From Lachnospiraceae bacterium (GTDB lineage Bacteria; Bacillota; Clostridia; Lachnospirales; Lachnospiraceae), in contig JAUNDG010000005.1 of the NCBI GenBank assembly GCA_030526195.1, positions 51,165 through 115,164 on the forward strand: a stretch of DNA of 64,000 nt, given 5' to 3'. The notes under the pieces are model-generated. The model did no database searches and was not told where the DNA came from. It saw only the letters and a program-made list of their open reading frames with translations. How positions within the stretch are numbered: position 1 is the first letter of the stretch; every line of letters begins with the position of its first letter. This document shows, piece by piece, positions 1 through 64,000 of this stretch. The translations under genes were made by a program, and so were the position numbers.

Positions 1-1011
1 GTGAAGGCCCGTGTGAAGGCCCATGCCCTGCGAACCATCATGGAAAATCATGAAAAGATCCTGGTCATGGGACACAGCATCCCGGACATCGATGCCCTGG
101 GGGCTGCCATCGGTCTGGTGTGTGCCGGCCGGTCCATAAAGAAGCAGGTGAAGGTGGTCGTGAACGATCCCCAGCCTGTGATCCGTCAGGTTATGCAGGA
201 GTACACCGAGAACCTGGCCAACGGCACCAACATTTTTGTTAATTCAAAAGAAGCGCTGGAGATGGCGGATGCTACCACCTGTGTCATCGTGGTGGATACC
301 AATCGCCCCAGCTACACCGAATGTCCCGAGCTTCTGGACAAGGCGGAGACCATTGTGGTCATTGACCATCACCGCCAGAACCGGGAGATCATCGAGGGGG
401 CTGACCTTAACTATGTGGAGCCCTATGCCTCCTCAGCCTGCGAGATGGTGGCCGAGATCCTGCAGTATTTCGACGAAGCCATCAAGCTCAAGCCCATTGA
501 AAGCAACGCGCTTTACAGCGGTATCATCATCGATACCGATAATTTCAAGACCCGGACCGGTGTGCGTACCTTTGAAGCCGCCGCATTTTTAAGAAGAAAT
601 GGCGCTGACCTCAACAAGGTCCGCAAGGTTTTCCGGGAAACCATGGACGATTATCGTCTCCAGGCGAAGATCATCGCCGGCGCCGAGATTTTCGAAAATG
701 CCTATGTCATTTCCGAATGTCCGACGGACGGTTCCACCTCCCCCACGGTGGTCAGTTCCCAGGCAGCCAATCAGCTGCTGAACGTGGTGGGTGTGAAAGC
801 GTCATTTGTGTTATCACTGTATCACGATCAGATCTATATCAGTGCCCGGGCCATCGACGAGGTCAACGTGCAGCTCATTATGGAGCGTCTGGGCGGCGGC
901 GGTCACCTGAATGTGGCCGGTGCCCAGCTCAAGGACATGACCATCGAGGAAGCCAAGGCGCTGCTTAAGGAAACCATTAAGGAAATGAAGGAAGAAGGAG
1001 AAATCGCATGA
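1..1011 (+). CDS. gdpP: c-di-AMP phosphodiesterase GdpP-like, C-terminal part (5' cut by window edge)
   Basis: The visible 336 residues are a DHH plus DHHA1 phosphoesterase module: an N-terminal [14 protein letters not shown] segment, the DHH signature at about residues 122-124 and the glycine-rich GGGGH loop near 298-302. In GdpP these follow membrane helices, a PAS domain and a degenerate GGDEF domain, and the first visible residues match the linker just before DHH, so the true start is almost certainly left of the window. GdpP hydrolyses the second messenger c-di-AMP. The stop overlaps the rplI start by ATGA, the usual gdpP-rplI-dnaB operon of Bacillota. A stand-alone NrnA-like protein is the alternative. 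Confidence 0.88.
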
Positions 1012-1454
1012 AAGTTATTCTGATGCAGGACGTGAAGTCCCTTGGTAAAAAAGATGAGGTTGTGAATGTCAGCGACGGCTATGCCCGTAATATGCTGTTC
1101 CCGAAAAAACTGGCTGTGGAAGCTAATGCCAAAGCCATGAACGAACTGAAGGTCCGTAAGACCGTTGAAGCCAAGCATGCCGCTGAACTGCTGGCTGCCG
1201 CTGAAGCTCTGGCTGCCAAGCTGGAAGGCAAGAAAGTCACCACCGGTGTGAAGGTTGGGGCCGGCGGCCGTACCTTCGGTTCTGTTTCCGCCAAGGAAAT
1301 TGCCGAAGCCATCGCTTCTCAGCTGGGTGTTGAAGTGGATAAGAAGAAAATGGCGCTGCCGAATCCCATCAAGGAGCTTGGCATCACACCGGTGACCATC
1401 CGTCTTCATCCCCAGGTGACCGCCACTGTTAATGTAGAAGTAAAGGAAGTCTGA
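1008..1454 (+). CDS. rplI: 50S ribosomal protein L9
   Basis: 148 residues, the normal length for bL9. The N-terminal [20 protein letters not shown] segment, the long central helix rich in Ala, Lys and Glu, and the C-terminal RNA-binding domain are all present. L9 binds 23S rRNA near the L1 stalk and helps keep the reading frame. The start overlaps the gdpP stop (ATGA) and dnaB begins 4 bases after its stop, so the three genes are probably translated from one message. The ribosome site GAAGGAG lies within the end of gdpP. Confidence 0.97.
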
Positions 1455-1458
1455 TCTT

Positions 1459-2802
1459 ATGGAAGAAGCCGTCATCAGAAGAATACCGCCCCATAATCAG
1501 GAAGCGGAAAAATCTGTTATCGGTTCAATGTTGATGAGTCGGGAGGCTGTGATCGCGGCAACGGAAATCCTCACAAAGGATGATTTCTATGAGTCCCGGT
1601 ACGGTCTGGTCTTTGATGCTTTCCGCGTGCTGAACGAAGAGGGCAAGGCCATCGACCCCATCAATCTCCAGGAGAAGCTCCGGGAGATGGACGCCCCGCA
1701 GGAACTGTGTGAGCCGGAATTTATCCGGACCATCCTGACCTCTGTGCCCACCTCCGCCAATATCCGGGACTATGCCACCATCGTCAAGGAGAAATCCACC
1801 CTGCGGCGGCTGTTGCATGTCTCGGAGGAGATCGCCAACCGGTGTTATGAGGATCACGAAGAACTGCAGGCCATTCTGGATGATACGGAAAAACAGGTCT
1901 TCAGTGTCCTTCAGCAGCGTTCCGCAGCGGACAGTGTGCCTATTATGGAGATCGCACTGAAGGTTCTCGATAATATCGAGATGGCCTCCCGCACCAGCGG
2001 TCATGTCACCGGCCTGCCCACCGGCTTTATCGAACTGGATCACAAAACATCCGGGTTTCAGAATTCCGATATGATCCTGGTGGCGGCCCGTCCGTCCATG
2101 GGGAAGACGGCCTTCGTTCTGAACATCGCTCAGCAGATGGCCTTCAAGCGCAACATTCCCGTGGCGATCTTTTCACTCGAAATGTCGCGTGAGCAGCTGA
2201 TGAACCGTCTTGTGGCCATGGAGTCTCTGGTCGATGCCCAGCATCTGCGTAACGGCAATCTGTCAGACGACGAATGGTCCAAGGTCATCGAGGGTGTCAC
2301 CACCATCGGGCATTCCCCCATGGTCATCGACGATACCCCCGGTATCACCCTGGCGGAAATGCGGTCTAAGGCCCGCAAGTACAAGCTGGATCACGATATC
2401 AAGATCATTTTTATCGACTACCTGCAGCTCATGACAACGGGCTCAGGCGGTAAGAGCCAGAATCGTCAGCAGGAAATCTCGGACATTTCCCGAGCCCTGA
2501 AGTCTCTGGCCCGTGAGCTCAATATCCCCATTGTGGCTCTGTCACAGCTTAATCGTTCCGTTGAACAGCGAGACGATCACCGGCCCATGATGTCCGACCT
2601 TCGAGAGTCGGGGGCCATCGAACAGGATGCCGACGTCATCATGTTCATTTACCGTGACGATTACTACCACAAGGATACAGAAGAAAAAAATGTGGCGGAG
2701 ATCATCATCGCCAAACAAAGAAACGGCCCCATCGGGACCGTGAAGCTGGTCTGGATGCCCGAGTACACGAAGTTCGGCAGCATCGAGAAGAAGCGCGAGT
2801 GA
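1459..2802 (+). CDS. dnaB: Replicative DNA helicase DnaB
   Basis: 447 residues. The N-terminal DnaB domain (IPPHNQEAEKSVIGSML) is followed by a RecA-like ATPase with Walker A ARPSMGKTAF near residues 209-218, Walker B IIFIDYLQLM near 315-324, and the arginine-finger region before SQLNRSVEQRDDHRPMMSDL. It is the hexameric helicase that unwinds DNA at the replication fork. No intein is present in the Walker A or later motifs, which are common intein sites in dnaB. It is the last gene of the gdpP-rplI-dnaB unit; about 130 bases separate it from glyA. Confidence 0.97.
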   Translation: MEEAVIRRIPPHNQEAEKSVIGSMLMSREAVIAATEILTKDDFYESRYGLVFDAFRVLNEEGKAIDPINLQEKLREMDAPQELCEPEFIRTILTSVPTSANIRDYATIVKEKSTLRRLLHVSEEIANRCYEDHEELQAILDDTEKQVFSVLQQRSAADSVPIMEIALKVLDNIEMASRTSGHVTGLPTGFIELDHKTSGFQNSDMILVAARPSMGKTAFVLNIAQQMAFKRNIPVAIFSLEMSREQLMNRLVAMESLVDAQHLRNGNLSDDEWSKVIEGVTTIGHSPMVIDDTPGITLAEMRSKARKYKLDHDIKIIFIDYLQLMTTGSGGKSQNRQQEISDISRALKSLARELNIPIVALSQLNRSVEQRDDHRPMMSDLRESGAIEQDADVIMFIYRDDYYHKDTEEKNVAEIIIAKQRNGPIGTVKLVWMPEYTKFGSIEKKRE

Positions 2803-2930
2803 TTTTTATCTGAGAAAATGGCAGCCGGCCGTCTGAACGGTGAGGCGCAAAACCATCCGCCCTGAGGCGGACAGAAATAAATGGAAAGAAATGACCCGGA
2901 CGTCTACCATCCATGGGCCGAGGAGAAGGT

Positions 2931-4169
2931 ATGTATTCATTTGATGATATCAAGAAGGTTGATCCTGAAATCGCACAGGTCATCGCTGACGAGATCGCGC
3001 GCCAGCAGAGCCATCTGGAGCTGATCGCATCTGAAAACTGGACAAGCAAAGCTGTTATGGCGGCTGTGGGCAGCCCCCTGACCAATAAGTATGCCGAGGG
3101 TTATCCGGGCCATCGGTATTACGGCGGCTGCGGCTGCGTGGATGTGGCCGAAGATCTGGCCAGAGAACGGGCCAGGAAGCTGTTTGGCTGTACCTATGCC
3201 AATGTGCAGCCCCACTCCGGCGTGCAGGCCAACATGGCGGTCCAGTATGCCCTCCTTGAGCCGGGCGATACGATCCTGGGTATGAATCTGACGGATGGCG
3301 GTCATCTGTCTCATGGGTCACCCGCCAATATGTCCGGCAATTACTATAAGGTCGTGTCCTATGGCGTTGATGACAATGGTTTTCTCGACTACGATGCCTG
3401 TGAGCAGCTGGCTCTGGAGCATCAGCCGAAGCTCATCATCGCCGGTGCTTCTGCTTATTGCCGGACTATCGACTTTAAGCGGATGCGGGAGATTGCCGAT
3501 AAGGTCAATGCATACCTGCTGGCTGACATTGCACATATTGCCGGTCTGGTGGCCACAGGTCTTCATCCGAGCCCCATTCCTTATGCTCATGTCACCACCA
3601 CGACTACTCACAAGTCCTTAAGAGGTCCCCGCGGTGGTATGATCTTAAGTTCCGAAGAATTTGCCAAGGAGCATAAGCTGAACAAAGCCGTATTCCCGGG
3701 TATCCAGGGTGGTCCCCAGATGCACTCCATCGCCGCCAAGGCTGTGGCTCTTCAGGAGGCTCTTCAGCCCTCCTTCAAGACCTATGCTGAGAACATCGTG
3801 GCCAATGCCAAGGCTCTGGCAGATGGCCTCATGAAGAGAGGTGTGAAGATCGTGTCCAGCGGTACCGATAACCATCTGATGCTGATCGATCTCATCGGCA
3901 CAGGCCTCACCGGCAAGGAAGTGGAAGCGCGTCTTGACAATGCCCATATCACCGTCAATAAGAACACGGTACCCAATGAACCCTTAAGTCCCTTCGTGAC
4001 CTCCGGTATCCGTCTGGGCACACCGGCTGTGACCACCCGTGGTCTGAACACAGAGGATATGGATCAGGTGGCGGAAGCCATTGCCCTTATGATCGCCTCA
4101 GAGGACAACGTGGATAAGGCCCGAGCTATCGTGAAAGCCCTGACAGACAAGTATCCGCTGGAAGCGTAA
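2931..4169 (+). CDS. glyA: Serine hydroxymethyltransferase
   Basis: 412 residues from ATG 2931. That start is preferred because AGGAGAAGG lies at 2921-2929; the upstream in-frame ATG at 2913 would place this ribosome site inside the gene. The PLP enzyme interconverts serine and glycine while charging tetrahydrofolate with a C1 unit. Visible signatures are LELIASENW near the N terminus, the Lys of the [11 protein letters not shown] motif (about K228) that forms the Schiff base, and the C-terminal [14 protein letters not shown] segment. A GC-rich hairpin (CCGCC-CTGA-GGCGG) lies in the 110-base leader. It could feed methyl-THF chemistry linked to the corrinoid enzymes downstream, but that is only inference. 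Confidence 0.97.
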
Positions 4170-4284
4170 TACGCAGGCTTTCGGATAGATCAGGTAATTT
4201 ATCGCCTGCGCTGTCCGTTTTACCGGGCAGCGAAGCGAAGTACGCGTGCCCGCTTCCGGTACGCACTAAAGACATAAAAGACAT

Positions 4285-5835
4285 ATGAAAAGAAAACGCA
4301 AACAGCAAATCATCATTGCCGTTCTGGCTGTCATCATCGTGGTCGTCATGGTCCTGTCCATGGTCATGCCGGCCCTGGCGGATGAGCCCTCGGACGGAAA
4401 AAAAGAGGTTTACAACTTTGCGGGCATCAATACCTCGGACCTTATTTTGCCGGGCATTTCCGCCGGCGGCGTCCCCATTTCCGGGATGACTTATGATGAG
4501 GCACAGGCTGCGGTGAAGGAACATGTGGAGGCCCGGCGTCAGACGGAGCTCACCATCACCGCCAACGGGGTATCCCACAGCATTAAGCTGGTGGATCTGG
4601 GGTATAACTGGGTCAACACCGATGCCCTGGACGATGTGGTTTACCTCGGCAAGAGCGGCAACATCATTGAACGGTATAAATTCTATAAGGACGTGGATTA
4701 CGAGACCATCGATATCCCCCTGGAGTTTTCCGCTGTGGATGACGCCATCTGGTCCTTTACGGCTCAGCTGGCGGGGATGGCGGATATTGAGGTTATGGAG
4801 CCCACACTGGCGGTCAACGACGACGGCAGCTTCGAGGTCATCAACGGCGAGACCGGTTACTACGTGGACCAGGAAGCGGGGATGAATCTGATCCGCAACA
4901 CGATCCTGGGGCAGTGGGAGGCACCGGCGCTGACACTGGAGATGCCCATCATTGTGGTGGAACCCAATGTGAGCAATGATCAGATGGCTCAGGTGCAGGA
5001 TCGTCTCGGCAGCGGTCAGACCGACTTTGCCGGCAGTATCCCGAACCGTGTGCAGAACATCACCACTGGTGTGTCCAAGATCAACGGCACCTTGCTCATG
5101 CCGGGAGAACAGTTCTCCATGGAGCAGATCGTGACACCGTTTACGGAAGAAAATGGCTATGCCATGGCCACTTCCTACTCCGGCGGTACCTCTGTTGAGA
5201 GTCTCGGGGGCGGTATCTGCCAGGTATCCACAACCTTGTATCTGGCGCTGCTGCAGGCCGAGCTTCAGATCGACGAACGGCACAACCACTCCATGCTGGT
5301 CGGTTATATCGAACCCTCTATGGACGCCGCCATCGCTGAAGGTAACAAGGACCTTAAGTTTACGAATAACACAGATGCCCCGGTCTACATTAAAGGCTGG
5401 ATCGACGGCACGGTGATTCATTTTGAAGTCTTCGGTCATGAGATGCGCTCGCCCGATCGGACGCTGACCTACACCAGCGAAGTAATAGAGAAGAAGGAAG
5501 CTGAGGTCAAGATAGAACTGGATGATAAGATCGAGCTTGGCCAGATCCATCACACGGACTACGGTCATGACGGGATGGATTCCCGGTTGTGGAAGACAGT
5601 TACCGAAAATGGTGAGACCACAACGGATGTGCTTAATTCAGATAATTATGAAATGTCGCCCATCATTTACGCCATCGGCACCAAAGGCGCCTCTCCGGAG
5701 GCGGTGTCGGCTATTCAGGCAGATGTGACGGCCGGAAAGGATATTCAGGATGTCATTTCTTCCGTGGCCAAGTATGCGACGCCCAAGCTTTATGTGGAGG
5801 GCAAGGCTGTTGACGACGGTAGTGCGGCAAACTGA
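4285..5835 (+). CDS. VanW family protein with peptidoglycan-binding-like domain
   Basis: 516 residues. A basic N terminus (MKRKRKQQ) and a hydrophobic helix at about 10-33 make it a membrane-anchored or exported protein. Residues about 55-230 form the repeated alpha/beta module often found before VanW (PG_binding_4-like). Residues about 245-375 are the VanW domain, with INGTLLMPGEQFSMEQ, the SLGGGICQVSTTLY signature and HSMLVGYIEPSMDA. The C-terminal tail is lysine and glutamate rich. VanW proteins occur in vancomycin-resistance clusters and widely in Clostridia; their biochemical function is not settled. There are no other van genes here. A long antisense open frame overlaps this gene but has no coding character. 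Confidence 0.9.
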   Translation: MKRKRKQQIIIAVLAVIIVVVMVLSMVMPALADEPSDGKKEVYNFAGINTSDLILPGISAGGVPISGMTYDEAQAAVKEHVEARRQTELTITANGVSHSIKLVDLGYNWVNTDALDDVVYLGKSGNIIERYKFYKDVDYETIDIPLEFSAVDDAIWSFTAQLAGMADIEVMEPTLAVNDDGSFEVINGETGYYVDQEAGMNLIRNTILGQWEAPALTLEMPIIVVEPNVSNDQMAQVQDRLGSGQTDFAGSIPNRVQNITTGVSKINGTLLMPGEQFSMEQIVTPFTEENGYAMATSYSGGTSVESLGGGICQVSTTLYLALLQAELQIDERHNHSMLVGYIEPSMDAAIAEGNKDLKFTNNTDAPVYIKGWIDGTVIHFEVFGHEMRSPDRTLTYTSEVIEKKEAEVKIELDDKIELGQIHHTDYGHDGMDSRLWKTVTENGETTTDVLNSDNYEMSPIIYAIGTKGASPEAVSAIQADVTAGKDIQDVISSVAKYATPKLYVEGKAVDDGSAAN

Positions 5836-5845
5836 CAGGTAAGAC

Positions 5846-6832
5846 GTGAAAAAAGGTAAGATTCCCGAAGCGGTTCTGGTCCGCTCGGTACTGAAACAGA
5901 TTCATAAAAGACGCCCTGAGGTGGTGGTGTCCCCGGCTGTGGGTCAGGACTGCACCGCCATCGCGGCCGGCGGCGAAGATGTGCTGGTGATGTCCTCCGA
6001 TCCCATTACAGGGACGGACAGCGGTATCGGTCGACTGAGTGTCATCGTGACCACCAATGACATTGCGGCTGCCGGGGCCGATCCGGTCGGCATTATGTTA
6101 ACTATTCTTCTGCCGGAGGGCACGGAGGAAAGTACGTTAAAGACCATCATGCGTGAGGCAGAAGAGGCCTGCGAGGCCTTAAATGTCGAGATTATGGGTG
6201 GTCATACGGAAATCACGGATGCGGTGGTCCGCACCGTCATTTCTGTCACCGGTGTGGGCCGCACCACCCGGGATAAGCTCTTTACACTGGGCTCCGTCAA
6301 GGCCGGCGATCAGCTGGTGGTGACAAAGGCGGTGGGCATCGAGTCCACAGCCATCCTGGCAGATGTGAAGGGCGAAGAACTGCGTCGGGTCTTTCCGGCG
6401 GAGGTGGTGGCACGGGCCGCCGCAATGGCTGATGACCTTTCAGTTATTCCGGAATCCCGCATTGCGATGCAGTTCCCGGTGACCTCCATGCACGACATCA
6501 CGGAGGGCGGTATCTTTGGGGCTCTCTGGGAAGTGGGGGCCGGGTCAGACCTGGGCCTTCAGGTGGATCTTAAGAAGATTCCAATCCGTCAGGAAACCAT
6601 TGAAATCTGCGAGCATTTCGATATCAACCCCTACATGGCCATGTCCAGCGGGTCCATGCTGATCACCACACCGGAAGGTGATGCTCTGGTGGAAGCCCTT
6701 CAGGCGGCCGGTATCAACGCGGCGGTCATCGGCGAGATGACAGAAGGGAACGGCCGCATCATCACCAACGGTGAGGATGTGCGCTACCTGGATAAACCGC
6801 AGGTAGATGAACTCTACAAGGCTTTGTCATAA
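5846..6832 (+). CDS. AIR synthase-related protein (HypE/PurM-like fold)
   Basis: 328 residues from a GTG start 10 bases after the VanW-family stop. The PurM-like N-terminal ATP-binding domain shows GQDCTAI, MSSDPITG and the TTNDIAAAGADPVGIMLTIL block; the C-terminal domain has the SMHDITEGGIFGALWEVG motif. These match AIR synthase-related and HypE-type proteins. It lacks the C-terminal PRIC cysteine motif of HypE, and no hyp genes are nearby, so hydrogenase maturation is unlikely. The substrate is unknown; the family includes PurM, PurL, SelD, ThiL and HypE, all ATP-dependent. A strong terminator follows. Confidence 0.85.
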   Translation: MKKGKIPEAVLVRSVLKQIHKRRPEVVVSPAVGQDCTAIAAGGEDVLVMSSDPITGTDSGIGRLSVIVTTNDIAAAGADPVGIMLTILLPEGTEESTLKTIMREAEEACEALNVEIMGGHTEITDAVVRTVISVTGVGRTTRDKLFTLGSVKAGDQLVVTKAVGIESTAILADVKGEELRRVFPAEVVARAAAMADDLSVIPESRIAMQFPVTSMHDITEGGIFGALWEVGAGSDLGLQVDLKKIPIRQETIEICEHFDINPYMAMSSGSMLITTPEGDALVEALQAAGINAAVIGEMTEGNGRIITNGEDVRYLDKPQVDELYKALS

Positions 6833-6907
6833 GACAAGCACAGGCAAGGCAGATGCTCAACACCGTATCAGATGAGCGGTCGTCAGGCGAATCATTTATC
6901 AATAGAA

Positions 6908-6955
6908 AAGAAGAATCCGAAACGCACACAGATGTCCCGGATTCTTCTTTTTTTT
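6908..6955 (+). terminator. Intrinsic terminator after the AIR synthase-like gene
   Basis: A perfect 12-bp stem (AAGAAGAATCCG with CGGATTCTTCTT) and an 18-base loop is followed by eight T. It ends the VanW/AIR-synthase transcript. Confidence 0.9.
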
Positions 6956-7013
6956 CATATATGGACAGGCTGGCAGGGCATGTGTTCTCTTTGTGTCAGG
7001 AAATGCTCATAAT

Positions 7014-7070
7014 ATGACACAATTGTCATGTTTCGGACAGTTGACAAACCGACCGCTGAACGGGCATAGT
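7014..7070 (+). promoter_or_regulatory. Probable promoter and small dyad upstream of the CmpB-like gene
   Basis: TTGACA at 7041-7046 and CATAGT at 7065-7070 are spaced 18 bases. Just upstream, 7014-7029 holds a dyad with arms ATGACA and TGTCAT around a 4-base centre, a possible operator. No regulator can be assigned. Confidence 0.45.
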
Positions 7071-7099
7071 GGGGGTGAGAAGAAAAGGGGGATAGAAAT

Positions 7100-7654
7100 A
7101 TGACAACAATGACGACAGTCGCCGGTGAGCGACAGGATAAACTGGATAAGCTCTGTTACCTGTTTATCATTTTTGTGACAGGCTGTCTGGTGGGCTGGCT
7201 TTATGAAGAGATATTTTACTGGTTGACGGAGGGGCTGCTCCGAAATCGCGGCACACTGTATGGGCCATGGCTGCCGATTTACGGCGTGGGGGCACTGGGC
7301 ATCTATGCCATGAAGCCCCTGAAGAAAAACCCGGTGCTTCTGTTTATTATGTGCACCCTGATCACGGGTGTGGTGGAATATGTCATCGGTTTTGGTATCA
7401 TCAAGATTTTTGGCGTGAAACTGTGGGATTACACCGGACTTTTTCTGAACATCCACGGGATTATCTGCTTCCGCAGTGTGATCACCTTTGCGATTCTCGG
7501 TCTCTTTTTCCATTATATTCTGGAACCCATGGGGAGGAAGACCGTGGATCACATGGGGCCGATCATTGTCCGCCGGTTATGCTTCGCGATCGGCGCGCTC
7601 ATGCTGGCGGATTGTCTCTTAAGTGCGCTTTTCAGAACACCGATTATGTATTAA
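7100..7654 (+). CDS. Putative ABC transporter permease, CmpB family membrane protein
   Basis: 184 residues with about five hydrophobic segments (roughly 15-35, 52-68, 78-98, 118-143 and 152-175). The TGCLVGWLYEE, NRGTLYGPWLPIYG and VEYVIGF segments are characteristic of the CmpB-type family (PF06541), annotated as a putative ABC-transporter permease although no ATPase partner is adjacent here. Function is unknown. The ribosome site AAAGGGGGATAG precedes ATG 7100. It forms a single-gene transcript between two terminators. Confidence 0.82.
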   Translation: MTTMTTVAGERQDKLDKLCYLFIIFVTGCLVGWLYEEIFYWLTEGLLRNRGTLYGPWLPIYGVGALGIYAMKPLKKNPVLLFIMCTLITGVVEYVIGFGIIKIFGVKLWDYTGLFLNIHGIICFRSVITFAILGLFFHYILEPMGRKTVDHMGPIIVRRLCFAIGALMLADCLLSALFRTPIMY

Positions 7655-7709
7655 AAAACAGGACATCGGAAACTTGTCTTCATCAAGTCTCCGATGTCCT
7701 GTTTTTTTC
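7653..7709. terminator. Bidirectional intrinsic terminator
   Basis: A long stem (AAAAAACAGGACATCGGA against TCCGATGTCCTGTTTTTT, continued by CTTG/CAAG) has A and T tracts on both sides. It can end both the plus-strand CmpB-like gene and the minus-strand sensor-kinase message. Confidence 0.92.
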
Positions 7710-7758
7710 CATGATAGCACCTGGTATGTCGGTTGACACGGCCGGTGGAACCACTGCC

Positions 7759-9180
7759 TTACAGGATCTTCTCCAGCGGCAGTGTGAAGCGGAAGCGGGT
7801 GCCCACATCCACGGTGCTGTTGACCTGAATGGTCTCGCCGTGGGCCAGGATGATCTCCTGCACGATGGACAGCCCCAGGCCGGTGCCTTTTTTGTCCTTC
7901 CCTCGGGAAGCATCGGACTTGTAGAAACGGTCCCAGATCTTATCGATCTTGTCCTCCGGGATCCCGATGCCTTCGTCCCGGACGGTCACCTCGCAGCGCC
8001 CCTTCCGGATCTTGGTTTCCAGGTAAATGGTGGTGTTATTGTCACTGAACTTGACCGCATTGTCGATCAGGTTGTAAATGACCTGCTGGATCTTTTCCTT
8101 GTCGGCCTGCACCCTGAGACCATCCTCAAAGAGTGTCAGCGAAAATGATATTTTCTTCTGACGGCAGGAGCCTTCGAAGACGGCAGCGGTGTTCCGCAGC
8201 ACCTCGTTGATATCGAAGGTGGAAATCTCCAGCACCGTTTCGTTGTTGCGTCGTCTGTCCAGGTTTTCCAGCGCCAGCGTATTCCGGGTCAGCTTCTCGA
8301 GACGCTCGGCCTCGGACTGAATGATGCCCAGATATTTGCCGTGCATTTCCGGCGGGATGGTCCCGTCGATCATCGCCTCCGTAAAGCCCTTGATGGAGGT
8401 CAGGGGTGAGCGGAAATCGTGGGATACGTTGGAAATGAAGGTGCGCTGGTACTCGCTGCTTTTGCGGATTTCATCCGACATGGTATTGAGTGTATGGGCC
8501 AGCTGCCCCAGCTCATCCTGGGATTCGATGGCAATGCGGTGATCCAGATGCCCGGCGGCGATTTCTGAAGCGCCGTGCCGGATCTGTCGGATCGGCCGGA
8601 TGATCTGCACATACACAAGGCCAAAAAGCAGGGCGCACAACCCCAGCACAATGGTCAGGATGATGAGCAGGTCGCCGGTATAGGCCGCGGCCATGGTATC
8701 AAAGCGTGCCACGGGGGCTGACAGGGTGATGTACCCGACGGTCTTCATATTCCGGATGATGGGGGAAATGGCCGTCAGATGATCCTCTTTGAAATGACCG
8801 AAGAGGGTGCTGATCTCTGTGCGGCCGGGTCCGAAGGCGGCATAATTCCAGCTTTCGATGGCGCCGAGATTGCCGGTTGAACGGCAGTCTGTATCAATGA
8901 GCAGGTTCCCCTTGGTATCGAAAATGAGGATCGTCACTTTCTCAGCGGCGGCGATGGTCCTGAGCTCGTCGTTGAGGCTGTCGAGTCCCTGGGTTTTATT
9001 GAAGGACAGCGCCGCTTCGCCGGAGGCCAGCGTGGCACTTTCCCGGCACAGGGCCTCTGTTTCCTCCCGGATCATGCGCCGCTGAAAGAGCTGCGGTCCC
9101 AGCATGAGAGCCGTGAGGTATGAGATCAGCGCCACCACACTGAACATAAAAAAGAATCGAAAGAGCAGTGAGGATTTCAT
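7759..9180 (-). CDS. Sensor histidine kinase
   Basis: 473 residues. A first membrane helix at about 5-28, an extracytoplasmic sensor region of some 130 residues and a second helix near 170-190 are followed by HAMP (PIRQIRHGASEIAAGHLDHR), a HisKA domain with the phosphoacceptor H254 in NVSHDFRSPLTSIKG, and HATPase_c with N box (YNLIDNAVKFS), G1 (DEGIGIPEDK) and G2 (GTGLGLSIV). It is a PhoR/ResE-like membrane kinase; its signal is not evident. The start overlaps the response regulator stop by 4 bases, so both are co-translated from one minus-strand operon. Confidence 0.95.
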   Translation of the reverse strand: MKSSLLFRFFFMFSVVALISYLTALMLGPQLFQRRMIREETEALCRESATLASGEAALSFNKTQGLDSLNDELRTIAAAEKVTILIFDTKGNLLIDTDCRSTGNLGAIESWNYAAFGPGRTEISTLFGHFKEDHLTAISPIIRNMKTVGYITLSAPVARFDTMAAAYTGDLLIILTIVLGLCALLFGLVYVQIIRPIRQIRHGASEIAAGHLDHRIAIESQDELGQLAHTLNTMSDEIRKSSEYQRTFISNVSHDFRSPLTSIKGFTEAMIDGTIPPEMHGKYLGIIQSEAERLEKLTRNTLALENLDRRRNNETVLEISTFDINEVLRNTAAVFEGSCRQKKISFSLTLFEDGLRVQADKEKIQQVIYNLIDNAVKFSDNNTTIYLETKIRKGRCEVTVRDEGIGIPEDKIDKIWDRFYKSDASRGKDKKGTGLGLSIVQEIILAHGETIQVNSTVDVGTRFRFTLPLEKIL

Positions 9181-9887
9181 ACGCGTGTTTTGACCTCGAA
9201 TTTATAGCCGATGCCCCAGACGGTACCCACCGCCCAATCCGCTGTGTCCTTGATCTTTTCCCGGATGCGCTTGATGTGAACGTCCACGGTGCGGGTGTCC
9301 CCCACGTAATCGTAGCCCCAGATGTTATCCAGCAGCTGTTCCCGGGTAAACACCTGATTGGGATGAGAGGCCAGGAAATAAAGAAGCTCCAGTTCCTTCG
9401 GCGGCATTTCCACCGGCATCCCGGCATAGAGCACGGAATAGTTGGTCTGGTTCACCACCAAAGACGGGTATTCGGCAATCATGGCCCCATCCGGCTTCAC
9501 TTCAACGGCCGGCGCCGGTGTATAGCGGCGCAGCACCGCCTTCACCCGGGCCACCAGCTCCTTCGGATCAAAGGGCTTCATGATGTAATCATCGGCCCCC
9601 ATCTCAAGCCCCAGCACCTTGTCAAAGGTCTCGCCCTTGGCGGACAGCATGATGATGGGGGTGTTGGCCTTCTCCCGGATCTTGCGGCAGACCTGATACC
9701 CGTCGATACCCGGCAGCATCAGATCCAGCAGTACCAGATTGGGGGCGTAGCTGTCGTAAAGCTGCAGCGCCTCCTCACCGTCTTCGGCAATCTGTGTGTC
9801 GTATAGTTCTTTTGTCAGATACAGTGAGACGAGCTCGGCAATGTTGCTGTCATCGTCCACGATAAGAATTTTCTGTTTTCCGGCCAT
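9177..9887 (-). CDS. OmpR/PhoB-family response regulator
   Basis: 236 residues. The receiver domain has the acidic DDD pocket at 11-13, phosphoacceptor D55 in LLDLMLPG and K104 in IMKPF. The C-terminal winged helix carries the usual ELELLYFLASHPNQVFTREQ and DTRTVDVHIKRIREK segments. It should bind direct-repeat promoter sites once phosphorylated by the kinase encoded just downstream. No target within the window can be named. Its leader (9888-9990) holds only part of a dispersed repeat and no clear promoter. Confidence 0.95.
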   Translation of the reverse strand: MAGKQKILIVDDDSNIAELVSLYLTKELYDTQIAEDGEEALQLYDSYAPNLVLLDLMLPGIDGYQVCRKIREKANTPIIMLSAKGETFDKVLGLEMGADDYIMKPFDPKELVARVKAVLRRYTPAPAVEVKPDGAMIAEYPSLVVNQTNYSVLYAGMPVEMPPKELELLYFLASHPNQVFTREQLLDNIWGYDYVGDTRTVDVHIKRIREKIKDTADWAVGTVWGIGYKFEVKTRV

Positions 9888-9989
9888 GACGACCTCCCCT
9901 CTGTCTGAGATTATCCCGACACTACATGTCAGGAGCCGGTAGAATCATTTTTGAAAATGGTGCTGTGAAAAGCGGACACTCGCTGCCGC

Positions 9990-12368
9990 TTAGTTGCGGA
10001 ATTCCACAATGGTGACACCCGCATCCCCTTCGCCGTATTCGCCCAGGCGATAGGAACGGACAAATTTCTGACGCCGCAGATAATCGTGGATCCCCTTCCG
10101 CAGAGCCCCGGTGCCTTTGCCGTGCACCACCCGCACCTGATTGAGATGGGACATGTAGGCATCGTCCAGGTATTTATCCAGCTCCGCGATGGCATCATCC
10201 ACCGTCCGGCCCAGGAGATTGATCTCCGGTGAAACGGACATGGACTTGGACACCCGGATGCTGCCGGCACCGGTATGGGCCGGGCCTTTTTTCGTGGTTT
10301 CTTCGGTCTGGATCAGTTCCAGATCGTCAAGCTTCACCTTGGTGCGCATGATGCCGATGGTGACAAACAAATTGCCCTTGTTGTCCGGCAGTGTGCTGAT
10401 GGTGCCCTTGAGATTGAGGCTCAGCACCAGCACATCGTCTCCCAGCTTAAGATCGGAGGCTTTGAGCTTACCCTTCCTGGCCGGTTTTTCCGGTGTGAGC
10501 GCATTTTTCTTATCCAGCTGGTCGATCTTCTTTCGGAGATTGGCCCGCTTTTCTTCCATTTCACGGGCGGAATCGGTGCCGCCGTGCTTGTTGTAATAGC
10601 GGATGGTCTGATCGGCATAATCCTTGGCCTTCTGCAGGATCCGGCTGGCCTCCTCGGAGGACTGGGCAATGAGCTTCTCCCGGCGCAGCGCCAGGTTCTT
10701 TTTCTGCTCCTCCAGATCCTTCCGGAGCCGTTCGGCCTCCTGACGGGTCTTTTCGATGGTGAGCCGTTCATTTTCGATGGCCTTGCGCTGAGCCTCCAGA
10801 TCGGAAATGACATCCTCGAAGGCTTCATCCTTTTCCGTCAGCTCTTCCTTAGCCCGGTCAATGATATGATCCGGCAGGCCCAGCTTCCGGGAAATGGCGA
10901 AGGCGTTGCTCTTCCCCGGCACGCCGATGAGCAGGCGGTAGGTGGGGGAGAGGGTCTCCACATCAAATTCGCAGGCCCCGTTTACCACGCCGTCTGTGCG
11001 CAGCGCGAACATCTTAAGCTCGCTGTAGTGGGTGGTGGCCATGGTGCGGATATGCTTCTTATGCAGGTACATCAAAATGGCGATGGCCAGAGCCGCCCCC
11101 TCGGTGGGATCGGTGCCGGCCCCCAGCTCGTCAAAGAGCACCAGGGACTGACGATCCGCCTTCTGCAGGAAGGACACCACATGGGTCATGTGGGCCGAGA
11201 AGGTGGACAGGGACTGTTCGATGGACTGCTCGTCGCCGATATCGGCGTAAATCTCGTTAAAAACAGACAACCGGCTTCTGTCCGCAGTGGGAATATGGAG
11301 CCCCGCCAGGCCCATGGCCAGCAAAAGCCCGGTGGTCTTCAGGGACACGGTCTTACCGCCGGTGTTGGGACCGGTGATGACCAGCATGGTGAAATCGCCC
11401 CCCAGACGGATATCGATGGGGACGACCTTCTTTTTATCGATGAGTGGATGACGGGCCTTTTTCAGCTCAATGTATCCGTTATTATTGAAAATGGGTCGTG
11501 TGGCGTTCATTTCCATCGCGAGTCCCGCCCGGGCGAAAATGAAATCCAGCGTGGTCATCATGTTGTAGTTGAGCATCAGCTGCCCGCTGTGCTCCGCGGC
11601 CTGTTCGGACAGAGCCTTCAGGATCGCCGCGATCTCCCGGCGCTCATCATTTTCAAGCTCACGGATCTCGTTATTGAGCTTGACCACGGCAGCGGGTTCG
11701 ATGAAAAGCGTGCTGCCGGTGGCGGAGGTGTCGTGGACAATGCCGGGGACATGATTCTGGTTACCTGCCTTGACGGGGACGCAGTAGCGGCCGTCACGGG
11801 TGGTGATGAGGGCATCCTGCAGATAATCCCGGGCAGAGGAACCGATGAGACGGCTCAGCTCCGCACGGACACGGTCGCCGGTGAGGCGGATCTGACGCCG
11901 GATGCGGGCAAGACCCGGTGAGGCGCTGTCGGCGATCTCATCCTCGGAAATGATGGCGTGTTCGATGGCATCTGCCAGCGGTCGGAGACCGTCCAGAGAG
12001 TCAAAAAGGCCATCCAGAGAATCCGGGGCTTCCTCCTCCCGTTTGGTGCGGCTGTAGGCTTTCACCAAAGCCACGTTCTGCAGCAGCCGGCCGATGTGCA
12101 GCAGTTCGCCGGCCCCGAGGACAGACCCCACCTCCAGGCGCTTCACATAGCCCCGGATGTCATGGGTGCTGCCGAAGGAAATCCGGCCGTTTTTGAAAAG
12201 ACGGTTCAGGGCATCCTGAGTTTCCGTCTGGCGTTGTTCGATTTCGTTGATGTCCGTCAGCGGCTCGATGGCGCGGCAAAGAGCCCGTCCCGGTGCGGAA
12301 CCGGCATGGGCGGCGAGCTTGTCGCGGACGGCGTTAAATTCCAGTGTTTTTAAAGCTTTCTCATTCAT
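9990..12368 (-). CDS. mutS2: Endonuclease MutS2 / ribosome-rescue factor
   Basis: 792 residues, the normal MutS2 length. Order of domains: lever and clamp helices (about 1-310), the ABC ATPase with Walker A GPNTGGKT near 332-339, signature and Walker B (LFDELGAGTDPTEG), a long Lys/Glu-rich coiled coil at about 515-640, a KOW-like segment, and the C-terminal Smr nuclease domain (INLLGRTVDDAI ... VRVVHGKGTGALR). MutS2 lacks the mismatch-recognition domain of MutS; in Bacillus it splits collided ribosomes and acts on recombination intermediates. A monocistronic minus-strand gene, divergent from the following membrane-protein pair. Confidence 0.96.
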   Translation of the reverse strand: MNEKALKTLEFNAVRDKLAAHAGSAPGRALCRAIEPLTDINEIEQRQTETQDALNRLFKNGRISFGSTHDIRGYVKRLEVGSVLGAGELLHIGRLLQNVALVKAYSRTKREEEAPDSLDGLFDSLDGLRPLADAIEHAIISEDEIADSASPGLARIRRQIRLTGDRVRAELSRLIGSSARDYLQDALITTRDGRYCVPVKAGNQNHVPGIVHDTSATGSTLFIEPAAVVKLNNEIRELENDERREIAAILKALSEQAAEHSGQLMLNYNMMTTLDFIFARAGLAMEMNATRPIFNNNGYIELKKARHPLIDKKKVVPIDIRLGGDFTMLVITGPNTGGKTVSLKTTGLLLAMGLAGLHIPTADRSRLSVFNEIYADIGDEQSIEQSLSTFSAHMTHVVSFLQKADRQSLVLFDELGAGTDPTEGAALAIAILMYLHKKHIRTMATTHYSELKMFALRTDGVVNGACEFDVETLSPTYRLLIGVPGKSNAFAISRKLGLPDHIIDRAKEELTEKDEAFEDVISDLEAQRKAIENERLTIEKTRQEAERLRKDLEEQKKNLALRREKLIAQSSEEASRILQKAKDYADQTIRYYNKHGGTDSAREMEEKRANLRKKIDQLDKKNALTPEKPARKGKLKASDLKLGDDVLVLSLNLKGTISTLPDNKGNLFVTIGIMRTKVKLDDLELIQTEETTKKGPAHTGAGSIRVSKSMSVSPEINLLGRTVDDAIAELDKYLDDAYMSHLNQVRVVHGKGTGALRKGIHDYLRRQKFVRSYRLGEYGEGDAGVTIVEFRN

Positions 12369-12491
12369 ACGCCCATTTTACTCTAAACAGGCCCTAAATT
12401 AAAGAAGAGAATGCGAGGCCTTCGGCCTTGTCGGGTGGAGAGGGGCGATGAGAGGCGATGAGCGTGGGATGGTGAGTGATTCTGCGGGGAA

Positions 12492-12520
12492 TTGTCAGGC
12501 GGGGGGCAATCATGTATACT
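12492..12520 (+). promoter_or_regulatory. Predicted sigma-A promoter of the DUF6077-like pair
   Basis: TTGTCA at 12492-12497 and TATACT at 12515-12520 are separated by 17 bases. Transcription would start near 12527, upstream of all possible starts of the next gene. Confidence 0.65.
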
Positions 12521-12642
12521 TTGTGTAAGTCTATGCGTTTGACAGTGAATCGCTCACAAGCCTTAGTGTTTGGCAAAGATAACCGGGATTGGTGTTTCCG
12601 GCATGGGGATGCGGTTCATGGGAAAGGAGCAAGGCGGACATT

Positions 12643-13728
12643 ATGCCCCGCGGGGGACAGGTGTCCGTATCATTGAGTAGGAACATGATGATAGTGCAAC
12701 TGGTTTTGATTCTGCTGATCTTTCTGGTGGTGCCCTATTTTGTGGGGGGCCTGGCCGAGCTGTGCCTGCCCGCCTGGAAGAATTCCGTGGCTTTCCGCCT
12801 CCTCAGCGGGTATATGATTGCCTTCGCGGTCTTTGAACTGCTGGCGCTGCCGGCCCTGTTTCTCAAATGGCCCATGCACAGTCTGACCATCAGTTACGGC
12901 GTGGTCATGGTGGTTCTGACGGCCGTGAGCCTCATTTTCTGTCGAAAATGTGTGGTGACAGCCCTGCGGGAGACGGCAGCCTCATTTTCGAAAATCAAAA
13001 AACAGGCGCTTTATATCCTGGCGGTGGGGCTTATTGTCCTGCAGGTGGTGTTTGTGACCACCCACACCCATATCGATGACGACGATGCCTTCTATGTGGG
13101 CTCGGCGGAGACGGCGGTGGTGACGGATACCGTCATGGAGGTGAATCCTTACACCGGGGAGCTTTATGACAGCGTGCCGGTGCGCTACGCCTTTTCGCCT
13201 TTTATGAACTGGAATGCGGCCCTGTCCCAGATGACCGGCATGAAGCCCGTGACACTGGCGCACACCGTGATGCCCATTTTCTTTATTATGCTCAGCTACC
13301 TGGTGTACGCCCTGTTCGGCCGGTGGCTCAGTGAGAAAAAGGCGATCAATGAAGGGCTTTTTATGCTCATCACCACGGTGGTGCTGGGCTTTTCCGGTTA
13401 CTCGGTCTACACCCAGGGGACATTTATGTTAACCCGCATCAGTCAGGGGAAGGCGCTTCTGGCGGCCTGTCTGCTGCCCGCCGTGTTGTGGTACGCGCTG
13501 ATGGTCATTGAGAAGGGCCTGGCGAAGCGGGATATGATCCTCTTTTTCGTGCTGATGACGGCCTGCTCTTTGGTGTCCCAGATGGGCATCATGCTGGGCG
13601 TTATTGTGTTTGGGGCGGTGATGATCCTGCTGGCCATCGAAAAGAAGAGCTTAAGGCCCATCATTTTCGCGATTCCCTGTTGTTTAGTCAACATAATTTG
13701 TTCGGCAGCCTATGTGCTGATGAGGTGA
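12643..13728 (+). CDS. DUF6077-like multi-spanning membrane protein (N-terminal half?)
   Basis: About 361 residues from ATG 12643; in-frame ATGs at 12589 and 12685 are alternatives, and GGAAAGGAG at 12621-12629 fits 12643 best though the spacing is long (13). About nine hydrophobic segments surround one polar extracytoplasmic loop with a THTHIDDDDAFYVGSA motif, which is like DUF6077 membrane proteins and GT-C-type glycosyltransferases, where acidic residues of the first large loop are catalytic. That role is inference. The frame ends at TGA 13726-13728, 4 bases before the next gene, in a different frame; the two may be halves of one protein. Confidence 0.6.
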   Translation: MPRGGQVSVSLSRNMMIVQLVLILLIFLVVPYFVGGLAELCLPAWKNSVAFRLLSGYMIAFAVFELLALPALFLKWPMHSLTISYGVVMVVLTAVSLIFCRKCVVTALRETAASFSKIKKQALYILAVGLIVLQVVFVTTHTHIDDDDAFYVGSAETAVVTDTVMEVNPYTGELYDSVPVRYAFSPFMNWNAALSQMTGMKPVTLAHTVMPIFFIMLSYLVYALFGRWLSEKKAINEGLFMLITTVVLGFSGYSVYTQGTFMLTRISQGKALLAACLLPAVLWYALMVIEKGLAKRDMILFFVLMTACSLVSQMGIMLGVIVFGAVMILLAIEKKSLRPIIFAIPCCLVNIICSAAYVLMR

Positions 13729-13732
13729 CGAC

Positions 13733-14542
13733 ATGGCAAAAATCGGTTCAATGATCACAGCCATGCTGCAGCTGGCTGTTGATAAATGTGTGCAATACGA
13801 AGGGGCAGGCTACCATCTGATCCTTTACGCGGCAGCGCTGGTGCTGCTGTTTGTGATCTGGCGGCGGGAAAAAGCGCGGGCCGACGGCTACATTCTGGGC
13901 TATGCGCTGTTCATCCTGGCAATCTACATCTGCCCGGTGACGGCGAAGATCATCACGAAGCTGTGCATCGGCAAAAGTGTCTACTGGCGGATGTTCTGGC
14001 TGATGCCCGTGACACTGGTGCTGGCCTATATAGCTGCTTACCTGGTTTCGAAAATGAAGCGTCCTCTGGCCAGGGGGCTGCTGGCGGTCGCCCTGATGGC
14101 GGTGCTGGCATTGTCCGGCCGCTTCATGTTCCGAACGGATGTGTACACACCGGCTGAGAATAAGGTGAAGCTGTCTCAGATCGTGGTGGATGTGGCGGAC
14201 CTGGTGACCGCAGATGCGGATGCTCATAAGGAGGTGCCGCTGAAGGGGCTCTTTGATGACGGCCTGCTGCCGTATATCCGTCAGTACAATGGCCGCATCA
14301 AGATGGCTTACGGCCGGGATGCCCTGGCCGGTTATGACGATTATGACAGTTTTGAGGCATTCCATGATGAAGACACCACGGCTGAGGAGATGCTCGCCAT
14401 CTGCCGGGATGAAGGCTGCGGGTATCTTGTCCTGGAGGAAAACAACCGGTTCTGCCCGGAGCTTGATCGTTTTGTGCAGGACGGCAAAGAGGTCCGTTTT
14501 GCCGGGGCAGCCTGGCAGTACAAGGTTTATGCCCTCAACTGA
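13733..14542 (+). CDS. Membrane protein, probable C-terminal half or partner of the DUF6077-like protein
   Basis: 269 residues. Three hydrophobic helices (about 27-42, 52-72, 84-102, with another near 112-130) contain a SVYWRMFWLMPVTLVLAY segment like the C-terminal membrane part of DUF6077 proteins. A soluble region of some 130 residues follows, ending in GCGYLVLEENNRF, similar to the extracytoplasmic tail of large glycosyltransferase-like membrane proteins. AGGTGA overlaps the stop of the preceding gene and lies 6 bases before ATG, so the two are translationally coupled. Alone it has no recognisable function. Confidence 0.6.
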   Translation: MAKIGSMITAMLQLAVDKCVQYEGAGYHLILYAAALVLLFVIWRREKARADGYILGYALFILAIYICPVTAKIITKLCIGKSVYWRMFWLMPVTLVLAYIAAYLVSKMKRPLARGLLAVALMAVLALSGRFMFRTDVYTPAENKVKLSQIVVDVADLVTADADAHKEVPLKGLFDDGLLPYIRQYNGRIKMAYGRDALAGYDDYDSFEAFHDEDTTAEEMLAICRDEGCGYLVLEENNRFCPELDRFVQDGKEVRFAGAAWQYKVYALN

Positions 14543-14661
14543 ATCAGACCTATAATTCACAATGGGACTGTTTTCGGGACATATTCTGTTCATATTCAGA
14601 ATTTATAATAGATTTGTATTCGGTCTGTTTGACGAACAAATGAGCAAAGGGTACAAGCAGT

Positions 14662-15993
14662 ATGACAGAAGAAAATAAAAGAGATGAACTGGAGGAACCG
14701 ATTCCTTTCGAAGAGGAACCGTATGCCTTCATGCAGGAAAATATCCGGCCGAATCCGCCCCGGAGGCGTCAGATTTTAAAGACTCTCGGCGTGATCGTGG
14801 TGGGCGGTTTTGTCTTTGGTCTGGTTTCCGGCCTGATCTTTAATACCGTTAAAAACAATCCGGAGGCAGCGGAATCGGCGGTTTCCTTTGAGGAGGCCGA
14901 TCCGGAGCAGCCCACACCTGAGGATCCCGGCACACCGGAGGAGATGCCGGAGACACCGACGCCGACCCCAACACCGCAACCCGAGCCGGAGCTTTCCCCG
15001 GAGGAAAAACGGGCAGAGGAAGCGGCGCTTCAGATTAAGAATTTCAGGACACTGCGTCAGGCCATGGCGGACATTGCCGCCGAACCGGCCCGGGCCATGG
15101 TGAATGTCAGCATCATCACCAGCACGGAGGACTGGTTTGAAAGTGTCAGCGAAAATACCCGCTCCGGCAGCGGTGTGATCGTGGGTGACACGGGTCAAAA
15201 CCTTCTGATCCTCACCAACGAAGCCCTTATCAGCGACGAGGGCCATTTGGTGGTCACCATGGCCGACGGCACCATTCATGATGCTGCTGTGCGGAAGAGC
15301 GACGCTGCGTCCGGTCTTGTGGTGCTTACCGTGCCCCGGAGTGATCTGTCAGAAGAGACACTGGAGGCTGTGACCGTGGCCAAGCTTGGCAGCTCCCAGT
15401 ATACGAAGGTGGGCGAACCGGTCATTGCCATCGGCAGCCCGGTGGGTTATACCGGCTCCATGGAATTCGGTGAAGTGACCGCCTTGTCACAGAACATCAC
15501 CGTGTCCGACAGCCTTTATACACTTATGTCAACCAATATGTACGGCAAGGGCGGCAGCGGTGTGATCATCGACTTAAATGGTATGGTGGTGGGCCTTGTG
15601 GCTCCGCACCTGACACCGGAGGGCGATGAAACCCTGAAGGCTCTGGCCATTACCCCCGTCAAGGGCGTGATCGAGCGTCTGTCCAACAACATCCCCATCA
15701 ACTATATGGGCATTCAGGGCAGCAACATCACAGAACAGATCGCGGAAGCCACCGGTATGCCGGTGGGCGTCTATGTCACCTCTGTCGAAAATGATTCGCC
15801 GGCCTTCGCTGCCGGTCTTCAGCCCGGAGATATCATCACGGGTCTTGATGATACGGTGATCACAGACATGGAAACTTATCATAACCGCCTGATGGCGCTG
15901 CCGTCTGAGAAAGCGGTGACCCTCATCGTGATGCGGATGGGCACGGATGGCTATGTGCCCGGCGAGTACACGGTGCAGGTGGCGGCCCGCTGA
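14662..15993 (+). CDS. HtrA-like membrane-anchored pseudoprotease with PDZ domain
   Basis: 443 residues: an acidic cytoplasmic tail, one membrane helix at about 38-60, a Pro/Thr/Glu-rich linker (about 75-115), a trypsin-like fold (about 140-335) and a C-terminal PDZ domain (about 350-440; YVTSVENDSPAFAAGLQPGDII). The layout is that of Bacillota HtrA/DegP. The catalytic triad is absent: the HtrA TNxHV segment reads TNEALI (His lost, about residue 187), DLAVL reads SGLVVL (Asp lost, about 218), and GNSGG reads GKGGSG (Ser lost, about 297). I infer a binding or scaffolding protein rather than a protease. Confidence 0.85.
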   Translation: MTEENKRDELEEPIPFEEEPYAFMQENIRPNPPRRRQILKTLGVIVVGGFVFGLVSGLIFNTVKNNPEAAESAVSFEEADPEQPTPEDPGTPEEMPETPTPTPTPQPEPELSPEEKRAEEAALQIKNFRTLRQAMADIAAEPARAMVNVSIITSTEDWFESVSENTRSGSGVIVGDTGQNLLILTNEALISDEGHLVVTMADGTIHDAAVRKSDAASGLVVLTVPRSDLSEETLEAVTVAKLGSSQYTKVGEPVIAIGSPVGYTGSMEFGEVTALSQNITVSDSLYTLMSTNMYGKGGSGVIIDLNGMVVGLVAPHLTPEGDETLKALAITPVKGVIERLSNNIPINYMGIQGSNITEQIAEATGMPVGVYVTSVENDSPAFAAGLQPGDIITGLDDTVITDMETYHNRLMALPSEKAVTLIVMRMGTDGYVPGEYTVQVAAR

Positions 15994-16166
15994 TCGTCGG
16001 GCTGGAAAGCATGGTAGTGGTCAGAGAAAACGGGCATATGGCGGCGTCAATCCGGCCACAGCAGACGGTGACATGATCGACAGACAACCTCTGCGCTATC
16101 ATCAAAGATACATGGGAAGGTGCGGCAGGTCTTACGACCGGCCGCCGGGAGAAAGGAACAGATAGC

Positions 16167-17108
16167 ATGAAATACATCAACGAACTGCATGAGGGCCAGT
16201 ATATTCAGGGCGTGTACCTGTGCAAGCAGAAAACCTCAGCGGTAACCAAGAACGGCAAAGATTACGACAATGTCATTTTGGGAGACAAGACCGGCACTCT
16301 TGATGCCAAGATCTGGGAGCCCAACTCAGCGGGTATCGGGGAATTTGAACCGCTGGATTACATTTATGTGTCCGGCACGGTTTCCATTTTCAACAATCAG
16401 CTGCAGGCCTCGTTAAAGCAGGTGCGGAAGGCCTCCGAAGGGGAATACATCCCGGCGGACTACGTGCCGGTGACGGAGAAAAACACCACCGTTATGTATC
16501 AGCAGCTGTGTGCCTACATCAACAGCATCAAGAATCCCTACCTGAAGGCGCTGCTGGAAAGCTTCTACATTAAGGATGAAGCCTTTATCAAATCCTTCAA
16601 GGAACACTCCGCCGCCAAGAGCATTCATCACGGTTTCGTGGGCGGTCTTCTGGAGCATACCCTGTCCGTGGCCAATCACTGCGAGTATTTCAGCAGATGC
16701 TATCCGCTGCTCAACCGGGATCTGCTCATCACCACAGCCCTGCTGCACGACATCGGCAAGACAGTGGAGCTGTCCCTTTTCCCCAGAAATGATTATACCG
16801 ATGACGGTCAGCTGCTGGGCCATATCATGATTGGTTCGGAAATGGTGCATGATCACTGCCGGGCCATCGAAGGGTTCCCCGCTGTGCTGGAGAGCGAGAT
16901 CAAGCACTGCATCCTGGCCCATCACGGTGAATATGAATACGGCTCACCGAAGAAGCCGGCCATCATGGAAGCGGTGGCACTGAATATGGCGGACAACATT
17001 GACGCCAAGCTGGAGACCCTGACAGAGGTGTTCAAAAACAACGGCACCCAGGAGCAGTGGATCGGCTACAATAAATTATTTGAAAGCAATCTGAGAAAAA
17101 CGGATTGA
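16167..17108 (+). CDS. yhaM: 3'-5' exoribonuclease YhaM family
   Basis: 313 residues. An N-terminal OB-fold nucleic-acid-binding domain (about 10-100) precedes an HD hydrolase domain with HHGFVGGLLEHTLSVA and LLHDIGK (H at about 194), ending in a conserved helical tail. YhaM trims RNA and single-stranded DNA from the 3' end in a metal-dependent way. GAAAGGAACAG precedes ATG 16167. The stop overlaps the rlmD start by one base (TGATG), so both RNA enzymes share a transcript. Confidence 0.93.
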   Translation: MKYINELHEGQYIQGVYLCKQKTSAVTKNGKDYDNVILGDKTGTLDAKIWEPNSAGIGEFEPLDYIYVSGTVSIFNNQLQASLKQVRKASEGEYIPADYVPVTEKNTTVMYQQLCAYINSIKNPYLKALLESFYIKDEAFIKSFKEHSAAKSIHHGFVGGLLEHTLSVANHCEYFSRCYPLLNRDLLITTALLHDIGKTVELSLFPRNDYTDDGQLLGHIMIGSEMVHDHCRAIEGFPAVLESEIKHCILAHHGEYEYGSPKKPAIMEAVALNMADNIDAKLETLTEVFKNNGTQEQWIGYNKLFESNLRKTD

Positions 17109-18457
17109 TGGGTGAACACGTGAAAAACGGCGATCTTATCAGAATGACGATCACAGATTTCAGTACGAACGGAGAGGGTATCGGCCATGCAGATGGCTGT
17201 ACCCTTTTTGTGGCAGGTGCGCTCATCGGCGATGAGATTGAGGTGCGCATCACGCATATGAAGAAAACCTACGGCTACGGGCAGATCAAGACCCTGATCA
17301 CCCCCTCGCCGTATCGGGTGAAGCCCCGCTGCCCCGTCAGCACAAAATGCGGCGGCTGCACCCTCCAGAATCTGGCTTACGATGCCCAGCTGGCCTTCAA
17401 AAAGAATCTGGTGGAAAATGACTTAAAGCGCCTGGGCGGCCTTGATCTGCCGGTCAATGATGTGATCGGTATGGAGGCCCCCTGGCATTACCGCAATAAA
17501 TCCCAGTATCCCGTGGGGCGGGATCGCCGCGGCAACCCCATTGCCGGCTTTTATGCCGGGCGGAGCCACGAGATCGTCCCGATGAGAAGCTGCGCCATTT
17601 CCGCAGAAATCGATGAACTGATCGTGGGCAAGGTGCTGGCCTTTATGAAGGATTATGACATTCCGCCCTACGACGAGAAGACCGGTGAGGGTCTGGTGCG
17701 ACACATCCTGGTGCGGAAGGGCTGTGTGACCGGTGAGGTCATGGCCTGTCTTATCGTGAACGGCCGCCGGCTGCCCCAGGCGGACAAGCTGGTGGAGGCT
17801 CTCAAAACAGTCCCCGGTCTGGTGAGTGTCTGCCTCAATGTGAATACCAGACGCAGCAATGTCATTTTAGGAAATGAGGTGCTGCCGCTTCTGGGGGATC
17901 CCTTCATCACCGACTATATCGGCGACCTGGCATTCCGCATTTCGCCCCTGTCCTTCTATCAGATCAATCCGGTGCAGACAAAGAAGCTGTACGATACGGT
18001 GAAAATGATGGCGGATCTGAAGGGCTACGAAACTGTGCTGGATCTTTATTGCGGCATCGGCACCATCGGCCTTTATCTGGCGGATCGGGCCGACAGCGTG
18101 CACGGCGTTGAGATCGTGCCCCAGGCCATCAAGGATGCCCGGGAAAATGCGGTGCGTAACGGCGTGACCAATGCCTCATTTTCGGTAGGGGCATCGGAGG
18201 ATATTTTCAAGGACCTGCCCAAAGCGGATGTGGTCATCCTGGACCCGCCCCGCAAGGGCTGCGAGGAGTCGCTGCTTCATGAACTGGCGGCGCAGAAGCC
18301 TGAGCGCATCGTCTATGTCAGCTGCAATCCGGCCACACTGGCCCGAGATCTGAAAGTTCTGACGGCGTGCGGGTATCGGGTAGATGCTGTCCAGCCTGTG
18401 GATATGTTTCCACACACGACCCATATAGAAAATGTTGTTCGTCTTTCCCTTCTTTGA
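17108..18457 (+). CDS. rlmD: 23S rRNA (uracil-C5)-methyltransferase, RlmD family
   Basis: About 449 residues from ATG 17108. An N-terminal TRAM domain is followed by the iron-sulfur cluster cysteines (CPVSTKCGGC, about 75-84), the SAM-binding Rossmann fold (LDLYCGIGTIGLYLA), the DPPRKGC motif and the catalytic Cys in VSCNPATLARDL (about C406). The family includes RlmD, RlmCD and TrmA-like enzymes that form 5-methyluridine; which U residue of 23S rRNA is modified cannot be read from sequence. Base composition drops sharply right after its stop. Confidence 0.94.
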   Translation: MGEHVKNGDLIRMTITDFSTNGEGIGHADGCTLFVAGALIGDEIEVRITHMKKTYGYGQIKTLITPSPYRVKPRCPVSTKCGGCTLQNLAYDAQLAFKKNLVENDLKRLGGLDLPVNDVIGMEAPWHYRNKSQYPVGRDRRGNPIAGFYAGRSHEIVPMRSCAISAEIDELIVGKVLAFMKDYDIPPYDEKTGEGLVRHILVRKGCVTGEVMACLIVNGRRLPQADKLVEALKTVPGLVSVCLNVNTRRSNVILGNEVLPLLGDPFITDYIGDLAFRISPLSFYQINPVQTKKLYDTVKMMADLKGYETVLDLYCGIGTIGLYLADRADSVHGVEIVPQAIKDARENAVRNGVTNASFSVGASEDIFKDLPKADVVILDPPRKGCEESLLHELAAQKPERIVYVSCNPATLARDLKVLTACGYRVDAVQPVDMFPHTTHIENVVRLSLL

Positions 18458-18463
18458 TAGAAG

Positions 18464-20644
18464 ATGGCAGATAGCCAAAATGCCCGGAAGATAAGAGAAC
18501 TGCTATCATTGAAACATGAAGGAATCTCCGTGGAGTACATAGAAAAAGAAAATCTCTGTCTGTATCAAATTGAAGAAGAAAAAAGAAGTTTATCTTTTGA
18601 AGAAATAGGCCCCTTAGTAGGGGCCTGTTTGTCTACGTTGATTTATATAGAAAAAGACGGGCTTCTGTATGGCAGAATAGGCCCGGATGAGTTTAAACAG
18701 ACTAAATGGCAAGGGGCGAAAGAGGTATTCATTAACAGGCATCCGAAAACTTTTTTGCCTGAACAGGTGTATTTGGCCAGAAAAGATCTGAGAGAAACAG
18801 GCTTTTTTTCTGTACCTGTTGTAGATGAATCAGGCAGACTGGTTGGTGAATGGAGAAGAGAGGATTCTCGTTATATACCGGATCATCTGTTAATCCAGCC
18901 GGGAAGTGAAGTCGCTAAAGCTTTTGCAAAAGCCTATCCGAGAATAGCTTTGGTTGAAACCGGTGATTGGCATTGTGCGTCTGAAAAACGTAAATCGCAT
19001 TGGGATAAATTGGAAAATCTGCTTCAGGGAATCGTCAGCAAAGTCGATCGTATCAGGTTTGATGAGATTCCGTCTTCTGAAGAAAAGTATGACCTGTTTA
19101 TATTCTATAATCATGATCAACTGCAGGCTTTTAAATGCCTGTGTTCAACGATAAAAAGGAACTTTTTTAAGTTTGGAAAGACAACTTGCCCGGAGGAACT
19201 GGGTGGCCTGGTTTGGGACCATTTAGAACAAAACCTTCGCGATACAATGCAGCAGGAAATCATACAAGGTCTTATGGACCGGGGAATCTATGTGGTGCTT
19301 TTCCGCGTCGCCTTGCAGGAGGGGCCATATTTAGATGAGATTTACGCACAGGAAAAAAAGAAGGCTGCATTGGGTCCTGCTCAAAAGGACAGGGAAAAAC
19401 TGGAGTGGTATTTGAAAGAATATTTTGCTGACCTGTATAGTGAAGAGTATGTCAGGGCCGTTCTGGGGCAAGAATACACCCATGTGCGCACAGGGGATTT
19501 GGTTAAACTTAAGGATGAAACCGGTAAGTATTACAATGTGGTCGATGGGGAACGCGTTACCGTAGGTCAGCCGGAGCATTATCAGCACACGGCCTATTTT
19601 TTTGGAAGATGTTTTGCGGCCGGGTGGCATACCGATGATGCCAATACGCTGCCGTCTTTGTTTCAGGCCGAGTGTCATACCAGACATTCACAGTGGCGCG
19701 TTGTGAACTGTGGCACTCTTTCGAAGGATTACTATGTTTATTATCGCATCTGTCATACAAAGTTTCGAAAAGGGGATATGGTTATTTTATTCGATGCATC
19801 ATGTCATCTTCACGGAAATCATGTGATCGATTTATTTCCCTGTTTTGAACGAGAGCATATCCCTGTTACCTGGATTTGGAATACCGCTATTCATGTGAAT
19901 CATAAAGTGAATGCTATCTGGGCAAAGACATTACATGATTCGATTCCGGAAAAGGCCTGGGGGTCAGAAGAGGCAAAAGATTATCACGATCGTGCCATAG
20001 TGCCGCTTACCGATTTGCTGCATCAGTATGAGACCAGGCTGTACATGGCAAGATATTTTGAAAATTACCGGCCGAGAGGAAAAGTGGGGGCCGTTGTCAT
20101 GAACTGCAACCCCTTTACAAATGGCCATCGCTATCTGGTGGAAAAAGCCTGCGCTTTGGTGGACGAGTTATTAGTTTTTGTCGTGGAAGAGGACAAGGCA
20201 CTTTTTTCCTTTAATGAAAGATTTTCCATGGTGAAAAAAGGCTGCCACGATCTGGCAAACGTTAGAGTGATTCCCAGCGGAAAGCAGATTTTATCTTTGA
20301 ATACCTTTCCGGCCTATTTTGTTAAAGAGGAAAGAGCGGACTTGGAAAATAGTGCAGAAAAGGATATTTCTTATTTTGCAAAAGTCATAGCGCCAAGGCT
20401 TTCTATATCCTGTCGGTTTGCCGGGGAAGAACCCAATGATCCTGTTACAATGGCCTATAATGATGCCATGAGAAGGATTTTGCCGGAAAATGGAATAGAA
20501 TTTATCGAAATCCCACGATTACTTCAAGCGGGAAAAAATGAGGTGATCAGTGCATCGTTTGTAAGGGAAAAACTGGAAAATGGTCGTTATGATGACATCA
20601 GGAATCTGGTGCCCAAAACGACACTTGAGGTGTTGGGACTCTGA
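18464..20644 (+). CDS. Three-part protein with C-terminal citrate-lyase-ligase-like nucleotidyltransferase domain
   Basis: 726 residues, markedly AT-richer than rlmD 7 bases upstream. Residues about 1-160 have a segment resembling a CBS or sensor half-domain (VPVVDESGRLVGEW). About 205-530 include an Rossmann-like YDLFIFYNHDQLQAF stretch and an SGNH-hydrolase-like block (YFFGRCFAAGWHTDDANTLP ... GDMVILFDAS). About 540-726 match the adenylyltransferase half of citrate lyase ligase CitC (MNCNPFTNGHRYLVEKA), with the HxGH-like nucleotide site as NGHRY. No citrate lyase genes are near. Similar fusions occur in surface-polysaccharide loci, and an RgpF-like gene follows. Precise function unknown; the weak ribosome site suggests coupling to rlmD translation. 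Confidence 0.6.
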   Translation: MADSQNARKIRELLSLKHEGISVEYIEKENLCLYQIEEEKRSLSFEEIGPLVGACLSTLIYIEKDGLLYGRIGPDEFKQTKWQGAKEVFINRHPKTFLPEQVYLARKDLRETGFFSVPVVDESGRLVGEWRREDSRYIPDHLLIQPGSEVAKAFAKAYPRIALVETGDWHCASEKRKSHWDKLENLLQGIVSKVDRIRFDEIPSSEEKYDLFIFYNHDQLQAFKCLCSTIKRNFFKFGKTTCPEELGGLVWDHLEQNLRDTMQQEIIQGLMDRGIYVVLFRVALQEGPYLDEIYAQEKKKAALGPAQKDREKLEWYLKEYFADLYSEEYVRAVLGQEYTHVRTGDLVKLKDETGKYYNVVDGERVTVGQPEHYQHTAYFFGRCFAAGWHTDDANTLPSLFQAECHTRHSQWRVVNCGTLSKDYYVYYRICHTKFRKGDMVILFDASCHLHGNHVIDLFPCFEREHIPVTWIWNTAIHVNHKVNAIWAKTLHDSIPEKAWGSEEAKDYHDRAIVPLTDLLHQYETRLYMARYFENYRPRGKVGAVVMNCNPFTNGHRYLVEKACALVDELLVFVVEEDKALFSFNERFSMVKKGCHDLANVRVIPSGKQILSLNTFPAYFVKEERADLENSAEKDISYFAKVIAPRLSISCRFAGEEPNDPVTMAYNDAMRRILPENGIEFIEIPRLLQAGKNEVISASFVREKLENGRYDDIRNLVPKTTLEVLGL

Positions 20645-20650
20645 GGGGTA

Positions 20651-20678
20651 GAAAAAAGGGGCTGATTACCAGCCCCTT
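20651..20678 (-). terminator. Intrinsic terminator of the zinc-finger small protein gene (minus strand)
   Basis: A 9-bp stem (AAGGGGCTG/CAGCCCCTT, loop ATTAC) is followed on the minus strand by a run of six T. It directly follows the small minus-strand gene and also separates it from the convergent plus-strand gene. Confidence 0.85.
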
Positions 20679-20687
20679 AATGGATCA

Positions 20688-20870
20688 TTATCCGACAACC
20701 ATATCCTTTGATGTGGTATTGCAGCCACTGCACACTTCAGCGAAAAGATTGTTGACTGTGCCGCAGTCCGGGCAAACCCAGGTTAAATCTCCGGCATCAT
20801 TTTTATTAAAAGCGCCGCCAACAGCTTTTTCGAGATCGTTATCGTTAAGTGCGTTATTTAATTCATTCAT
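20688..20870 (-). CDS. Small protein: double-glycine leader plus RanBP2-type zinc finger
   Basis: 60 residues with a good ribosome site (AGAGGTG) before the start and a terminator after the stop. Residues 1-19 look like a double-glycine export leader (LNDNDLEKAVGG, GG at 18-19). Residues 31-50 match the RanBP2-type zinc finger pattern W-x-C-x2-C-x3-N-x6-C-x2-C exactly (W31, C33, C36, N40, C47, C50). Double-glycine leaders are cut by C39-peptidase ABC exporters; none is in the window. The other leader-bearing protein here is the LysM protein at 28011-28316. Function unknown: an exported zinc peptide or a peptide natural-product precursor are both possible. Confidence 0.75.
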   Translation of the reverse strand: MNELNNALNDNDLEKAVGGAFNKNDAGDLTWVCPDCGTVNNLFAEVCSGCNTTSKDMVVG

Positions 20871-20950
20871 ATGATGACACCTCTTTCTAAAAAATATAAG
20901 ACTATATGAATACTATATAATAGAGCCAACGGTTTCGTAAAGTTGATTTT

Positions 20951-21003
20951 TGAACTGCAGCGAGCATTCCCCCGCTTCAAAGACGCAGAGTCTTAAGCGG
21001 AGT
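20951..21003 (+). repeat. Dispersed palindromic repeat, family A copy 1
   Basis: Begins GAACTGCAGCGAGCATTC and contains the nested inverted repeat CCCCCGCTT ... AAGCGG with an inner AAGAC/GTCTT stem. Other copies: 25081-25136 (reverse), 30796-30848, 60117-60170 and a partial one at 60351-60382. Confidence 0.8.
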
Positions 21004-21035
21004 CCGTTTTACGATTAAGAGAATAAGAGGAAACC

Positions 21036-22715
21036 ATGAAACGTCTGGGAATTTTTATTTTTTACGATAAAGATGGCATAGTGGATGATTATGTTATCTA
21101 TCTGTTAGATAAGATGAGGGAGTGCTGGGATGACCTTGTCATTATTTCCAATGGTTATTTAGAAGCAACTCAGTCAGATAGATTACGAGCGTTCACGGAC
21201 TTGCTGATCATGAGGGAAAACTGGGGCTTAGATGCCGGGGCGATCAGAGATTTTTTCCTGAATCAGTCTGTCGTTAAGCTCTCAGATTATGATGAATTAT
21301 TCTGGTTTAACGATACATGCTACGGACCATTTTTCTCAATGAAAAGCATCTTTGACGCTATGAGTGAAAGGGAAGACGTTCATTTCTGGGGCCTTATCGA
21401 CCAGATTAATTCAGATGTGATGCGTGAAAATGAATTCAAATATGCAAAATGGATTCAGACGTTTTTTGTTGCCGTCAAATCGAAAATGTTCTTAGCGGAT
21501 TGTTTCCTCGATTTCTGGAAAAATCTGGCATTTGAAGATGACTATCTGAGTGTTGTGACACACTATGAAATGCCCTTCACCGAATATTTTGAAAACCATG
21601 GCTTTCAATATGATGTCTTTTGTGACTACAAAAAATGGTTGTCACACAATAAACACGGGGTGAATTATTCGGTACATTTCCCCTATGAATTATTAACCGG
21701 CTTTCATTTTCCGTTACTGAAACGAAAGGCCTTTTCGCTTACCTTAAATAAGCTGTTGGTTCAGAATGACGGCAATGATATGGCCTTGTGTCTTGAGTAT
21801 ATCCGTGATCATACAGACTATCCCCTGGACTATATTTACAAAAACCTGAAACGTAAGTACAGTCAGACGGAATTAGAACACTGTCTGGGATTTAAATTTA
21901 TCGTTGATGCCCGTGATAATGGTGAGAACGATAACTACAGGATTTTTGCGTACATAGATAGCGATTACGAGGCCTCCTGTGCGATTGCTCACTTTAAGCT
22001 TGCCGGCATTGATCCCGGCAGAGTGAGCTTTATGGTCACCGGCGATAAGATGATGGCATTAATACAGGAGGCATTGCCGTCTTATGAAGTTGTACGCGCA
22101 GAGAAAATGACGTTTCTGGATTTCTTTTCTTTTGTGAGCGCTCAGCTGAAAACGGAAGACTATGCCTGTCTGATTTACAATAAAAAAAGCGGAAGTGAGC
22201 TGCCGAATGTTGATGGTGTCAGATATCGGAATACCTATTGGAATCTGGTGCAAAATGCTCATTACATCAATAATGTCATGGATGTCTTTAAGCGCAATCC
22301 CTGGATCGGCAAACTTGGCGCGGCTAAACATACATTATCGGCTGAAAAAACAGGGAAAGTTGATAGTGAAGAAAGAGCAAAGATAAACAAGCTCTGTGAT
22401 GACTTTGGGAAATATAAATACTGCGATGACTACAGATTTGAGAATTTTGACAGATGCGAGCTATCCATGTGGATAAAAGCAGACCTGCTTCAGGCTATTT
22501 CCGGAAAGCTGGTGACATTGCCAAAAGTTGACAGTCAGACTTTTGAATTGGCACTCTATTATATTATCCAGAATTATGACTGCTTTTCAGGGGTTGTCAT
22601 TCATGATCTTTTAGCCAAAAGGGAACTGACGAATACTCAGTTTTTTCATCAGTTAAGTACGCCTTTAAGTGTTAAGATGCTTGAAGAGGAGAGGGTAAAA
22701 AAGAAGTTCGTTTGA
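21036..22715 (+). CDS. RgpF-like (rhamnan synthesis F family) protein
   Basis: 559 residues, AT-rich like the gene two positions upstream. The first 250 residues match rhamnan-synthesis protein F (PF05045): LGIFIFYDKDGIVDDYVIYL, the RENWGLDAGAIRDFF segment and DELFWFNDTCYGPF, followed by the AKWIQTFFVAVKSKMF block. RgpF-like proteins act in rhamnose-containing surface polysaccharide synthesis. Residues about 290-559 are a second, less familiar region, possibly another transferase-like or helical domain. RBS AAGAGGAAACC precedes ATG 21036. No complete polysaccharide cluster surrounds it, so this is an isolated surface-glycan gene. Confidence 0.7.
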   Translation: MKRLGIFIFYDKDGIVDDYVIYLLDKMRECWDDLVIISNGYLEATQSDRLRAFTDLLIMRENWGLDAGAIRDFFLNQSVVKLSDYDELFWFNDTCYGPFFSMKSIFDAMSEREDVHFWGLIDQINSDVMRENEFKYAKWIQTFFVAVKSKMFLADCFLDFWKNLAFEDDYLSVVTHYEMPFTEYFENHGFQYDVFCDYKKWLSHNKHGVNYSVHFPYELLTGFHFPLLKRKAFSLTLNKLLVQNDGNDMALCLEYIRDHTDYPLDYIYKNLKRKYSQTELEHCLGFKFIVDARDNGENDNYRIFAYIDSDYEASCAIAHFKLAGIDPGRVSFMVTGDKMMALIQEALPSYEVVRAEKMTFLDFFSFVSAQLKTEDYACLIYNKKSGSELPNVDGVRYRNTYWNLVQNAHYINNVMDVFKRNPWIGKLGAAKHTLSAEKTGKVDSEERAKINKLCDDFGKYKYCDDYRFENFDRCELSMWIKADLLQAISGKLVTLPKVDSQTFELALYYIIQNYDCFSGVVIHDLLAKRELTNTQFFHQLSTPLSVKMLEEERVKKKFV

Positions 22716-22745
22716 ATTTAGGGCGCAGGATTGAGGTGCAAATGA

Positions 22746-23732
22746 TTGAAGACAAAGGATAAGGTTTTAGCATTATTACAAGACCGACAGGGGGACTTTA
22801 TGTCCGGTCAGGACATGGCATCAGCTTTGTTTGTCACGCGGGCAGCTGTCTGGAAGGCCATAAAAGCGTTGCAGGAGGCCGGTTATGCCATCGATGCCGT
22901 GACCAATAAGGGCTATCGTCTTCGTCAGATGCCGGATATTATCGATGAGGCACAACTTCAGGCATCGCTCATGGAGGCGGGGCTTCCGTTAACGGTGTAT
23001 CATTATCATGAGGTGACCTCCACAAATGACACCGCGCTTGAACTTGTGAAGCAACAGCATCGCCCGGTTCTGGTTCTGGCAGATGCCCAGTCAAAGGGGC
23101 GGGGCAGACGGGGGCGCGCCTTTTATTCTCCCGAAAACACAGGCCTTTATATGAGTCTGGCATTTGGCACGGAAAAGAGCGTCCGGGAGTTTCGCCATGT
23201 GACCGCTCTGGCGGCGCTGGCCACAGCACAGGCCGTTGATGATGTGGCCTTTGACGGTGCCGATACCACACAGATCAAATGGGTCAATGATATTTTCCTG
23301 AACGGGGCCAAGGTAGCCGGTATTCTGACCGAATGCCATGAGACCCTGGAGGATAACGAGACCTATATCGTGATCGGCATCGGTCTTAATGTTTATGCGC
23401 CGGAAAATGGCTTTCCGAAGGACTTAAAGACTATTGCCGGTGCCGTTTTTTCCGGAGGGAACCGAAAGGACGGTGACGTCAGAAGTCAGATCTGTCAGGC
23501 TATCCTCCGCTATCTCTATGATTTTATGGAACATGGGGCCGCCGATTGCCTTTCTGCCTACAGACGAAAATCCTTTGTCATCGGCAGTTATGTGAAGATC
23601 AATCTGTTTCAGGGCAGCTACAGGTATGCCTTTGTGGATGGGATCAATGACGATTATGAGCTGCTGGTGACCTATGATGATGGGCGTAAGGGCACACTGT
23701 GCACCGGCGAGGTGAGTGTGGTGAAATACTAA
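22746..23732 (+). CDS. birA: Bifunctional biotin--protein ligase / biotin operon repressor
   Basis: 328 residues from TTG 22746; GAGGTG at 22733-22738 is 7 bases upstream and no in-frame ATG fits better. An N-terminal winged helix-turn-helix (about 1-62, SALFVTRAAVWKAIKALQEAG) is joined to the ligase domain with the GRGRRGRAFYSP biotinyl-AMP loop (about 118-129), KWVNDIFL and a C-terminal SH3-like domain. It attaches biotin to carboxylases and, with biotinyl-AMP bound, represses biotin genes. Bio genes follow directly, separated by a terminator hairpin. Confidence 0.95.
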   Translation: MKTKDKVLALLQDRQGDFMSGQDMASALFVTRAAVWKAIKALQEAGYAIDAVTNKGYRLRQMPDIIDEAQLQASLMEAGLPLTVYHYHEVTSTNDTALELVKQQHRPVLVLADAQSKGRGRRGRAFYSPENTGLYMSLAFGTEKSVREFRHVTALAALATAQAVDDVAFDGADTTQIKWVNDIFLNGAKVAGILTECHETLEDNETYIVIGIGLNVYAPENGFPKDLKTIAGAVFSGGNRKDGDVRSQICQAILRYLYDFMEHGAADCLSAYRRKSFVIGSYVKINLFQGSYRYAFVDGINDDYELLVTYDDGRKGTLCTGEVSVVKY

Positions 23733-23734
23733 AA

Positions 23735-23743
23735 GGTTTACAA
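23735..23743 (+). promoter_or_regulatory. Possible BirA half-operator
   Basis: GGTTTACAA equals the right half of the known BirA consensus (TTGTAAACC-N14/15-GGTTTACAA). No left half lies at the expected distance, so this is weak. Confidence 0.2.
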
Positions 23744-23764
23744 TTGGACGAAAATAAGCAAAAA

Positions 23765-23806
23765 TCCGTTGACATTCTGGTGTAGAATGTCAACGGAATT
23801 TTTTTT
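23765..23806 (+). terminator. Hairpin with T-run between birA and bioY
   Basis: A perfect 14-bp stem (TCCGTTGACATTCT and its complement) with loop GGTGT is followed by eight T, ending 5 bases before the bioY ribosome site AAGGAG. It reads as a terminator for birA, but its position in the bioY leader also suits attenuation, and the outer GTTGAC/GTCAAC arms resemble a degenerate BirA dyad. Confidence 0.8.
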
Positions 23807-23823
23807 AAGGAGATAGTCATATC

Positions 23824-24369
23824 ATGAAATCAAGACGTGTGGCCTATTGTGGTCTGTTTGTGGCACTGATCATTGTTGGAGCTTTTATCAAAGTACCGGT
23901 GCCGGTTGTGCCCTTCACCCTTCAGTTTCTCTTTACCATGCTGGCCGGGCTTTTGCTGGGCCCGCGCCTGGGCGCTTTGAGCGTGACGATTTATATGGTC
24001 CTGGGTCTCATCGGTTTTCCGGTTTTTGCGGAGGGCGGCGGTCCCGGGTATCTTCTGAAGCCGAGCTTTGGTTATATCATCGGCTTTATCATCGGCTGTT
24101 ACCTGACCGGGTATATCGTGGAGCACCTGAAGACCAGAAGCTATGCTAAGATCGTGCTGGCGAATCTGGCCGGCTTAGGTGTGGTCTACCTGGTGGGGAT
24201 GGTTTACTATTTTGTGATTTCAAATTGGGTGATCCATACGCCGATCGGCCTCTGGCCCTTATTCTTATATTGTTTTCTTCTGGCTGTGCCCGGGGATATC
24301 CTGCTGTGCTTCCTGGGGGGCGGCCTGGCTGTGCGATTGATCCCGGTGCTCAGAAAACTGGAGGCCTGA
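23824..24369 (+). CDS. bioY: Biotin transporter substrate-binding subunit BioY
   Basis: 181 residues, six predicted membrane helices. The N-terminal ALIIVGAFIKVPVPVVPFTLQ-like segment, GLLLGPRLGALSVTIYMVLGLIG and the GFIIGCYLTGYIVE helix are typical of BioY, the S component of ECF-type biotin uptake. No ECF ATPase genes (ecfA, ecfT) are adjacent, so it would work alone or with a shared module elsewhere. bioD starts 2 bases after its stop. Confidence 0.95.
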   Translation: MKSRRVAYCGLFVALIIVGAFIKVPVPVVPFTLQFLFTMLAGLLLGPRLGALSVTIYMVLGLIGFPVFAEGGGPGYLLKPSFGYIIGFIIGCYLTGYIVEHLKTRSYAKIVLANLAGLGVVYLVGMVYYFVISNWVIHTPIGLWPLFLYCFLLAVPGDILLCFLGGGLAVRLIPVLRKLEA

Positions 24370-24370
24370 C

Positions 24371-25051
24371 ATGGGAAAAGCATTATTTGTGACAGGCACA
24401 GGGACCGACGTGGGGAAAACCTTCGTGACAGGTCTTATCGTGAAAAAACTGACGGAAGCGGGCCTGGCGGCCGGGTATTACAAAGCGGCCATGAGCGGTA
24501 ATGTGAAAGATGATAATGGGCAACTTATCCCGGGGGATGCGGTCTGGGTAAAGGAGGCCGCGGGGCTGGCGCAGCCGACGGAGGCCATGTGTCCCTACGT
24601 TTATGAAATGGCGGTGTCGCCCCACCTGGCGGCACGACTGGAGCATAAGCCCATCAGCCCGGAGGTGATAGCGGATGCCTATCAGAAGGTGCTGGATCGC
24701 TATGATTATGTGACGGTCGAGGGCATCGGTGGGATCCTGTGTCCCATTGCCTTTGATGAGCATAAGCTCTGGCTTGAGGATGTCGTGAAAATGCTGGGTC
24801 TTTCCTCAGTGATCGTGGCCGATGCGGGCCTTGGCACCATCAACAGTGTGGGTCTGACCTGTGCGTATATGAAAATGAAGCATTTGCCGGTTAAAGGCAT
24901 CATTTTCAATAACTGGACCGGTGGTGCGATGCAGGAGGATAACCTGAAAATGTGTGAAGCCCTGACCGGCGTTAAGGTCATCGCCAGGGTGGCCCCGGGG
25001 GATGACACGCTGGCGATCGACACAGAAACCTTGCTTAAGTTGTATGAATGA
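24371..25051 (+). CDS. bioD: Dethiobiotin synthetase
   Basis: 226 residues. The P-loop GTGTDVGKT (8-16) is at the N terminus, followed by YYKAAMSG, the VEGIGGILCPI block and the nucleotide-specificity region IIFNNWTGG. BioD closes the ureido ring of dethiobiotin from DAPA, CO2 and ATP. It is translationally linked to bioY (2-base gap). A family A repeat in reverse orientation separates it from bioA. Confidence 0.95.
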   Translation: MGKALFVTGTGTDVGKTFVTGLIVKKLTEAGLAAGYYKAAMSGNVKDDNGQLIPGDAVWVKEAAGLAQPTEAMCPYVYEMAVSPHLAARLEHKPISPEVIADAYQKVLDRYDYVTVEGIGGILCPIAFDEHKLWLEDVVKMLGLSSVIVADAGLGTINSVGLTCAYMKMKHLPVKGIIFNNWTGGAMQEDNLKMCEALTGVKVIARVAPGDDTLAIDTETLLKLYE

Positions 25052-25066
25052 GTCGCGTGGTGTGGT

Positions 25067-25136
25067 GTTAAGCGGACACTCGCTTAAGACGCTGCGGCGT
25101 CTTTGGCGTGGGAGAATGCCCGTTGCAGTTCAAAGA
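25067..25136 (-). repeat. Dispersed palindromic repeats: reverse family A copy joined to a family B half-element
   Basis: 25081-25136, read on the minus strand, begins TTTGAACTGCAACGGGCATT and ends GTCTTAAGCG, matching the family A copies at 20951, 30796 and 60117. The adjoining AAGCGGACACTCGCTTA at 25070-25086 matches the arm of family B. It fills most of the bioD-bioA gap. Confidence 0.75.
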
Positions 25137-25192
25137 TACAGCGACTTTAGTGCGGGGCGCACATGAGCATTTTGTAACAGAGGAGAAAATGA

Positions 25193-26392
25193 ATGATCTG
25201 GTATCCCTATGAACAAATGAAGACCATGAAAGAACCCTACAAAATAATTGATGCCGAGGGGGTTTATCTCTATACGGAGGACAAGAAGCTGATCGACAGC
25301 ATTTCCTCCTGGTGGAGTGTGATCCATGGTTATAAAAACCCGGCCATCACACAGGCCATCAGGGATCAGGCCGATCACTTTTCCCACGTGATGCTGGGCG
25401 GTCTGACCCACGATCCGGTGGAAAAACTGTCCCGCAAGCTGGCGGAGTGGCTGCCCGGCGATCTGGATTATTGTTTTTTCTCAGATTCCGGCAGTGTGGC
25501 GGTGGAGGTGGCCCTGAAAATGGCACTCCAGTATTATGTCAACAAAGGCGACATGAAGCGCACGAAGCTTCTGAGTCTGACGCATGCCTATCACGGCGAC
25601 ACCTTCAAGACCATGGAGGCGGGGGATGATGAGGATTATCATTTCATCCTTGAGGCCTATGGTGAGAGTCAGCATGTTCGCCATATTCCGCCCACCATCG
25701 AGGCTTTGGAGGCGGCCTTCGCGCAGGATCATGAGGTATTGAATGCCTTCATCGTGGAGCCGCTCCTTCAGGGGGCCGGCGGCATGCGGATGTATGACAT
25801 CAGTTTTCTGAAAAGGGCCCGGGAACTGTGCGACCGATATGGCGTTCTGCTCATATTTGATGAGGTGGCCACGGGCTTTGGCCGCACCGGTCACCGATTC
25901 GTGGCGGATGTTGTATTGCCGGATATCCTCGTCTTGGGGAAGGCCCTCACCGGCGGTCATATCGGCCATGCGGTCACAGTGGCCAATCATAAAGTTTATC
26001 AGGGCTTTTACAGCGATGATCCCGCCCATGCCCTCATGCACGGCCCCACCTTTATGGGCAATGCCCTGGCCTGTCGTGCGGCATTAGCCTCTATAGAATT
26101 ATTTGAAAATGGGGATTATCTCTCAAAGATCAGGCACATTGAAGCGGTGACACGACGTGAACTGGAGGGCTTCACCTCGCCCCTGATCAAGGACATCCGC
26201 ATCATGGGCGGCTGTGCCTGCATCGAAGTCTACGATGCCGACGTGCTGAAAGGCTTTCAGGCCTTCGCCTATGAAAGAGGGGTCTTCGCAAGACCATTTT
26301 TGACATATATGTACACAATGGTGCCCTATATCATCAGCGATGATGAGCTGATCACGATTTATGACACTATGAAAGCCTGGTTCAGGAGGTAA
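25193..26392 (+). CDS. bioA: Adenosylmethionine-8-amino-7-oxononanoate aminotransferase
   Basis: 399 residues of a class III PLP aminotransferase. BioA-specific features are the N-terminal WYPYEQMK and SSWWSVIHGY segments; the PLP lysine is about K250 in LGKALTGGHIG, and FDEVATGFGRTG lies before it. It converts KAPA to DAPA with SAM as amino donor. GAGGAGAAAATGA precedes ATG 25193. It is followed 5 bases later by bioB. Confidence 0.95.
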   Translation: MIWYPYEQMKTMKEPYKIIDAEGVYLYTEDKKLIDSISSWWSVIHGYKNPAITQAIRDQADHFSHVMLGGLTHDPVEKLSRKLAEWLPGDLDYCFFSDSGSVAVEVALKMALQYYVNKGDMKRTKLLSLTHAYHGDTFKTMEAGDDEDYHFILEAYGESQHVRHIPPTIEALEAAFAQDHEVLNAFIVEPLLQGAGGMRMYDISFLKRARELCDRYGVLLIFDEVATGFGRTGHRFVADVVLPDILVLGKALTGGHIGHAVTVANHKVYQGFYSDDPAHALMHGPTFMGNALACRAALASIELFENGDYLSKIRHIEAVTRRELEGFTSPLIKDIRIMGGCACIEVYDADVLKGFQAFAYERGVFARPFLTYMYTMVPYIISDDELITIYDTMKAWFRR

Positions 26393-26397
26393 ATAAA

Positions 26398-27381
26398 ATG
26401 AGCGATATCAATATGCTTCAACTGGCAGAAGAGATTATCAACGGCAGACGCATCAGCCGGGAGGATGACCTGACGGTGTTTTTACGTTGTGATCTGGAGG
26501 AACTGGGGCAGGGCGCTGACATGATCCGCGAGCATTTTGTGGGGGATCGGGTGGACCTTTGCTCCATTATCAACGGCAGAAGCGGCCGCTGTCCGGAGGA
26601 TTGCAAATACTGCGCTCAGTCGGCGCATAACCACACAGAATGTGCGGTTTATGATTTCCTGCCGAAGGAGAAGATTCTGGAGGCCTGCAAACAGCATGAA
26701 AAAGAGGGTGTGCATCGGTTTTCCATTGTCACCGCCGGCAAGGCTCTGACCGGCGAGGAATTTGATCAGGCCATCGATGCCTATGAAACCATGAGGGATG
26801 AGTGTGAGATCGATCTGTGTGCCTCAATGGGCTTTTTGTCCAGAGAGCAGCTGAAGCGGCTGCATGAGGCCGGTGTTACCCATTATCATCACAATATCGA
26901 AACCTCACGACGCCATTTCCCGGATATCTGCACGACCCATACCTACGACATGAAGATTGAAACTCTGAAAATGATCAAGGAAGAGGGGATGGGGATATGC
27001 TCCGGCGGCATCATCGGCATGGGCGAGACCTGGGAAGATCGGCTGGATATGGCCATCAGCCTGGCGGAAATCGGGGTCGACTCCATTCCGCTCAACGCGC
27101 TGATGCCGGTGAAGGGCACACCCTTTGAAAACTATGAGAGCCTCTCCGAGGCGGATATCTTAAGAACCATTGCCTTCTTCCGATACATCAATCCTGCCGC
27201 CAACATTCGCCTGGCAGCGGGCCGGGCTCTGATGGAAAATGATGGCGAGAAGGCCTTCCGCTTTGGGGCATCAGCCACCATCACCGGCAATATGCTCACA
27301 ACGGCGGCCAAAGCCACCATCAGCTCCGATAAGGACATGTTTAAGAGGCTGGGGCGTGATGTGAGTGTTAAGCGTCCGTGA
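26398..27381 (+). CDS. bioB: Biotin synthase
   Basis: 327 residues. The radical-SAM cluster motif CxxxCxxC is C65-C69-C72 (CPEDCKYCAQ), then the BioB motifs YHHNIETSRRHFP and CSGGIIGMGETWEDRL. BioB inserts sulfur into dethiobiotin using a radical-SAM 4Fe-4S cluster and a second iron-sulfur cluster. bioF, bioC, bioH, bioW and bioI are not in the window, so the visible pathway starts at KAPA. GGAGG at 26386-26390 overlaps the bioA stop region and gives the ribosome site. Confidence 0.96.
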   Translation: MSDINMLQLAEEIINGRRISREDDLTVFLRCDLEELGQGADMIREHFVGDRVDLCSIINGRSGRCPEDCKYCAQSAHNHTECAVYDFLPKEKILEACKQHEKEGVHRFSIVTAGKALTGEEFDQAIDAYETMRDECEIDLCASMGFLSREQLKRLHEAGVTHYHHNIETSRRHFPDICTTHTYDMKIETLKMIKEEGMGICSGGIIGMGETWEDRLDMAISLAEIGVDSIPLNALMPVKGTPFENYESLSEADILRTIAFFRYINPAANIRLAAGRALMENDGEKAFRFGASATITGNMLTTAAKATISSDKDMFKRLGRDVSVKRP

Positions 27382-27383
27382 TG

Positions 27384-27430
27384 AAACCTCCGCTTTACGA
27401 GCAAGGCGTAAAGTGTTCGCTTTACATGGA
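27384..27430 (+). repeat. Degenerate family B repeat fragment
   Basis: CCGCTTTACGAGCAAGGCGTAA and a second CGCTTTACA resemble the family B elements at 27755 and 60217. It lies just after the bioB stop. Confidence 0.45.
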
Positions 27431-27439
27431 AATGCTCTG

Positions 27440-27469
27440 TTTACGCCGGGACAGGCTGTGTCTTATAAT
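27440..27469 (+). promoter_or_regulatory. Predicted promoter of the small membrane protein
   Basis: TTTACG at 27440-27445 and a perfect TATAAT at 27464-27469 are spaced 18 bases, about 50 bases before ATG 27518. Confidence 0.5.
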
Positions 27470-27517
27470 GGGGCAAACAAGATGTGTCCGTGCCTGCTGC
27501 ACGAGAAAGGAGCCCCT

Positions 27518-27736
27518 ATGAAGAAAGGATTGCTTATTATCGGTATCATTCTGATCATTGCCGGGTGTCTGGCCCTGCTCTTTGCGGGGCTTAGTCAGAT
27601 GGCCTTTAACGGCCTTATGGATGGGTCCGGCGCCCTCTATGCCCGGCTTCACAGCCGCATGCTGATCCATCTCATCGGCGGTCTGGTGCTGGCTGTGGCC
27701 GGTATTGTGTGCCTCATTGTGAGAGCCCGCCGTTAA
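27518..27736 (+). CDS. Small hypothetical membrane protein
   Basis: 72 residues from ATG 27518, chosen because AAAGGAG lies at 27506-27512. Two hydrophobic segments (about 4-26 and 47-68) with the basic ends MKK and RARR suggest a two-helix membrane hairpin. No family is recognised. It has its own predicted promoter and is followed by family B repeats. Confidence 0.6.
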   Translation: MKKGLLIIGIILIIAGCLALLFAGLSQMAFNGLMDGSGALYARLHSRMLIHLIGGLVLAVAGIVCLIVRARR

Positions 27737-27754
27737 CCGATCGACAGCTCAGGC

Positions 27755-27878
27755 GCTACCGAAGGTAGCCGCAGTTCACGAGCAAGTAGCGAAGCGGACA
27801 GCGTGCCCTCTGGGTATTGCGAGTGTCCGCTTTACCAGCAAGTAGCGAAGCGGACATCGTTGCTGGTATCGCTTCACC
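27755..27878 (+). repeat. Dispersed repeat, family B (about two units)
   Basis: Opens with the hairpin GCTACCGAAGGTAGC, then AGCAAGTAGCGAAGCGGACA ... GCGAGTGTCCGCTTTAC and a second, degenerate unit. The arms AAGCGGACA and TGTCCGCTT are inverted. The same order, including the GCTACC hairpin, is seen at 60217-60352. Confidence 0.75.
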
Positions 27879-27894
27879 CCAATGAAATAATCAT

Positions 27895-27940
27895 AAAAAA
27901 CACCCCTGCCACTGAGGTTTGATTTCAGTGACAGGGGCTT
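27895..27940 (-). terminator. Intrinsic terminator of the LysM gene (minus strand)
   Basis: The stem CCCCTGCCACTGA against TCAGTGACAGGGG is followed on the minus strand by TGTTTTTA. It lies 70 bases past the stop of the minus-strand LysM gene. Confidence 0.75.
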
Positions 27941-28010
27941 ATTATTTGTGACGGATAATTTTCCGCGGATGCGATGGCGCATCCACTGCGCAAACTGTAT
28001 GTTGGTGTCT

Positions 28011-28316
28011 TTACAGAGCCGGGGAGTCAAATGAAGGCGCAGCGGCTTTAGAGGATAATCTGACAATAATGCGCATGCCTTCCTCGATCTGATCGGGCTT
28101 GGCAATACCGTTCCAAAGGCAGAGCTTCGGCACCGTGGTGCCGTACTTGAGGGCAATAGCTGCCAATGTATCACCACTCTTTATTGTGTATACGGTGCCG
28201 CTGTAGCCCAGGGCATTGGTATAATCAAGCGTCGGGTCAAAGCCGCCGGCGACATCGGCCAGGGCATCATCGGTCAGTTCCTGAAACTTATTATCGGCAA
28301 AATTCTGATCGCTCAT
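28011..28316 (-). CDS. LysM-domain small protein with double-glycine-type leader
   Basis: 101 residues from the ATG whose first base is 28316; GGAGGACAAC lies directly upstream, so the longer frame to 28376 is rejected. Residues about 1-25 resemble a double-glycine leader (FQELTDDALADVAGG, GG at 24-25). Residues about 42-86 are one LysM domain (YTIKSGDTLAAIALKYGT ... LWNGI ... GMRIIV), which binds N-acetylglucosamine polymers. There is no Sec signal, so export, if it happens, would use a C39-peptidase ABC transporter encoded elsewhere. The leader closely resembles that of the zinc-finger protein at 20688-20870. Confidence 0.8.
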   Translation of the reverse strand: MSDQNFADNKFQELTDDALADVAGGFDPTLDYTNALGYSGTVYTIKSGDTLAAIALKYGTTVPKLCLWNGIAKPDQIEEGMRIIVRLSSKAAAPSFDSPAL

Positions 28317-28593
28317 GTTGTCCTCCGTGGATGAAACGTATGAAATGATAGCTTTAGAGTCTGTCGGATGCAGCAAAGCGGATACGCAGCAGACCGGTGG
28401 GGGCGCGATATCAGCTGTGCTGTTTGTTATTTATCAGTATACCGACCATGGGGCGTTTTGTCGATGGGGTGAGTTGTGAGAAAATAGTGCCGGAATTTCC
28501 GATTTGTCATGACTGTTGTGGTGTCAATTCTGTTATGGTGATGATAATAATCAGACGCAAGTGACTTGCCGACTGACCAAGGAGGACATCACG

Positions 28594-30696
28594 ATGAGAA
28601 AACGCACACATGATACGCATCAAAGCGGCCGCCGCCGTTTTTCCCGGCTGTTGGCGGTTGTTCTGACCGGCACCCTTATGCTGGGTACCCTGAGCATCGG
28701 CACACTGGCTGATGAAAATGACGCTGTCGACCTGACCGAGGATATGATCAGCACCATGGCAGACGGCGCCCGGGTGGTGTATACCGGCGCTGACGGCCAG
28801 CTGATATCTGAAGACGATGACCTGAACGGCGTAAAGGAAGAAGCGGTGACCGTTGCCAATCCGCTGATCGTGGATGCTGACGGCGGGGTCGTCAAGATCG
28901 TGAGAGATGGCTTGACCCGTGTCTGGCCGGCCTATTATGAAGATACAAATGACGGGGCCTGCGAGTTTACCCGAACAGACAGGGCGCTGCCCACACCGGA
29001 GCGGGACGGTTACATTTTCAAAGGGTGGAATATGTACACCTTTGATGATATGACCACCGCGGATTATTATACCGGTTATACACGGCTTAACGATGAGATT
29101 TATCGTTGTCGCGGATTTAAGCGGGAAGGTATTAGATATAACCTGTATTACAGCATGACAAACCCGAAGAGAGTGGCCGAGCTTCTGACCCCGGAAGAGG
29201 CCAATGCTTTTGTGGGGAAAGACAGTAATGGTGCCTTTAAGAACAAAAAGGTGATCGCCCGGGCTATGTGGGAGAAGGATGAAAGCTCTATAAAGACCGT
29301 GCGGGTGGAAGGCGTAGCTGTGCCGGACGGTGTGAAGCATATTTATTCTTCACCGGGAAAGATGATCAGCGGCATGATCGCCAGAACTCATGGATGGCGG
29401 TTTAAAGAGGTCGATTATAAGGTTTATGAAGTGTCCTTTAATAAGTTTGTTGATGGGCAGGAAGTTCCGGTGACAAATGAAGAAGTCATTGAAGGCCGCG
29501 GCGCTTATCAGGCATTGGTGCCGTATCCGGAAGGTACCGATGAAATGGATGATTTTATGATGGGCTACATTCATGTCGGCGACCAGTATGAGGGGGTTCA
29601 TGAATACACCGATCCCATCAAGGCCACAAACGGCCTGGTGATGAGCCTTGATACCTGCGCCCCGGTCATTCTGGTCAAGGGCGAATTCCGTCGTGCCACA
29701 GAGAACCGGATCCTGGCCGGCAGCGGCGGAGACGGTCGTTACGACACCAACACACTGATCGCGGCGGAGGCTTTCCCGTCAGGGGCGAGTAAGGCTGTAT
29801 TTGTTACCGGTAAGAAATTCCCGGATGCCCTGTCTGCCAACGGCTTTGCCGGTTCATTAGGGCCGGAGGGTGTGCCGATCCTGATGTCACGACTGACAGG
29901 CCTGCCTGCGTCCACCAAGAAGCTGCTGACCGAAACCTGGGGTCGTTCCGTGAAGACAGCCTATGTTGTCGGCGCCGGTTTCACAGCTGATTTCGAAAAT
30001 GATCTGAAGGCCTGCGGTATCACAGAGATTAAGCATATTGCCGGTCCGGACCGTTATGCCACAGCAGAGGAAGTGCTGAAGGCCGGCCTTAAGAGCGGTC
30101 AGTATGATTCAGAAGATACCCTGGTAGTGGCCACCGGTGTGGTGGCGGCGGATGCCCTGTCCATGTCCAGCTGGTGCTACAGTCTGGGCATGCCCATGCT
30201 GCTGGTGGGCTCCTCAGGTAAAATGAGAGAGTCAGGCCTTGAGCTGATCCGACAGAACCATTTCAAACGGATCATGATCGCCGGTGGCGAGAATCGTGTG
30301 GATGGCAAGCAGTTTGAGGCGTTAGGCTATAAAGAGTATTCAACCCTCATTCGCCTGGCCGGCAACGACCGCTATCAAACCTCCATGGCCATTGCCGAGC
30401 ACTTCACCTGGTCTGAAACAATCTATAACAACAGCGAAGATGGCCTGTGCTTCGCACCGGGGGCTGATGCCAACTTCCCGGATGCTCTTTCCGGCGGTAT
30501 GCTGGCCGGCAAGTACAAGAGACCGGTACTGCTGATCGGCAAGTCCGATACCGCTGATACCACCAGCCTCTACATCCACAATGGCTATTACCGGAGCATT
30601 TTCGCCTATTCACTGGGGGCCTGTGCCGATGAAGCCATCAGAACCCGGATCGACAAAGCGGTAGCTAAAGACATGTATGAAGGCAACTGGTACTGA
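28594..30696 (+). CDS. Secreted cell-wall protein with CWB2 repeats
   Basis: 700 residues from ATG 28594; AAGGAGGACATC lies just upstream, so the longer frame is not used. The signal peptide (RRRFSRLLAVVLTGTLML) is cut near residue 35. Residues about 120-175 have a Listeria-Bacteroides-repeat-like RDGYIFKGWNMY motif. From about 385 to the end are three CWB2 (cell wall binding repeat 2) units, each with an FPDALS or ADALS motif and a DRY box (GPDRYAT, GNDRYQT). In Clostridia CWB2 anchors S-layer proteins to anionic cell-wall polymer. The N-terminal region has no recognised activity. Confidence 0.85.
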   Translation: MRKRTHDTHQSGRRRFSRLLAVVLTGTLMLGTLSIGTLADENDAVDLTEDMISTMADGARVVYTGADGQLISEDDDLNGVKEEAVTVANPLIVDADGGVVKIVRDGLTRVWPAYYEDTNDGACEFTRTDRALPTPERDGYIFKGWNMYTFDDMTTADYYTGYTRLNDEIYRCRGFKREGIRYNLYYSMTNPKRVAELLTPEEANAFVGKDSNGAFKNKKVIARAMWEKDESSIKTVRVEGVAVPDGVKHIYSSPGKMISGMIARTHGWRFKEVDYKVYEVSFNKFVDGQEVPVTNEEVIEGRGAYQALVPYPEGTDEMDDFMMGYIHVGDQYEGVHEYTDPIKATNGLVMSLDTCAPVILVKGEFRRATENRILAGSGGDGRYDTNTLIAAEAFPSGASKAVFVTGKKFPDALSANGFAGSLGPEGVPILMSRLTGLPASTKKLLTETWGRSVKTAYVVGAGFTADFENDLKACGITEIKHIAGPDRYATAEEVLKAGLKSGQYDSEDTLVVATGVVAADALSMSSWCYSLGMPMLLVGSSGKMRESGLELIRQNHFKRIMIAGGENRVDGKQFEALGYKEYSTLIRLAGNDRYQTSMAIAEHFTWSETIYNNSEDGLCFAPGADANFPDALSGGMLAGKYKRPVLLIGKSDTADTTSLYIHNGYYRSIFAYSLGACADEAIRTRIDKAVAKDMYEGNWY

Positions 30697-30795
30697 TGGA
30701 TGGTTGATATAATAACTGGTTAACATAATGTTCGGGTTGGCCGGAATGCCCCTCAGTTGCCTGACAACGGTTCCTGAGAAAATGGGCCTGATATA

Positions 30796-30848
30796 TGAAC
30801 TGCAGAGAGCATTCCCCCGCATCAAAGATGTAGAGTCTTAAGCGGGGG
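30796..30848 (+). repeat. Dispersed palindromic repeat, family A copy 2
   Basis: GAACTGCAGAGAGCATTC followed by CCCCCGCATCAAAGATGTAG and GTCTTAAGCGGGGG; differs from copy 1 by a few substitutions while keeping the stems. Confidence 0.8.
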
Positions 30849-30853
30849 TGATA

Positions 30854-30883
30854 GAAGAAGCCGGGATGCGTCCCGGCTTCTTC
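30854..30883 (+). terminator. Hairpin after the CWB2 protein gene
   Basis: Perfect 13-bp stem with a 4-base loop (TGCG). There is no T-run, so it may be a transcript-end stabiliser instead of a true intrinsic terminator. Confidence 0.45.
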
Positions 30884-30971
30884 TGTGCTCCGGGACCGAT
30901 TAGCAAAACGGGTACTGTGAAAGGCACAAGACAGACGCATTTTCCTATGCTATACTTTCAGTAATATTTGA

Positions 30972-31030
30972 AGAGCAAGGAGCGAAGCATACATCGTCCC
31001 CAGCGGGGATTGCGAGTATCCGCTTTGCAT
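30972..31030 (+). repeat. Degenerate family B repeat
   Basis: AGAGCAAGGAGCGAAGCATACATCG-type element with GCGAGTATCCGCTTTGC; the arms keep partial inversion. It would be in the 5' leader of the following gene. Confidence 0.55.
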
Positions 31031-31041
31031 ATATCGAGGTT

Positions 31042-32112
31042 ATGCGTTTGAAAAAGGTACTGCGTGTGATGTTGGGCCTGGTGGGACTGATCATTGTCCT
31101 GGCCATCGGCCTGGTGGCCTATCTGACGATCCGGGAGTACAAACCGGAGGCGGTGGAGGAGCTGACAATTGAGGGGCAGGCCGACAGCTCGCCGGCTGCG
31201 GGAGAGTCATTTTCATTACTCACCTGGAATATCGGCTACGGTGCCCTTGGCGAGAGCGCCGATTACTTTATGGACGGCGGTCAGCAGGTGATGACGGCCA
31301 CAAAAGAGGAGGTCGTTGAAAATGTGACAGCCATGGCCGAGGCCATCAATGCTTTGGATCCGGATGTCATCTTTCTTCAGGAAATGGATGTGCAGTCGGA
31401 TCGGTCTCATGATGTTGATGAGCGGGCTATGATGACGGAGCTGCTCAATACAAAAGAAAATGCTTTTGCTTACAATTTCAATGTTGATTTTGTGCCTTAC
31501 CCCCTGCCGCCCATCGGGCAGGTGCGGGGCGGGATTGCCACATTTTCGGATTATCGGATGACATCAGCGGAGCGTGTGGCGTTGCCCTGTCCCTTCGGAT
31601 ATCCGGTGCGGGTGGCGAATCTTAAACGCTGTCTGCTGGTGAGCCGGGTGCCCGTTGAGGGGAGCGACCGTGAACTGGTGCTCATCAATTTCCATCTGGA
31701 AGCCTATGATGACGGCGAAGGCAAGGCGGCTCAGACCGCCATGCTGCGGGATTATATCGATAACGAGATAGCGGCAGGGAATTACGTGATCGCCGGCGGG
31801 GACCTCAATCAGGTCTTTTCCAGTGTAAATGAAGATAAGTTCCCGATTGTGTCCCGGACGGCCTGGCAGCCCGGGGTTATTGCGGCCCATGAATTTGAAA
31901 ATGCCCGGTTCTACACCGGTGAAGATGTGGCCAGCTGCCGTTCTTTGGAAGTGCCTCTGACTGAGGTGGCCCCGGAGGAGATGCAGTATTACATCATCGA
32001 CGGCTTCATCGTCTCAGACAACCTGACGGTGGAGGCCTGCGAGACGGTGGACCTGGGCTTTCAGTATTCGGATCATAATCCGGTGACATTAACGGTAAGA
32101 TTGACACCGTGA
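31042..32112 (+). CDS. Endonuclease/exonuclease/phosphatase family protein, membrane anchored
   Basis: 356 residues. One N-terminal hydrophobic helix (about 8-30) suggests a signal anchor with the enzyme outside. The EEP fold has LLTWNIGYG, DVIFLQEMD (metal-binding Glu), GGDLNQV and the terminal SDHNPV motif. The family includes sphingomyelinases, inositol-polyphosphatases and nucleases; the substrate cannot be chosen. ATCGAGGTT precedes the ATG. It has its own leader and is followed 54 bases later by the FGGY kinase. Confidence 0.85.
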   Translation: MRLKKVLRVMLGLVGLIIVLAIGLVAYLTIREYKPEAVEELTIEGQADSSPAAGESFSLLTWNIGYGALGESADYFMDGGQQVMTATKEEVVENVTAMAEAINALDPDVIFLQEMDVQSDRSHDVDERAMMTELLNTKENAFAYNFNVDFVPYPLPPIGQVRGGIATFSDYRMTSAERVALPCPFGYPVRVANLKRCLLVSRVPVEGSDRELVLINFHLEAYDDGEGKAAQTAMLRDYIDNEIAAGNYVIAGGDLNQVFSSVNEDKFPIVSRTAWQPGVIAAHEFENARFYTGEDVASCRSLEVPLTEVAPEEMQYYIIDGFIVSDNLTVEACETVDLGFQYSDHNPVTLTVRLTP

Positions 32113-32166
32113 TGAAATGTAGATTGGGCGGACAGGCGATCCGTCTGAATATAAGGGAGGTTTCAA

Positions 32167-33768
32167 ATGGATGATATGAAGAAAACCATCATCGAAAATG
32201 GCGAGGCTGTGCTTGGCATCGAACTGGGCTCTACCCGTATCAAAGCGGTGCTCATCGGCCGCGGCGGTCAGGTGCTGGCCACCGGTGGTTTTGACTGGGA
32301 AAATCAGCTGAAGAACGGCATTTGGACCTATGACTTAAAACTGGTCAACGAGGGTCTTCAGGCGGCCTATGCCGATCTGGCCGCTCATGTGAAAGCTGAC
32401 TATGGTGTGACCATCACAACCCTGAAGGCTATGGGCATCAGTGCCATGATGCACGGTTATCTGGCGCTTGATAAGCAGGATGGTCAGCTGGCGGAATTCC
32501 GGACCTGGCGTAATAACATCACGGAAGAGGCCGCGGATATTCTGACGGAGAAGCTCAATTACAACATTCCGCAGCGCTGGTCCATTGCCCATTTGTATCA
32601 GGCGGTGTTAAACGGTGAGGCTCACGTGAAGGATGTGGCCTATATCACCACGTTGTCAGGCTATGTGCATTATCTCCTGACAGGCTGCAAGGTGCTGGGG
32701 GTGGGGGATGCCTCCGGTATGTTCCCCATTGATATTGATAAGAAAGACTTTAACAGCGCCATGCTGGATGAGTTTGATGCCCTGATGGCGCCGAATGGCT
32801 TTGGCTGGAAGATCCGGGATATTATGCCCAAGGTGCTGGTGGCCGGTGAAGAGGCCGGTGTGCTCACTGAAGCCGGGGCAGCTCTGCTTGATAAGAGCGG
32901 AATGCTGAAAGCGGGGATTCCGCTGTGCCCGCCTGAAGGCGATGCCGGGACCGGTATGGTGGCCACGAACTGCGTAGCTAAACGCACCGGCAATGTATCG
33001 GCCGGGACATCAGCCTTTGCCATGCTGGTGCTGGAAAAAGAACTGTCAAAGGTTTATCGGCAGCTTGACATGGTTACCACACCGGACGGTGCTCTGGTGG
33101 CTATGGCGCATTCCCAGAACTGCACAACAGAGATCAACAACTGGATGGATATCTTTGAAGAGTGCCTGAAGCTTTTTGGTGTGAAAGCCTCTAAAGGAGA
33201 GATCTTTGAAAAAATGTTTACGGCTTCTTTAGCCGGTGACAAGGATGGCGGTGGCCTGCTGCCGTATTGCTTCCACTCCGGTGAGCATGGTGTCGGTCTC
33301 AATGAGGGAATGCCTCTCTTTATGCATCCGGCCGGTGCGGCCTTTAATCTGGCCAATTTTATCCGGTCACAGCTTTACACCTGCTTTGGGGCTATGAAGC
33401 TGGGGATGGATATTCTGATGAAAGAAGAGCACGTGGTGGTTGACAAGATCCTGGGTCACGGCGGTATTTTCAAAACAAAGGGTGTGGCTCAGACCTATCT
33501 GGCCGCCGCCATGGAGACCCCGGTGGTCATCATGGATAATGCAGGAGAGGGCGGTGCCTGGGGGATCGCGCTTCTGGCGGAATACCTCGACAGAGCCGAT
33601 CAGCCGCTGGCTTATTTCCTTAATGAGGAAGTGTTTGCCAACACGGGCAGTGTGCAGGTGGATCCGGATGAGGATGCCATTGCCGGCTATGCCGCTTTCA
33701 TGACACGTTACAAGGCCGGCCTTCCGGCGGAGAAAGCGGCCGTGGAAGCGATGAAGACACGCACATAA
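32167..33768 (+). CDS. FGGY-family carbohydrate kinase
   Basis: 533 residues. The N-terminal phosphate-1 motif LGIELGSTRIKAVLIG, an adenosine-side glycine-rich segment (GHGGIFKTKGVAQTYLAAA), and NAGEGGAWGIALLAEYL near the C terminus place it in the FGGY sugar-kinase family (xylulokinase/ribulokinase type). The sugar cannot be decided. RBS AAGGGAGG precedes ATG 32167. A LacI regulator is encoded about 360 bases downstream on the opposite strand, but that gene is divergent from the DapA-like operon and more likely controls it. Terminator follows. Confidence 0.9.
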   Translation: MDDMKKTIIENGEAVLGIELGSTRIKAVLIGRGGQVLATGGFDWENQLKNGIWTYDLKLVNEGLQAAYADLAAHVKADYGVTITTLKAMGISAMMHGYLALDKQDGQLAEFRTWRNNITEEAADILTEKLNYNIPQRWSIAHLYQAVLNGEAHVKDVAYITTLSGYVHYLLTGCKVLGVGDASGMFPIDIDKKDFNSAMLDEFDALMAPNGFGWKIRDIMPKVLVAGEEAGVLTEAGAALLDKSGMLKAGIPLCPPEGDAGTGMVATNCVAKRTGNVSAGTSAFAMLVLEKELSKVYRQLDMVTTPDGALVAMAHSQNCTTEINNWMDIFEECLKLFGVKASKGEIFEKMFTASLAGDKDGGGLLPYCFHSGEHGVGLNEGMPLFMHPAGAAFNLANFIRSQLYTCFGAMKLGMDILMKEEHVVVDKILGHGGIFKTKGVAQTYLAAAMETPVVIMDNAGEGGAWGIALLAEYLDRADQPLAYFLNEEVFANTGSVQVDPDEDAIAGYAAFMTRYKAGLPAEKAAVEAMKTRT

Positions 33769-33778
33769 TAAAACGATC

Positions 33779-33819
33779 AGGCGGGCAGGCGAAGCTATTC
33801 TCTGTCCGCCCGTTTTATT
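33779..33819 (+). terminator. Intrinsic terminator of the FGGY kinase gene
   Basis: GGCGGGCAG pairs with CTGTCCGCC (one G-T pair) and is followed by CGTTTTATTTT. Confidence 0.7.
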
Positions 33820-33895
33820 TTGGTGATACAAGCTGCCAGGGTCAGCGGGCCATCGGGATTACAAAACTATAGTTGTAGCGGTTTATCTGTATAAC

Positions 33896-33935
33896 AAAAA
33901 ACGGATTCCCTTGCAGGTGGGAATCCGTTTTTTTG
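33896..33935. terminator. Bidirectional intrinsic terminator
   Basis: AAAAAACGGATTCCC and GGGAATCCGTTTTTT form a perfect stem with an 8-base loop. It has a T-run in both directions, between the plus-strand kinase and the minus-strand LacI gene. Confidence 0.88.
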
Positions 33936-33997
33936 TGATTAGCGTAAATGTCATGAATAATATGCAGGATGTGTCGAGAACGACCAAAACATTTACT

Positions 33998-34065
33998 AAT
34001 GGAGTAAGTCCATTATAGGCGAGGGGGCACAAGATGTCAACAAGAGTAGTGGAGTTAATCCACTA
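33998..34065. repeat. Pair of related palindromes (TGGAGTWARTCCA)
   Basis: AATGGA-GTAAG-TCCATT at 33998-34014 and TAGTGGA-GTTAA-TCCACTA at 34047-34065, centres 50 bases apart. Meaning unknown: paired operators, ends of a decayed mobile element, or RNA hairpins. Confidence 0.6.
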
Positions 34066-34125
34066 CGGATGGCATTTTGTGAGTCATGTCTGTTATCGCC
34101 AATCTGTTTTGTACGTTTTGACACA

Positions 34126-35118
34126 TCAGGTGCTTTCGCGTTCCACTAACGTGGCATTCAGCACCAGGTGCTTGGGCTTGGGCTTATTGTCGGCCGGTGC
34201 TTCGATTTCATCGATGACCAGGGCAGCGGCTTTTTCACCCATTTCGTGGGCCGGCAATTCCAATGAGGTCATGGAGGTGGCCAGCATGCCCCCGATGGCA
34301 TGACCGGTGAGACTCATGACTTTGACTTTGTCGGTGTCAAGGCCACGATCCTTCAGTGCCCGGAATACCCCCAGCCCCTGAATGTCCACGCAGGCGATGA
34401 TGCCGTCGATGGCATAATTGTCATCCAGCAGCTGATTGGTGCATTCATAGCCATATTCAAAGCTGTTGACCGGCAGATCGCATTCGCTGATGTTTTCGCT
34501 CAGCTCCAGTTGACGGACCGCCTTGCGGTAGCCTTCATAGCGGCCTTTGTAAGGTGCCAGGTGCTGAGAGCCGGAGATAAGGCCGATCTCGCGGCAGCCT
34601 TTCTTATATAAGTATTTTACCGCTTCGTAGCCGCTGTATTCGTAATCGGCCACCACGCTGCTGATGTTGCGTTCCTGACGGCGCATCAGCTGGACCACGG
34701 AGATACCGCTGGCCTGGATGTCGCGGATGAGATGACCGTTCCGGCCGGTGGCCGCGATGATGATGCCGTCGATAAAACCATTTCTTAAACGATCAAGGCT
34801 GGCTTTCTCAAGCTTGGGGTCGTCCTCCGTGACGCAGACCAGGGTGGCATAGTTCCGTTCACGGGAATAGGCCTCGATGCCCTGCAGGATCTCAGAGAAC
34901 ATGGCCAGGTGCAGACGGGGGATGACCACACCGATGGTGTGGCGTTTGCCCTGACGCAGGGCTTTGGCCATAACATTCGGGTGATAGCCCAGCTGACTGG
35001 CAGCATCGTAGATCTTTTTCTTGGTGTCCGGGTGGACGTAAGATGTATTATTTAAAGCTCGTGAAACTGTGCTGACATCAACACAGGCCAGTTTTGCAAC
35101 ATCCTTTAATGTAGCCAT
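34126..35118 (-). CDS. LacI-family transcriptional regulator
   Basis: 330 residues from the ATG whose first base is 35118, with GGAGGCAAACTC upstream; a longer frame to 35259 lacks a ribosome site. Helix-turn-helix TLKDVAKLACVDVSTVSRALN at the N terminus, the hinge (GKRHTIGVVIPRL), then a periplasmic-binding-protein-like sugar or effector domain. It is divergent from the DapA-like lyase gene with 470 bases between, and is the natural candidate to control that operon. Effector unknown. Confidence 0.93.
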   Translation of the reverse strand: MATLKDVAKLACVDVSTVSRALNNTSYVHPDTKKKIYDAASQLGYHPNVMAKALRQGKRHTIGVVIPRLHLAMFSEILQGIEAYSRERNYATLVCVTEDDPKLEKASLDRLRNGFIDGIIIAATGRNGHLIRDIQASGISVVQLMRRQERNISSVVADYEYSGYEAVKYLYKKGCREIGLISGSQHLAPYKGRYEGYRKAVRQLELSENISECDLPVNSFEYGYECTNQLLDDNYAIDGIIACVDIQGLGVFRALKDRGLDTDKVKVMSLTGHAIGGMLATSMTSLELPAHEMGEKAAALVIDEIEAPADNKPKPKHLVLNATLVEREST

Positions 35119-35586
35119 GAGTTTGCCTCCTTGCGCATTGTCGAGATGACGAAAAAATGGTTTTTGAGCACTGACTTTAATGTGTGACAGTAGCGCCTGC
35201 GCCCTGAAAGGCTTCCGGACCGAGGCTGACGCGGTCGGAGCATGGGACGGCGCGCTCATGAAAATTCAATGTTTATCCCGATTTTTAGCCATTTTCTTCT
35301 AAAGTATGGGCGAATCGGTGAGTGAAAAATGGGGTTTTATTTCACTTTACATTCTTTATGCATTATACACAAAAAAGGATGGTTTGGAATACACAAAATT
35401 GCTTTTTGTGCAAAACATTGCATATGCCACACAAAAAATTGCAGAGAGTTTCTATTTTGTTGACCGTTGTGTGAGCAAAATGATATAAAAATATCACAAC
35501 AAGCAAGTCAACAACTACTGAGGCAGGCGCGCGATGCTGAGGTAAACGAAACACTTTAATCACTCAACATTAAAGGAGATAGAAAA
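35119..35586. promoter_or_regulatory. Divergent control region between LacI and the DapA-like operon
   Basis: AT-rich 468-base region. Plus-strand promoter: TTGACC 35460-35465, 18 bases, TATAAA 35484-35489. Over the -10 lies TGATAT-AAAA-ATATCA (35481-35496), flanked by GTTGTG (35467-35472) and CACAAC (35495-35500). Upstream are three direct ACACAAAA words (35367, 35391, 35429) and an inverted TTTTTGTG (35403-35410). These are candidate operator elements, perhaps for the LacI protein. No gene seen. Confidence 0.55.
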
Positions 35587-36561
35587 ATGGCAAAAGTTAA
35601 GAACTTCAAAACAATCTTCCCGGCTGTTTCTGTACCGCTGAACGACGACTTCTCTATCAACGAAGAAGAGTTCCGTCTGTACCTTCGTTGGATCAAGACA
35701 TTCTATGGTAAGGGCATGGATGGTCTTGTTTGCAACGGCCACACAGGTGAAATCACAGGCCTGACAAGAGCTGAAAGAAAGCGCGTTGTTGAGATCTGCG
35801 CTGAAGAATGCGGCGATGTTATGACAATCATCTCCGGTGTTAACTGCGAAAACACTCAGGAATCTATCGAAATGGCTGCTGAAGCTAAGGCTGCCGGCGC
35901 TGACGGTATCCTTCTGATGCCGCCGCACATGTGGCTGAGATTCGGTATGAACCCGAATGCTCCGTTCGAATATGTTAAGGATGTTGCCGAAGGCGCTGAC
36001 ATCGACATCATCATCCACCTGTATCCGGCTACATCTAAGGCTTTCTACCCGGTAGAAACTCTGATCAAGATGTGCAAAGAAATCGATCATGTTAAGTGCA
36101 TCAAGATGGGTACTCGTGTTACTTCCATCTACGAACATGACGTACGTCTTCTTCGTGAAGAATGCCCGGATATCTCCCTCATCACATGCCACGACGAAAC
36201 ACTGTGCGTAAGCTGGTTCCCGGGTATGGACGGCGCCCTGATCGGTTTCGCTGGCTGCGTTCCGGAAATCATCTGCCCGGCTCGCGAAGTATTCGCTAAC
36301 CCGGACAAGCACACTCTGAAAGAAGCTCAGGATTGGTCAAACCGTATTTACCACATTTCTCAGGCTATCTACGGTGGCGGTCAGCCGTCAGGTGAAGCTC
36401 ATGCTCGTCTGAAAGAAGCCCTGTATCAGAGAGGCATCTTCTCTAACGCTCTTATGAGAAAGCCGGTTCTTCCGCTGAATCAGGAAGAAAAAGATTGGGT
36501 TGCCCTTGGTCTGGAAAGAAGCCAGATGGAAAAGGTCGACATGACTCAGTTCAAGAAATAA
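35587..36561 (+). CDS. Dihydrodipicolinate synthase / N-acetylneuraminate lyase family protein
   Basis: 324 residues of the class I aldolase NAL superfamily. The Schiff-base lysine is about K173 (CIKMGT) and the partner tyrosine about Y146 (IIHLYPAT). The substrate loop reads GHTGE where DHDPS has GTTGE, arguing against lysine biosynthesis and for a catabolic aldolase or hydratase. Codon use is strikingly uniform (GCT, GAA, CGT, CTG), a sign of very high expression. AAAGGAGATAGAAAA precedes ATG 35587. A hairpin separates it from the transporter gene, which shares the same codon style. Confidence 0.88.
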   Translation: MAKVKNFKTIFPAVSVPLNDDFSINEEEFRLYLRWIKTFYGKGMDGLVCNGHTGEITGLTRAERKRVVEICAEECGDVMTIISGVNCENTQESIEMAAEAKAAGADGILLMPPHMWLRFGMNPNAPFEYVKDVAEGADIDIIIHLYPATSKAFYPVETLIKMCKEIDHVKCIKMGTRVTSIYEHDVRLLREECPDISLITCHDETLCVSWFPGMDGALIGFAGCVPEIICPAREVFANPDKHTLKEAQDWSNRIYHISQAIYGGGQPSGEAHARLKEALYQRGIFSNALMRKPVLPLNQEEKDWVALGLERSQMEKVDMTQFKK

Positions 36562-36587
36562 TTTGGCAATTAGTATCTGATTGCTCT

Positions 36588-36615
36588 GATAGGGGCCTGT
36601 TTTCAGGCCCCTATC
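36588..36615 (+). other. Intergenic hairpin between the lyase and transporter genes
   Basis: GATAGGGGCCTG and CAGGCCCCTATC form a perfect 12-bp stem with a 4-base loop, with no T-run. It probably sets mRNA stability or partial read-through so that the lyase is made in excess. Confidence 0.6.
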
Positions 36616-36649
36616 TCAATGTATACGTACCACATTCCCGGAGGGTATT

Positions 36650-37927
36650 ATGGAAAACACAAATAACACCGTTATCGGCGAAGGCGTAAAACGTCTGCCC
36701 GCAAAGGATCTTCTGAAGCGCGTTGGCCCCGGCCTTATCGCTACAGGTATTGTTATCGGCCCCGGTGCCGTAACAACAGCTGCCATGCTCGGCGCTAACT
36801 ATGGTTACTCACTGATCTGGCTGGTTCTTCCCATCATCTTCATGGGCATCACCTTCATGATGACAACCAACCGTCTGGCTATTTGTACAGGTCTTCCCAC
36901 AATCCACGCTATCCGCAAATACTTTGGCCCGGTTGCTGCCGGCGTCGTTGGTATCGCTGTATTCCTGTCCTGTCTGTTCTTCACAATGGGTAACATTTCA
37001 GGTACAGGTATGGGTCTGAACCTGCTGTTCGGCATCGATTGGAAGATCGGCTCTGCCTTTATGATCGCCATCGTTGTCTTCTGCTACTTCGCTAAGAACG
37101 TTTACTCAAAAGTTGAAAAGATCATCACCGTTTGTATCATCGTTATGATCGTGGCCTTCTACATCACTCTGATCGGTGTTGGCGGCCCGGATCCGGTGGA
37201 ACTGGGTAAAGGTCTTATCGGCTTCCAGGTTCCGGAAGGTTCTCTGGCTACAGCTCTGGCTTTCATTTCTACTAATGCTGCTGTTACAGCCGGTATCTAT
37301 GCCACATACCTTGGCAAAGAAAAGAAATGGAAACCGGAAGATCTCTTCAACGGCGTTATGTTCACAGACGCCCTTGTACACGTTATCTCTGTTATCCTGA
37401 TTTCAGGCGCTATCATCCTTGTTGGTGCTATCGTCCTTCATCCGCAGGGTCTTTCCATCAAGAGCCCGACTGAACTGGCTGAAATGCTTGTCCCGATCAT
37501 GGGTAAAGCTTCTTCCATCATCATGGGTCTTGCTCTGGTAGGTGCCGGCTTCTCCTCACTGCTGGCTAACACACAGAGAGGTATGGTACTGCTTGGTGCC
37601 GGTCTGAACAAAGATACAGGCTTCGAAACAAAGTTTGTCCGTATCGGCTGCCTGATCAGCCTTATTTTTGCCATGATCATCTGCTACATGTACAACGGTT
37701 CTCCGACACAGCTGATCCTGCTGGCTAACCTGTCCACATCTATCGCGACACCGATCGGTGGTCTGTTCATCCTGCTGCTCCTTTGGAGAAAGGATGTCAA
37801 CGCTGGTTACAAGAGCCCGACAGCTCTGAGAATCTGCATGACAATCAGCTACGTCTTCGTAACGATCATGACAGTTTCTGCTCTGCGCACATCTATTCCG
37901 AAGCTGATCGCTTCCTTCTTCGGCTAA
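36650..37927 (+). CDS. Nramp-related transporter lacking the metal-binding residues
   Basis: 425 residues, about 11 membrane helices. The fold and length match Nramp, but the TM1 metal motif DPGN is GPGA (residues 37-40) and the TM6 MPH motif region is AVTA (211-214), so the Asp, Asn and Met metal ligands are all missing. Divalent-metal transport by the known mechanism is therefore unlikely. Between a DapA-like lyase and a VOC protein, and with the same high-expression codon bias, it may import the substrate or export the product of the lyase. GGAGGGTATT precedes ATG 36650. Confidence 0.8.
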   Translation: MENTNNTVIGEGVKRLPAKDLLKRVGPGLIATGIVIGPGAVTTAAMLGANYGYSLIWLVLPIIFMGITFMMTTNRLAICTGLPTIHAIRKYFGPVAAGVVGIAVFLSCLFFTMGNISGTGMGLNLLFGIDWKIGSAFMIAIVVFCYFAKNVYSKVEKIITVCIIVMIVAFYITLIGVGGPDPVELGKGLIGFQVPEGSLATALAFISTNAAVTAGIYATYLGKEKKWKPEDLFNGVMFTDALVHVISVILISGAIILVGAIVLHPQGLSIKSPTELAEMLVPIMGKASSIIMGLALVGAGFSSLLANTQRGMVLLGAGLNKDTGFETKFVRIGCLISLIFAMIICYMYNGSPTQLILLANLSTSIATPIGGLFILLLLWRKDVNAGYKSPTALRICMTISYVFVTIMTVSALRTSIPKLIASFFG

Positions 37928-37942
37928 AGAAAGGCGTCAACC

Positions 37943-38272
37943 ATGACTTCACGGCTTCATCATGCCGCGTTAAACGTGGTGGAACTTGACTGGTACACAG
38001 ACTTCTTCAAAACCGTCTTTGGTATGTCCGTACGGAAAACCGCCGGTTCTGCTCCGGCTCGCAAGATCTGGTTTGAGGAAGGTATCCAGTTAAATGAATG
38101 CGCCGGCAATGCCGACAATGCCGATGGTTCATCTGCGTATGACCATCTGGCCATTGCTGTTGAGGATAAAGATGTCCTGATTCGCGAGGCCCTTGCCCAC
38201 GACTGTACCCGTGGCCAGGAAGGTCCGAACTGGATCTATCTCCCCAATGGCGTCAAAATTGAACTAATGTGA
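37943..38272 (+). CDS. VOC-family (glyoxalase-like) protein
   Basis: 109 residues, one VOC half: an N-terminal RLHHAALNVVELDWYTDFF segment with candidate metal His, and YDHLAIAVED ... YLPNGVKIELM at the end. VOC proteins are metal-dependent isomerases, lyases or dioxygenases acting on small substrates; the exact reaction is unknown. It starts 15 bases after the transporter stop, and AAAGAAAGG is its ribosome site, so it is probably the last gene of the lyase operon. Confidence 0.8.
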   Translation: MTSRLHHAALNVVELDWYTDFFKTVFGMSVRKTAGSAPARKIWFEEGIQLNECAGNADNADGSSAYDHLAIAVEDKDVLIREALAHDCTRGQEGPNWIYLPNGVKIELM

Positions 38273-38348
38273 TCTATATCACGCTGATTTTTTTCACCTC
38301 CCGAAAAAATAACAGCATTGTTGCAACTTTTTTTACCTTACCAAAGAG

Positions 38349-38433
38349 GCCGCCGCACCGTCAGGTGCGGCGGTCTTCTTCGTTGATGAGCCAAGTGAAG
38401 CCCCATGCTTGCATGGAGGGCTTCATTTGGCTC
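38349..38433 (+). terminator. Two hairpins after the VOC gene
   Basis: GCCGCCGCACC-GTCA-GGTGCGGCGG with TCTTCTT (38349-38380), then GAGCCAAGTGAAGCCC paired with GGGCTTCATTTGGCTC (38388-38433). Together they end the lyase-transporter-VOC transcript. Confidence 0.75.
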
Positions 38434-38566
38434 TTTGTGGCTCTTTGTTGTTTGCCGATTATGAAATGAGGTATGACACAGGCCCGTCAGCCGTGGTATG
38501 ATAAGAAGTCAAGGAATATGAGATGAAAATCTGCGGCCGTCGCCGCAGCGGAAAGGAACAGATATC

Positions 38567-39112
38567 ATGATTTACGTTCATAACGGTCGGCCCATCACAA
38601 AGGAACGCCGCCTCGACCGCGAGGTGCGTGTTTATGACAGGCTGGATGAGCTGGGCATATCTTATCAGAGAGCCGATCACGAACCGGCGGACACTATGGA
38701 AGCCTGCCGGGCCATCGATGAGGCTCTGGACATGAAAATGTGCAAGAATCTCTTCTTATGTAATCGCCAGAAAACAGAGTTTTACCTTCTGCTTATGCCG
38801 GGAGATAAGCCCTTTAAGACAAAGGAAATCCCGCCCCAGGTGGGCTGCGCCCGCTTATCCTTTGCGGGAGAGGAGGCGATGCTGGCCTATCTGGATATTG
38901 AACCCGGAGCGGTTTCGGTGCTGGGCCTCATGAATGACCATGACGGAAAGGTGCAGCTTCTCATTGATGAAGACATTTTAAAAGCCGAGTATGTGGGCTG
39001 TCATCCCTGTGTCAATACCTCCAGTCTCAAACTGAAGGTTAAGGATGTGACCGATGTCTTCCTGCCGGCGGTTAAGCATGAACCCATCATTGTGCATCTC
39101 ACCGGCGAATAA
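38567..39112 (+). CDS. Prolyl-tRNA deacylase ProX/YbaK-like
   Basis: 181 residues of the YbaK/ProX editing domain: RVYDRLDELGISYQRADHEPADTMEAC, the KNLFLCNRQKTEFYLLLMPGDKPF core and the VGCHPCVNTSSLKLKVKD end typical of ProX. These free-standing domains hydrolyse mischarged tRNA (for example Ala- or Cys-tRNAPro). GAAAGGAACAGATATC precedes ATG 38567. The 27-base gap to the XRE regulator is short, but no functional link is evident. Confidence 0.9.
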   Translation: MIYVHNGRPITKERRLDREVRVYDRLDELGISYQRADHEPADTMEACRAIDEALDMKMCKNLFLCNRQKTEFYLLLMPGDKPFKTKEIPPQVGCARLSFAGEEAMLAYLDIEPGAVSVLGLMNDHDGKVQLLIDEDILKAEYVGCHPCVNTSSLKLKVKDVTDVFLPAVKHEPIIVHLTGE

Positions 39113-39139
39113 CAGGGCAGAAGAGAAGAGGGCAACATA

Positions 39140-39745
39140 ATGGAACTGAATCTGAAAATAAAATCTTTGCGGGAAGCTCACGAGATGACCCAGGAACAGG
39201 TGGCGGAAGCCTTGTATGTGTCCCGTCGGACCGTGGCCAAGTGGGAAAAAGGCCGGAGCTATCCCAGTATCGATTCCCTGAAAAATCTGGCAAAATGCTT
39301 CGGTGTGCCGCTGGAGGAACTCATCGACAGCGAAGAGATCATCGCTCTGGCCAAGGCAGACATTAAGGAATCCCACCAGAAGTACATGGCGCTGGTCTGC
39401 AGTCTGCTTGACCTGGCGGTGCTCATGATGCTGTTTGTGCCGGTTTTCCATGATCTCTTGAACGGCGCGATCACATCCGCCCCGCTTTTCCGTCTTCACG
39501 GCGTGGCCATGGTGCGCCGGGTGTTATTCCGGGTGGTGGTGCTGGCCACGGCAGCCAATGGTGTGCTGGGTCTGGCGGTCAGCCATGCGGACCGGGCAGT
39601 CTGGCGTCGCTATCCTCTGGCCATCGGGACAACCCTGTCCATCGTCGGGGCCATCTTATTCATCGTTTCCTCACAGACCAATGCGGCACTTTTCTACATG
39701 GTGATCCTGATCATCAAGGGTGCCCTTCTTGTTAAGACAAAATAG
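39140..39745 (+). CDS. XRE-family regulator with C-terminal membrane helices
   Basis: 201 residues. The helix-turn-helix at about 5-60 (IKSLREAHEMTQEQVAEALYVSRRTVAKWEKGRSYP) is followed by a linker and three or four hydrophobic segments (about 88-108, 125-145, 160-180 and 183-197). Such membrane-tethered XRE proteins often control the adjacent transporter; here a MATE exporter starts 18 bases downstream. Confidence 0.88.
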   Translation: MELNLKIKSLREAHEMTQEQVAEALYVSRRTVAKWEKGRSYPSIDSLKNLAKCFGVPLEELIDSEEIIALAKADIKESHQKYMALVCSLLDLAVLMMLFVPVFHDLLNGAITSAPLFRLHGVAMVRRVLFRVVVLATAANGVLGLAVSHADRAVWRRYPLAIGTTLSIVGAILFIVSSQTNAALFYMVILIIKGALLVKTK

Positions 39746-39763
39746 TGGGGGACAGATCAGCCT

Positions 39764-41125
39764 ATGAATGGAAAACCAATGACAGAGGGGGCGCCCTGGA
39801 AGCATATCCTGCGGTTTACACTGCCCATTTTCCTGGGAGCTCTGCTTCAACAGTTATATAACACGGCGGACAGCATCATTGTCGGCCGCTTTTCCGGAGA
39901 GGATGCCCTGTCAGCGGTGGGCACCACCGGCAGCTTTGTCTTTTTGTTTATGGCACTGGCCATCGGCTTCTCCTCCGGAAATGGCGTGGTGGTCGCCCAG
40001 CATTACGGCGCTAAGAATGAAAAAGAGGTCAGAGATAATGCCTCTACAGGGTTGTTATTCCTGTTGACGTTGGGGCTGGTGATGATGGCTCTGGGCCTCG
40101 TGATCGCCCGGCCGGCCTTTAAATCCTTTGTGGCGGTGCCGCCGGAGATCCTGGATCAGGCGGTGCTGTATTTCCGACTTTATGCCCTGGGCCTTGTGTT
40201 CCAGTTTGGCTATAACAGTGTGTCGTCTATTTTGAGAGCCGTGGGTGACAGCGCCTCAACCTTATATTTGCTGCTGTTATCCTCCGTGCTCAATGTGGGT
40301 CTTGATATCCTGTTTGTGGCCGGTTTCCACTGGGGTGTGGCCGGGGCGGCGATCGCCACGGATATTTCCCAGTTTGTGGCCTTTGCTGCAGCTGCTTATT
40401 ATATGAAGAAAAAGTATCCCATGTTCCGCTTCAGCCGGTCCGATTACAAGTGGCGCAAAGGCTGCGTGGTCCGGACGGTGAAGATCGGCCTGCCCATTTC
40501 TTTGCAGATGGTGGTCATTTCCATGGGCCTTACCTTCATTCAGCGGGCCGCCAACGGTTTTGGCCAGACCATGACGGCGGCTTATTCCGTGGGGCAGCGC
40601 ATTGAAATGTTCATTAATCAGCCGGCCATTGCCATGCAGACCACCCTGGCCACATACACAGGACAGAATCTTGGGGCCGGCAAGCACGACCGACTTCGCA
40701 AAGGCCTCTGGCAGGGCGTGCTGATGTCCCTGCTCTTTACATTGGTGTTCACGGTGATCCTGCTGCTCTTTAATCAGCAGATCGTGGAGGCATTTGCTTT
40801 AAGTCCGGAAGCCGCCGGCTACGGTGTGCGTTATCTGCGGGCGGTGGCACTTTGCAACATTTTGTTGTCTCTCTATGTGCCGCTCTTTGGTTTCTATCAG
40901 GGGCTCGACCACAGCGCCGTGCCCATGATCGTGGCCATGTGCGTTCTGTCACTTCGCGTGATCGTGGTCTACCTGTTAAAGGACACCGCTTTTATGGGCT
41001 GCAGCATTCTCTGGTGGAATGGTCTGGCGGGCTTCTCCATGGGTCTTCTGGTCTGCTGGGGTTATTATTTCTCAGGAAAATGGAAACGCGGCCGCTTCTT
41101 TTCTTCGGAAGCACAGCCGTCCTGA
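39764..41125 (+). CDS. MATE-family efflux transporter
   Basis: 453 residues, about 12 membrane helices in two homologous halves. The N-terminal LPIFLGALLQQLYNTADSIIVG segment and GVVVAQHYGAKNEKEV are typical MATE signatures, repeated near 250-300 in the second half. It should export cationic drugs or metabolites by H+ or Na+ antiport. It is coupled to the XRE regulator (18-base gap). Confidence 0.93.
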   Translation: MNGKPMTEGAPWKHILRFTLPIFLGALLQQLYNTADSIIVGRFSGEDALSAVGTTGSFVFLFMALAIGFSSGNGVVVAQHYGAKNEKEVRDNASTGLLFLLTLGLVMMALGLVIARPAFKSFVAVPPEILDQAVLYFRLYALGLVFQFGYNSVSSILRAVGDSASTLYLLLLSSVLNVGLDILFVAGFHWGVAGAAIATDISQFVAFAAAAYYMKKKYPMFRFSRSDYKWRKGCVVRTVKIGLPISLQMVVISMGLTFIQRAANGFGQTMTAAYSVGQRIEMFINQPAIAMQTTLATYTGQNLGAGKHDRLRKGLWQGVLMSLLFTLVFTVILLLFNQQIVEAFALSPEAAGYGVRYLRAVALCNILLSLYVPLFGFYQGLDHSAVPMIVAMCVLSLRVIVVYLLKDTAFMGCSILWWNGLAGFSMGLLVCWGYYFSGKWKRGRFFSSEAQPS

Positions 41126-41248
41126 AACATAGCCGTCCGGATCCAAACCATATCTTTATGAAATGGGCAGCCGGAAATGCGGCAGGTTGTGGATGATTTA
41201 ACAACAAATGACAGTTTTGGCCGTTTGTTGCTGTTTCATAAAATGCAT

Positions 41249-41277
41249 TTGGGCATATCTTTAAAATATGCTACAAT
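41249..41277 (+). promoter_or_regulatory. Predicted promoter with internal dyad before the NhaC gene
   Basis: TTGGGC at 41249-41254, 17 bases, TACAAT at 41272-41277. Between them GCATAT (41253-41258) and ATATGC (41266-41271) are inverted, a possible operator. Confidence 0.5.
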
Positions 41278-41320
41278 GCACATTAGACTTTTTGATTAAT
41301 CATTTATGAGAGGGAAAATC

Positions 41321-42973
41321 ATGAAAAAGAAAGGCATTATCTTCCTTCTGGCCTCCCTGGTGATCCTGGGTATCTTCGTTGCACTATCAATGAATACACC
41401 GGGCACAGTGGATCCGGAAAACTATCAGCCGGCTGTTTTCTCGACATTCGGCGCACTTCTCCCGCCCATCATCGCCATCGCGCTGGCGTTGATCACAAAG
41501 GAAGTGTACTCGTCACTCTTTGTCGGTATCGTCACAGGTGCGCTGCTGTATGCCAACGGCAACCTGGAGCTTATGCTGAACACCATGATGTTCAACGAAG
41601 ACGGCGGTATGATCTACAAGCTGGCTGACAGCTGGAATGTGGGTATCCTCGTATTCCTTGTCATCCTGGGCATTATGGTCGCTCTGATGAACAAGGTCGG
41701 CGGTTCCGCTGCCTTTGGTAAATGGGCTTCCACTCACATTAAAACACGTGTGGGGGCACAGCTGGCCACAGTGGTCCTCGGTATCCTCATTTTCGTGGAC
41801 GACTACTTCAACTGCCTGACTGTAGGTTCTGTTATGCGTCCGGTCACAGACCGTCATAACATTTCCCGCGCCAAGCTGGCATATCTCATTGATGCTACAG
41901 CCGCCCCGATCTGCATCATCGCACCGGTTTCCAGCTGGGCCGCTGCTGTTACATCCTCTGTTCCGGAAGGCAGCGATATCAACGGTTTCACCATGTTCCT
42001 GCAGACCATTCCGTATAACTTCTATGCGCTGTGTACCATCCTGATGATGGTCCTGATGATCATCTTCAAGACAGAATTCGGCCCCATGCGTCGTCATGAG
42101 CTGAACGCTCTGAAGGGTGACCTCTTCACCACAGAAGCCCGTCCCTACGGCGATGTCAGCGAAGAGATCGGCAGCCCCAACGGCAAGGTCATCGACCTGG
42201 TCTTCCCGGTGCTGGTGCTCATTGCCTGCTGCATTCTGGGTATGGTCTACACGGGCGGCTTCTTCTCAGGCGAAAGCTTTATCGATGCCTTTGCCGGTGC
42301 CGATGCTTCTGTTGGTCTGGTTATCGGCAGTGTGATCACTCTGATCATCACCTTTGTCTTCTACATGAGTCGCGGCGTTATGACATTCAAGGAATTTACC
42401 GAATGTATTCCGGAAGGCTTCAAGGCCATGGTCGCCCCGATCCTTATTCTGACAATGGCCTGGACACTGTCCGGTATGACCGGCCTTCTGGGCGCCAAGT
42501 TCTATGTCCATGACATTGTGGCCGCTTCCGCCGGTGCTCTGCAGATGTTCCTGCCGGCCGTCGTCTTTGTCGTGGCCTTCTTCCTGGCTTTTGCCACCGG
42601 TACAAGCTGGGGTACCTTTGCCATCCTCATCCCCATCGTGTGCAACGTTTTCGGTGCGGAGGCTTATCAGATGCTGGTCATCTCCATTGCCGCCTGCCTG
42701 TCAGGTGCTGTCTGCGGTGACCATTGCTCACCCATTTCCGATACCACCATCATGGCATCAGCCGGTGCTCATTCAGACCACGTGAACCATGTGTCCACAC
42801 AGATTCCGTATGTCATTGTGGCGGCTGTTGTTTCCTTTATCGGTTACCTGGTATCCGGTATCATCGGCTACACAACCGGCAGCTCCATGGCCCTGATCGG
42901 TCTTGGTGTATCCTTAGTGCTGATGGTGATCGTGGTGCTGGCCATGCGGAGCAAAAACAAACTCGAGCAGTAA
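41321..42973 (+). CDS. Na+/H+ antiporter NhaC family protein
   Basis: 550 residues from ATG 41321 (GAGAGGG 41308-41314 upstream; the ATG at 41306 overlaps that site). About 12-13 membrane helices. NhaC-type features are FVDDYFNCLTVGSVMRPVTD and the GDHCSPISDTTIMASAGAHSDHVNH block near residue 470. Members exchange Na+ and H+, some with organic acids such as malate and lactate. The upstream position to a CoA-transferase suggests carboxylate-linked transport, which is inference. Codon use is fairly biased. Confidence 0.9.
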   Translation: MKKKGIIFLLASLVILGIFVALSMNTPGTVDPENYQPAVFSTFGALLPPIIAIALALITKEVYSSLFVGIVTGALLYANGNLELMLNTMMFNEDGGMIYKLADSWNVGILVFLVILGIMVALMNKVGGSAAFGKWASTHIKTRVGAQLATVVLGILIFVDDYFNCLTVGSVMRPVTDRHNISRAKLAYLIDATAAPICIIAPVSSWAAAVTSSVPEGSDINGFTMFLQTIPYNFYALCTILMMVLMIIFKTEFGPMRRHELNALKGDLFTTEARPYGDVSEEIGSPNGKVIDLVFPVLVLIACCILGMVYTGGFFSGESFIDAFAGADASVGLVIGSVITLIITFVFYMSRGVMTFKEFTECIPEGFKAMVAPILILTMAWTLSGMTGLLGAKFYVHDIVAASAGALQMFLPAVVFVVAFFLAFATGTSWGTFAILIPIVCNVFGAEAYQMLVISIAACLSGAVCGDHCSPISDTTIMASAGAHSDHVNHVSTQIPYVIVAAVVSFIGYLVSGIIGYTTGSSMALIGLGVSLVLMVIVVLAMRSKNKLEQ

Positions 42974-43001
42974 TATAACAGATATTTCGGAGTAACAGAT
43001 T

Positions 43002-44513
43002 ATGTATCAAATCATGTCCGCCGATGAAGCGGCGGAACTTATCAAAGACGGAGACTGTATTTGTGTCAATGCCTTTGTCGGTATCGAAAATCCCGTGGAA
43101 CTTCATGAGGCCATCTATCGGCGCTATCATGAGACCGGGTCCCCGAAAAATCTGACGATGGTATCCAGCGCCGGTTTCGGTGTCTGGGATGAAAACAGAA
43201 ATGCGGAAGGCTATATCCGGGAAGGGGCTGTGGATCGTCTGATCTGCGGCCACTTCGGCGCCATGCTCAGCACAAAGAAACTGGTGCTTGAGGATCGGTT
43301 CGAAGCCTATAACCTGCCGTTGGGATGCATTTCCCATGCGATCCGTGCCCAGGCCAGCGGCGTCAAGGGCGCCCTGTCCAAGGTCGGTATGGATATCTTT
43401 GTGGATCCTCGGCGTGAAGGCCCCGGCATCAACAACATTTCCAAAGACGATTCCCTCGTCCGCAACGTGTCGGTGGAGGGTGAAGAGTACCTTTATTATC
43501 AGCTGCCCAAGCTGACCGTGGCCCTGATCAAGGGAACCGCAGCGGATATGCAGGGCAACATTTCCTTTGATGACATGTATATGTCCGGCGATGCCCTGTC
43601 CATCTGTCAGGCTGTCCGGGCTAATCACGGCAAGATCATCGTCCAGGTGGACCGTCTGGTGAAAACCCAGGCCCGTCCCCGTAATACCATTATCCCGGGC
43701 TGCTTTGTGGATGCCATCGTGGTGGTGGAAGCGGAGCACAAAAATGCCGCCTTTAAGTCCTTAAGCGGCAGCTTTGAGATTCCCTTTGAGGACTGGCCGG
43801 ACTGGTATGAGATGCTGGAGCCCCTGACCTCCGTGAAACGGAAGGCGGAAACACCGGCCAAGATCATCGGTCGGCGGGCGGCCAAGGAATTAAAACCGGA
43901 TGATATTGTCAATATCGGCATCGGCATTCCGGAAATGGTGTCCCGGTATGCCCGTAAGCTGGGGGTGCTCAGTCAGGTGACGCTGACGGTGGAATCCGGC
44001 GGTATCGGCGGTTTCCCGGCCACCGGTACGGTGTTCGGGGCCATGATCGGTGCCACATCCGTTTACGATATGGCCAACCAGTTTGACCTTTATGATAACG
44101 GCGGTCTGGATATCTGCTTCATGGGCGCCCTTGAGGTGGACTGCCATGGCAATGTCAATGCCCACAGAGGGCCCGGTGCTTTTGCCGGTATCGGCGGCTT
44201 TGCCAATATCACCGCCAAGACACCCACTGTGGTGTTCTGCCTGACCTTTGATGCGGTGGGACTGGAGGTGCAGAAGAAGCGTGATGTGATCACTATTGTG
44301 AATGAGGGCAAGGTGCCCAAGTTTGTCAATGAGATCCGCAGTATCAGCTTTTCAGCCAAGCGTGCCATTGAAAATGGCCAGCATGTTCTTTATGTGACGG
44401 AACGCTGTGTCTTTGAACTGACATCGGAGGGCCTGCGCCTGAAGGAAGTCTACCCGGGCATTGACCGTCAGAAGGATATTCTTGACAGATTGCCCTTCAA
44501 GGTAATAGAATAA
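43002..44513 (+). CDS. Acyl-CoA:acetate/propionate CoA-transferase (fused subunits)
   Basis: 503 residues: an N-terminal alpha-type half (about 1-240) and a beta-type half (about 280-500) as in propionate CoA-transferase. The catalytic glutamate is about E331 in TVESGGIGG, and the oxyanion loop shows GFGVWDENRN. It swaps CoA between acyl donors and a carboxylate such as acetate or propionate, used in fermentation ends or substrate activation. Starts 28 bases after the NhaC stop, with ATTTCGGAG as ribosome site; probably cotranscribed. Confidence 0.9.
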   Translation: MYQIMSADEAAELIKDGDCICVNAFVGIENPVELHEAIYRRYHETGSPKNLTMVSSAGFGVWDENRNAEGYIREGAVDRLICGHFGAMLSTKKLVLEDRFEAYNLPLGCISHAIRAQASGVKGALSKVGMDIFVDPRREGPGINNISKDDSLVRNVSVEGEEYLYYQLPKLTVALIKGTAADMQGNISFDDMYMSGDALSICQAVRANHGKIIVQVDRLVKTQARPRNTIIPGCFVDAIVVVEAEHKNAAFKSLSGSFEIPFEDWPDWYEMLEPLTSVKRKAETPAKIIGRRAAKELKPDDIVNIGIGIPEMVSRYARKLGVLSQVTLTVESGGIGGFPATGTVFGAMIGATSVYDMANQFDLYDNGGLDICFMGALEVDCHGNVNAHRGPGAFAGIGGFANITAKTPTVVFCLTFDAVGLEVQKKRDVITIVNEGKVPKFVNEIRSISFSAKRAIENGQHVLYVTERCVFELTSEGLRLKEVYPGIDRQKDILDRLPFKVIE

Positions 44514-44530
44514 ATCAACAAATAAGATGC

Positions 44531-44557
44531 GGAACTGTCCACGGGCAGTTCCGTTTT
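44531..44557 (+). terminator. Short terminator after the CoA-transferase gene
   Basis: GGAACTG and CAGTTCC pair around an 8-base loop, followed by GTTTTC. A weak terminator or attenuator just before the patatin gene. Confidence 0.6.
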
Positions 44558-44571
44558 CATGTGGAGGGATT

Positions 44572-45450
44572 ATGGAAAAACTGGGACTTGTTATCGAAGG
44601 CGGTGGTATGAAATGTGCCTACAGTGCCGGTATACTGGATGCCTTCCTTGACGATAATATCACCTTTGATTATGTGATCGGGGTATCCGCCGGGGCGGCC
44701 AACGCAGCATCATTTCTGGCAAAGCAGCGGGGGCGGAATAAGCGGTTTTATACGGAATTCATTAATGATCCGGATTATATGGGCGTACGCCATTTCTTAA
44801 AGACGGGCGAGTTTTTCGGCCTTTCTTATATTTATCAGACACTGAGCAACACCGGCGGTCGGGCGGAGCTTGACTTTAAAACACTCAAGGAGAATCCGGC
44901 GGAATTTGTGGTGCCGGCCACGGATGCGGTGACCGGTAAGCCTCATTATTTTCAAAAGGCTGATATGGCACAGGACGACTATCGGGTGATCATGGCCTCC
45001 AGTGCATTGCCGGCCCTGAGCCGCCCTGTGAGCCTCAATGGCCATCTTTATTATGATGGCGGGGTGACGGATGCCATTCCTGTTGACAAGGCTCTGGCGG
45101 ACGGCTGTGACCGTCTGGTGGTCCTGCGCACAAAGCCCCGTGATTTTGTGAAAATGCCGGAGGGTATGAAACCGGTTTATTCCTTAATGTGCCGTCGCTA
45201 TCCGGAGACAGTTAAAGCTCTGAACAACCGTCATCTGATGTATCGTCGGTGTCAGGCCCGGCAGGATGAGCTGGAAAAAGAAGGTCGCGCGTTTGTTTTT
45301 GCGCCCTCAAATCCGCCGAAAATGGGCACGTATACGCGTGATAAGACTGTGGAAGAGCAGTTGTACAATTTAGGCGTTTTGGACTATAAAACCGAAAAAA
45401 CTCATTTATTTGAGTGGTTATTCAAGAAAAAACAGCCGAAATTTTGTTAA
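44572..45450 (+). CDS. Patatin-like phospholipase family protein
   Basis: 292 residues from ATG 44572 (GTGGAGGG upstream). The catalytic dyad is S39 in GVSAGAAN and D162 in YDGGVTDAIP; the oxyanion motif is EGGGMKCAYS near the N terminus. It resembles the bacterial YjjU group of patatin-type lipid hydrolases. Physiological lipid unknown. A TetR-type operator begins one base after its stop codon, so the gene itself belongs to the previous transcript. Confidence 0.88.
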   Translation: MEKLGLVIEGGGMKCAYSAGILDAFLDDNITFDYVIGVSAGAANAASFLAKQRGRNKRFYTEFINDPDYMGVRHFLKTGEFFGLSYIYQTLSNTGGRAELDFKTLKENPAEFVVPATDAVTGKPHYFQKADMAQDDYRVIMASSALPALSRPVSLNGHLYYDGGVTDAIPVDKALADGCDRLVVLRTKPRDFVKMPEGMKPVYSLMCRRYPETVKALNNRHLMYRRCQARQDELEKEGRAFVFAPSNPPKMGTYTRDKTVEEQLYNLGVLDYKTEKTHLFEWLFKKKQPKFC

Positions 45451-45470
45451 AACTGACTGTCTGGTCAGTT
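45451..45470. promoter_or_regulatory. TetR-type operator 1
   Basis: AACTGACTGTCTGGTCAGTT, arms AACTGAC/GTCAGTT. It agrees with operator 3 (53482) at 18 of 21 positions when flanks are included. It lies about 100 bases before the promoter of corrinoid pair 1. The TetR gene at 52655 is the likely ligand. Confidence 0.7.
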
Positions 45471-45568
45471 AAATCCAAAAAGTATCGTAAATTGTTGTGC
45501 TTTTTTTACAAGAACATAAATGTAAAAGGGATACATTCGCCAAAGTTGTCTAAAGACACATAAACAAA

Positions 45569-45597
45569 TTGCATCAAAAGGCGAGTTTTGGTAAAGT
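45569..45597 (+). promoter_or_regulatory. Predicted promoter of the riboswitch-controlled methyltransferase transcript
   Basis: TTGCAT (45569-45574), 17 bases, TAAAGT (45592-45597). The same -35 hexamer and spacing occur before corrinoid pair 2 at 53437. Confidence 0.6.
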
Positions 45598-45646
45598 AAT
45601 GACGGACAGAAAATGTCCCAAATCAATTCATCACATGTCACTTTTG

Positions 45647-45802
45647 ATTTGCAGTGCTGTTGCAAAACAGCTTAAAAGGGAATCCGATGAAAAGTCGGAA
45701 CAGCCCCCGCTACTGTAAGAAGGAGAGGCTCTTGGATGCCACTGTCGTAAGATGGGAAGGTGAGAGTCTTGTTGAATTCAAGTCAGGAGACCTGCTGCAT
45801 AT
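45647..45802 (+). promoter_or_regulatory. Cobalamin (adenosylcobalamin) riboswitch
   Basis: The conserved core is easy to read: AAAAGGGAATCCGATGAAAA, CAGCCCCCGCTACTGTAA (B12-box region), CCACTGTCG, GATGGGAAGG and AGTCAGGAGACCTGCTGC. Flanking ATTTGCAG and CTGCATAT pair to close P1. It precedes a terminator (45866-45920) and the corrinoid protein gene. Cobalamin riboswitches usually turn genes off when the cofactor is plentiful; here the target uses corrinoid instead of making or importing it. Confidence 0.95.
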
Positions 45803-45865
45803 CTGATCATCATTTTTCGGGATGGAAAAATAAGATCCATAGGACATAAGCCTTTTATGTCCGAA

Positions 45866-45920
45866 CAAGTACCGGCGCACTTTTTACCGTTATGTGCGGC
45901 GGGACTTACCTTGTTTTTTT
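45866..45920 (+). terminator. Riboswitch expression platform (intrinsic terminator)
   Basis: CAAGTACCGGCGCAC pairs with GTGCGGCGGGACTT, closed further by CTTG, then a run of seven T. A preceding hairpin (GGACATAA/TTATGTCC, 45842-45862) may act as the antiterminator partner. Indicates control at transcription elongation. Confidence 0.75.
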
Positions 45921-45954
45921 CTAAAGGAAAACGGTTTAAGAGAAAGGTGGAAAC

Positions 45955-46644
45955 ATGGAAGAAATCTTAAAGAAAATTGGTGATCTGGTAGCCGAAGGCG
46001 AAGACGAAGACGCTGTAGAAGCTACTCAGGAAGCTCTGGATATGGGTATTGACCCGATGGTTATCCTGCAGCAGGGCGCCAGCAAGGGTATGGACCTTAT
46101 CAACGAACAGTACAACAACGGCGAAGCTTTCCTTCCGGAACTGGTTCTGGCCGGTGACGCTATGACAGCTGTTATCGATCTGCTGTTTGCTAACATGGAC
46201 TCTGATGCTGCTGCCGGCACAAAGCTTGGCACAATCGTTATCGGTCAGGCTAAGGGTGACGTTCACGATATCGGTAAGAACGTTTGCTCCGCTCTTCTGG
46301 CTTGCAACGGTTTCGAAGTTCACGATATGGGTACAGACGTTGCTCCGAAGGCTATGGTCGAAAAGGCTGCCGAAGTTGGTGCTAACATCGTTATCCAGTC
46401 TACACTGCTGACAACATCTCTTCCGTACATCGCTGATACACTTCAGTACATCACAGATACAGGCCATCGTGATGATATGTTCTTTGCTTGCGGCGGCGGC
46501 CCGGTTACTCCGGAATTCGCTACAAATATGCAGGCTGACGGTTGGTCAAGATCTTCCTTCGACTGCGTTGAAATGTGCAAGAAGCTTGTGACAGAATGCA
46601 AGCCGGGCAAGCAGCCGATCGTTATCGTTAACTCTGAAGGCTAA
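45955..46644 (+). CDS. Corrinoid protein of methyltransferase pair 1 (MtmC-like)
   Basis: 229 residues: an N-terminal helical cap (about 1-88) and a B12-binding Rossmann domain with the DxHxxG motif DVHDIG, lower-axial ligand H104, then QSTLLTTSLPY and GGGPVTPEFA. It carries a methyl group on cobalt between a substrate methyltransferase and an acceptor enzyme. Strong codon bias, GAGAAAGGTGG ribosome site. It is the first gene behind the cobalamin riboswitch and 88 bases upstream of its methyltransferase, separated by a hairpin without T-run (46680-46701). Confidence 0.94.
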   Translation: MEEILKKIGDLVAEGEDEDAVEATQEALDMGIDPMVILQQGASKGMDLINEQYNNGEAFLPELVLAGDAMTAVIDLLFANMDSDAAAGTKLGTIVIGQAKGDVHDIGKNVCSALLACNGFEVHDMGTDVAPKAMVEKAAEVGANIVIQSTLLTTSLPYIADTLQYITDTGHRDDMFFACGGGPVTPEFATNMQADGWSRSSFDCVEMCKKLVTECKPGKQPIVIVNSEG

Positions 46645-46679
46645 TCCCTGACATAACATTATTTCACGTGAATGACTGT

Positions 46680-46701
46680 GTGCGGTCAATAACGGCCGCA
46701 C
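46680..46701 (+). other. Hairpin between corrinoid and methyltransferase genes (pair 1)
   Basis: GTGCGG and CCGCAC around a 10-base loop, no T-run. Probably tunes mRNA stability. Confidence 0.4.
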
Positions 46702-46732
46702 GCAGAAATGAAAGATAAAAGGAGAACAGACC

Positions 46733-48190
46733 ATGAATAATTACAAGGTTCAGATTCTTCTGAATAACCTTGACAAGGCTTACAGAGGCCCGATCGTCCC
46801 GATGAAAGAATGGGATACCAAGATTATTCCGAAGACAATCAAACACGTTCTGAAAGAGCACAACCTGCTGGGTACTCTGGATGAAGAAAATCCGATCAAC
46901 ACAGATCCGGAACTGGCTGATGAATACTTCAAAGCCGGTTGGGACCTGGCTATCGAACTTGGTCTTTACTGCGAAGATACTGAACGTGTCATCCACGTAA
47001 CAGAAGAAGAACTGTATGAATCCATGAGAAACTATCAGGCTGTCAACATTCTGGGTGATGGCCAGGATACCGTTATCATGAAACCGAGAAGACCGGAAGA
47101 TCCGTATCCGCCGCTTCTTGCTGCTTCTCTGGGTATCGTTTGCTCAGAAGAAAACTATATCCCGCTCGTTGAGGGTATCGTTAAATACAACAAGCTGGTC
47201 GACGTTCTTCACGGACCGACACTGGCTACAGTCTTCGGTCGCCCGATTCGTTCCGGTACACCGTATGAAACTCTGGCCGGTAACTACGAATCCGAACTGA
47301 AGAAAGAAGCTCTGTGGAGAGCCGGCAGACCGGATATGGCTAAGACAGGTGTTAACTCTGCCGTTACAGAATTCGGTCACTTTGGTGGTGCTGCTTCAGT
47401 TGCAGGCCGTGGCAACGTTACACAGTCTCTGTGCCCGGTTGAACTTAAGTGTACATTCTCCAACTTCCACAGAAATATCATGGGTCTGAACTATGGCCAC
47501 AAGCTGAGAACAGGTGGTTTCTCCTACATCGGCGGTTATGCCGGTAGACCGGAAGGCGCTGCTGTTGCTTGTATCGCCAACGACCTTCTTCTGACAACAA
47601 TCCTGCAGGCCGACTATGTCAGCTCCTATGTCTATGACATCCAGCTGTTCGGTAACTGCGGTCGCAAGGCTGTTTGGGCTAACTCTGTTTCTACACAGGC
47701 TGTTTCCCGTAACACAAACATCATGAGAAACAAGATCGTCAACGAAACAGGCGGTCCGTGCACAGAAATGTTCATGTACGAAGCTGCTGTCGGTCTTATG
47801 AACCACAGCGTTTCCGGTGCTTCCAAGACAACACAGCCGAGATCTGCCGGTGGTCGTTTCACAGACTACATCACTCCGATGGAATGCTGGTGGTGCGGCA
47901 ACGTCTTCAAGAGCACAGCTGGTATGTCTCTGAAGCAGGCTAACGAAATCGCTAAGAAGATCCTTCCGAAGTACGAACATAAGCTTGGTAAGCTGACAAA
48001 AGAAGATCAGGGTCTCCCGGTCAACGAATGCTTCGACCTGGCAAACCATGTACCGAAGGAAAACTATCGCGAACTTTACACAAGAGTCCGCAACGAACTT
48101 ATCGACCTGGGTATGCCGCTTAACAACGTATTCGGTGAATGGTATGACGAGTTCCTTAAGAAACGTAACGTTTACAGCTACGGTTTCTAA
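46733..48190 (+). CDS. MtmB-family (monomethylamine methyltransferase-like) protein without pyrrolysine, pair 1
   Basis: 485 residues, no in-frame stop. It aligns along its length with archaeal MtmB, not with MttB: KAGWDLAIELGLYCEDTERV, TPYETLAGNYESELKK, AGRPDMAKTG, GGYAG and GGPCTEM. In Methanosarcina MtmB the pyrrolysine (202) lies in GRPGMGV-Pyl-GPE; here the position is T205 (codon ACA 47345-47347). Neighbouring Pyl-contact residues also differ (MtmB Glu205, Glu259 and Gln333 correspond by my alignment to Asn, Gly and Ile). I infer a corrinoid-dependent methyltransferase whose substrate is not ordinary monomethylamine. Pairs with the corrinoid protein upstream. Very strong codon bias; AAAAGGAGAACAG ribosome site. 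Confidence 0.85.
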   Translation: MNNYKVQILLNNLDKAYRGPIVPMKEWDTKIIPKTIKHVLKEHNLLGTLDEENPINTDPELADEYFKAGWDLAIELGLYCEDTERVIHVTEEELYESMRNYQAVNILGDGQDTVIMKPRRPEDPYPPLLAASLGIVCSEENYIPLVEGIVKYNKLVDVLHGPTLATVFGRPIRSGTPYETLAGNYESELKKEALWRAGRPDMAKTGVNSAVTEFGHFGGAASVAGRGNVTQSLCPVELKCTFSNFHRNIMGLNYGHKLRTGGFSYIGGYAGRPEGAAVACIANDLLLTTILQADYVSSYVYDIQLFGNCGRKAVWANSVSTQAVSRNTNIMRNKIVNETGGPCTEMFMYEAAVGLMNHSVSGASKTTQPRSAGGRFTDYITPMECWWCGNVFKSTAGMSLKQANEIAKKILPKYEHKLGKLTKEDQGLPVNECFDLANHVPKENYRELYTRVRNELIDLGMPLNNVFGEWYDEFLKKRNVYSYGF

Positions 48191-48674
48191 AGAAATAGCG
48201 TAAGCCTGAGGTTTACCTGAAAAATCACACATGTTTATAACAATGCCGACCCACCTCGGTGGGCCGGCATTGCTTAACACAACACTTGTTTTTTAGCGGG
48301 AATAGGTATTGTGTAGGAAGTACATTCCGATACCGCGGATATTCTTCCGACCTGTCGGCCATTTGCGGCGGTCGATGGGAGAGGAGTGGTTTTGCGACCA
48401 TGGCAAGGCCATCACCTCAGTTACAAGACAATCAATCACCGGGGGCTGTTATTAGCGGCTTCTGTCCCAGACAGAAGAAACAGAGTCGGATATTGTCCTG
48501 TAATTTTGTTAAGCAGAAAGCAAAGGAAATGAGTGGGCATCACTTTACGAAACCCAATTTCCCCGTGCTTCACCAAAGCACGATTTTCTGAACCTTGCAA
48601 AGATACACTATGCACGGCTTGGTGGGAACATTGCGTAGCAATTTGATGCTCCTTCTTCATTAAGGAGGAGAAAA
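48191..48674 (+). other. Long non-coding leader before the NCS2 permease, possibly structured RNA
   Basis: After a terminator (48242-48271) about 400 bases lack a credible gene but are rich in hairpins: CCGA-CCTG-TCGG, TGG..CCA and ATGG-CAAGG-CCAT around 48390-48412, CTTCTGTC-CCA-GACAGAAG near 48460-48478, CGTGCTT-CACCA-AAGCACG near 48568-48586, ATTGC-GTA-GCAAT near 48629-48641. It ends at the ribosome site AAGGAGGAG of the permease. No known riboswitch core (purine, PRPP, guanidine, T-box) was recognised. Confidence 0.5.
48242..48271 (+). terminator. Terminator-like hairpin after methyltransferase 1
   Basis: AATGCCGACCCACC and GGTGGGCCGGCATT form a 14-bp stem with one mismatch and a 2-base loop. 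The following T-run is weak. Confidence 0.6.
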
Positions 48675-50129
48675 ATGGGTAACAATAGCGGTAAGTATAC
48701 ATCTCCGTTCGATCTGGACGGTAGAATTCCTTTTGGTCAGGCTATCACATATGGTCTGCAGCACATCCTTTCTATGTTTGCCAGCAACCTGACAGCACCC
48801 CTTATCATTCTGGGTGTTCTGGATATTTCAGCAGGTTCAACACTTGGTCTTGCGATCCTTCGTAATGCCATGTTTATCGCTGGTTTCGTCACTCTGATTC
48901 AGCTTTTCCCGATCTGGAGAATCGGTGGCCGTCTGCCCCTGGTTATGGGTACAGAATGCGGTCTGATCGGTGTTTATTGCTCCATCGCTGTCGCCATGGG
49001 CGGCGGTGAAACCGGTTACGGCGCACTGCTTGGTGCCTGCCTCATCGGTGGTCTGGTCGAAGTTATTATCGGTATGATCTTCAACAAGATTCAGCGGTTC
49101 TTCCCGCCCATCGTTGTTGGTGTCGTACTGACAGGTGTTGGCGTTTCCCTTATGAGCGTTGGTGTTAATATGTTCGCCGGCGGTCAGGGTGTTGCAGACT
49201 TCGGTTCATGGGAGAACCTGCTCCTGGCTACTATCACACTGGTAGCTGTTCTTATCTTCAAACAGTGCTTCAAGGGCTTCATCTCCAACATCTCTATCCT
49301 TCTGGGTATCATCGTTGGTTATGTTTCTGCCATCATCATGGGTATGGTGGTTCCGAACACAATCATCGTTGATGGTGTTGAAATCACAAAATCATGGGTT
49401 ATGGACTGGCAGGTCGTCGCAGATGCGGCTTGGTTCTCACTGCCGACTCTGATGCCGGTTAAGCTGTCCTTCCACCTTCAGGCTATCATCCCGATCGCCA
49501 TCCTGTTCTGCGTACTGACAATGGAAACCATCGGTTCTGTTACAAGTACAGTTCGTCAGGGTGTCGGCCGTGAACCGAACGAACGGGAAATCCCGGGCGC
49601 TCTGTTCGGCGATGGTCTTGGTTCATCCCTTGCTGCATGCTTCGGTGTTCTTCCGAACACAGTTTTCACAACAAACGTTGCTATTGTCAATTCTACAAAG
49701 ATCGTTAACCGTTATTCACTGGGTTGGGGTGCCGGCCTTCTGGTTCTGGCCAGCTTCTGTCCGAAGCTCCTGGCTCTGTTCTCAATCATCCCGAGTGCTG
49801 TTCTGGGTGGTGCCGTTACAATGATGTTCGGTATGATCCTCTTCAGCGGTATGGAACTGATTGCAGAAGACGGCTTCACTGGCCGTAACGGTCTGATCGT
49901 CGCTCTGTCATTCGGTGCTGCTTATGGTCTTGGTGATATCCCGGGTGCCCTTTCTGGTCTTCCGTCATGGTTCACCTCTACAATCGGCGCCGGCGGCGTT
50001 CTTCTTCTGACAGTTGTCTGCTTCGTACTGAACCTCATCCTGCCGAAGGATAAAGAAAAAGTACAGAAGGAGCCGGATGGTATCTATGAATGCCTTCTGA
50101 CACCGGATTCAGATATAGAAGAAAAATAA
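48675..50129 (+). CDS. NCS2-family nucleobase:cation symporter
   Basis: 484 residues, about 14 membrane helices. NCS2 (UraA/XanQ/UapA) features: FGQAITYGLQHILSMFASNLTAP at the N terminus, the GTECGLIGVY region, FFPPIVVGVVLTGVG, and the substrate-site block FGDGLGSSLAACFGVLPNTVFTTNVAIV. Members import uracil, xanthine, urate or related compounds with H+ or Na+; specificity is not evident. Codon bias equals that of the methyltransferases on both sides. A 400-base leader precedes it and a terminator follows. Confidence 0.9.
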   Translation: MGNNSGKYTSPFDLDGRIPFGQAITYGLQHILSMFASNLTAPLIILGVLDISAGSTLGLAILRNAMFIAGFVTLIQLFPIWRIGGRLPLVMGTECGLIGVYCSIAVAMGGGETGYGALLGACLIGGLVEVIIGMIFNKIQRFFPPIVVGVVLTGVGVSLMSVGVNMFAGGQGVADFGSWENLLLATITLVAVLIFKQCFKGFISNISILLGIIVGYVSAIIMGMVVPNTIIVDGVEITKSWVMDWQVVADAAWFSLPTLMPVKLSFHLQAIIPIAILFCVLTMETIGSVTSTVRQGVGREPNEREIPGALFGDGLGSSLAACFGVLPNTVFTTNVAIVNSTKIVNRYSLGWGAGLLVLASFCPKLLALFSIIPSAVLGGAVTMMFGMILFSGMELIAEDGFTGRNGLIVALSFGAAYGLGDIPGALSGLPSWFTSTIGAGGVLLLTVVCFVLNLILPKDKEKVQKEPDGIYECLLTPDSDIEEK

Positions 50130-50228
50130 TAAGGCAAAGAGCGAAATGTTTCTGATACATAAGAAACACGTTTTGGAAGGATATATCCTGTCGGAACACA
50201 CATAACAAACTATTCCCGTAAAGAAATG

Positions 50229-50259
50229 CCTGTCGCGAGAAATCGCGGCAGGCTTTTTT
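50229..50259 (+). terminator. Intrinsic terminator of the NCS2 permease gene
   Basis: CCTGTCGCGA and TCGCGGCAGG, loop GAAA, followed by CTTTTTT. Confidence 0.88.
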
Positions 50260-50331
50260 ATGTTTTAAAAATGATAGGATAATGCTATACTTCAAATGAT
50301 TGACTAATCAAAACCCGGAGGAAAAACAGCA

Positions 50332-51630
50332 ATGGTTAAAACCGATTTGCGTTACCAAAGCTATATCAAAATTCTTGAAGAGGAACTGGTGCCGGCTTTA
50401 GGCTGCACAGAACCCATTTCGCTGGCCTATGCGTCGGCAAAGGCAAAGGACATTCTGGGGTGCCATCCGGAGCATGTGATCCTGGAAGTCAGTGGCAGTA
50501 TCATCAAGAATGTCAAAAGTGTTATTGTTCCCAATACTCATCATCTGAAAGGGTTGGAAGCGGCCTGTGCCGCCGGTATTGTCGCAGGACAGTCAGAAAA
50601 GGAACTTGAAGTTATTGCAGACGTCAATGATGAAGAAAAGTGCCGGATCGATGATTATCTGAAACAGGTTAAGATCGATGTAAAGCATGTGGAAACCGGG
50701 CATGTTTTCGACATCACCGTGAAAGCTTATGCGGGAGCCCATGAATCATTGGTGCGCATCTGCGATTACCATACCAACATTGTCCGTCTGGAAAAGGATG
50801 GTGAGGTGCTGTTTGAAATTGATCCTGAAGTATCCAAACCTGTAAAAGAAGAGCGGGTTGACCGGAGCCTTCTGACTATGGTGGATATCTGGGATTTCGT
50901 CGAATCACTGGATACCAATGATGTGAAACCCATTCTGGATCGTCAGATTCGTTACAATATGACCATTGCCGAGGAAGGACTTCTCGGCGATTATGGCGCC
51001 AACATCGGCAGTGTTCTGCTGCAGACCAACGGCCAGCATGTGGCTAACAGAGCCAAGGCTTATGCCGCCGCCGGATCCGATGCGCGTATGAACGGCTGTG
51101 AATTGCCGGTTATCATCAATTCCGGCAGTGGTAATCAGGGGATTACCTGCTCGGTGCCGGTCATCGAATATGCCAAGGAACTTCATTGTGGGAAGGACAA
51201 ACTCTATCGTGCCCTGACCTTGTCAAACCTGGTGGCTATTCATGAAAAAACAGGGATCGGGACATTATCCGCCTATTGCGGCGCTGTCAGCGCCGGTGCC
51301 GGAGCCGGTGCCGGGATTGCCTATCTCCAGAGCGGTGATTATGAGGCGGTGACCCATACGGTGGTCAACGCGTTGGCCATTGTGTCCGGTATCGTCTGCG
51401 ACGGAGCTAAAGCCTCCTGTGCCGCCAAAATCGCATTTTCCGTGGATGCCGGTCTTATGGGCTATGCGATGTACAGAAGCGGACAGGAATTTAAGGGCGG
51501 TGACGGTATTGTCATGAAGGACATCGAAGCCACCATTAAAGGCATTGGTCGTCTGGGTAAGGACGGTATGCGTCAGACAAACGAAGAAATCATCAACCTG
51601 ATGATCAACTCAGGTCGTACCGTGGACTGA
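50332..51630 (+). CDS. L-cysteine desulfidase / UPF0597 family protein
   Basis: 432 residues matching UPF0597 (serine dehydratase alpha-chain-like, CyuA-type): LGCTEPISLAYASAKA near the N terminus with the family cysteine, NVKSVIVPNT, INSGSGNQGITCSVPVIEYAKE and AYCGAVSAGAGAGAGIAYL. CyuA-type proteins use an iron-sulfur cluster to break L-cysteine (or serine) to pyruvate, ammonia and sulfide. Codon use is ordinary, unlike its neighbours. CGGAGGAAAAACAGC is its ribosome site; it is followed 46 bases later by a dehydrogenase gene. Confidence 0.9.
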   Translation: MVKTDLRYQSYIKILEEELVPALGCTEPISLAYASAKAKDILGCHPEHVILEVSGSIIKNVKSVIVPNTHHLKGLEAACAAGIVAGQSEKELEVIADVNDEEKCRIDDYLKQVKIDVKHVETGHVFDITVKAYAGAHESLVRICDYHTNIVRLEKDGEVLFEIDPEVSKPVKEERVDRSLLTMVDIWDFVESLDTNDVKPILDRQIRYNMTIAEEGLLGDYGANIGSVLLQTNGQHVANRAKAYAAAGSDARMNGCELPVIINSGSGNQGITCSVPVIEYAKELHCGKDKLYRALTLSNLVAIHEKTGIGTLSAYCGAVSAGAGAGAGIAYLQSGDYEAVTHTVVNALAIVSGIVCDGAKASCAAKIAFSVDAGLMGYAMYRSGQEFKGGDGIVMKDIEATIKGIGRLGKDGMRQTNEEIINLMINSGRTVD

Positions 51631-51676
51631 CCGCCGGATAACTTATATTGACAAAATGGAAAAGGAAACACATATT

Positions 51677-52639
51677 ATGAGTAAAAAGATACTGGTGCTC
51701 AATGATGCCTTCAATGAGCAGCATCGGGACAAGATCCGGGAAACCGCAGCGCCCTACGGCTACGAGGTTCATTTTTTTGAAAATGAAGAAGCGGCGCTGG
51801 CCGAGGCTTCCGGGGCGGAGATTATCTACGGCTTCGGGATCGCGCTGGTGCGAGCCGCCAAAGATCTCAAATGGCTCCATATGTCCTGGGCCGGGGTGGA
51901 TGGCTATCTGAAGGCCCGGGTGGTGCCGGATGACGTGCTCTTTTCAAACTCTGCCGGTACCTACGGCGTTACCATCGCCGAGCATGTTGTGATGACGGCT
52001 CTGATGCTGATGCGTGAGCAGATGTTCTATGGCCGTGCCATGGATCAGCGCGACTGGCAGGCGCCCAGACCTCAGAAGACCTTAAAGGATGCGCGCATCA
52101 CGATGCTGGGGGCCGGAGATATCGGCACCACAACCGCCAGACGTCTCAAAGCCTTCGAACCGGCATCCATCACAGCGGTGAACAGAACCGGTCATCATGA
52201 TGACCCGGTCTTTGATGCGGTCTATCCGCAGACAGAACTTGAACGGGTTCTGCCGGAAACCGATCTTCTGGTGATGTCACTGCCTTCGACAGCAGCGACA
52301 CAGGGTATTCTCAACAAACACACCCTGTCCCTTTTGCCTTCCGAGGCATTGGTGATCAATGTGGGACGCGGCACAGCCGTGGTGGAAGAGGATTTGGTCG
52401 AGGCTCTTAAGGCAGGCACCATTGCGGGTGCGGCGCTTGATGTGTTCTCCGTTGAACCCGTGCCGGCGGACAGTCCGCTTTGGGATACCCCGCATCTTCT
52501 GATGACACCGCATATCGCCGGCAATCTGACGGCACCCTATACCACACAGAAAAATGTGGACATGTTCTGTGAAGACCTGGTCAACTACTGTGAAGGCCGA
52601 AAACTCAAATACGAGGTTGATCGACAGCTTGGTTATTGA
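51677..52639 (+). CDS. D-2-hydroxyacid dehydrogenase
   Basis: 320 residues from ATG 51677; the earlier ATG 51656 has no ribosome site, while AAAAGGAAA within it fits 51677. NAD-binding motif GAGDIGTTTARRLK near 150, catalytic Arg in INVGRGTAV, Glu in DVFSVEP and His in MTPHIAGN are present. It reduces a 2-oxoacid such as pyruvate to a D-2-hydroxyacid. It is adjacent to the desulfidase-like gene, whose product would be pyruvate, so they may act in one chain (inference). Confidence 0.92.
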   Translation: MSKKILVLNDAFNEQHRDKIRETAAPYGYEVHFFENEEAALAEASGAEIIYGFGIALVRAAKDLKWLHMSWAGVDGYLKARVVPDDVLFSNSAGTYGVTIAEHVVMTALMLMREQMFYGRAMDQRDWQAPRPQKTLKDARITMLGAGDIGTTTARRLKAFEPASITAVNRTGHHDDPVFDAVYPQTELERVLPETDLLVMSLPSTAATQGILNKHTLSLLPSEALVINVGRGTAVVEEDLVEALKAGTIAGAALDVFSVEPVPADSPLWDTPHLLMTPHIAGNLTAPYTTQKNVDMFCEDLVNYCEGRKLKYEVDRQLGY

Positions 52640-52654
52640 TGGGGGATTTGACTC

Positions 52655-53239
52655 ATGAAAGATAAAAAGGTTGAGGAACGTATTCTCGATGCAACATTAA
52701 AGGTGGTTCGGAAAAATACCATCAGCGGGACCCGTATGCATCTTATTGCGACAGAGGCAGATCTGCCTCAGGCGAATCTGCATTATCATTACAAGACAAA
52801 GCAGAATCTGATGCTGGCCCTTCACCGGAAGGTGATCGACCGCTTCCTGCTCCTGCGGGAACGGATGAAGACAGAGAAGTCGATTCCGCTGACCGTTGAG
52901 CAGGAACTGGACATTTTCTTCGAACAGAAAAAGGTCAGTATCCTGGAGGATTCGGATTACGATATTGTGGAAATTGATTTCTGGCTGCAGGCCACGGTCA
53001 GTGAGGAATATCGGGAAATCATGAACAAGGCTTTCGAGCGCTGGGAATACGCGATCCGCTGCTTTATTGAAAAGGTCTGTCCCGATAAGTCAGAGAGCGA
53101 CAAACTGCAGCTGACTCACCTCATTTTATCGATCCTGGAGGGGGCCACCATCCAGTACCATGTCAATCCGGAGCATTTCGATGTGGATGCTTACTTCGAG
53201 TTTGGCAAGAAGTCGGTGCTGAAACTGCTGGAAATGTAA
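52655..53239 (+). CDS. TetR/AcrR-family transcriptional regulator
   Basis: 194 residues. The N-terminal helix-turn-helix reads ILDATLKVVRKNTISGTRMHLIATEADLPQ with LHYHYKTKQNLMLAL, a standard TetR DNA-binding domain; the rest is the helical effector domain. It starts 15 bases after the dehydrogenase gene. Three TetR-type palindromes flank the two corrinoid modules (45451, 53372, 53482), so it probably senses a substrate or product of the methyltransferase system. Effector unknown. Confidence 0.92.
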   Translation: MKDKKVEERILDATLKVVRKNTISGTRMHLIATEADLPQANLHYHYKTKQNLMLALHRKVIDRFLLLRERMKTEKSIPLTVEQELDIFFEQKKVSILEDSDYDIVEIDFWLQATVSEEYREIMNKAFERWEYAIRCFIEKVCPDKSESDKLQLTHLILSILEGATIQYHVNPEHFDVDAYFEFGKKSVLKLLEM

Positions 53240-53316
53240 AAAGCGGGGCGCAGGTGTAAGATCTGAAGCGCCGTCAACGGTTATCAGCCCAATAACTGAA
53301 GATTCGTATGATTCAT

Positions 53317-53345
53317 AAAAGGCGGGAGAACTCCTGCCTTTTATT
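53317..53345 (+). terminator. Intrinsic terminator of the TetR gene
   Basis: AAAAGGCGGGAG and CTCCTGCCTTTT around a 2-base loop (AA), then TTATTTG. Separates TetR from corrinoid pair 2. Confidence 0.75.
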
Positions 53346-53400
53346 TGTCTATATGGAAAAATGCACATTATTTGACTGTCTGTACAGTCAATATAGACAA
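53345..53400. promoter_or_regulatory. TetR-type operator 2 nested in a larger palindrome
   Basis: TTGACTGTCTGTACAGTCAA at 53372-53391. Outside it TTGTCTATAT (53345-53354) and ATATAGACAA (53391-53400) are also a perfect inverted pair. Lies about 45 bases upstream of the -35 of pair 2. Confidence 0.65.
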
Positions 53401-53436
53401 TATACACAAATAAGGCCGTTTTTTTAAGAAAATGAG

Positions 53437-53465
53437 TTGCATGATGCCGAAGAACGTGTTATTTT
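53437..53465 (+). promoter_or_regulatory. Predicted promoter of corrinoid pair 2
   Basis: TTGCAT (53437-53442), 17 bases, TATTTT (53460-53465); start of transcription near 53472, directly before operator 3. Confidence 0.6.
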
Positions 53466-53481
53466 TATATCAACTTAAAAC

Positions 53482-53497
53482 CTGACTGTTCAGTCAG
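53482..53497. promoter_or_regulatory. TetR-type operator 3
   Basis: CTGACTGTTCAGTCAG, a perfect 16-bp palindrome just downstream of the predicted transcription start, well placed to block transcription of pair 2. Confidence 0.7.
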
Positions 53498-53524
53498 TTA
53501 AAACCACTTAAGGAAAGGGTGTAA

Positions 53525-54196
53525 ATGATGGAAGAAATTTTAAAACAGATGGAAGAAGCTATTTATGATGGTGATGATGAGCTTCTCGATGAACTTATGG
53601 ATAAAGCCCTTGAAATGGGCATCACTCCGGAAGACATGATTCAGGAAGCCGGTATTAAGGCTCTTGATCGTCTGGGCGATGATTTCAACAACCTTATGGT
53701 TTTCCTTCCGGAACTTATGCTGGGCGGCGAATGCATGAAGCAGCTGCTTGACAGAGTTACACCGCTTATGGGTGGCACAAGCGCTTACATCGGCAAAGTC
53801 GTTATCGGCTGCGCTAAGGGCGACCTTCACGACATTGGTAAATCACTTGTTGCTACACAGCTTTCCGTTAACGGCTTCGACGTTATCGACCTTGGCGTTG
53901 ACGTAGCTCCGAACAAGTTTATTGATACAGCTGACAAAGAAAATGCTGATATCATCGTTGTTTCCTCACTGCTGACAACATCTCAGTATTACATGGAAGA
54001 ACTGATCAAACGTCTCGGTGATGAAGGCAAGAGAGATAAATATCGCGTTGCTATCGGCGGTGGCCCGATCTCCGGTGAATATGCTAAGAAGATTGGTGCT
54101 GATGGCTATTCTCGTACATGCTATTCAGCTGTTAAGATGGCAAAACGTCTTATGGAAATCAAACCGACTGAAGAACTGATCATCGAAAACGACTAA
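53525..54196 (+). CDS. Corrinoid protein of methyltransferase pair 2 (MtmC-like)
   Basis: 223 residues, a diverged paralogue of the pair 1 protein. Helical cap (about 1-86), then B12-binding motif DLHDIG with axial-ligand H102, SSLLTTSQYYMEE and GGGPISGEYAKKIG. Its gene has no riboswitch; it sits directly behind TetR operators 2 and 3. GGAAAGGGTGTAA precedes ATG 53525. 86 bases separate it from its methyltransferase gene. Strong codon bias. Confidence 0.94.
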   Translation: MMEEILKQMEEAIYDGDDELLDELMDKALEMGITPEDMIQEAGIKALDRLGDDFNNLMVFLPELMLGGECMKQLLDRVTPLMGGTSAYIGKVVIGCAKGDLHDIGKSLVATQLSVNGFDVIDLGVDVAPNKFIDTADKENADIIVVSSLLTTSQYYMEELIKRLGDEGKRDKYRVAIGGGPISGEYAKKIGADGYSRTCYSAVKMAKRLMEIKPTEELIIEND

Positions 54197-54282
54197 TCTA
54201 AGGCTTCAGGATTTGATTGAACATCAGATAATATATTAGAAATAAAACGCCAGGCGTTTTAGATAAAGAGGAGAATTCCACC

Positions 54283-55698
54283 ATGACAAAAAAAGAAATC
54301 GACGAGATGCTGCGTGAGAAACATGGCAGAGTATTAGGCACACTGGACAGAGCCCGTACAAGCAAGAGAGTTCTTGAAAAAGAATGGGATACCAAGATTC
54401 TTCCGAAGACTCTGAAAGAAGTTGCTAAAGAATATCGTCTGCTGGGTACTTTCGATCCGGAAAATCCGGTTCCGAGCGATCCCGAACTGGCTGATGCTTT
54501 CTTCAAAGCCGGCTACGAAGCAGCTCTTCGTCTTGGCTTCTACTGCCCGGAAACAGAATCCATCATCAAACTTGATGCTGATGAACTGGCTAAGGACTTC
54601 AACAAAGCTCCGAAGGAATTCCCGGTAGGTCAGGAAGGCGTTGTTGTTAAATCACGTAGACCGTCCGACGGTGTTGCTCCGGTCTTCACAGCTCCTCTTT
54701 CCATTCAGATGAATGAAGAAGCTTATATCCCGGTAGCTCAGGGTATCGTCAGCTCCAAGCTGGTTGACTGCCAGGAAGGTCCGTCTCTGGACACTGTTAT
54801 GGGCAGCCCGATGCTGGCCGATACACCGTACGAATCATTCGGCGGTATCTATGAATATCATCTGCGTAAAGAAGCTCAGCACAGAGCCGGCCGTGATGGC
54901 ATGGGCAACACTCTGGTTTCCTCAGCTTCTACACACCTTGGTATGATGGCAGCCTTTAACCTGTATGAAATGCCGCAGATCACACTGTGTCTGAACCCGG
55001 CCTTCATGAAGGTTAACTATACAACATTCCATAAATGTATCGTTGCTAACGAACTGGGCGGCATGATTCGTTGCGAATCCCCGAACATGATCGGCGGTTA
55101 TTCAGGTGGTGTTGAAACAACAGCTCTGGCCTCCATCGCTACTGATATCCTTCAGTACCCGATCGTTGGTGCACACCTTCCGGGTTCTCCGGACTACGAT
55201 ATCCGTTACGGCGGCAACTGCGGACGTCACGGCCTTTGGGCACAGTCCATGGCTACACAGGCCATCACACGTAACAGCGACATCATCCTGATGAAGACCA
55301 TCAACCAGGTCTCCGGTCCGATGGAAGAGATGTTCTATCTTGAATCTATCTGCGGTATGGGTGCTGCTTCTGCTTCAGGTCAGGCCTTCACCATCAGCCC
55401 GCGTTCAGCCGGTGGTTCTCGTAAGAACCATCTGACACCGATCGATGCCTGGTACAACGCTGCTATCTTCAAAGGCGCTGCCGGCCTGAGCCTCGAAAAG
55501 ATGAACGAAATCTGTAAGAAGGTTCTTCCGATGTTCGAAGACAAGCTCATGAACCCGCCGAAGGGCAAATCCTTCCAGGATCTGTACAATGTCGAAACTC
55601 TGGAACCGATTCCGGAATACAGAGATCAGTATCTTAAGATGCGTAAATTCGCCGAAGATCTGGGCATCCCGATGCCGGGCGATGGCATCCTGAGCTAA
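54283..55698 (+). CDS. MtmB-family (monomethylamine methyltransferase-like) protein without pyrrolysine, pair 2
   Basis: 471 residues, no in-frame stop. Aligns with MtmB across its length: KEWDTKILPKTLKEV, FFKAGYEAALRLGFYC, TPYESFGGIYEYHLRKEA, AGRDGMGNTL, NMIGGYSGGVETTA and the C-terminal FQDLYNVETLEPIPEY, which closely matches the MtmB tail. The pyrrolysine position is T210 (codon ACT 54910-54912). A Glu matching MtmB Glu259 seems kept (before SPNMIGGYSGG), unlike in pair 1; Gln333 is not. I infer methyl transfer from a different amine to the corrinoid protein upstream. AAAGAGGAGAATTCC ribosome site; terminator follows. Strong codon bias. Confidence 0.86.
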   Translation: MTKKEIDEMLREKHGRVLGTLDRARTSKRVLEKEWDTKILPKTLKEVAKEYRLLGTFDPENPVPSDPELADAFFKAGYEAALRLGFYCPETESIIKLDADELAKDFNKAPKEFPVGQEGVVVKSRRPSDGVAPVFTAPLSIQMNEEAYIPVAQGIVSSKLVDCQEGPSLDTVMGSPMLADTPYESFGGIYEYHLRKEAQHRAGRDGMGNTLVSSASTHLGMMAAFNLYEMPQITLCLNPAFMKVNYTTFHKCIVANELGGMIRCESPNMIGGYSGGVETTALASIATDILQYPIVGAHLPGSPDYDIRYGGNCGRHGLWAQSMATQAITRNSDIILMKTINQVSGPMEEMFYLESICGMGAASASGQAFTISPRSAGGSRKNHLTPIDAWYNAAIFKGAAGLSLEKMNEICKKVLPMFEDKLMNPPKGKSFQDLYNVETLEPIPEYRDQYLKMRKFAEDLGIPMPGDGILS

Positions 55699-55745
55699 TA
55701 CCAGGTGACAAAGTTAAATCATCACAATTAAATTAAACTCATTAA

Positions 55746-55777
55746 CCGGAGGGTGGCAGCACCCTCCGGCTTTTTTT
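55746..55777 (+). terminator. Intrinsic terminator of methyltransferase pair 2
   Basis: CCGGAGGGTG and CACCCTCCGG with a 4-base loop, followed by seven T. Confidence 0.93.
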
Positions 55778-56189
55778 GTCCGAAACGGCTGATATCTGTG
55801 TGCGACTGAATAGTTTGATATTCGTGTGTAAAAAAGCATCAAAATTCGGTCAGGATATTTATTTAATTTGCGGAACTTTTTAGAACACCTGTATTAATTA
55901 TTGAAATATATTCGATTGGTGGTAGAATAATTCTTGAAGAATCATTAATGAAAGTCAATGATTTGAGCAAATTAAAAAGCTTACCGCAAAACCCTTTGCT
56001 TAAGCAGGAACAGAATAAAAGCTAACCGCTAATAGTTTTTATTGGCCCGGTGTCCGAAGGACACCGGGCAGTTCCTTTTTATGGGGCTTTTTTTGAGCTA
56101 TTTTAGGCCTTTTCCTTGCCTTTACACAGGGGTATCATTATAATATTGTTGACATAAAATCGAAAAATGGGTTAACCAGAGGTAAATAT
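55778..56189 (+). other. Intergenic region with a possible short independent transcript
   Basis: An AT-rich gap. A promoter-like TTGAAA (55901-55906), 16 bases, TAGAAT (55923-55928) and a perfect terminator at 56045-56080 would bound a transcript of about 145 bases. It contains a 25-codon frame, ATG 55948 to TAA 56025 (lysine-, leucine- and glutamine-rich), with a poor ribosome site. Either a small RNA or a leader peptide. The last 110 bases are the leader of the RICIN/NlpC gene. Confidence 0.4.
56045..56080 (+). terminator. Intrinsic terminator of the small transcript
   Basis: GCCCGGTGTCC, loop GAA, GGACACCGGGC, then AGTTCCTTTTT. No annotated gene ends here, which is why a short transcript is suspected. 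Confidence 0.85.
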
Positions 56190-58973
56190 ATGATCAAAAA
56201 AATGGGAAAGCGCATCCTGGCGGTTGGGTTGGCCTCGCTTCTTATGTTGGCACCCCTGTCAGTCAGCGCAGCCCCTCAGGGAACGGGGGCTCAGACAGAA
56301 GCATCTGCGGACAGCGGATCGCGAACAGAAAATGACGGAACCGGCGATTCTTCAGTCAATGACAATAGTGATGAAAATGACGGCATTGACGATTCAAAAG
56401 AGGCGGGTGGTTCCGAGGCAAACCGTCCGAATGGCGGTGCCGATGGGGATTCCACCGGCGGTGAGTCTTCAGATGATCCGGTATCGGGTGATCAGGATTC
56501 AGACGGTGATCCATCAGATGATGAGTCAGAAGATGAGGACAATGGGTCCGATGAAAATGATGAAGAGTCTGATGGGACTGAAGACAAAGATGAGGACGAA
56601 GCCGGCACCGGTCTTGTGGATGAGGATGAAGCCCTCTTAGCCGCGCCGGTTCGCACCGGCATGACCATCACACCGGATTATGAGACACAGCTCACCGGAC
56701 AGGCTCCGTCCACCGGTGTCTATCGCATTCAGGTGGCTTCCGAGCCCACCTTTGCCCTGTCCATCGACGGGGATTCACTGGAAACACGGGCCAATGCCAA
56801 CATCGGCCATTTCAGCAGTACATCCGGCCAGTATTTCTACATCACCAATTGCGGCAACGGCCAGTATACCATTGAGAACATTCTGTCCGGCTGCGTGCTG
56901 GATGCCGAGTCAGCCGGCACGGCTAAGGGCACCAATATCCGCCAGTATAAATACAATGGTACGGTGGCTCAGAAATGGACTTTCAAAGCCAATGGCAACG
57001 GTTCTTATACCATCGGCGCTGCCTACTGCAACCGGGTATGGGACATTGACACCGGCCGCATTGCGGAGGGCAGTAATGTCCGGCTTTGGAGCAGCAACGG
57101 CACGAAAGCTCAGCAGTGGAGCCTGACAAAGGTCATGGACCCCCTGCCCACGGATGATTATCGTCTTAATTGCGGTGGCACAATTACGGTCAAAAATGAC
57201 AGCCTGGATAAATGTGCCAACGTGGAAACAACAGCCGATACAGCGTTATCCCGGGGCAAGCAGTTCATGGTCCGCAGCACCAACGGCGGCATGTCCTATA
57301 CGATCCGCAACCGGGCTTCGGCTATGGCCTTCGATATCGAAAATGGCGCCACAACCTCCGGCACCAACGTGCGTCAGTATAAAACCAACGGCACAGCGGC
57401 TCAGGATTGGCGGTTTGTGCCCATCGGTGGCGGCCGATACCGTGTCATTTCCATGAAGGCCCGTCTCTTCCTTTGTGTGAAGAATGGCAATGTGCTGGTT
57501 CTCGACAGTGAAGGGGCCAAAAATGCAGAGTCGATCTGGACCCTTCAGTCTGTGCCGGTCAACGTTCAGGTGCAGCCCGGCATGTACCGCATTCTGTCAG
57601 CGAAAAACAGCAATATCGGTCTTGATGTTGTCAGCGGCTGCTGGCTGAATAAGACCAACATTCAGGTTTATACGCGCACCACTACGGCCTCACAGTCCAA
57701 TCAGCAGTTTGAACTGGTGTCCACCGGCGGCGACTGGTTCCGCATCGTGAACGTGGCCACCGGCAAATGTCTGGATAAGACCGGCGGTGCCGAATCCACA
57801 GACACCAACGTGCAGTCCTACAAGATCAACGGCACAGTGGCTCAGAACTGGCGTTTTGAGGATACCGGCGATCACGACGGCAGTTATTACATCGTCAATG
57901 GGCTGGGCAAATACCTGGATATTCAGGGCGGTGTGGCTCAGAATAACACCAATGTTCAGGTGCACAAGAGTAATAAAACAGCTGCTCAAAAATGGTATCT
58001 TGAACCGACTTCATTTTCCGGCAAGGGCTGGCGCACCACCAATAGCACGGAGCGTCGTTTCTACCGTGACGGCAAATACCTCACCGGCGGCTGGCAGCTG
58101 ATCGGCGGCTATTATTATTATTTCGACAACAACGGGCTGATGGCTTACTCCACAGCCTCCAAGACTGTCAACATCGGCAATTATTATGTGGATCAGGAGG
58201 GGCGCCGCAGGAGCCGGTCCGCCGCAGACATCCTTTCAGGTGTTAAACCAGGCGGCAAGACCCTGACCAACCTGATGCAGAATGCTCTGATTCCCTGCGG
58301 CCGCGTCCTTTACATCTGGGGCGGCGGCTGGGGCGACAGCGATGCCAACAAGATCGGCTACCTGTCCAGCTGGGGCAATTTCTTCAACAGTCATGCCAAC
58401 GGCAGCTACAACCGTAACGATTACAAGTATAAGTACGGCGCCGGTTTGGATTGCTCCGGTTATATTTCCTGGGTTGTGTATAATACCCAGTTCACCGCCA
58501 ACAACCAGTTCAGCATTCTTAGCGGAAATGGTACATCCTATAACTCCACGAAGCTGGCGAACCGGATCGCTTCGCTGGGCTGGGCCACCTATTATGGCGG
58601 TGCCCCGGGCTCATACCGTCAGTTAAAGCCCGGCGATATTGTCAGTATGAACGGTCACGTCTGGATGTACGTGGGCAGCTGCTCCGACGGCTCCGGTGTT
58701 ATCGTCCACTCTTCCCCCATGGGGCAGACCTACGGCGGCGGTGTTCAGCTGGCCGGGACGGTCAATGATGCCGGTCAGGCCAACAGCGAGGGCTATCGTC
58801 TGGCGAAGGCCTACAACGAGAAATACTTCTCCTATTGGCCGTATCCCACCAACACAGCCGGCAACAGCTATCGCACATCGGCAGTGGGGTATGCCCGCTG
58901 GAACAACGATCCGGACGGTTTGAAAAATATGACAGCGGCACAGGTGCTCAACAAGCTTCTGGGCCCGCTGTAA
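56190..58973 (+). CDS. Secreted RICIN-lectin and NlpC/P60-like surface hydrolase
   Basis: 927 residues. Signal peptide (RILAVGLASLLMLAPLSVSA) to about 30, a very acidic Asp/Glu/Ser/Gly linker (about 35-150), then three RICIN-type beta-trefoil domains (about 165-315, 320-455, 460-610) with repeated NVRQYKTNGT-A-Q-W units, one choline-binding-like aromatic repeat (GWQLIGGYYYYFDNNGLMAY), and a C-terminal NlpC/P60-like domain with C755 in LDCSGYISW and H823 in NGHVWMYVG. Probably binds sugars and cleaves peptidoglycan or a glycopeptide outside the cell. The BMP lipoprotein gene follows after 10 bases. Confidence 0.85.
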   Translation: MIKKMGKRILAVGLASLLMLAPLSVSAAPQGTGAQTEASADSGSRTENDGTGDSSVNDNSDENDGIDDSKEAGGSEANRPNGGADGDSTGGESSDDPVSGDQDSDGDPSDDESEDEDNGSDENDEESDGTEDKDEDEAGTGLVDEDEALLAAPVRTGMTITPDYETQLTGQAPSTGVYRIQVASEPTFALSIDGDSLETRANANIGHFSSTSGQYFYITNCGNGQYTIENILSGCVLDAESAGTAKGTNIRQYKYNGTVAQKWTFKANGNGSYTIGAAYCNRVWDIDTGRIAEGSNVRLWSSNGTKAQQWSLTKVMDPLPTDDYRLNCGGTITVKNDSLDKCANVETTADTALSRGKQFMVRSTNGGMSYTIRNRASAMAFDIENGATTSGTNVRQYKTNGTAAQDWRFVPIGGGRYRVISMKARLFLCVKNGNVLVLDSEGAKNAESIWTLQSVPVNVQVQPGMYRILSAKNSNIGLDVVSGCWLNKTNIQVYTRTTTASQSNQQFELVSTGGDWFRIVNVATGKCLDKTGGAESTDTNVQSYKINGTVAQNWRFEDTGDHDGSYYIVNGLGKYLDIQGGVAQNNTNVQVHKSNKTAAQKWYLEPTSFSGKGWRTTNSTERRFYRDGKYLTGGWQLIGGYYYYFDNNGLMAYSTASKTVNIGNYYVDQEGRRRSRSAADILSGVKPGGKTLTNLMQNALIPCGRVLYIWGGGWGDSDANKIGYLSSWGNFFNSHANGSYNRNDYKYKYGAGLDCSGYISWVVYNTQFTANNQFSILSGNGTSYNSTKLANRIASLGWATYYGGAPGSYRQLKPGDIVSMNGHVWMYVGSCSDGSGVIVHSSPMGQTYGGGVQLAGTVNDAGQANSEGYRLAKAYNEKYFSYWPYPTNTAGNSYRTSAVGYARWNNDPDGLKNMTAAQVLNKLLGPL

Positions 58974-58983
58974 GGAGAACTCT

Positions 58984-60030
58984 ATGAAAAAACTATTGTC
59001 AATGACGATGGCCTGTCTGCTCAGCCTTAGCCTGCTGACCGGCTGCGGCGGAGGGGAAAAGATTTCCGAAGCGCTGGTGATCAGCAATCCGGAACTGGCC
59101 AACGATCAGTCGGCCAACCTGGCCTGGCTGGGGGTTCAGAATTATGCGGCCCACAGCAGCACGGATGCCGGTCTCTTCATTAATGACGGGGACTTTCAGG
59201 GCACTGTGTCAAAAGCGGCCGGACGGGGGGCTCAGGCGATTGTCTGCCTGGGCGATGGCATCGATACAGATGTCTGGAAGGCTCAGCAGAAGCACAGCAA
59301 AACCGCCTTTGTTTATGTGGGCGGTGAACCTCGCCGGGAAGCGGGGGCTCAGGCGGATATTGCCGCCAACACCATTTGTGTGAATTTTGATGCCGCCCAG
59401 ATCGGTTATCTGGCCGGTTATGCCGCTGTCCTGGAGGGCAACACGCATCTTGGCTTTATCTCAGCCGCGGACAGCTCCACGGCAAAGGCCTACGAAAGCG
59501 GTTTTATTGCCGGGGCCGATCAGGCAGCCCTCACCATGAACCTGCCTGCCGGTACGGTTGTGGTGGATGAGGTGACGGTATTGTCTGATGTGATGTCCCC
59601 CATCACCATGGAAAAAGCCTTAAAGCTTTACCGGGGTGGTGCCAGTGTCATCATGGCCTGCGGCGAAAATATCCTGCGTATGACCGTGAAGGCTGCGGAA
59701 ACCGCCGGCAAGAAGGTCATTTCCGCCGGCAGTGACTGGACGAGCCGATCCGACAGTGTGCTCATGGGCTCAACCTTCAATCTGGAGGATGCGGTGCAGG
59801 ATGCGCTTGAGCGGGTCAACAGTGAAGGCTTCGAAGGCGGCAGCACCATTTTCTCAGGAGCCGCTGCCGGCAGCATCGGTCTCAAGTGCCGGTATGATAA
59901 AATGGGGTCCTTCAACAGCACCTCCTATGATGCTCTGTATGCCTCCCTGGCAGCGGGCAGTGTCACCGCACCGGAAGACAACACCGAGGGCACAGAACAT
60001 GTGACTGTCAACAAGACCCCGATGGCGTGA
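58984..60030 (+). CDS. BMP-family (PnrA-like) ABC substrate-binding lipoprotein
   Basis: 348 residues. Lipoprotein signal with lipobox LLTGCGG. The fold and motifs (GVQNYAAHSS, QAIVCLGDGIDTDVWKAQ, QIGYLAGYAAVLEGNTHLGF, GASVIMACGENILR, GSTFNLEDAVQDAL) fit the basic membrane protein family, whose studied members bind nucleosides. No ABC permease or ATPase genes are nearby. It is close behind the RICIN hydrolase (10 bases), so both are exported products of one message. Terminator follows. Confidence 0.85.
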   Translation: MKKLLSMTMACLLSLSLLTGCGGGEKISEALVISNPELANDQSANLAWLGVQNYAAHSSTDAGLFINDGDFQGTVSKAAGRGAQAIVCLGDGIDTDVWKAQQKHSKTAFVYVGGEPRREAGAQADIAANTICVNFDAAQIGYLAGYAAVLEGNTHLGFISAADSSTAKAYESGFIAGADQAALTMNLPAGTVVVDEVTVLSDVMSPITMEKALKLYRGGASVIMACGENILRMTVKAAETAGKKVISAGSDWTSRSDSVLMGSTFNLEDAVQDALERVNSEGFEGGSTIFSGAAAGSIGLKCRYDKMGSFNSTSYDALYASLAAGSVTAPEDNTEGTEHVTVNKTPMA

Positions 60031-60080
60031 TCGAGGCCATAAGAATAAGACGGATACAATAACATAAATGGTAAGAGAAA

Positions 60081-60117
60081 CACCTGTCATTTTCGAAAGA
60101 TGGCAGGTGCTTTTTTT
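60081..60117 (+). terminator. Intrinsic terminator of the BMP lipoprotein gene
   Basis: CACCTGTCAT and ATGGCAGGTG with a 9-base loop, then CTTTTTTT. Confidence 0.9.
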
Positions 60118-60170
60118 GAACTACAGCAAGCATTCCCCCGCTTCAAAGACGCAGAGTCTTACGCGGGGGT
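60117..60170 (+). repeat. Dispersed palindromic repeat, family A copy 3
   Basis: GAACTACAGCAAGCATTC, CCCCCGCTTCAAAGACGCAG and AGTCTTACGCGGGGGT; closest to copy 1. It abuts the T-run of the terminator. Confidence 0.8.
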
Positions 60171-60216
60171 TACGGGGGAAGCTTGCATCAGCAGGGGTAA
60201 AAGCCCCTGCTGATGG

Positions 60217-60352
60217 GCTACCGAAGGTAGCTGTGGTTCACGAGCAAGTAGCGAAGCGGACATCGTGCCCTGTGGGTATTGCGAGTGTCCGCTTTACGAG
60301 CAAGTAGCAAAGCGGACATCGTGCCCTGTGGGTATTGCGAGTGTCCGCTTTA
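60217..60352 (+). repeat. Family B repeat: GCTACC hairpin and two tandem 56-bp units
   Basis: Two units, 60241-60296 and 60297-60352, each starting CGAGCAAGTAGC and ending GAGTGTCCGCTTTA, differ at one base. In each, AAGCGGACA and TGTCCGCTT are inverted. The leading GCTACCGAAGGTAGC hairpin is shared with 27755-27769. Confidence 0.85.
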
Positions 60353-60382
60353 CCTGCAGCAAGCATTCCCCCGCTTTACTCG
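60351..60382 (+). repeat. Partial family A repeat
   Basis: CTGCAGCAAGCATTCCCCCG followed by CTTTACTCG; the 3' half of the element is missing, fused to the end of family B. Confidence 0.6.
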
Positions 60383-60712
60383 TTGTTTGCGGGAACAAGA
60401 CAATTGTGACTGAAATGCACCCACGGCTCTCCGGTGGATGGGGGCGCACACATCATTGTCCGGCGGGGAATGGCAAGCAGAAGAAGAGAAGCAGGGTTAA
60501 ATTGCATGTTGTTTGTTACAAAACAATGACGTTATAAAGGCGAAAATAATACATCTTGTTTAATATGATATAAACACCCCTAAATCGTGTTGTTGGCATT
60601 GAGAAAGCATGGTAAACTTGTAACAGTATTTTTACAAGTGTTTTACCAGTTGTTTCCGATTAACCACGAGGGCCAAGGCTCGCCGGGATCGGAGCAGCCA
60701 AGAGGATATGAT

Positions 60713-61999
60713 ATGAAAAAAAGAATACTGGCACTTTTCCTGACCACAACACTGGTGATGGCCTGTGCCGTACCGGTTTTGGCGGATCGCCAGAGCGATC
60801 TGGAGGCTCAGAGAGCCGCCAACAGCAGCGCACTGAACACAGCCAAGGCTGAGATCGCGCAGCGTGAGGAAGCCATTAACATTCTGGATCAGGAGATTGC
60901 CGACCTTGACGATCAGCTGGTCACCCTGATTTCCAACATCGAGATCCTGAAGGGCGATATTCAGCGCACAAGGGATGACATCGCCACTAAGACAACAGAA
61001 CTGGCCGACGCCGAGGTCCGCAAGGATGATCAGTATGCGGCCATGACAAGCCGTATTCAGTATATTTACGAAAATGGTGACGGCAGCAGTTGGCTGTCTT
61101 ATATTTTAAAAGCCGAAGACCTGGCCGACCTGCTCAACCGTGCCGATTATACCCAGCAGATGCACAAGTATGATCGCGACATGCTGGAGGATTTCAAGGC
61201 CACCATCGTTGAGATTCAGGACATCAAAGCCAACCTCGAAATGAACGAGGCACAGCTGGAAGAAGAAGAGAAGAATCTGGAACAGCAGCAGGTTGAGCTG
61301 AACGAGAAGCTGGACGAAAAGAGAGCGGATTCAGCCAATTATGCCTCTGAGATCAGTGCTCTGAATAAGAAAGCCGATCAGCTGACCGGTGAGATCCGGA
61401 AGGCTAACGAAGAGATCGCCCGGATCGAAGCCGAAAAGGCGGAAGCCGCCAGACGTGAAGCGGAAGAAGCCGCCCGCAAAGCCGCCGAGGAAGAGGCTCG
61501 CCGTCAGGCAGAAGCCGATCGCAATAAGCAGGCTCAGCAGGAAACACAGCAGCAGGAACAGGCCCAGCAGCCTTCAGCGCCGCAGCCGCAGCCGGAACAG
61601 CCCTCGACTCCCGCACCGCAGCCGGAACAGTCTGTGGGTGACAGTTCAGGTTCATCAGCCGGTCGTGCCGTGGTCAGCTTCGCGATGAACTTCATTGGCG
61701 GCCCCTACAAATGGGGTGGTGAGAGCCTGACAGAAGGGGCGGATTGCTCCGGTTTTGTGAAAGCCGTTTATGCCAACTTCGGCATCGGTCTTCCCCACAG
61801 CTCAGCAGCGCTGGCCGGTGTGGGTGTCCCCGTTTCCATGAACGACATTCAGCCCGGTGACATTGTGTGTTACTCCGGTCATGTGGGCATTTATGCCGGT
61901 AACAACACGCTGGTTCATGCCAGCAACGAGATTACCGGTATCACCACAACCTCTCCGATCACTTACAGAACGATTGTGGCGATCCGAAGAGTTGTCTAA
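60713..61999 (+). CDS. Secreted NlpC/P60 peptidoglycan endopeptidase with coiled coil (PcsB/CwlO-like)
   Basis: 428 residues from ATG 60713 (AGAGG at 60701-60705). Signal peptide to about residue 25 (VLADRQSD), a long coiled coil (about 26-270; QREEAINILDQEIADLDDQL, very Ala/Glu/Lys/Arg-rich), a Pro/Gln-rich linker (about 275-310), and an NlpC/P60 domain with C345 in GADCSGF and H390 in YSGHVGIY. Such proteins cut peptide stems, usually activated by FtsEX at division or elongation sites. ftsEX is not in the window. Terminator follows. Confidence 0.92.
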   Translation: MKKRILALFLTTTLVMACAVPVLADRQSDLEAQRAANSSALNTAKAEIAQREEAINILDQEIADLDDQLVTLISNIEILKGDIQRTRDDIATKTTELADAEVRKDDQYAAMTSRIQYIYENGDGSSWLSYILKAEDLADLLNRADYTQQMHKYDRDMLEDFKATIVEIQDIKANLEMNEAQLEEEEKNLEQQQVELNEKLDEKRADSANYASEISALNKKADQLTGEIRKANEEIARIEAEKAEAARREAEEAARKAAEEEARRQAEADRNKQAQQETQQQEQAQQPSAPQPQPEQPSTPAPQPEQSVGDSSGSSAGRAVVSFAMNFIGGPYKWGGESLTEGADCSGFVKAVYANFGIGLPHSSAALAGVGVPVSMNDIQPGDIVCYSGHVGIYAGNNTLVHASNEITGITTTSPITYRTIVAIRRVV

Positions 62000-62020
62000 T
62001 CAGTATAAAATGAGTATAAT

Positions 62021-62057
62021 AGGATGGTATGCTTGGCGCGTACCATCTTATTTTTTT
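62021..62057 (+). terminator. Intrinsic terminator of the NlpC/P60 gene
   Basis: GATGGTA and TACCATC around an 11-base loop, followed by TTATTTTTTT. Confidence 0.8.
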
Positions 62058-62149
62058 CAATGAAAAATGCAGAATTGAGATGGTACCGCAGGGATAAAGA
62101 CAGGAGGCGGTTTTCTTCCTGTCCTGATGAGTGAAACGGAGACGACCGT

Positions 62150-62665
62150 ATGATCATTTTAATACATGATATGGAAAAAGCCGCATTTTCGGCCGCTTTC
62201 GGTGATTATACGGACGGCATGCGCATCATAGACAAAAGCCTCCGGGTAAGACCCTGCATCGGCTGCAGCAATTGCTGGATCCGGACACCGGGCGTGTGCC
62301 CGATCCGGGATGATCTCAGCTTCATCGCCGAGGATCTGGCCATGACCAATCGGCTGATCCTGGTGTCCCGTTGTCTTTATGGCAGTGTATCGCCCTTTGT
62401 CAAAAATGTGCTGGATCGCATGCGGGGGTATTCGACACCGCTGCTTGAAATCCATGATGACCAGAGCCGTTATAAGCTCCGTTATCCCGGTCACTTTGCT
62501 CTGGAAATGCATTTCTACGGGCCGGCCTCTGAGGAGGAGCAGAAGATCGCCCGGGAATTTGCGGAGCGGCTGGGCCACAGCATGGATGTCTCATCCCTGA
62601 AGCTATATTTTTCCGAAACACCTGAAATCGCGGCGGAGGTGCTGAATGAAAATCGCTTTGATTAA
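62150..62665 (+). CDS. Flavodoxin-fold protein with iron-sulfur-type cysteine cluster
   Basis: 171 residues. Resembles the NADPH-dependent FMN reductase/iron-sulfur flavoprotein group: RPCIGCSNCWIRTPGVC gives C-x2-C-x2-C-x7-C (residues about 38-52), then LVSRCLYGSVSPFVKNVLDR. The usual N-terminal FMN phosphate loop (GSPRxxGNT) is not recognisable, so flavin binding may depend on a partner. Its stop lies 20 bases inside the next gene, which encodes a second flavodoxin-fold protein with a normal loop; a heterodimer is possible. Confidence 0.72.
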   Translation: MIILIHDMEKAAFSAAFGDYTDGMRIIDKSLRVRPCIGCSNCWIRTPGVCPIRDDLSFIAEDLAMTNRLILVSRCLYGSVSPFVKNVLDRMRGYSTPLLEIHDDQSRYKLRYPGHFALEMHFYGPASEEEQKIAREFAERLGHSMDVSSLKLYFSETPEIAAEVLNENRFD

Positions 62666-63302
62666 TGCCAGTCCCCGTCTTCAGATGAAAAAGCATGAGC
62701 ACACCGTCACAAGCCTTCTTCTGGAGGATGTGCGACGATTGATCCGCAAGGGCAGTCAGCATGAGTTTGTGGAGTTCCACATCAAGACGGCCTATCCCGG
62801 GGAGGACATGATCCGCTCGATCCTGTCCTGTGATGTGCTGGTGATCGGATTCCCGGTGTATCTGTCGGGCTTGCCTGCCCATATGCTGTCGGCAATGGTG
62901 GCCATCGAAGAGGCTTCAGTCTGGCAGGCAAAGGAAATCATGGTCTATGCCATCGGTCACAGTGCCCTGTATGAAGCAGCGGAGGTTTTCCCCTCCCTTC
63001 ATATGCTGGAGGCCTGGTGTGAGCGCTGCAGCTTTAACTGGGGCGGTGGCATGGCCGTGGGAGCCGGTATCTCCCATGATCAAAAAAATAATGTCAGCGA
63101 TCTGGCTCTTGGCCGGCGGCGGACTTATTTGCGACGGTTGACGGGCCTCACGGAAGCCATTTCCGACGGGGTGCCCATCTTAAATGCCGGCTGCACAACG
63201 GATGCATCACGCAACTCATTTTTACGACGTTATAATCGTATGGTGCGCAAGCGTGCCAGGGAAATGGGGGTTGTGCCGGCGGACATCAAGGAGGAATCCT
63301 GA
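62646..63302 (+). CDS. NAD(P)H-dependent flavodoxin-family oxidoreductase
   Basis: 218 residues. N-terminal INASPRLQMKKHEHTVTS is an FMN phosphate-binding loop, followed by VLVIGFPVYLSGLPAHMLSAM, the second flavin strand. The C-terminal 70 residues are basic. Redox partner unknown. It overlaps the preceding gene by 20 bases, a tight translational coupling, and precedes the cobI gene by 63 bases. Confidence 0.78.
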   Translation: MKIALINASPRLQMKKHEHTVTSLLLEDVRRLIRKGSQHEFVEFHIKTAYPGEDMIRSILSCDVLVIGFPVYLSGLPAHMLSAMVAIEEASVWQAKEIMVYAIGHSALYEAAEVFPSLHMLEAWCERCSFNWGGGMAVGAGISHDQKNNVSDLALGRRRTYLRRLTGLTEAISDGVPILNAGCTTDASRNSFLRRYNRMVRKRAREMGVVPADIKEES

Positions 63303-63365
63303 GGAGCCTCCGGATTAAAATGATAATGTACAGGAATTGTTCTACTGGAAAGGAGCATTTTTAAT

Positions 63366-64000
63366 ATGAAAGGTATTTTATATGGAATCGGTGTGGGCCC
63401 GGGCGATCCGGAGCTGATGACCCTGAAGGCCTGCCGTATTATCAGAGAAAATCAGGTGATCGCTGTGCCGGGTGAAAACCCGAAGGACACAGTGGCCTAT
63501 AAGATCGCCGTTCAGGCCGTGCCGGAACTGGCTGATAAGGAACTGCTGCCCATTTACATGCCCATGGTCATGGACAAGGCCGAACAGCAGCGTCAGCATG
63601 AAGCCGGCGCCGCCAAGATCGCCGAATATCTCGACAAGGGCATCAATGTGGTCTTCCTGACTCTGGGTGATGTGACCATCTATTCCACATTTACTTATCT
63701 TCAGTTCATTCTGGAGAAGCAGGACTACACCATTTCCCTGGTCAGCGGTATTCCGTCCTTCTGTGCTGCTGCGGCCCGTACCAATGTGCCGCTGTCCATC
63801 TGGCAGGAGCCGATCCATGTGATCCCGGCCCGCCAGTCTCTGGATATCACGCTGCCGGAGGATGGCACAGTGGTTCTGATGAAATCCGGCAGCAAGATGG
63901 CCAAGGTGAAGGACATGCTCCGCAGCCAGGGTCGTCAGGCGGTTATGGTCATGGATTGCGGCATGCCCACCGAACAGATCTTCAACAGTGTGGATGAAAT
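63366..64000 (+). CDS. cobI: Precorrin-2/cobalt-factor-2 C20-methyltransferase (3' cut by window edge)
   Basis: 211 residues visible from ATG 63366 (GGAAAGGAGCATTTTTAAT upstream), open at the window end. SAM-dependent tetrapyrrole methylase fold: LYGIGVGPGDPELMTLKA at the N terminus, LTLGDVTIYSTFTY, VSGIPSFCAAAARTNVPL and VLMKSGSK. These match CbiL/CobI, which methylates C20 in corrin ring synthesis. Aerobic (CobI) or anaerobic (CbiL) type cannot be separated; an anaerobe would use the CbiL reaction. Suggests a cobalamin biosynthesis cluster to the right. Confidence 0.92.
   Translation, partial: MKGILYGIGVGPGDPELMTLKACRIIRENQVIAVPGENPKDTVAYKIAVQAVPELADKELLPIYMPMVMDKAEQQRQHEAGAAKIAEYLDKGINVVFLTLGDVTIYSTFTYLQFILEKQDYTISLVSGIPSFCAAAARTNVPLSIWQEPIHVIPARQSLDITLPEDGTVVLMKSGSKMAKVKDMLRSQGRQAVMVMDCGMPTEQIFNSVDE

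Follow-up and report, generated by a model that had tools for sequence, protein, structure and literature searches.

On the established view, the methyltransferase MtmB binds and activates methylamine by means of its pyrrolysine, around which lie Glu205, Glu259 and Gln333. The Lachnospiraceae genome studied here encodes a member of this family in which all four positions are replaced. The gene lies in a stretch of 64,000 nucleotides (the window, whose first letter is position 1) and runs on the forward strand from an ATG at 46733 to a stop codon at 48190, with 485 codons and no internal stop. In a Pfam search the protein matched MtmB as its sole family (PF05369; 235.1 bits, cut-off 25, E 1.9e-69; residues 11-461 over profile positions 5-450 of 450), with no match to MttB (PF06253), and a search of NCBIfam returned no family at E 1e-3. 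With phmmer it matched MtmB1 of Methanosarcina barkeri (1l2q/1nth; E 5.7e-44, residues 14-461 aligned), and its Thr205 stands in the column of X202, the pyrrolysine. In a 66-row alignment the places of Glu205, Glu259 and Gln333 are taken by N208, G261 and I335, and in each of the four bacterial MtmB rows with TAG the pyrrolysine, both glutamates and the glutamine are conserved. The original prediction had described an unbroken MtmB gene with Thr205 at pyrrolysine 202 and with these three contact residues replaced, and had proposed comparing the two profiles; the searches and alignments bear it out on each of these points.

The methyltransferase gene adjoins, in the same orientation, a gene for a corrinoid protein of 229 aa (45955-46644, forward strand; PF02310 63.5 bits, PF02607 57.3 bits), so that a pyrrolysine-free MtmB-family protein does stand beside its own corrinoid gene, as had been claimed. 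This corrinoid protein scores 175.6 bits against TIGR02370, below the cut-off of 215.3, and its top PDB match is the trimethylamine corrinoid protein 7xcn. About 5 kb downstream of this pair 1 lies pair 2, also on the forward strand, with a corrinoid protein of 223 aa (53525-54196; Pfam and NCBIfam) and a second pyrrolysine-free MtmB-family methyltransferase of 471 aa (54283-55698; PF05369 233.5 bits) that aligns a Thr at the place of pyrrolysine. The pair 2 methyltransferase keeps Glu259 and has S and T at the places of Glu205 and Gln333 in the 66-row alignment. The two methyltransferases are 41.9% identical and the two corrinoid proteins 40.5%. According to Pfam, PF02310 and PF02607 are present in both corrinoid proteins, whose sequences contain GDVHDIG and GDLHDIG, forms of the DxHxxG motif that we take to be the signature of B12-binding corrinoid proteins.

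Between the pairs, the forward strand encodes a permease of the NCS2 (xanthine/uracil) family (48675-50129; PF00860 241 bits), which scores 326 bits against pbuX (TIGR03173), below the cut-off of 414, and a TetR-type regulator (52655-53239; TetR_N 26.6 bits, TetR_C_6 34 bits). A serine-dehydratase-alpha-type protein (50332-51630) and a D-2-hydroxyacid dehydrogenase (51656-52639) are also encoded there, and pair 2 is followed by a reading frame of 927 aa whose start resembles a signal peptide (56190-58973). A hairpin with one mismatch, read by eye on the forward strand 3' of pair 1 (48242-48271), perhaps marks the end of the pair 1 transcript.

We propose that pairs 1 and 2 are corrinoid-dependent N-methylpurine demethylases, a reading of sequence and gene context that we hold to be moderately probable. 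The evidence comes from the relationships of the two methyltransferases, from the genes around their orthologs, from the remainder of the host genome and from the regulatory elements.

The tree comprises 65 distinct proteins, each 430 aa or longer, drawn from 101 collected entries, many of which are the same gene in overlapping loci; fragments (G462, G884 and partial genes of G459) and the later homologs in genomes G1079, G1093 and G1100 were left out. Pair 1 falls into a clade of 17 rows (clade a) and pair 2 into one of 12 rows (clade b), both at 100/100. Together with three further rows, the two clades form a set of 32 rows that is split at 100/100 from the rest, that is, from the four TAG-bearing MtmBs and from clades c and d. 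At the place of pyrrolysine, the 66-row alignment has Thr in 17 of 17 rows of clade a, while clade b has Met, Ser and Ala in three rows each, Pro in two and Thr in one, the last being pair 2. Asp302 is present in all 29 rows of clades a and b; the corresponding residue is His in M. barkeri MtmB and in the four TAG-bearing rows. We read these aligned residues as indicating a different pocket and not a decayed one. Of the 15 clade-a genomes of the tree, 10 carry clade b as well.

Members of the family are sparsely distributed. They were found in 4 of 61 near relatives (host genome counted), in 3 of 391 genomes of the class (two with a TAG-bearing MtmB, the third being the host genome), in 4 of 300 genomes of the family of G451, in 4 of 195 of the family of G453 (one a short fragment), and in 4 of 392 in an order-level search with a profile of these proteins. 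A scan of 84,980 species, with one genome per species, returned 20 loci, 11 of which are 74-89% identical to pair 1; as it used two peptide patterns, it falls short of a full census. The records in question bear the names 'Candidatus Equihabitans merdae', Clostridiales/Clostridia, Oscillospiraceae/Oscillibacter, Hungateiclostridiaceae, Treponema and Spirochaetaceae. This patchy spread suggests transfer between lineages. No match pointed to plasmid or phage carriage of the locus.

Two other parts of the family showed arrangements of their own. In clade d (L014, L094, L095, L173, L174 and L175), a membrane-protein-like gene comes directly after MtmB, and no neighbour in these six loci matched the corrinoid-protein references; the two genes form a conserved unit. 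The homologs in G1079, G1093 and G1100 have their best match in clade d and adjoin the same type of transporter, which has no family match. An Anaerolineales MAG (G459) has 21 MtmB matches, several in tandem (contigs C155, C256, C332, C348 and C361; L073-L078 and L033), and some are surrounded by corrinoid, amidohydrolase and xanthine-dehydrogenase-type genes.

To relate the clades to purine metabolism, we counted purine markers within 10 kb of each gene, using rows whose context spans 9 kb or more. Markers were a xanthine dehydrogenase subunit, a deaminase of the 8-oxoguanine or guanine type, an NCS2 permease or PucR, each matched by tblastn at no less than 100 bits; matches at least 97% identical to the reference were ignored. 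A marker was present for 13 of 14 rows of clade a and 11 of 11 of clade b, together 24 of 25, for 2 of 3 rows beside these clades, 11 of 20 other non-pyrrolysine rows (clade c and other) and 1 of 4 rows of clade d, and for none of the four pyrrolysine MtmBs and 1 of 17 MttB control loci. Markers are thus scarcer around the non-pyrrolysine MtmBs that are more remote from clades a and b. The exception in clade a, L044, showed no purine marker in 11 kb of context. The contig was too short for counting in three rows of clade a and one of clade b. The transporter next to clade d had been tried as an NCS2 marker and was dropped after two copies gave no Pfam or NCBIfam match, which lowered clade d from 3/4 to 1/4 and MttB from 2/17 to 1/17. 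The rows are interdependent, as four loci hold both clades and some come from near-identical relatives; in terms of distinct loci of clades a and b, 20 of 21 have a marker. Both rows of the window were scored through one shared permease (48675-50129).

The loci in this count had been found by protein similarity and not by context, and the marker references were drawn from those same loci. We therefore made a separate count with the Pfam domain MoCoBD_1 alone. This domain occurs within 10 kb of 18 of 42 non-pyrrolysine MtmB clusters, where 1.9 are expected; for MttB the figure is 5 of 45, where 3.6 are expected, both figures being uncorrected for contig ends. The count covers 65 MtmB genes from 22 genomes, without G462, G793, G884, G387, G442 and the genomes of the order-level search. 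The MttB list holds 68 places, with G463 scored for 43 of its 87 candidates; the MttB neighbourhoods are 20 regions, 10 of them from G463, and 17 have at least 9 kb.

Individual loci show what these counts consist of. For instance, L020 has RACE (reductive activase) on the opposite strand, a corrinoid protein, a clade-a MtmB, xanthine dehydrogenase FAD and iron-sulfur subunit types, an 8-oxoguanine-deaminase-like amidohydrolase (523 bits, cut-off 532), CobW and DUF1638. In Treponema (L025), both pairs (clades a and b) are accompanied by a selenium-dependent xanthine dehydrogenase (1381 bits, cut-off 830), UroD-type methyltransferases and a PnrA-type ABC transporter. L032 has UroD, pair a, deaminases, TetR and pair b, its guanine-deaminase type scoring 334 bits, below the cut-off of 375; the clade-b orthologs of L032/L080, L038 and L100 all come after guanine-deaminase-type and TetR genes. 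Deaminases tested from L020, L025 and L032 scored 506-526 bits against a cut-off of 532, and the 8-oxoguanine deaminase in L013 (clade c) passed it with 578 bits. A PucR-type gene is found in L027, and a PucR-type regulator adjoins some orthologs. DUF1638 recurs in the clusters (L020:15449-16135, L025:7348-7995, L136:17231-17956) and perhaps has a role in corrinoid handling. The new substrate that the original prediction had proposed for pair 1 is supported as probable.

The host genome (2.54 Mb, 96% complete) has two PF05369 matches, those of pairs 1 and 2. A profile search of it returned no MttB match, and the best PylS_Cterm match reached 23.7 bits against a cut-off of 178.15. Close to pair 1, the NCS2 permease is the only purine-type gene, and no xanthine dehydrogenase matched within 15 kb of either pair. 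A purine-type cluster lies on the same contig, about 74 kb upstream of pair 1 (C23:1166-23154). Its XdhA (808 bits, cut-off 780) and XdhB (353 bits, cut-off 310) pass their cut-offs; its XdhC (199 bits, cut-off 217) and an 8-oxoguanine-deaminase-like protein (496 bits, cut-off 532) fall below theirs. The cluster further encodes an ABC/PnrA-type transporter, DUF1638, CobW, a TetR 40% identical to that of the window, and a UroD-type methyltransferase (C23:18096-19490; PF01208 141 bits; mtaA_cmuA 117 bits, below the cut-off of 235) that shares 68% identity with its counterpart next to clade a in L032. RACE is encoded at C23:19517-21151 and, like the UroD-type gene, lies about 75 kb from pair 1. 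We infer that gene types that stand together in relatives and are split over two places in this genome work together, with the UroD-type protein and RACE acting as partners of pairs 1 and 2. CODH/acetyl-CoA synthase (CdhC) matched in 8 of 22 genomes but gave no match in the host genome, which makes it more likely that the methyl group is oxidised or used via tetrahydrofolate than made into acetate.

The regulatory elements suggest a tie between the two pairs. An 18-base palindromic motif, TGACTGWN5YAGTYA, fitted to the three sites of the window together with sites before clade-b orthologs in relatives, occurs three times in the whole genome, always upstream of pairs 1 and 2. The motif search placed TGACTGTCTGGTCAGTTA, a putative TetR operator of pair 1, at 45454-45471; TGACTGTCTGTACAGTCA, a putative operator between the TetR gene and pair 2, at 53373-53390; and TGACTGTTCAGTCAGTTA, a putative operator 25 bases before pair 2, at 53483-53500. 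Shuffles give an expectation of 0.02 for the window, and the reversed pattern used as a control gave 1 match. Among 178 loci, 14 contain the motif, namely those covering the window's own sites and L032/L080, L038/L166 and L064/L100; in L080, L038 and L100, a TetR 44-51% identical to that of the window is encoded before the pair-2 orthologs. No such motif was found near the TetR of the C23 cluster. The restriction of the motif to both pairs and its co-occurrence with TetR in relatives suggest that one TetR probably controls both pairs.

Pair 1 has in addition a cobalamin riboswitch aptamer (RF00174; 45635-45813, forward strand; 120.3 bits, gathering threshold 31.5, E 1.2e-29), placed between the putative operator and the start of the corrinoid gene. 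Between aptamer and start codon, the centroid fold shows a hairpin followed by a T run (45867-45921, forward strand) that could serve as a terminator. RF00174 also precedes the orthologous pair in both L019 and L020 and gave no match in the 14 other loci searched, 8 of which have clade-a genes. Folds at three loci gave no clear sign of whether the riboswitch turns expression on or off with B12. To our knowledge, it is unusual for a B12 riboswitch to precede an operon that encodes a B12-dependent product.

The proposed route would begin with an MtmB-family protein taking the N-methyl group off a methylguanine, methylxanthine or methylurate. The N-methylpurine would be held over cob(I)alamin without pyrrolysine, much as MttB-type proteins handle quaternary amines, and the methyl group would go to the cob(I)alamin carried by the corrinoid protein encoded next door. 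As a leaving group, a purine anion should be better than ammonia, which would make an adduct with pyrrolysine unnecessary. From the corrinoid protein, the methyl group would be transferred further, probably to tetrahydrofolate, by the UroD-type methyltransferase, whose gene stands with those for RACE and xanthine dehydrogenase on the contig of the two pairs, and the demethylated purine could then be deaminated, oxidised and fermented. The two pairs would form one regulon under the TetR encoded before pair 2, with pair 1 additionally under the cobalamin riboswitch. Because guanine-deaminase-type genes stand by some clade-b pairs and 8-oxoguanine-type ones by many clade-a pairs, methylguanines would be favoured first and methylxanthines next. 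Our belief in the purine role itself goes only somewhat beyond an even chance, the guanine deaminase and several other deaminase matches being below their cut-offs. The host's own permease, deaminase, XdhC and UroD-type protein likewise score below theirs, no gene names a methylated purine, and other N-methyl heterocycles would fit.

Such a heterocycle could be N-methylhydantoin or a creatinine-like compound, trigonelline or an N-methylpyrimidine, with the molybdenum hydroxylases, amidohydrolases and permease acting on that ring. The amidohydrolase and molybdenum-hydroxylase families are broad, and the equivalog cut-offs that the host's deaminase and permease fail to reach leave room for another ring; yet XdhA, XdhB, the selenium-dependent xanthine dehydrogenase and the L013 deaminase pass purine-specific cut-offs and a PucR-type regulator adjoins some orthologs, and we regard a non-purine ring as unlikely. 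A role as quaternary-amine demethylases for tetramethylammonium or choline seems to us quite improbable. It would follow the precedent of MtqB, a non-pyrrolysine MtmB described as a demethylase in vitro (PMC13044021), but does not account for the purine markers near 24 of 25 rows, and the pyrrolysine MtmBs, near which MtqB stands according to a figure legend of that paper, lie across the 100/100 split from clades a and b.

The pairs might instead work in the methylating direction and add a methyl group to their substrate. The system of EmtA, which is MtmB-related and without pyrrolysine, methylates estrogens with a SAM-derived methyl group, as described in PMC7448270; here, the permease, deaminases, xanthine dehydrogenase, UroD-type protein and RACE look catabolic, and, with EmtA compared by description only, we think this direction very unlikely. 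We give hardly any weight to ordinary monomethylamine methyltransferases with threonine in place of pyrrolysine. The shared Pfam family and the full-length alignment would suit them; against this, pyrrolysine, Glu205, Glu259 and Gln333 are all replaced in pair 1, the host genome has no PylS above cut-off, and the neighbourhood differs from those of the four TAG-bearing MtmBs.

Demethylation of N-methylpurines, our preferred reading, could extend beyond this genome. We put forward tentatively, at somewhat less than even confidence, that the two subfamilies, found in Clostridia, in Treponema and other Spirochaetaceae and in a dichloromethane fermenter, represent an unrecognised, O2-independent N-demethylation of purines, through which methylated RNA bases and plant methylxanthines would become available for anaerobic purine fermentation, with the co-induced pairs acting on different N-methyl positions. 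The demethylases of methylated purines that we know of are oxygenases. If the proposal is true, anaerobes would have a way to process methylxanthines and the methylated bases of RNA with B12, and the MtmB fold would acquire substrates of a chemically different class. It would also bear on the purpose of pyrrolysine, which would be needed for a poor leaving group and dispensable for a heteroaromatic anion. The purine claim is directly testable with purified proteins and commercial substrates.

Among the matches listed in a search of open-licence PubMed Central, none linked MtmB with purines or xanthine or described corrinoid-dependent or anaerobic N-demethylation of purines, and no assignment for clades a and b was found there. 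The main text of a paper on a uric acid pathway (PMC12507026) does not contain 'methyltransferase', 'methylat' or 'corrinoid'. The class of pyrrolysine-free MtmBs is already known, and what is new are these subfamilies and the link to purines.

The known systems differ from the pairs in family, substrate or direction. MtgB, MtpB, MtcB and MtyB, of the MttB superfamily, carry out pyrrolysine-free, corrinoid-dependent demethylation; unlike the pairs, they belong to PF06253, which has no match in the host genome. MtmB/MtmC of M. barkeri (1nth, 1l2q) resembles pair 1 in its PF05369 match, full-length alignment and corrinoid partner, but Pyl202, Glu205, Glu259 and Gln333 are kept there, and methylamine is an unlikely substrate for pair 1. 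The original prediction took the known pyrrolysine-free relatives to belong to the MttB family, a premise contradicted by the accounts of MtqB (PMC13044021) and EmtA (PMC7448270). MtqB of Methanococcoides methylutens Q3c is presented as the first demonstrated function of a non-pyrrolysine MtmB (March 2026), and the tree of that paper, with 1,061 pyrrolysine and non-pyrrolysine MtmBs, marks the function as unknown for those that fall into none of its named clades (PMC13044021). MtqB/MtqC is like pair 1 in joining an MtmB-family protein without pyrrolysine to its own corrinoid protein, but it comes from an archaeal methanogen and uses tetramethylammonium or choline; the published legend places MtqB near the pyrrolysine MtmBs, whereas clades a and b are split from these in our tree, which was built without MtqB. 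EmtA, an MtmB-related protein without pyrrolysine that acts on estradiol in estrogen-degrading Denitratisoma (2020), is by its description in PMC7448270 likewise accompanied by a corrinoid protein (EmtB) and a RACE-like gene nearby; there, estrogens are methylated from SAM, in denitrifying bacteria. In the dichloromethane-degrading strain DCMF, the protein whose fold change on dichloromethane is highest is reported to be a non-pyrrolysine MtmB (PMC9768040). We found eight MtmB matches in this strain (L086, L089 and L091), one with TAG. Both clades have homologs in DCMF (67% and 58% identical), one by a PucR-type gene and one near xanthine-dehydrogenase-type genes, and some of its methyltransferases may therefore serve purines, not amines or dichloromethane.
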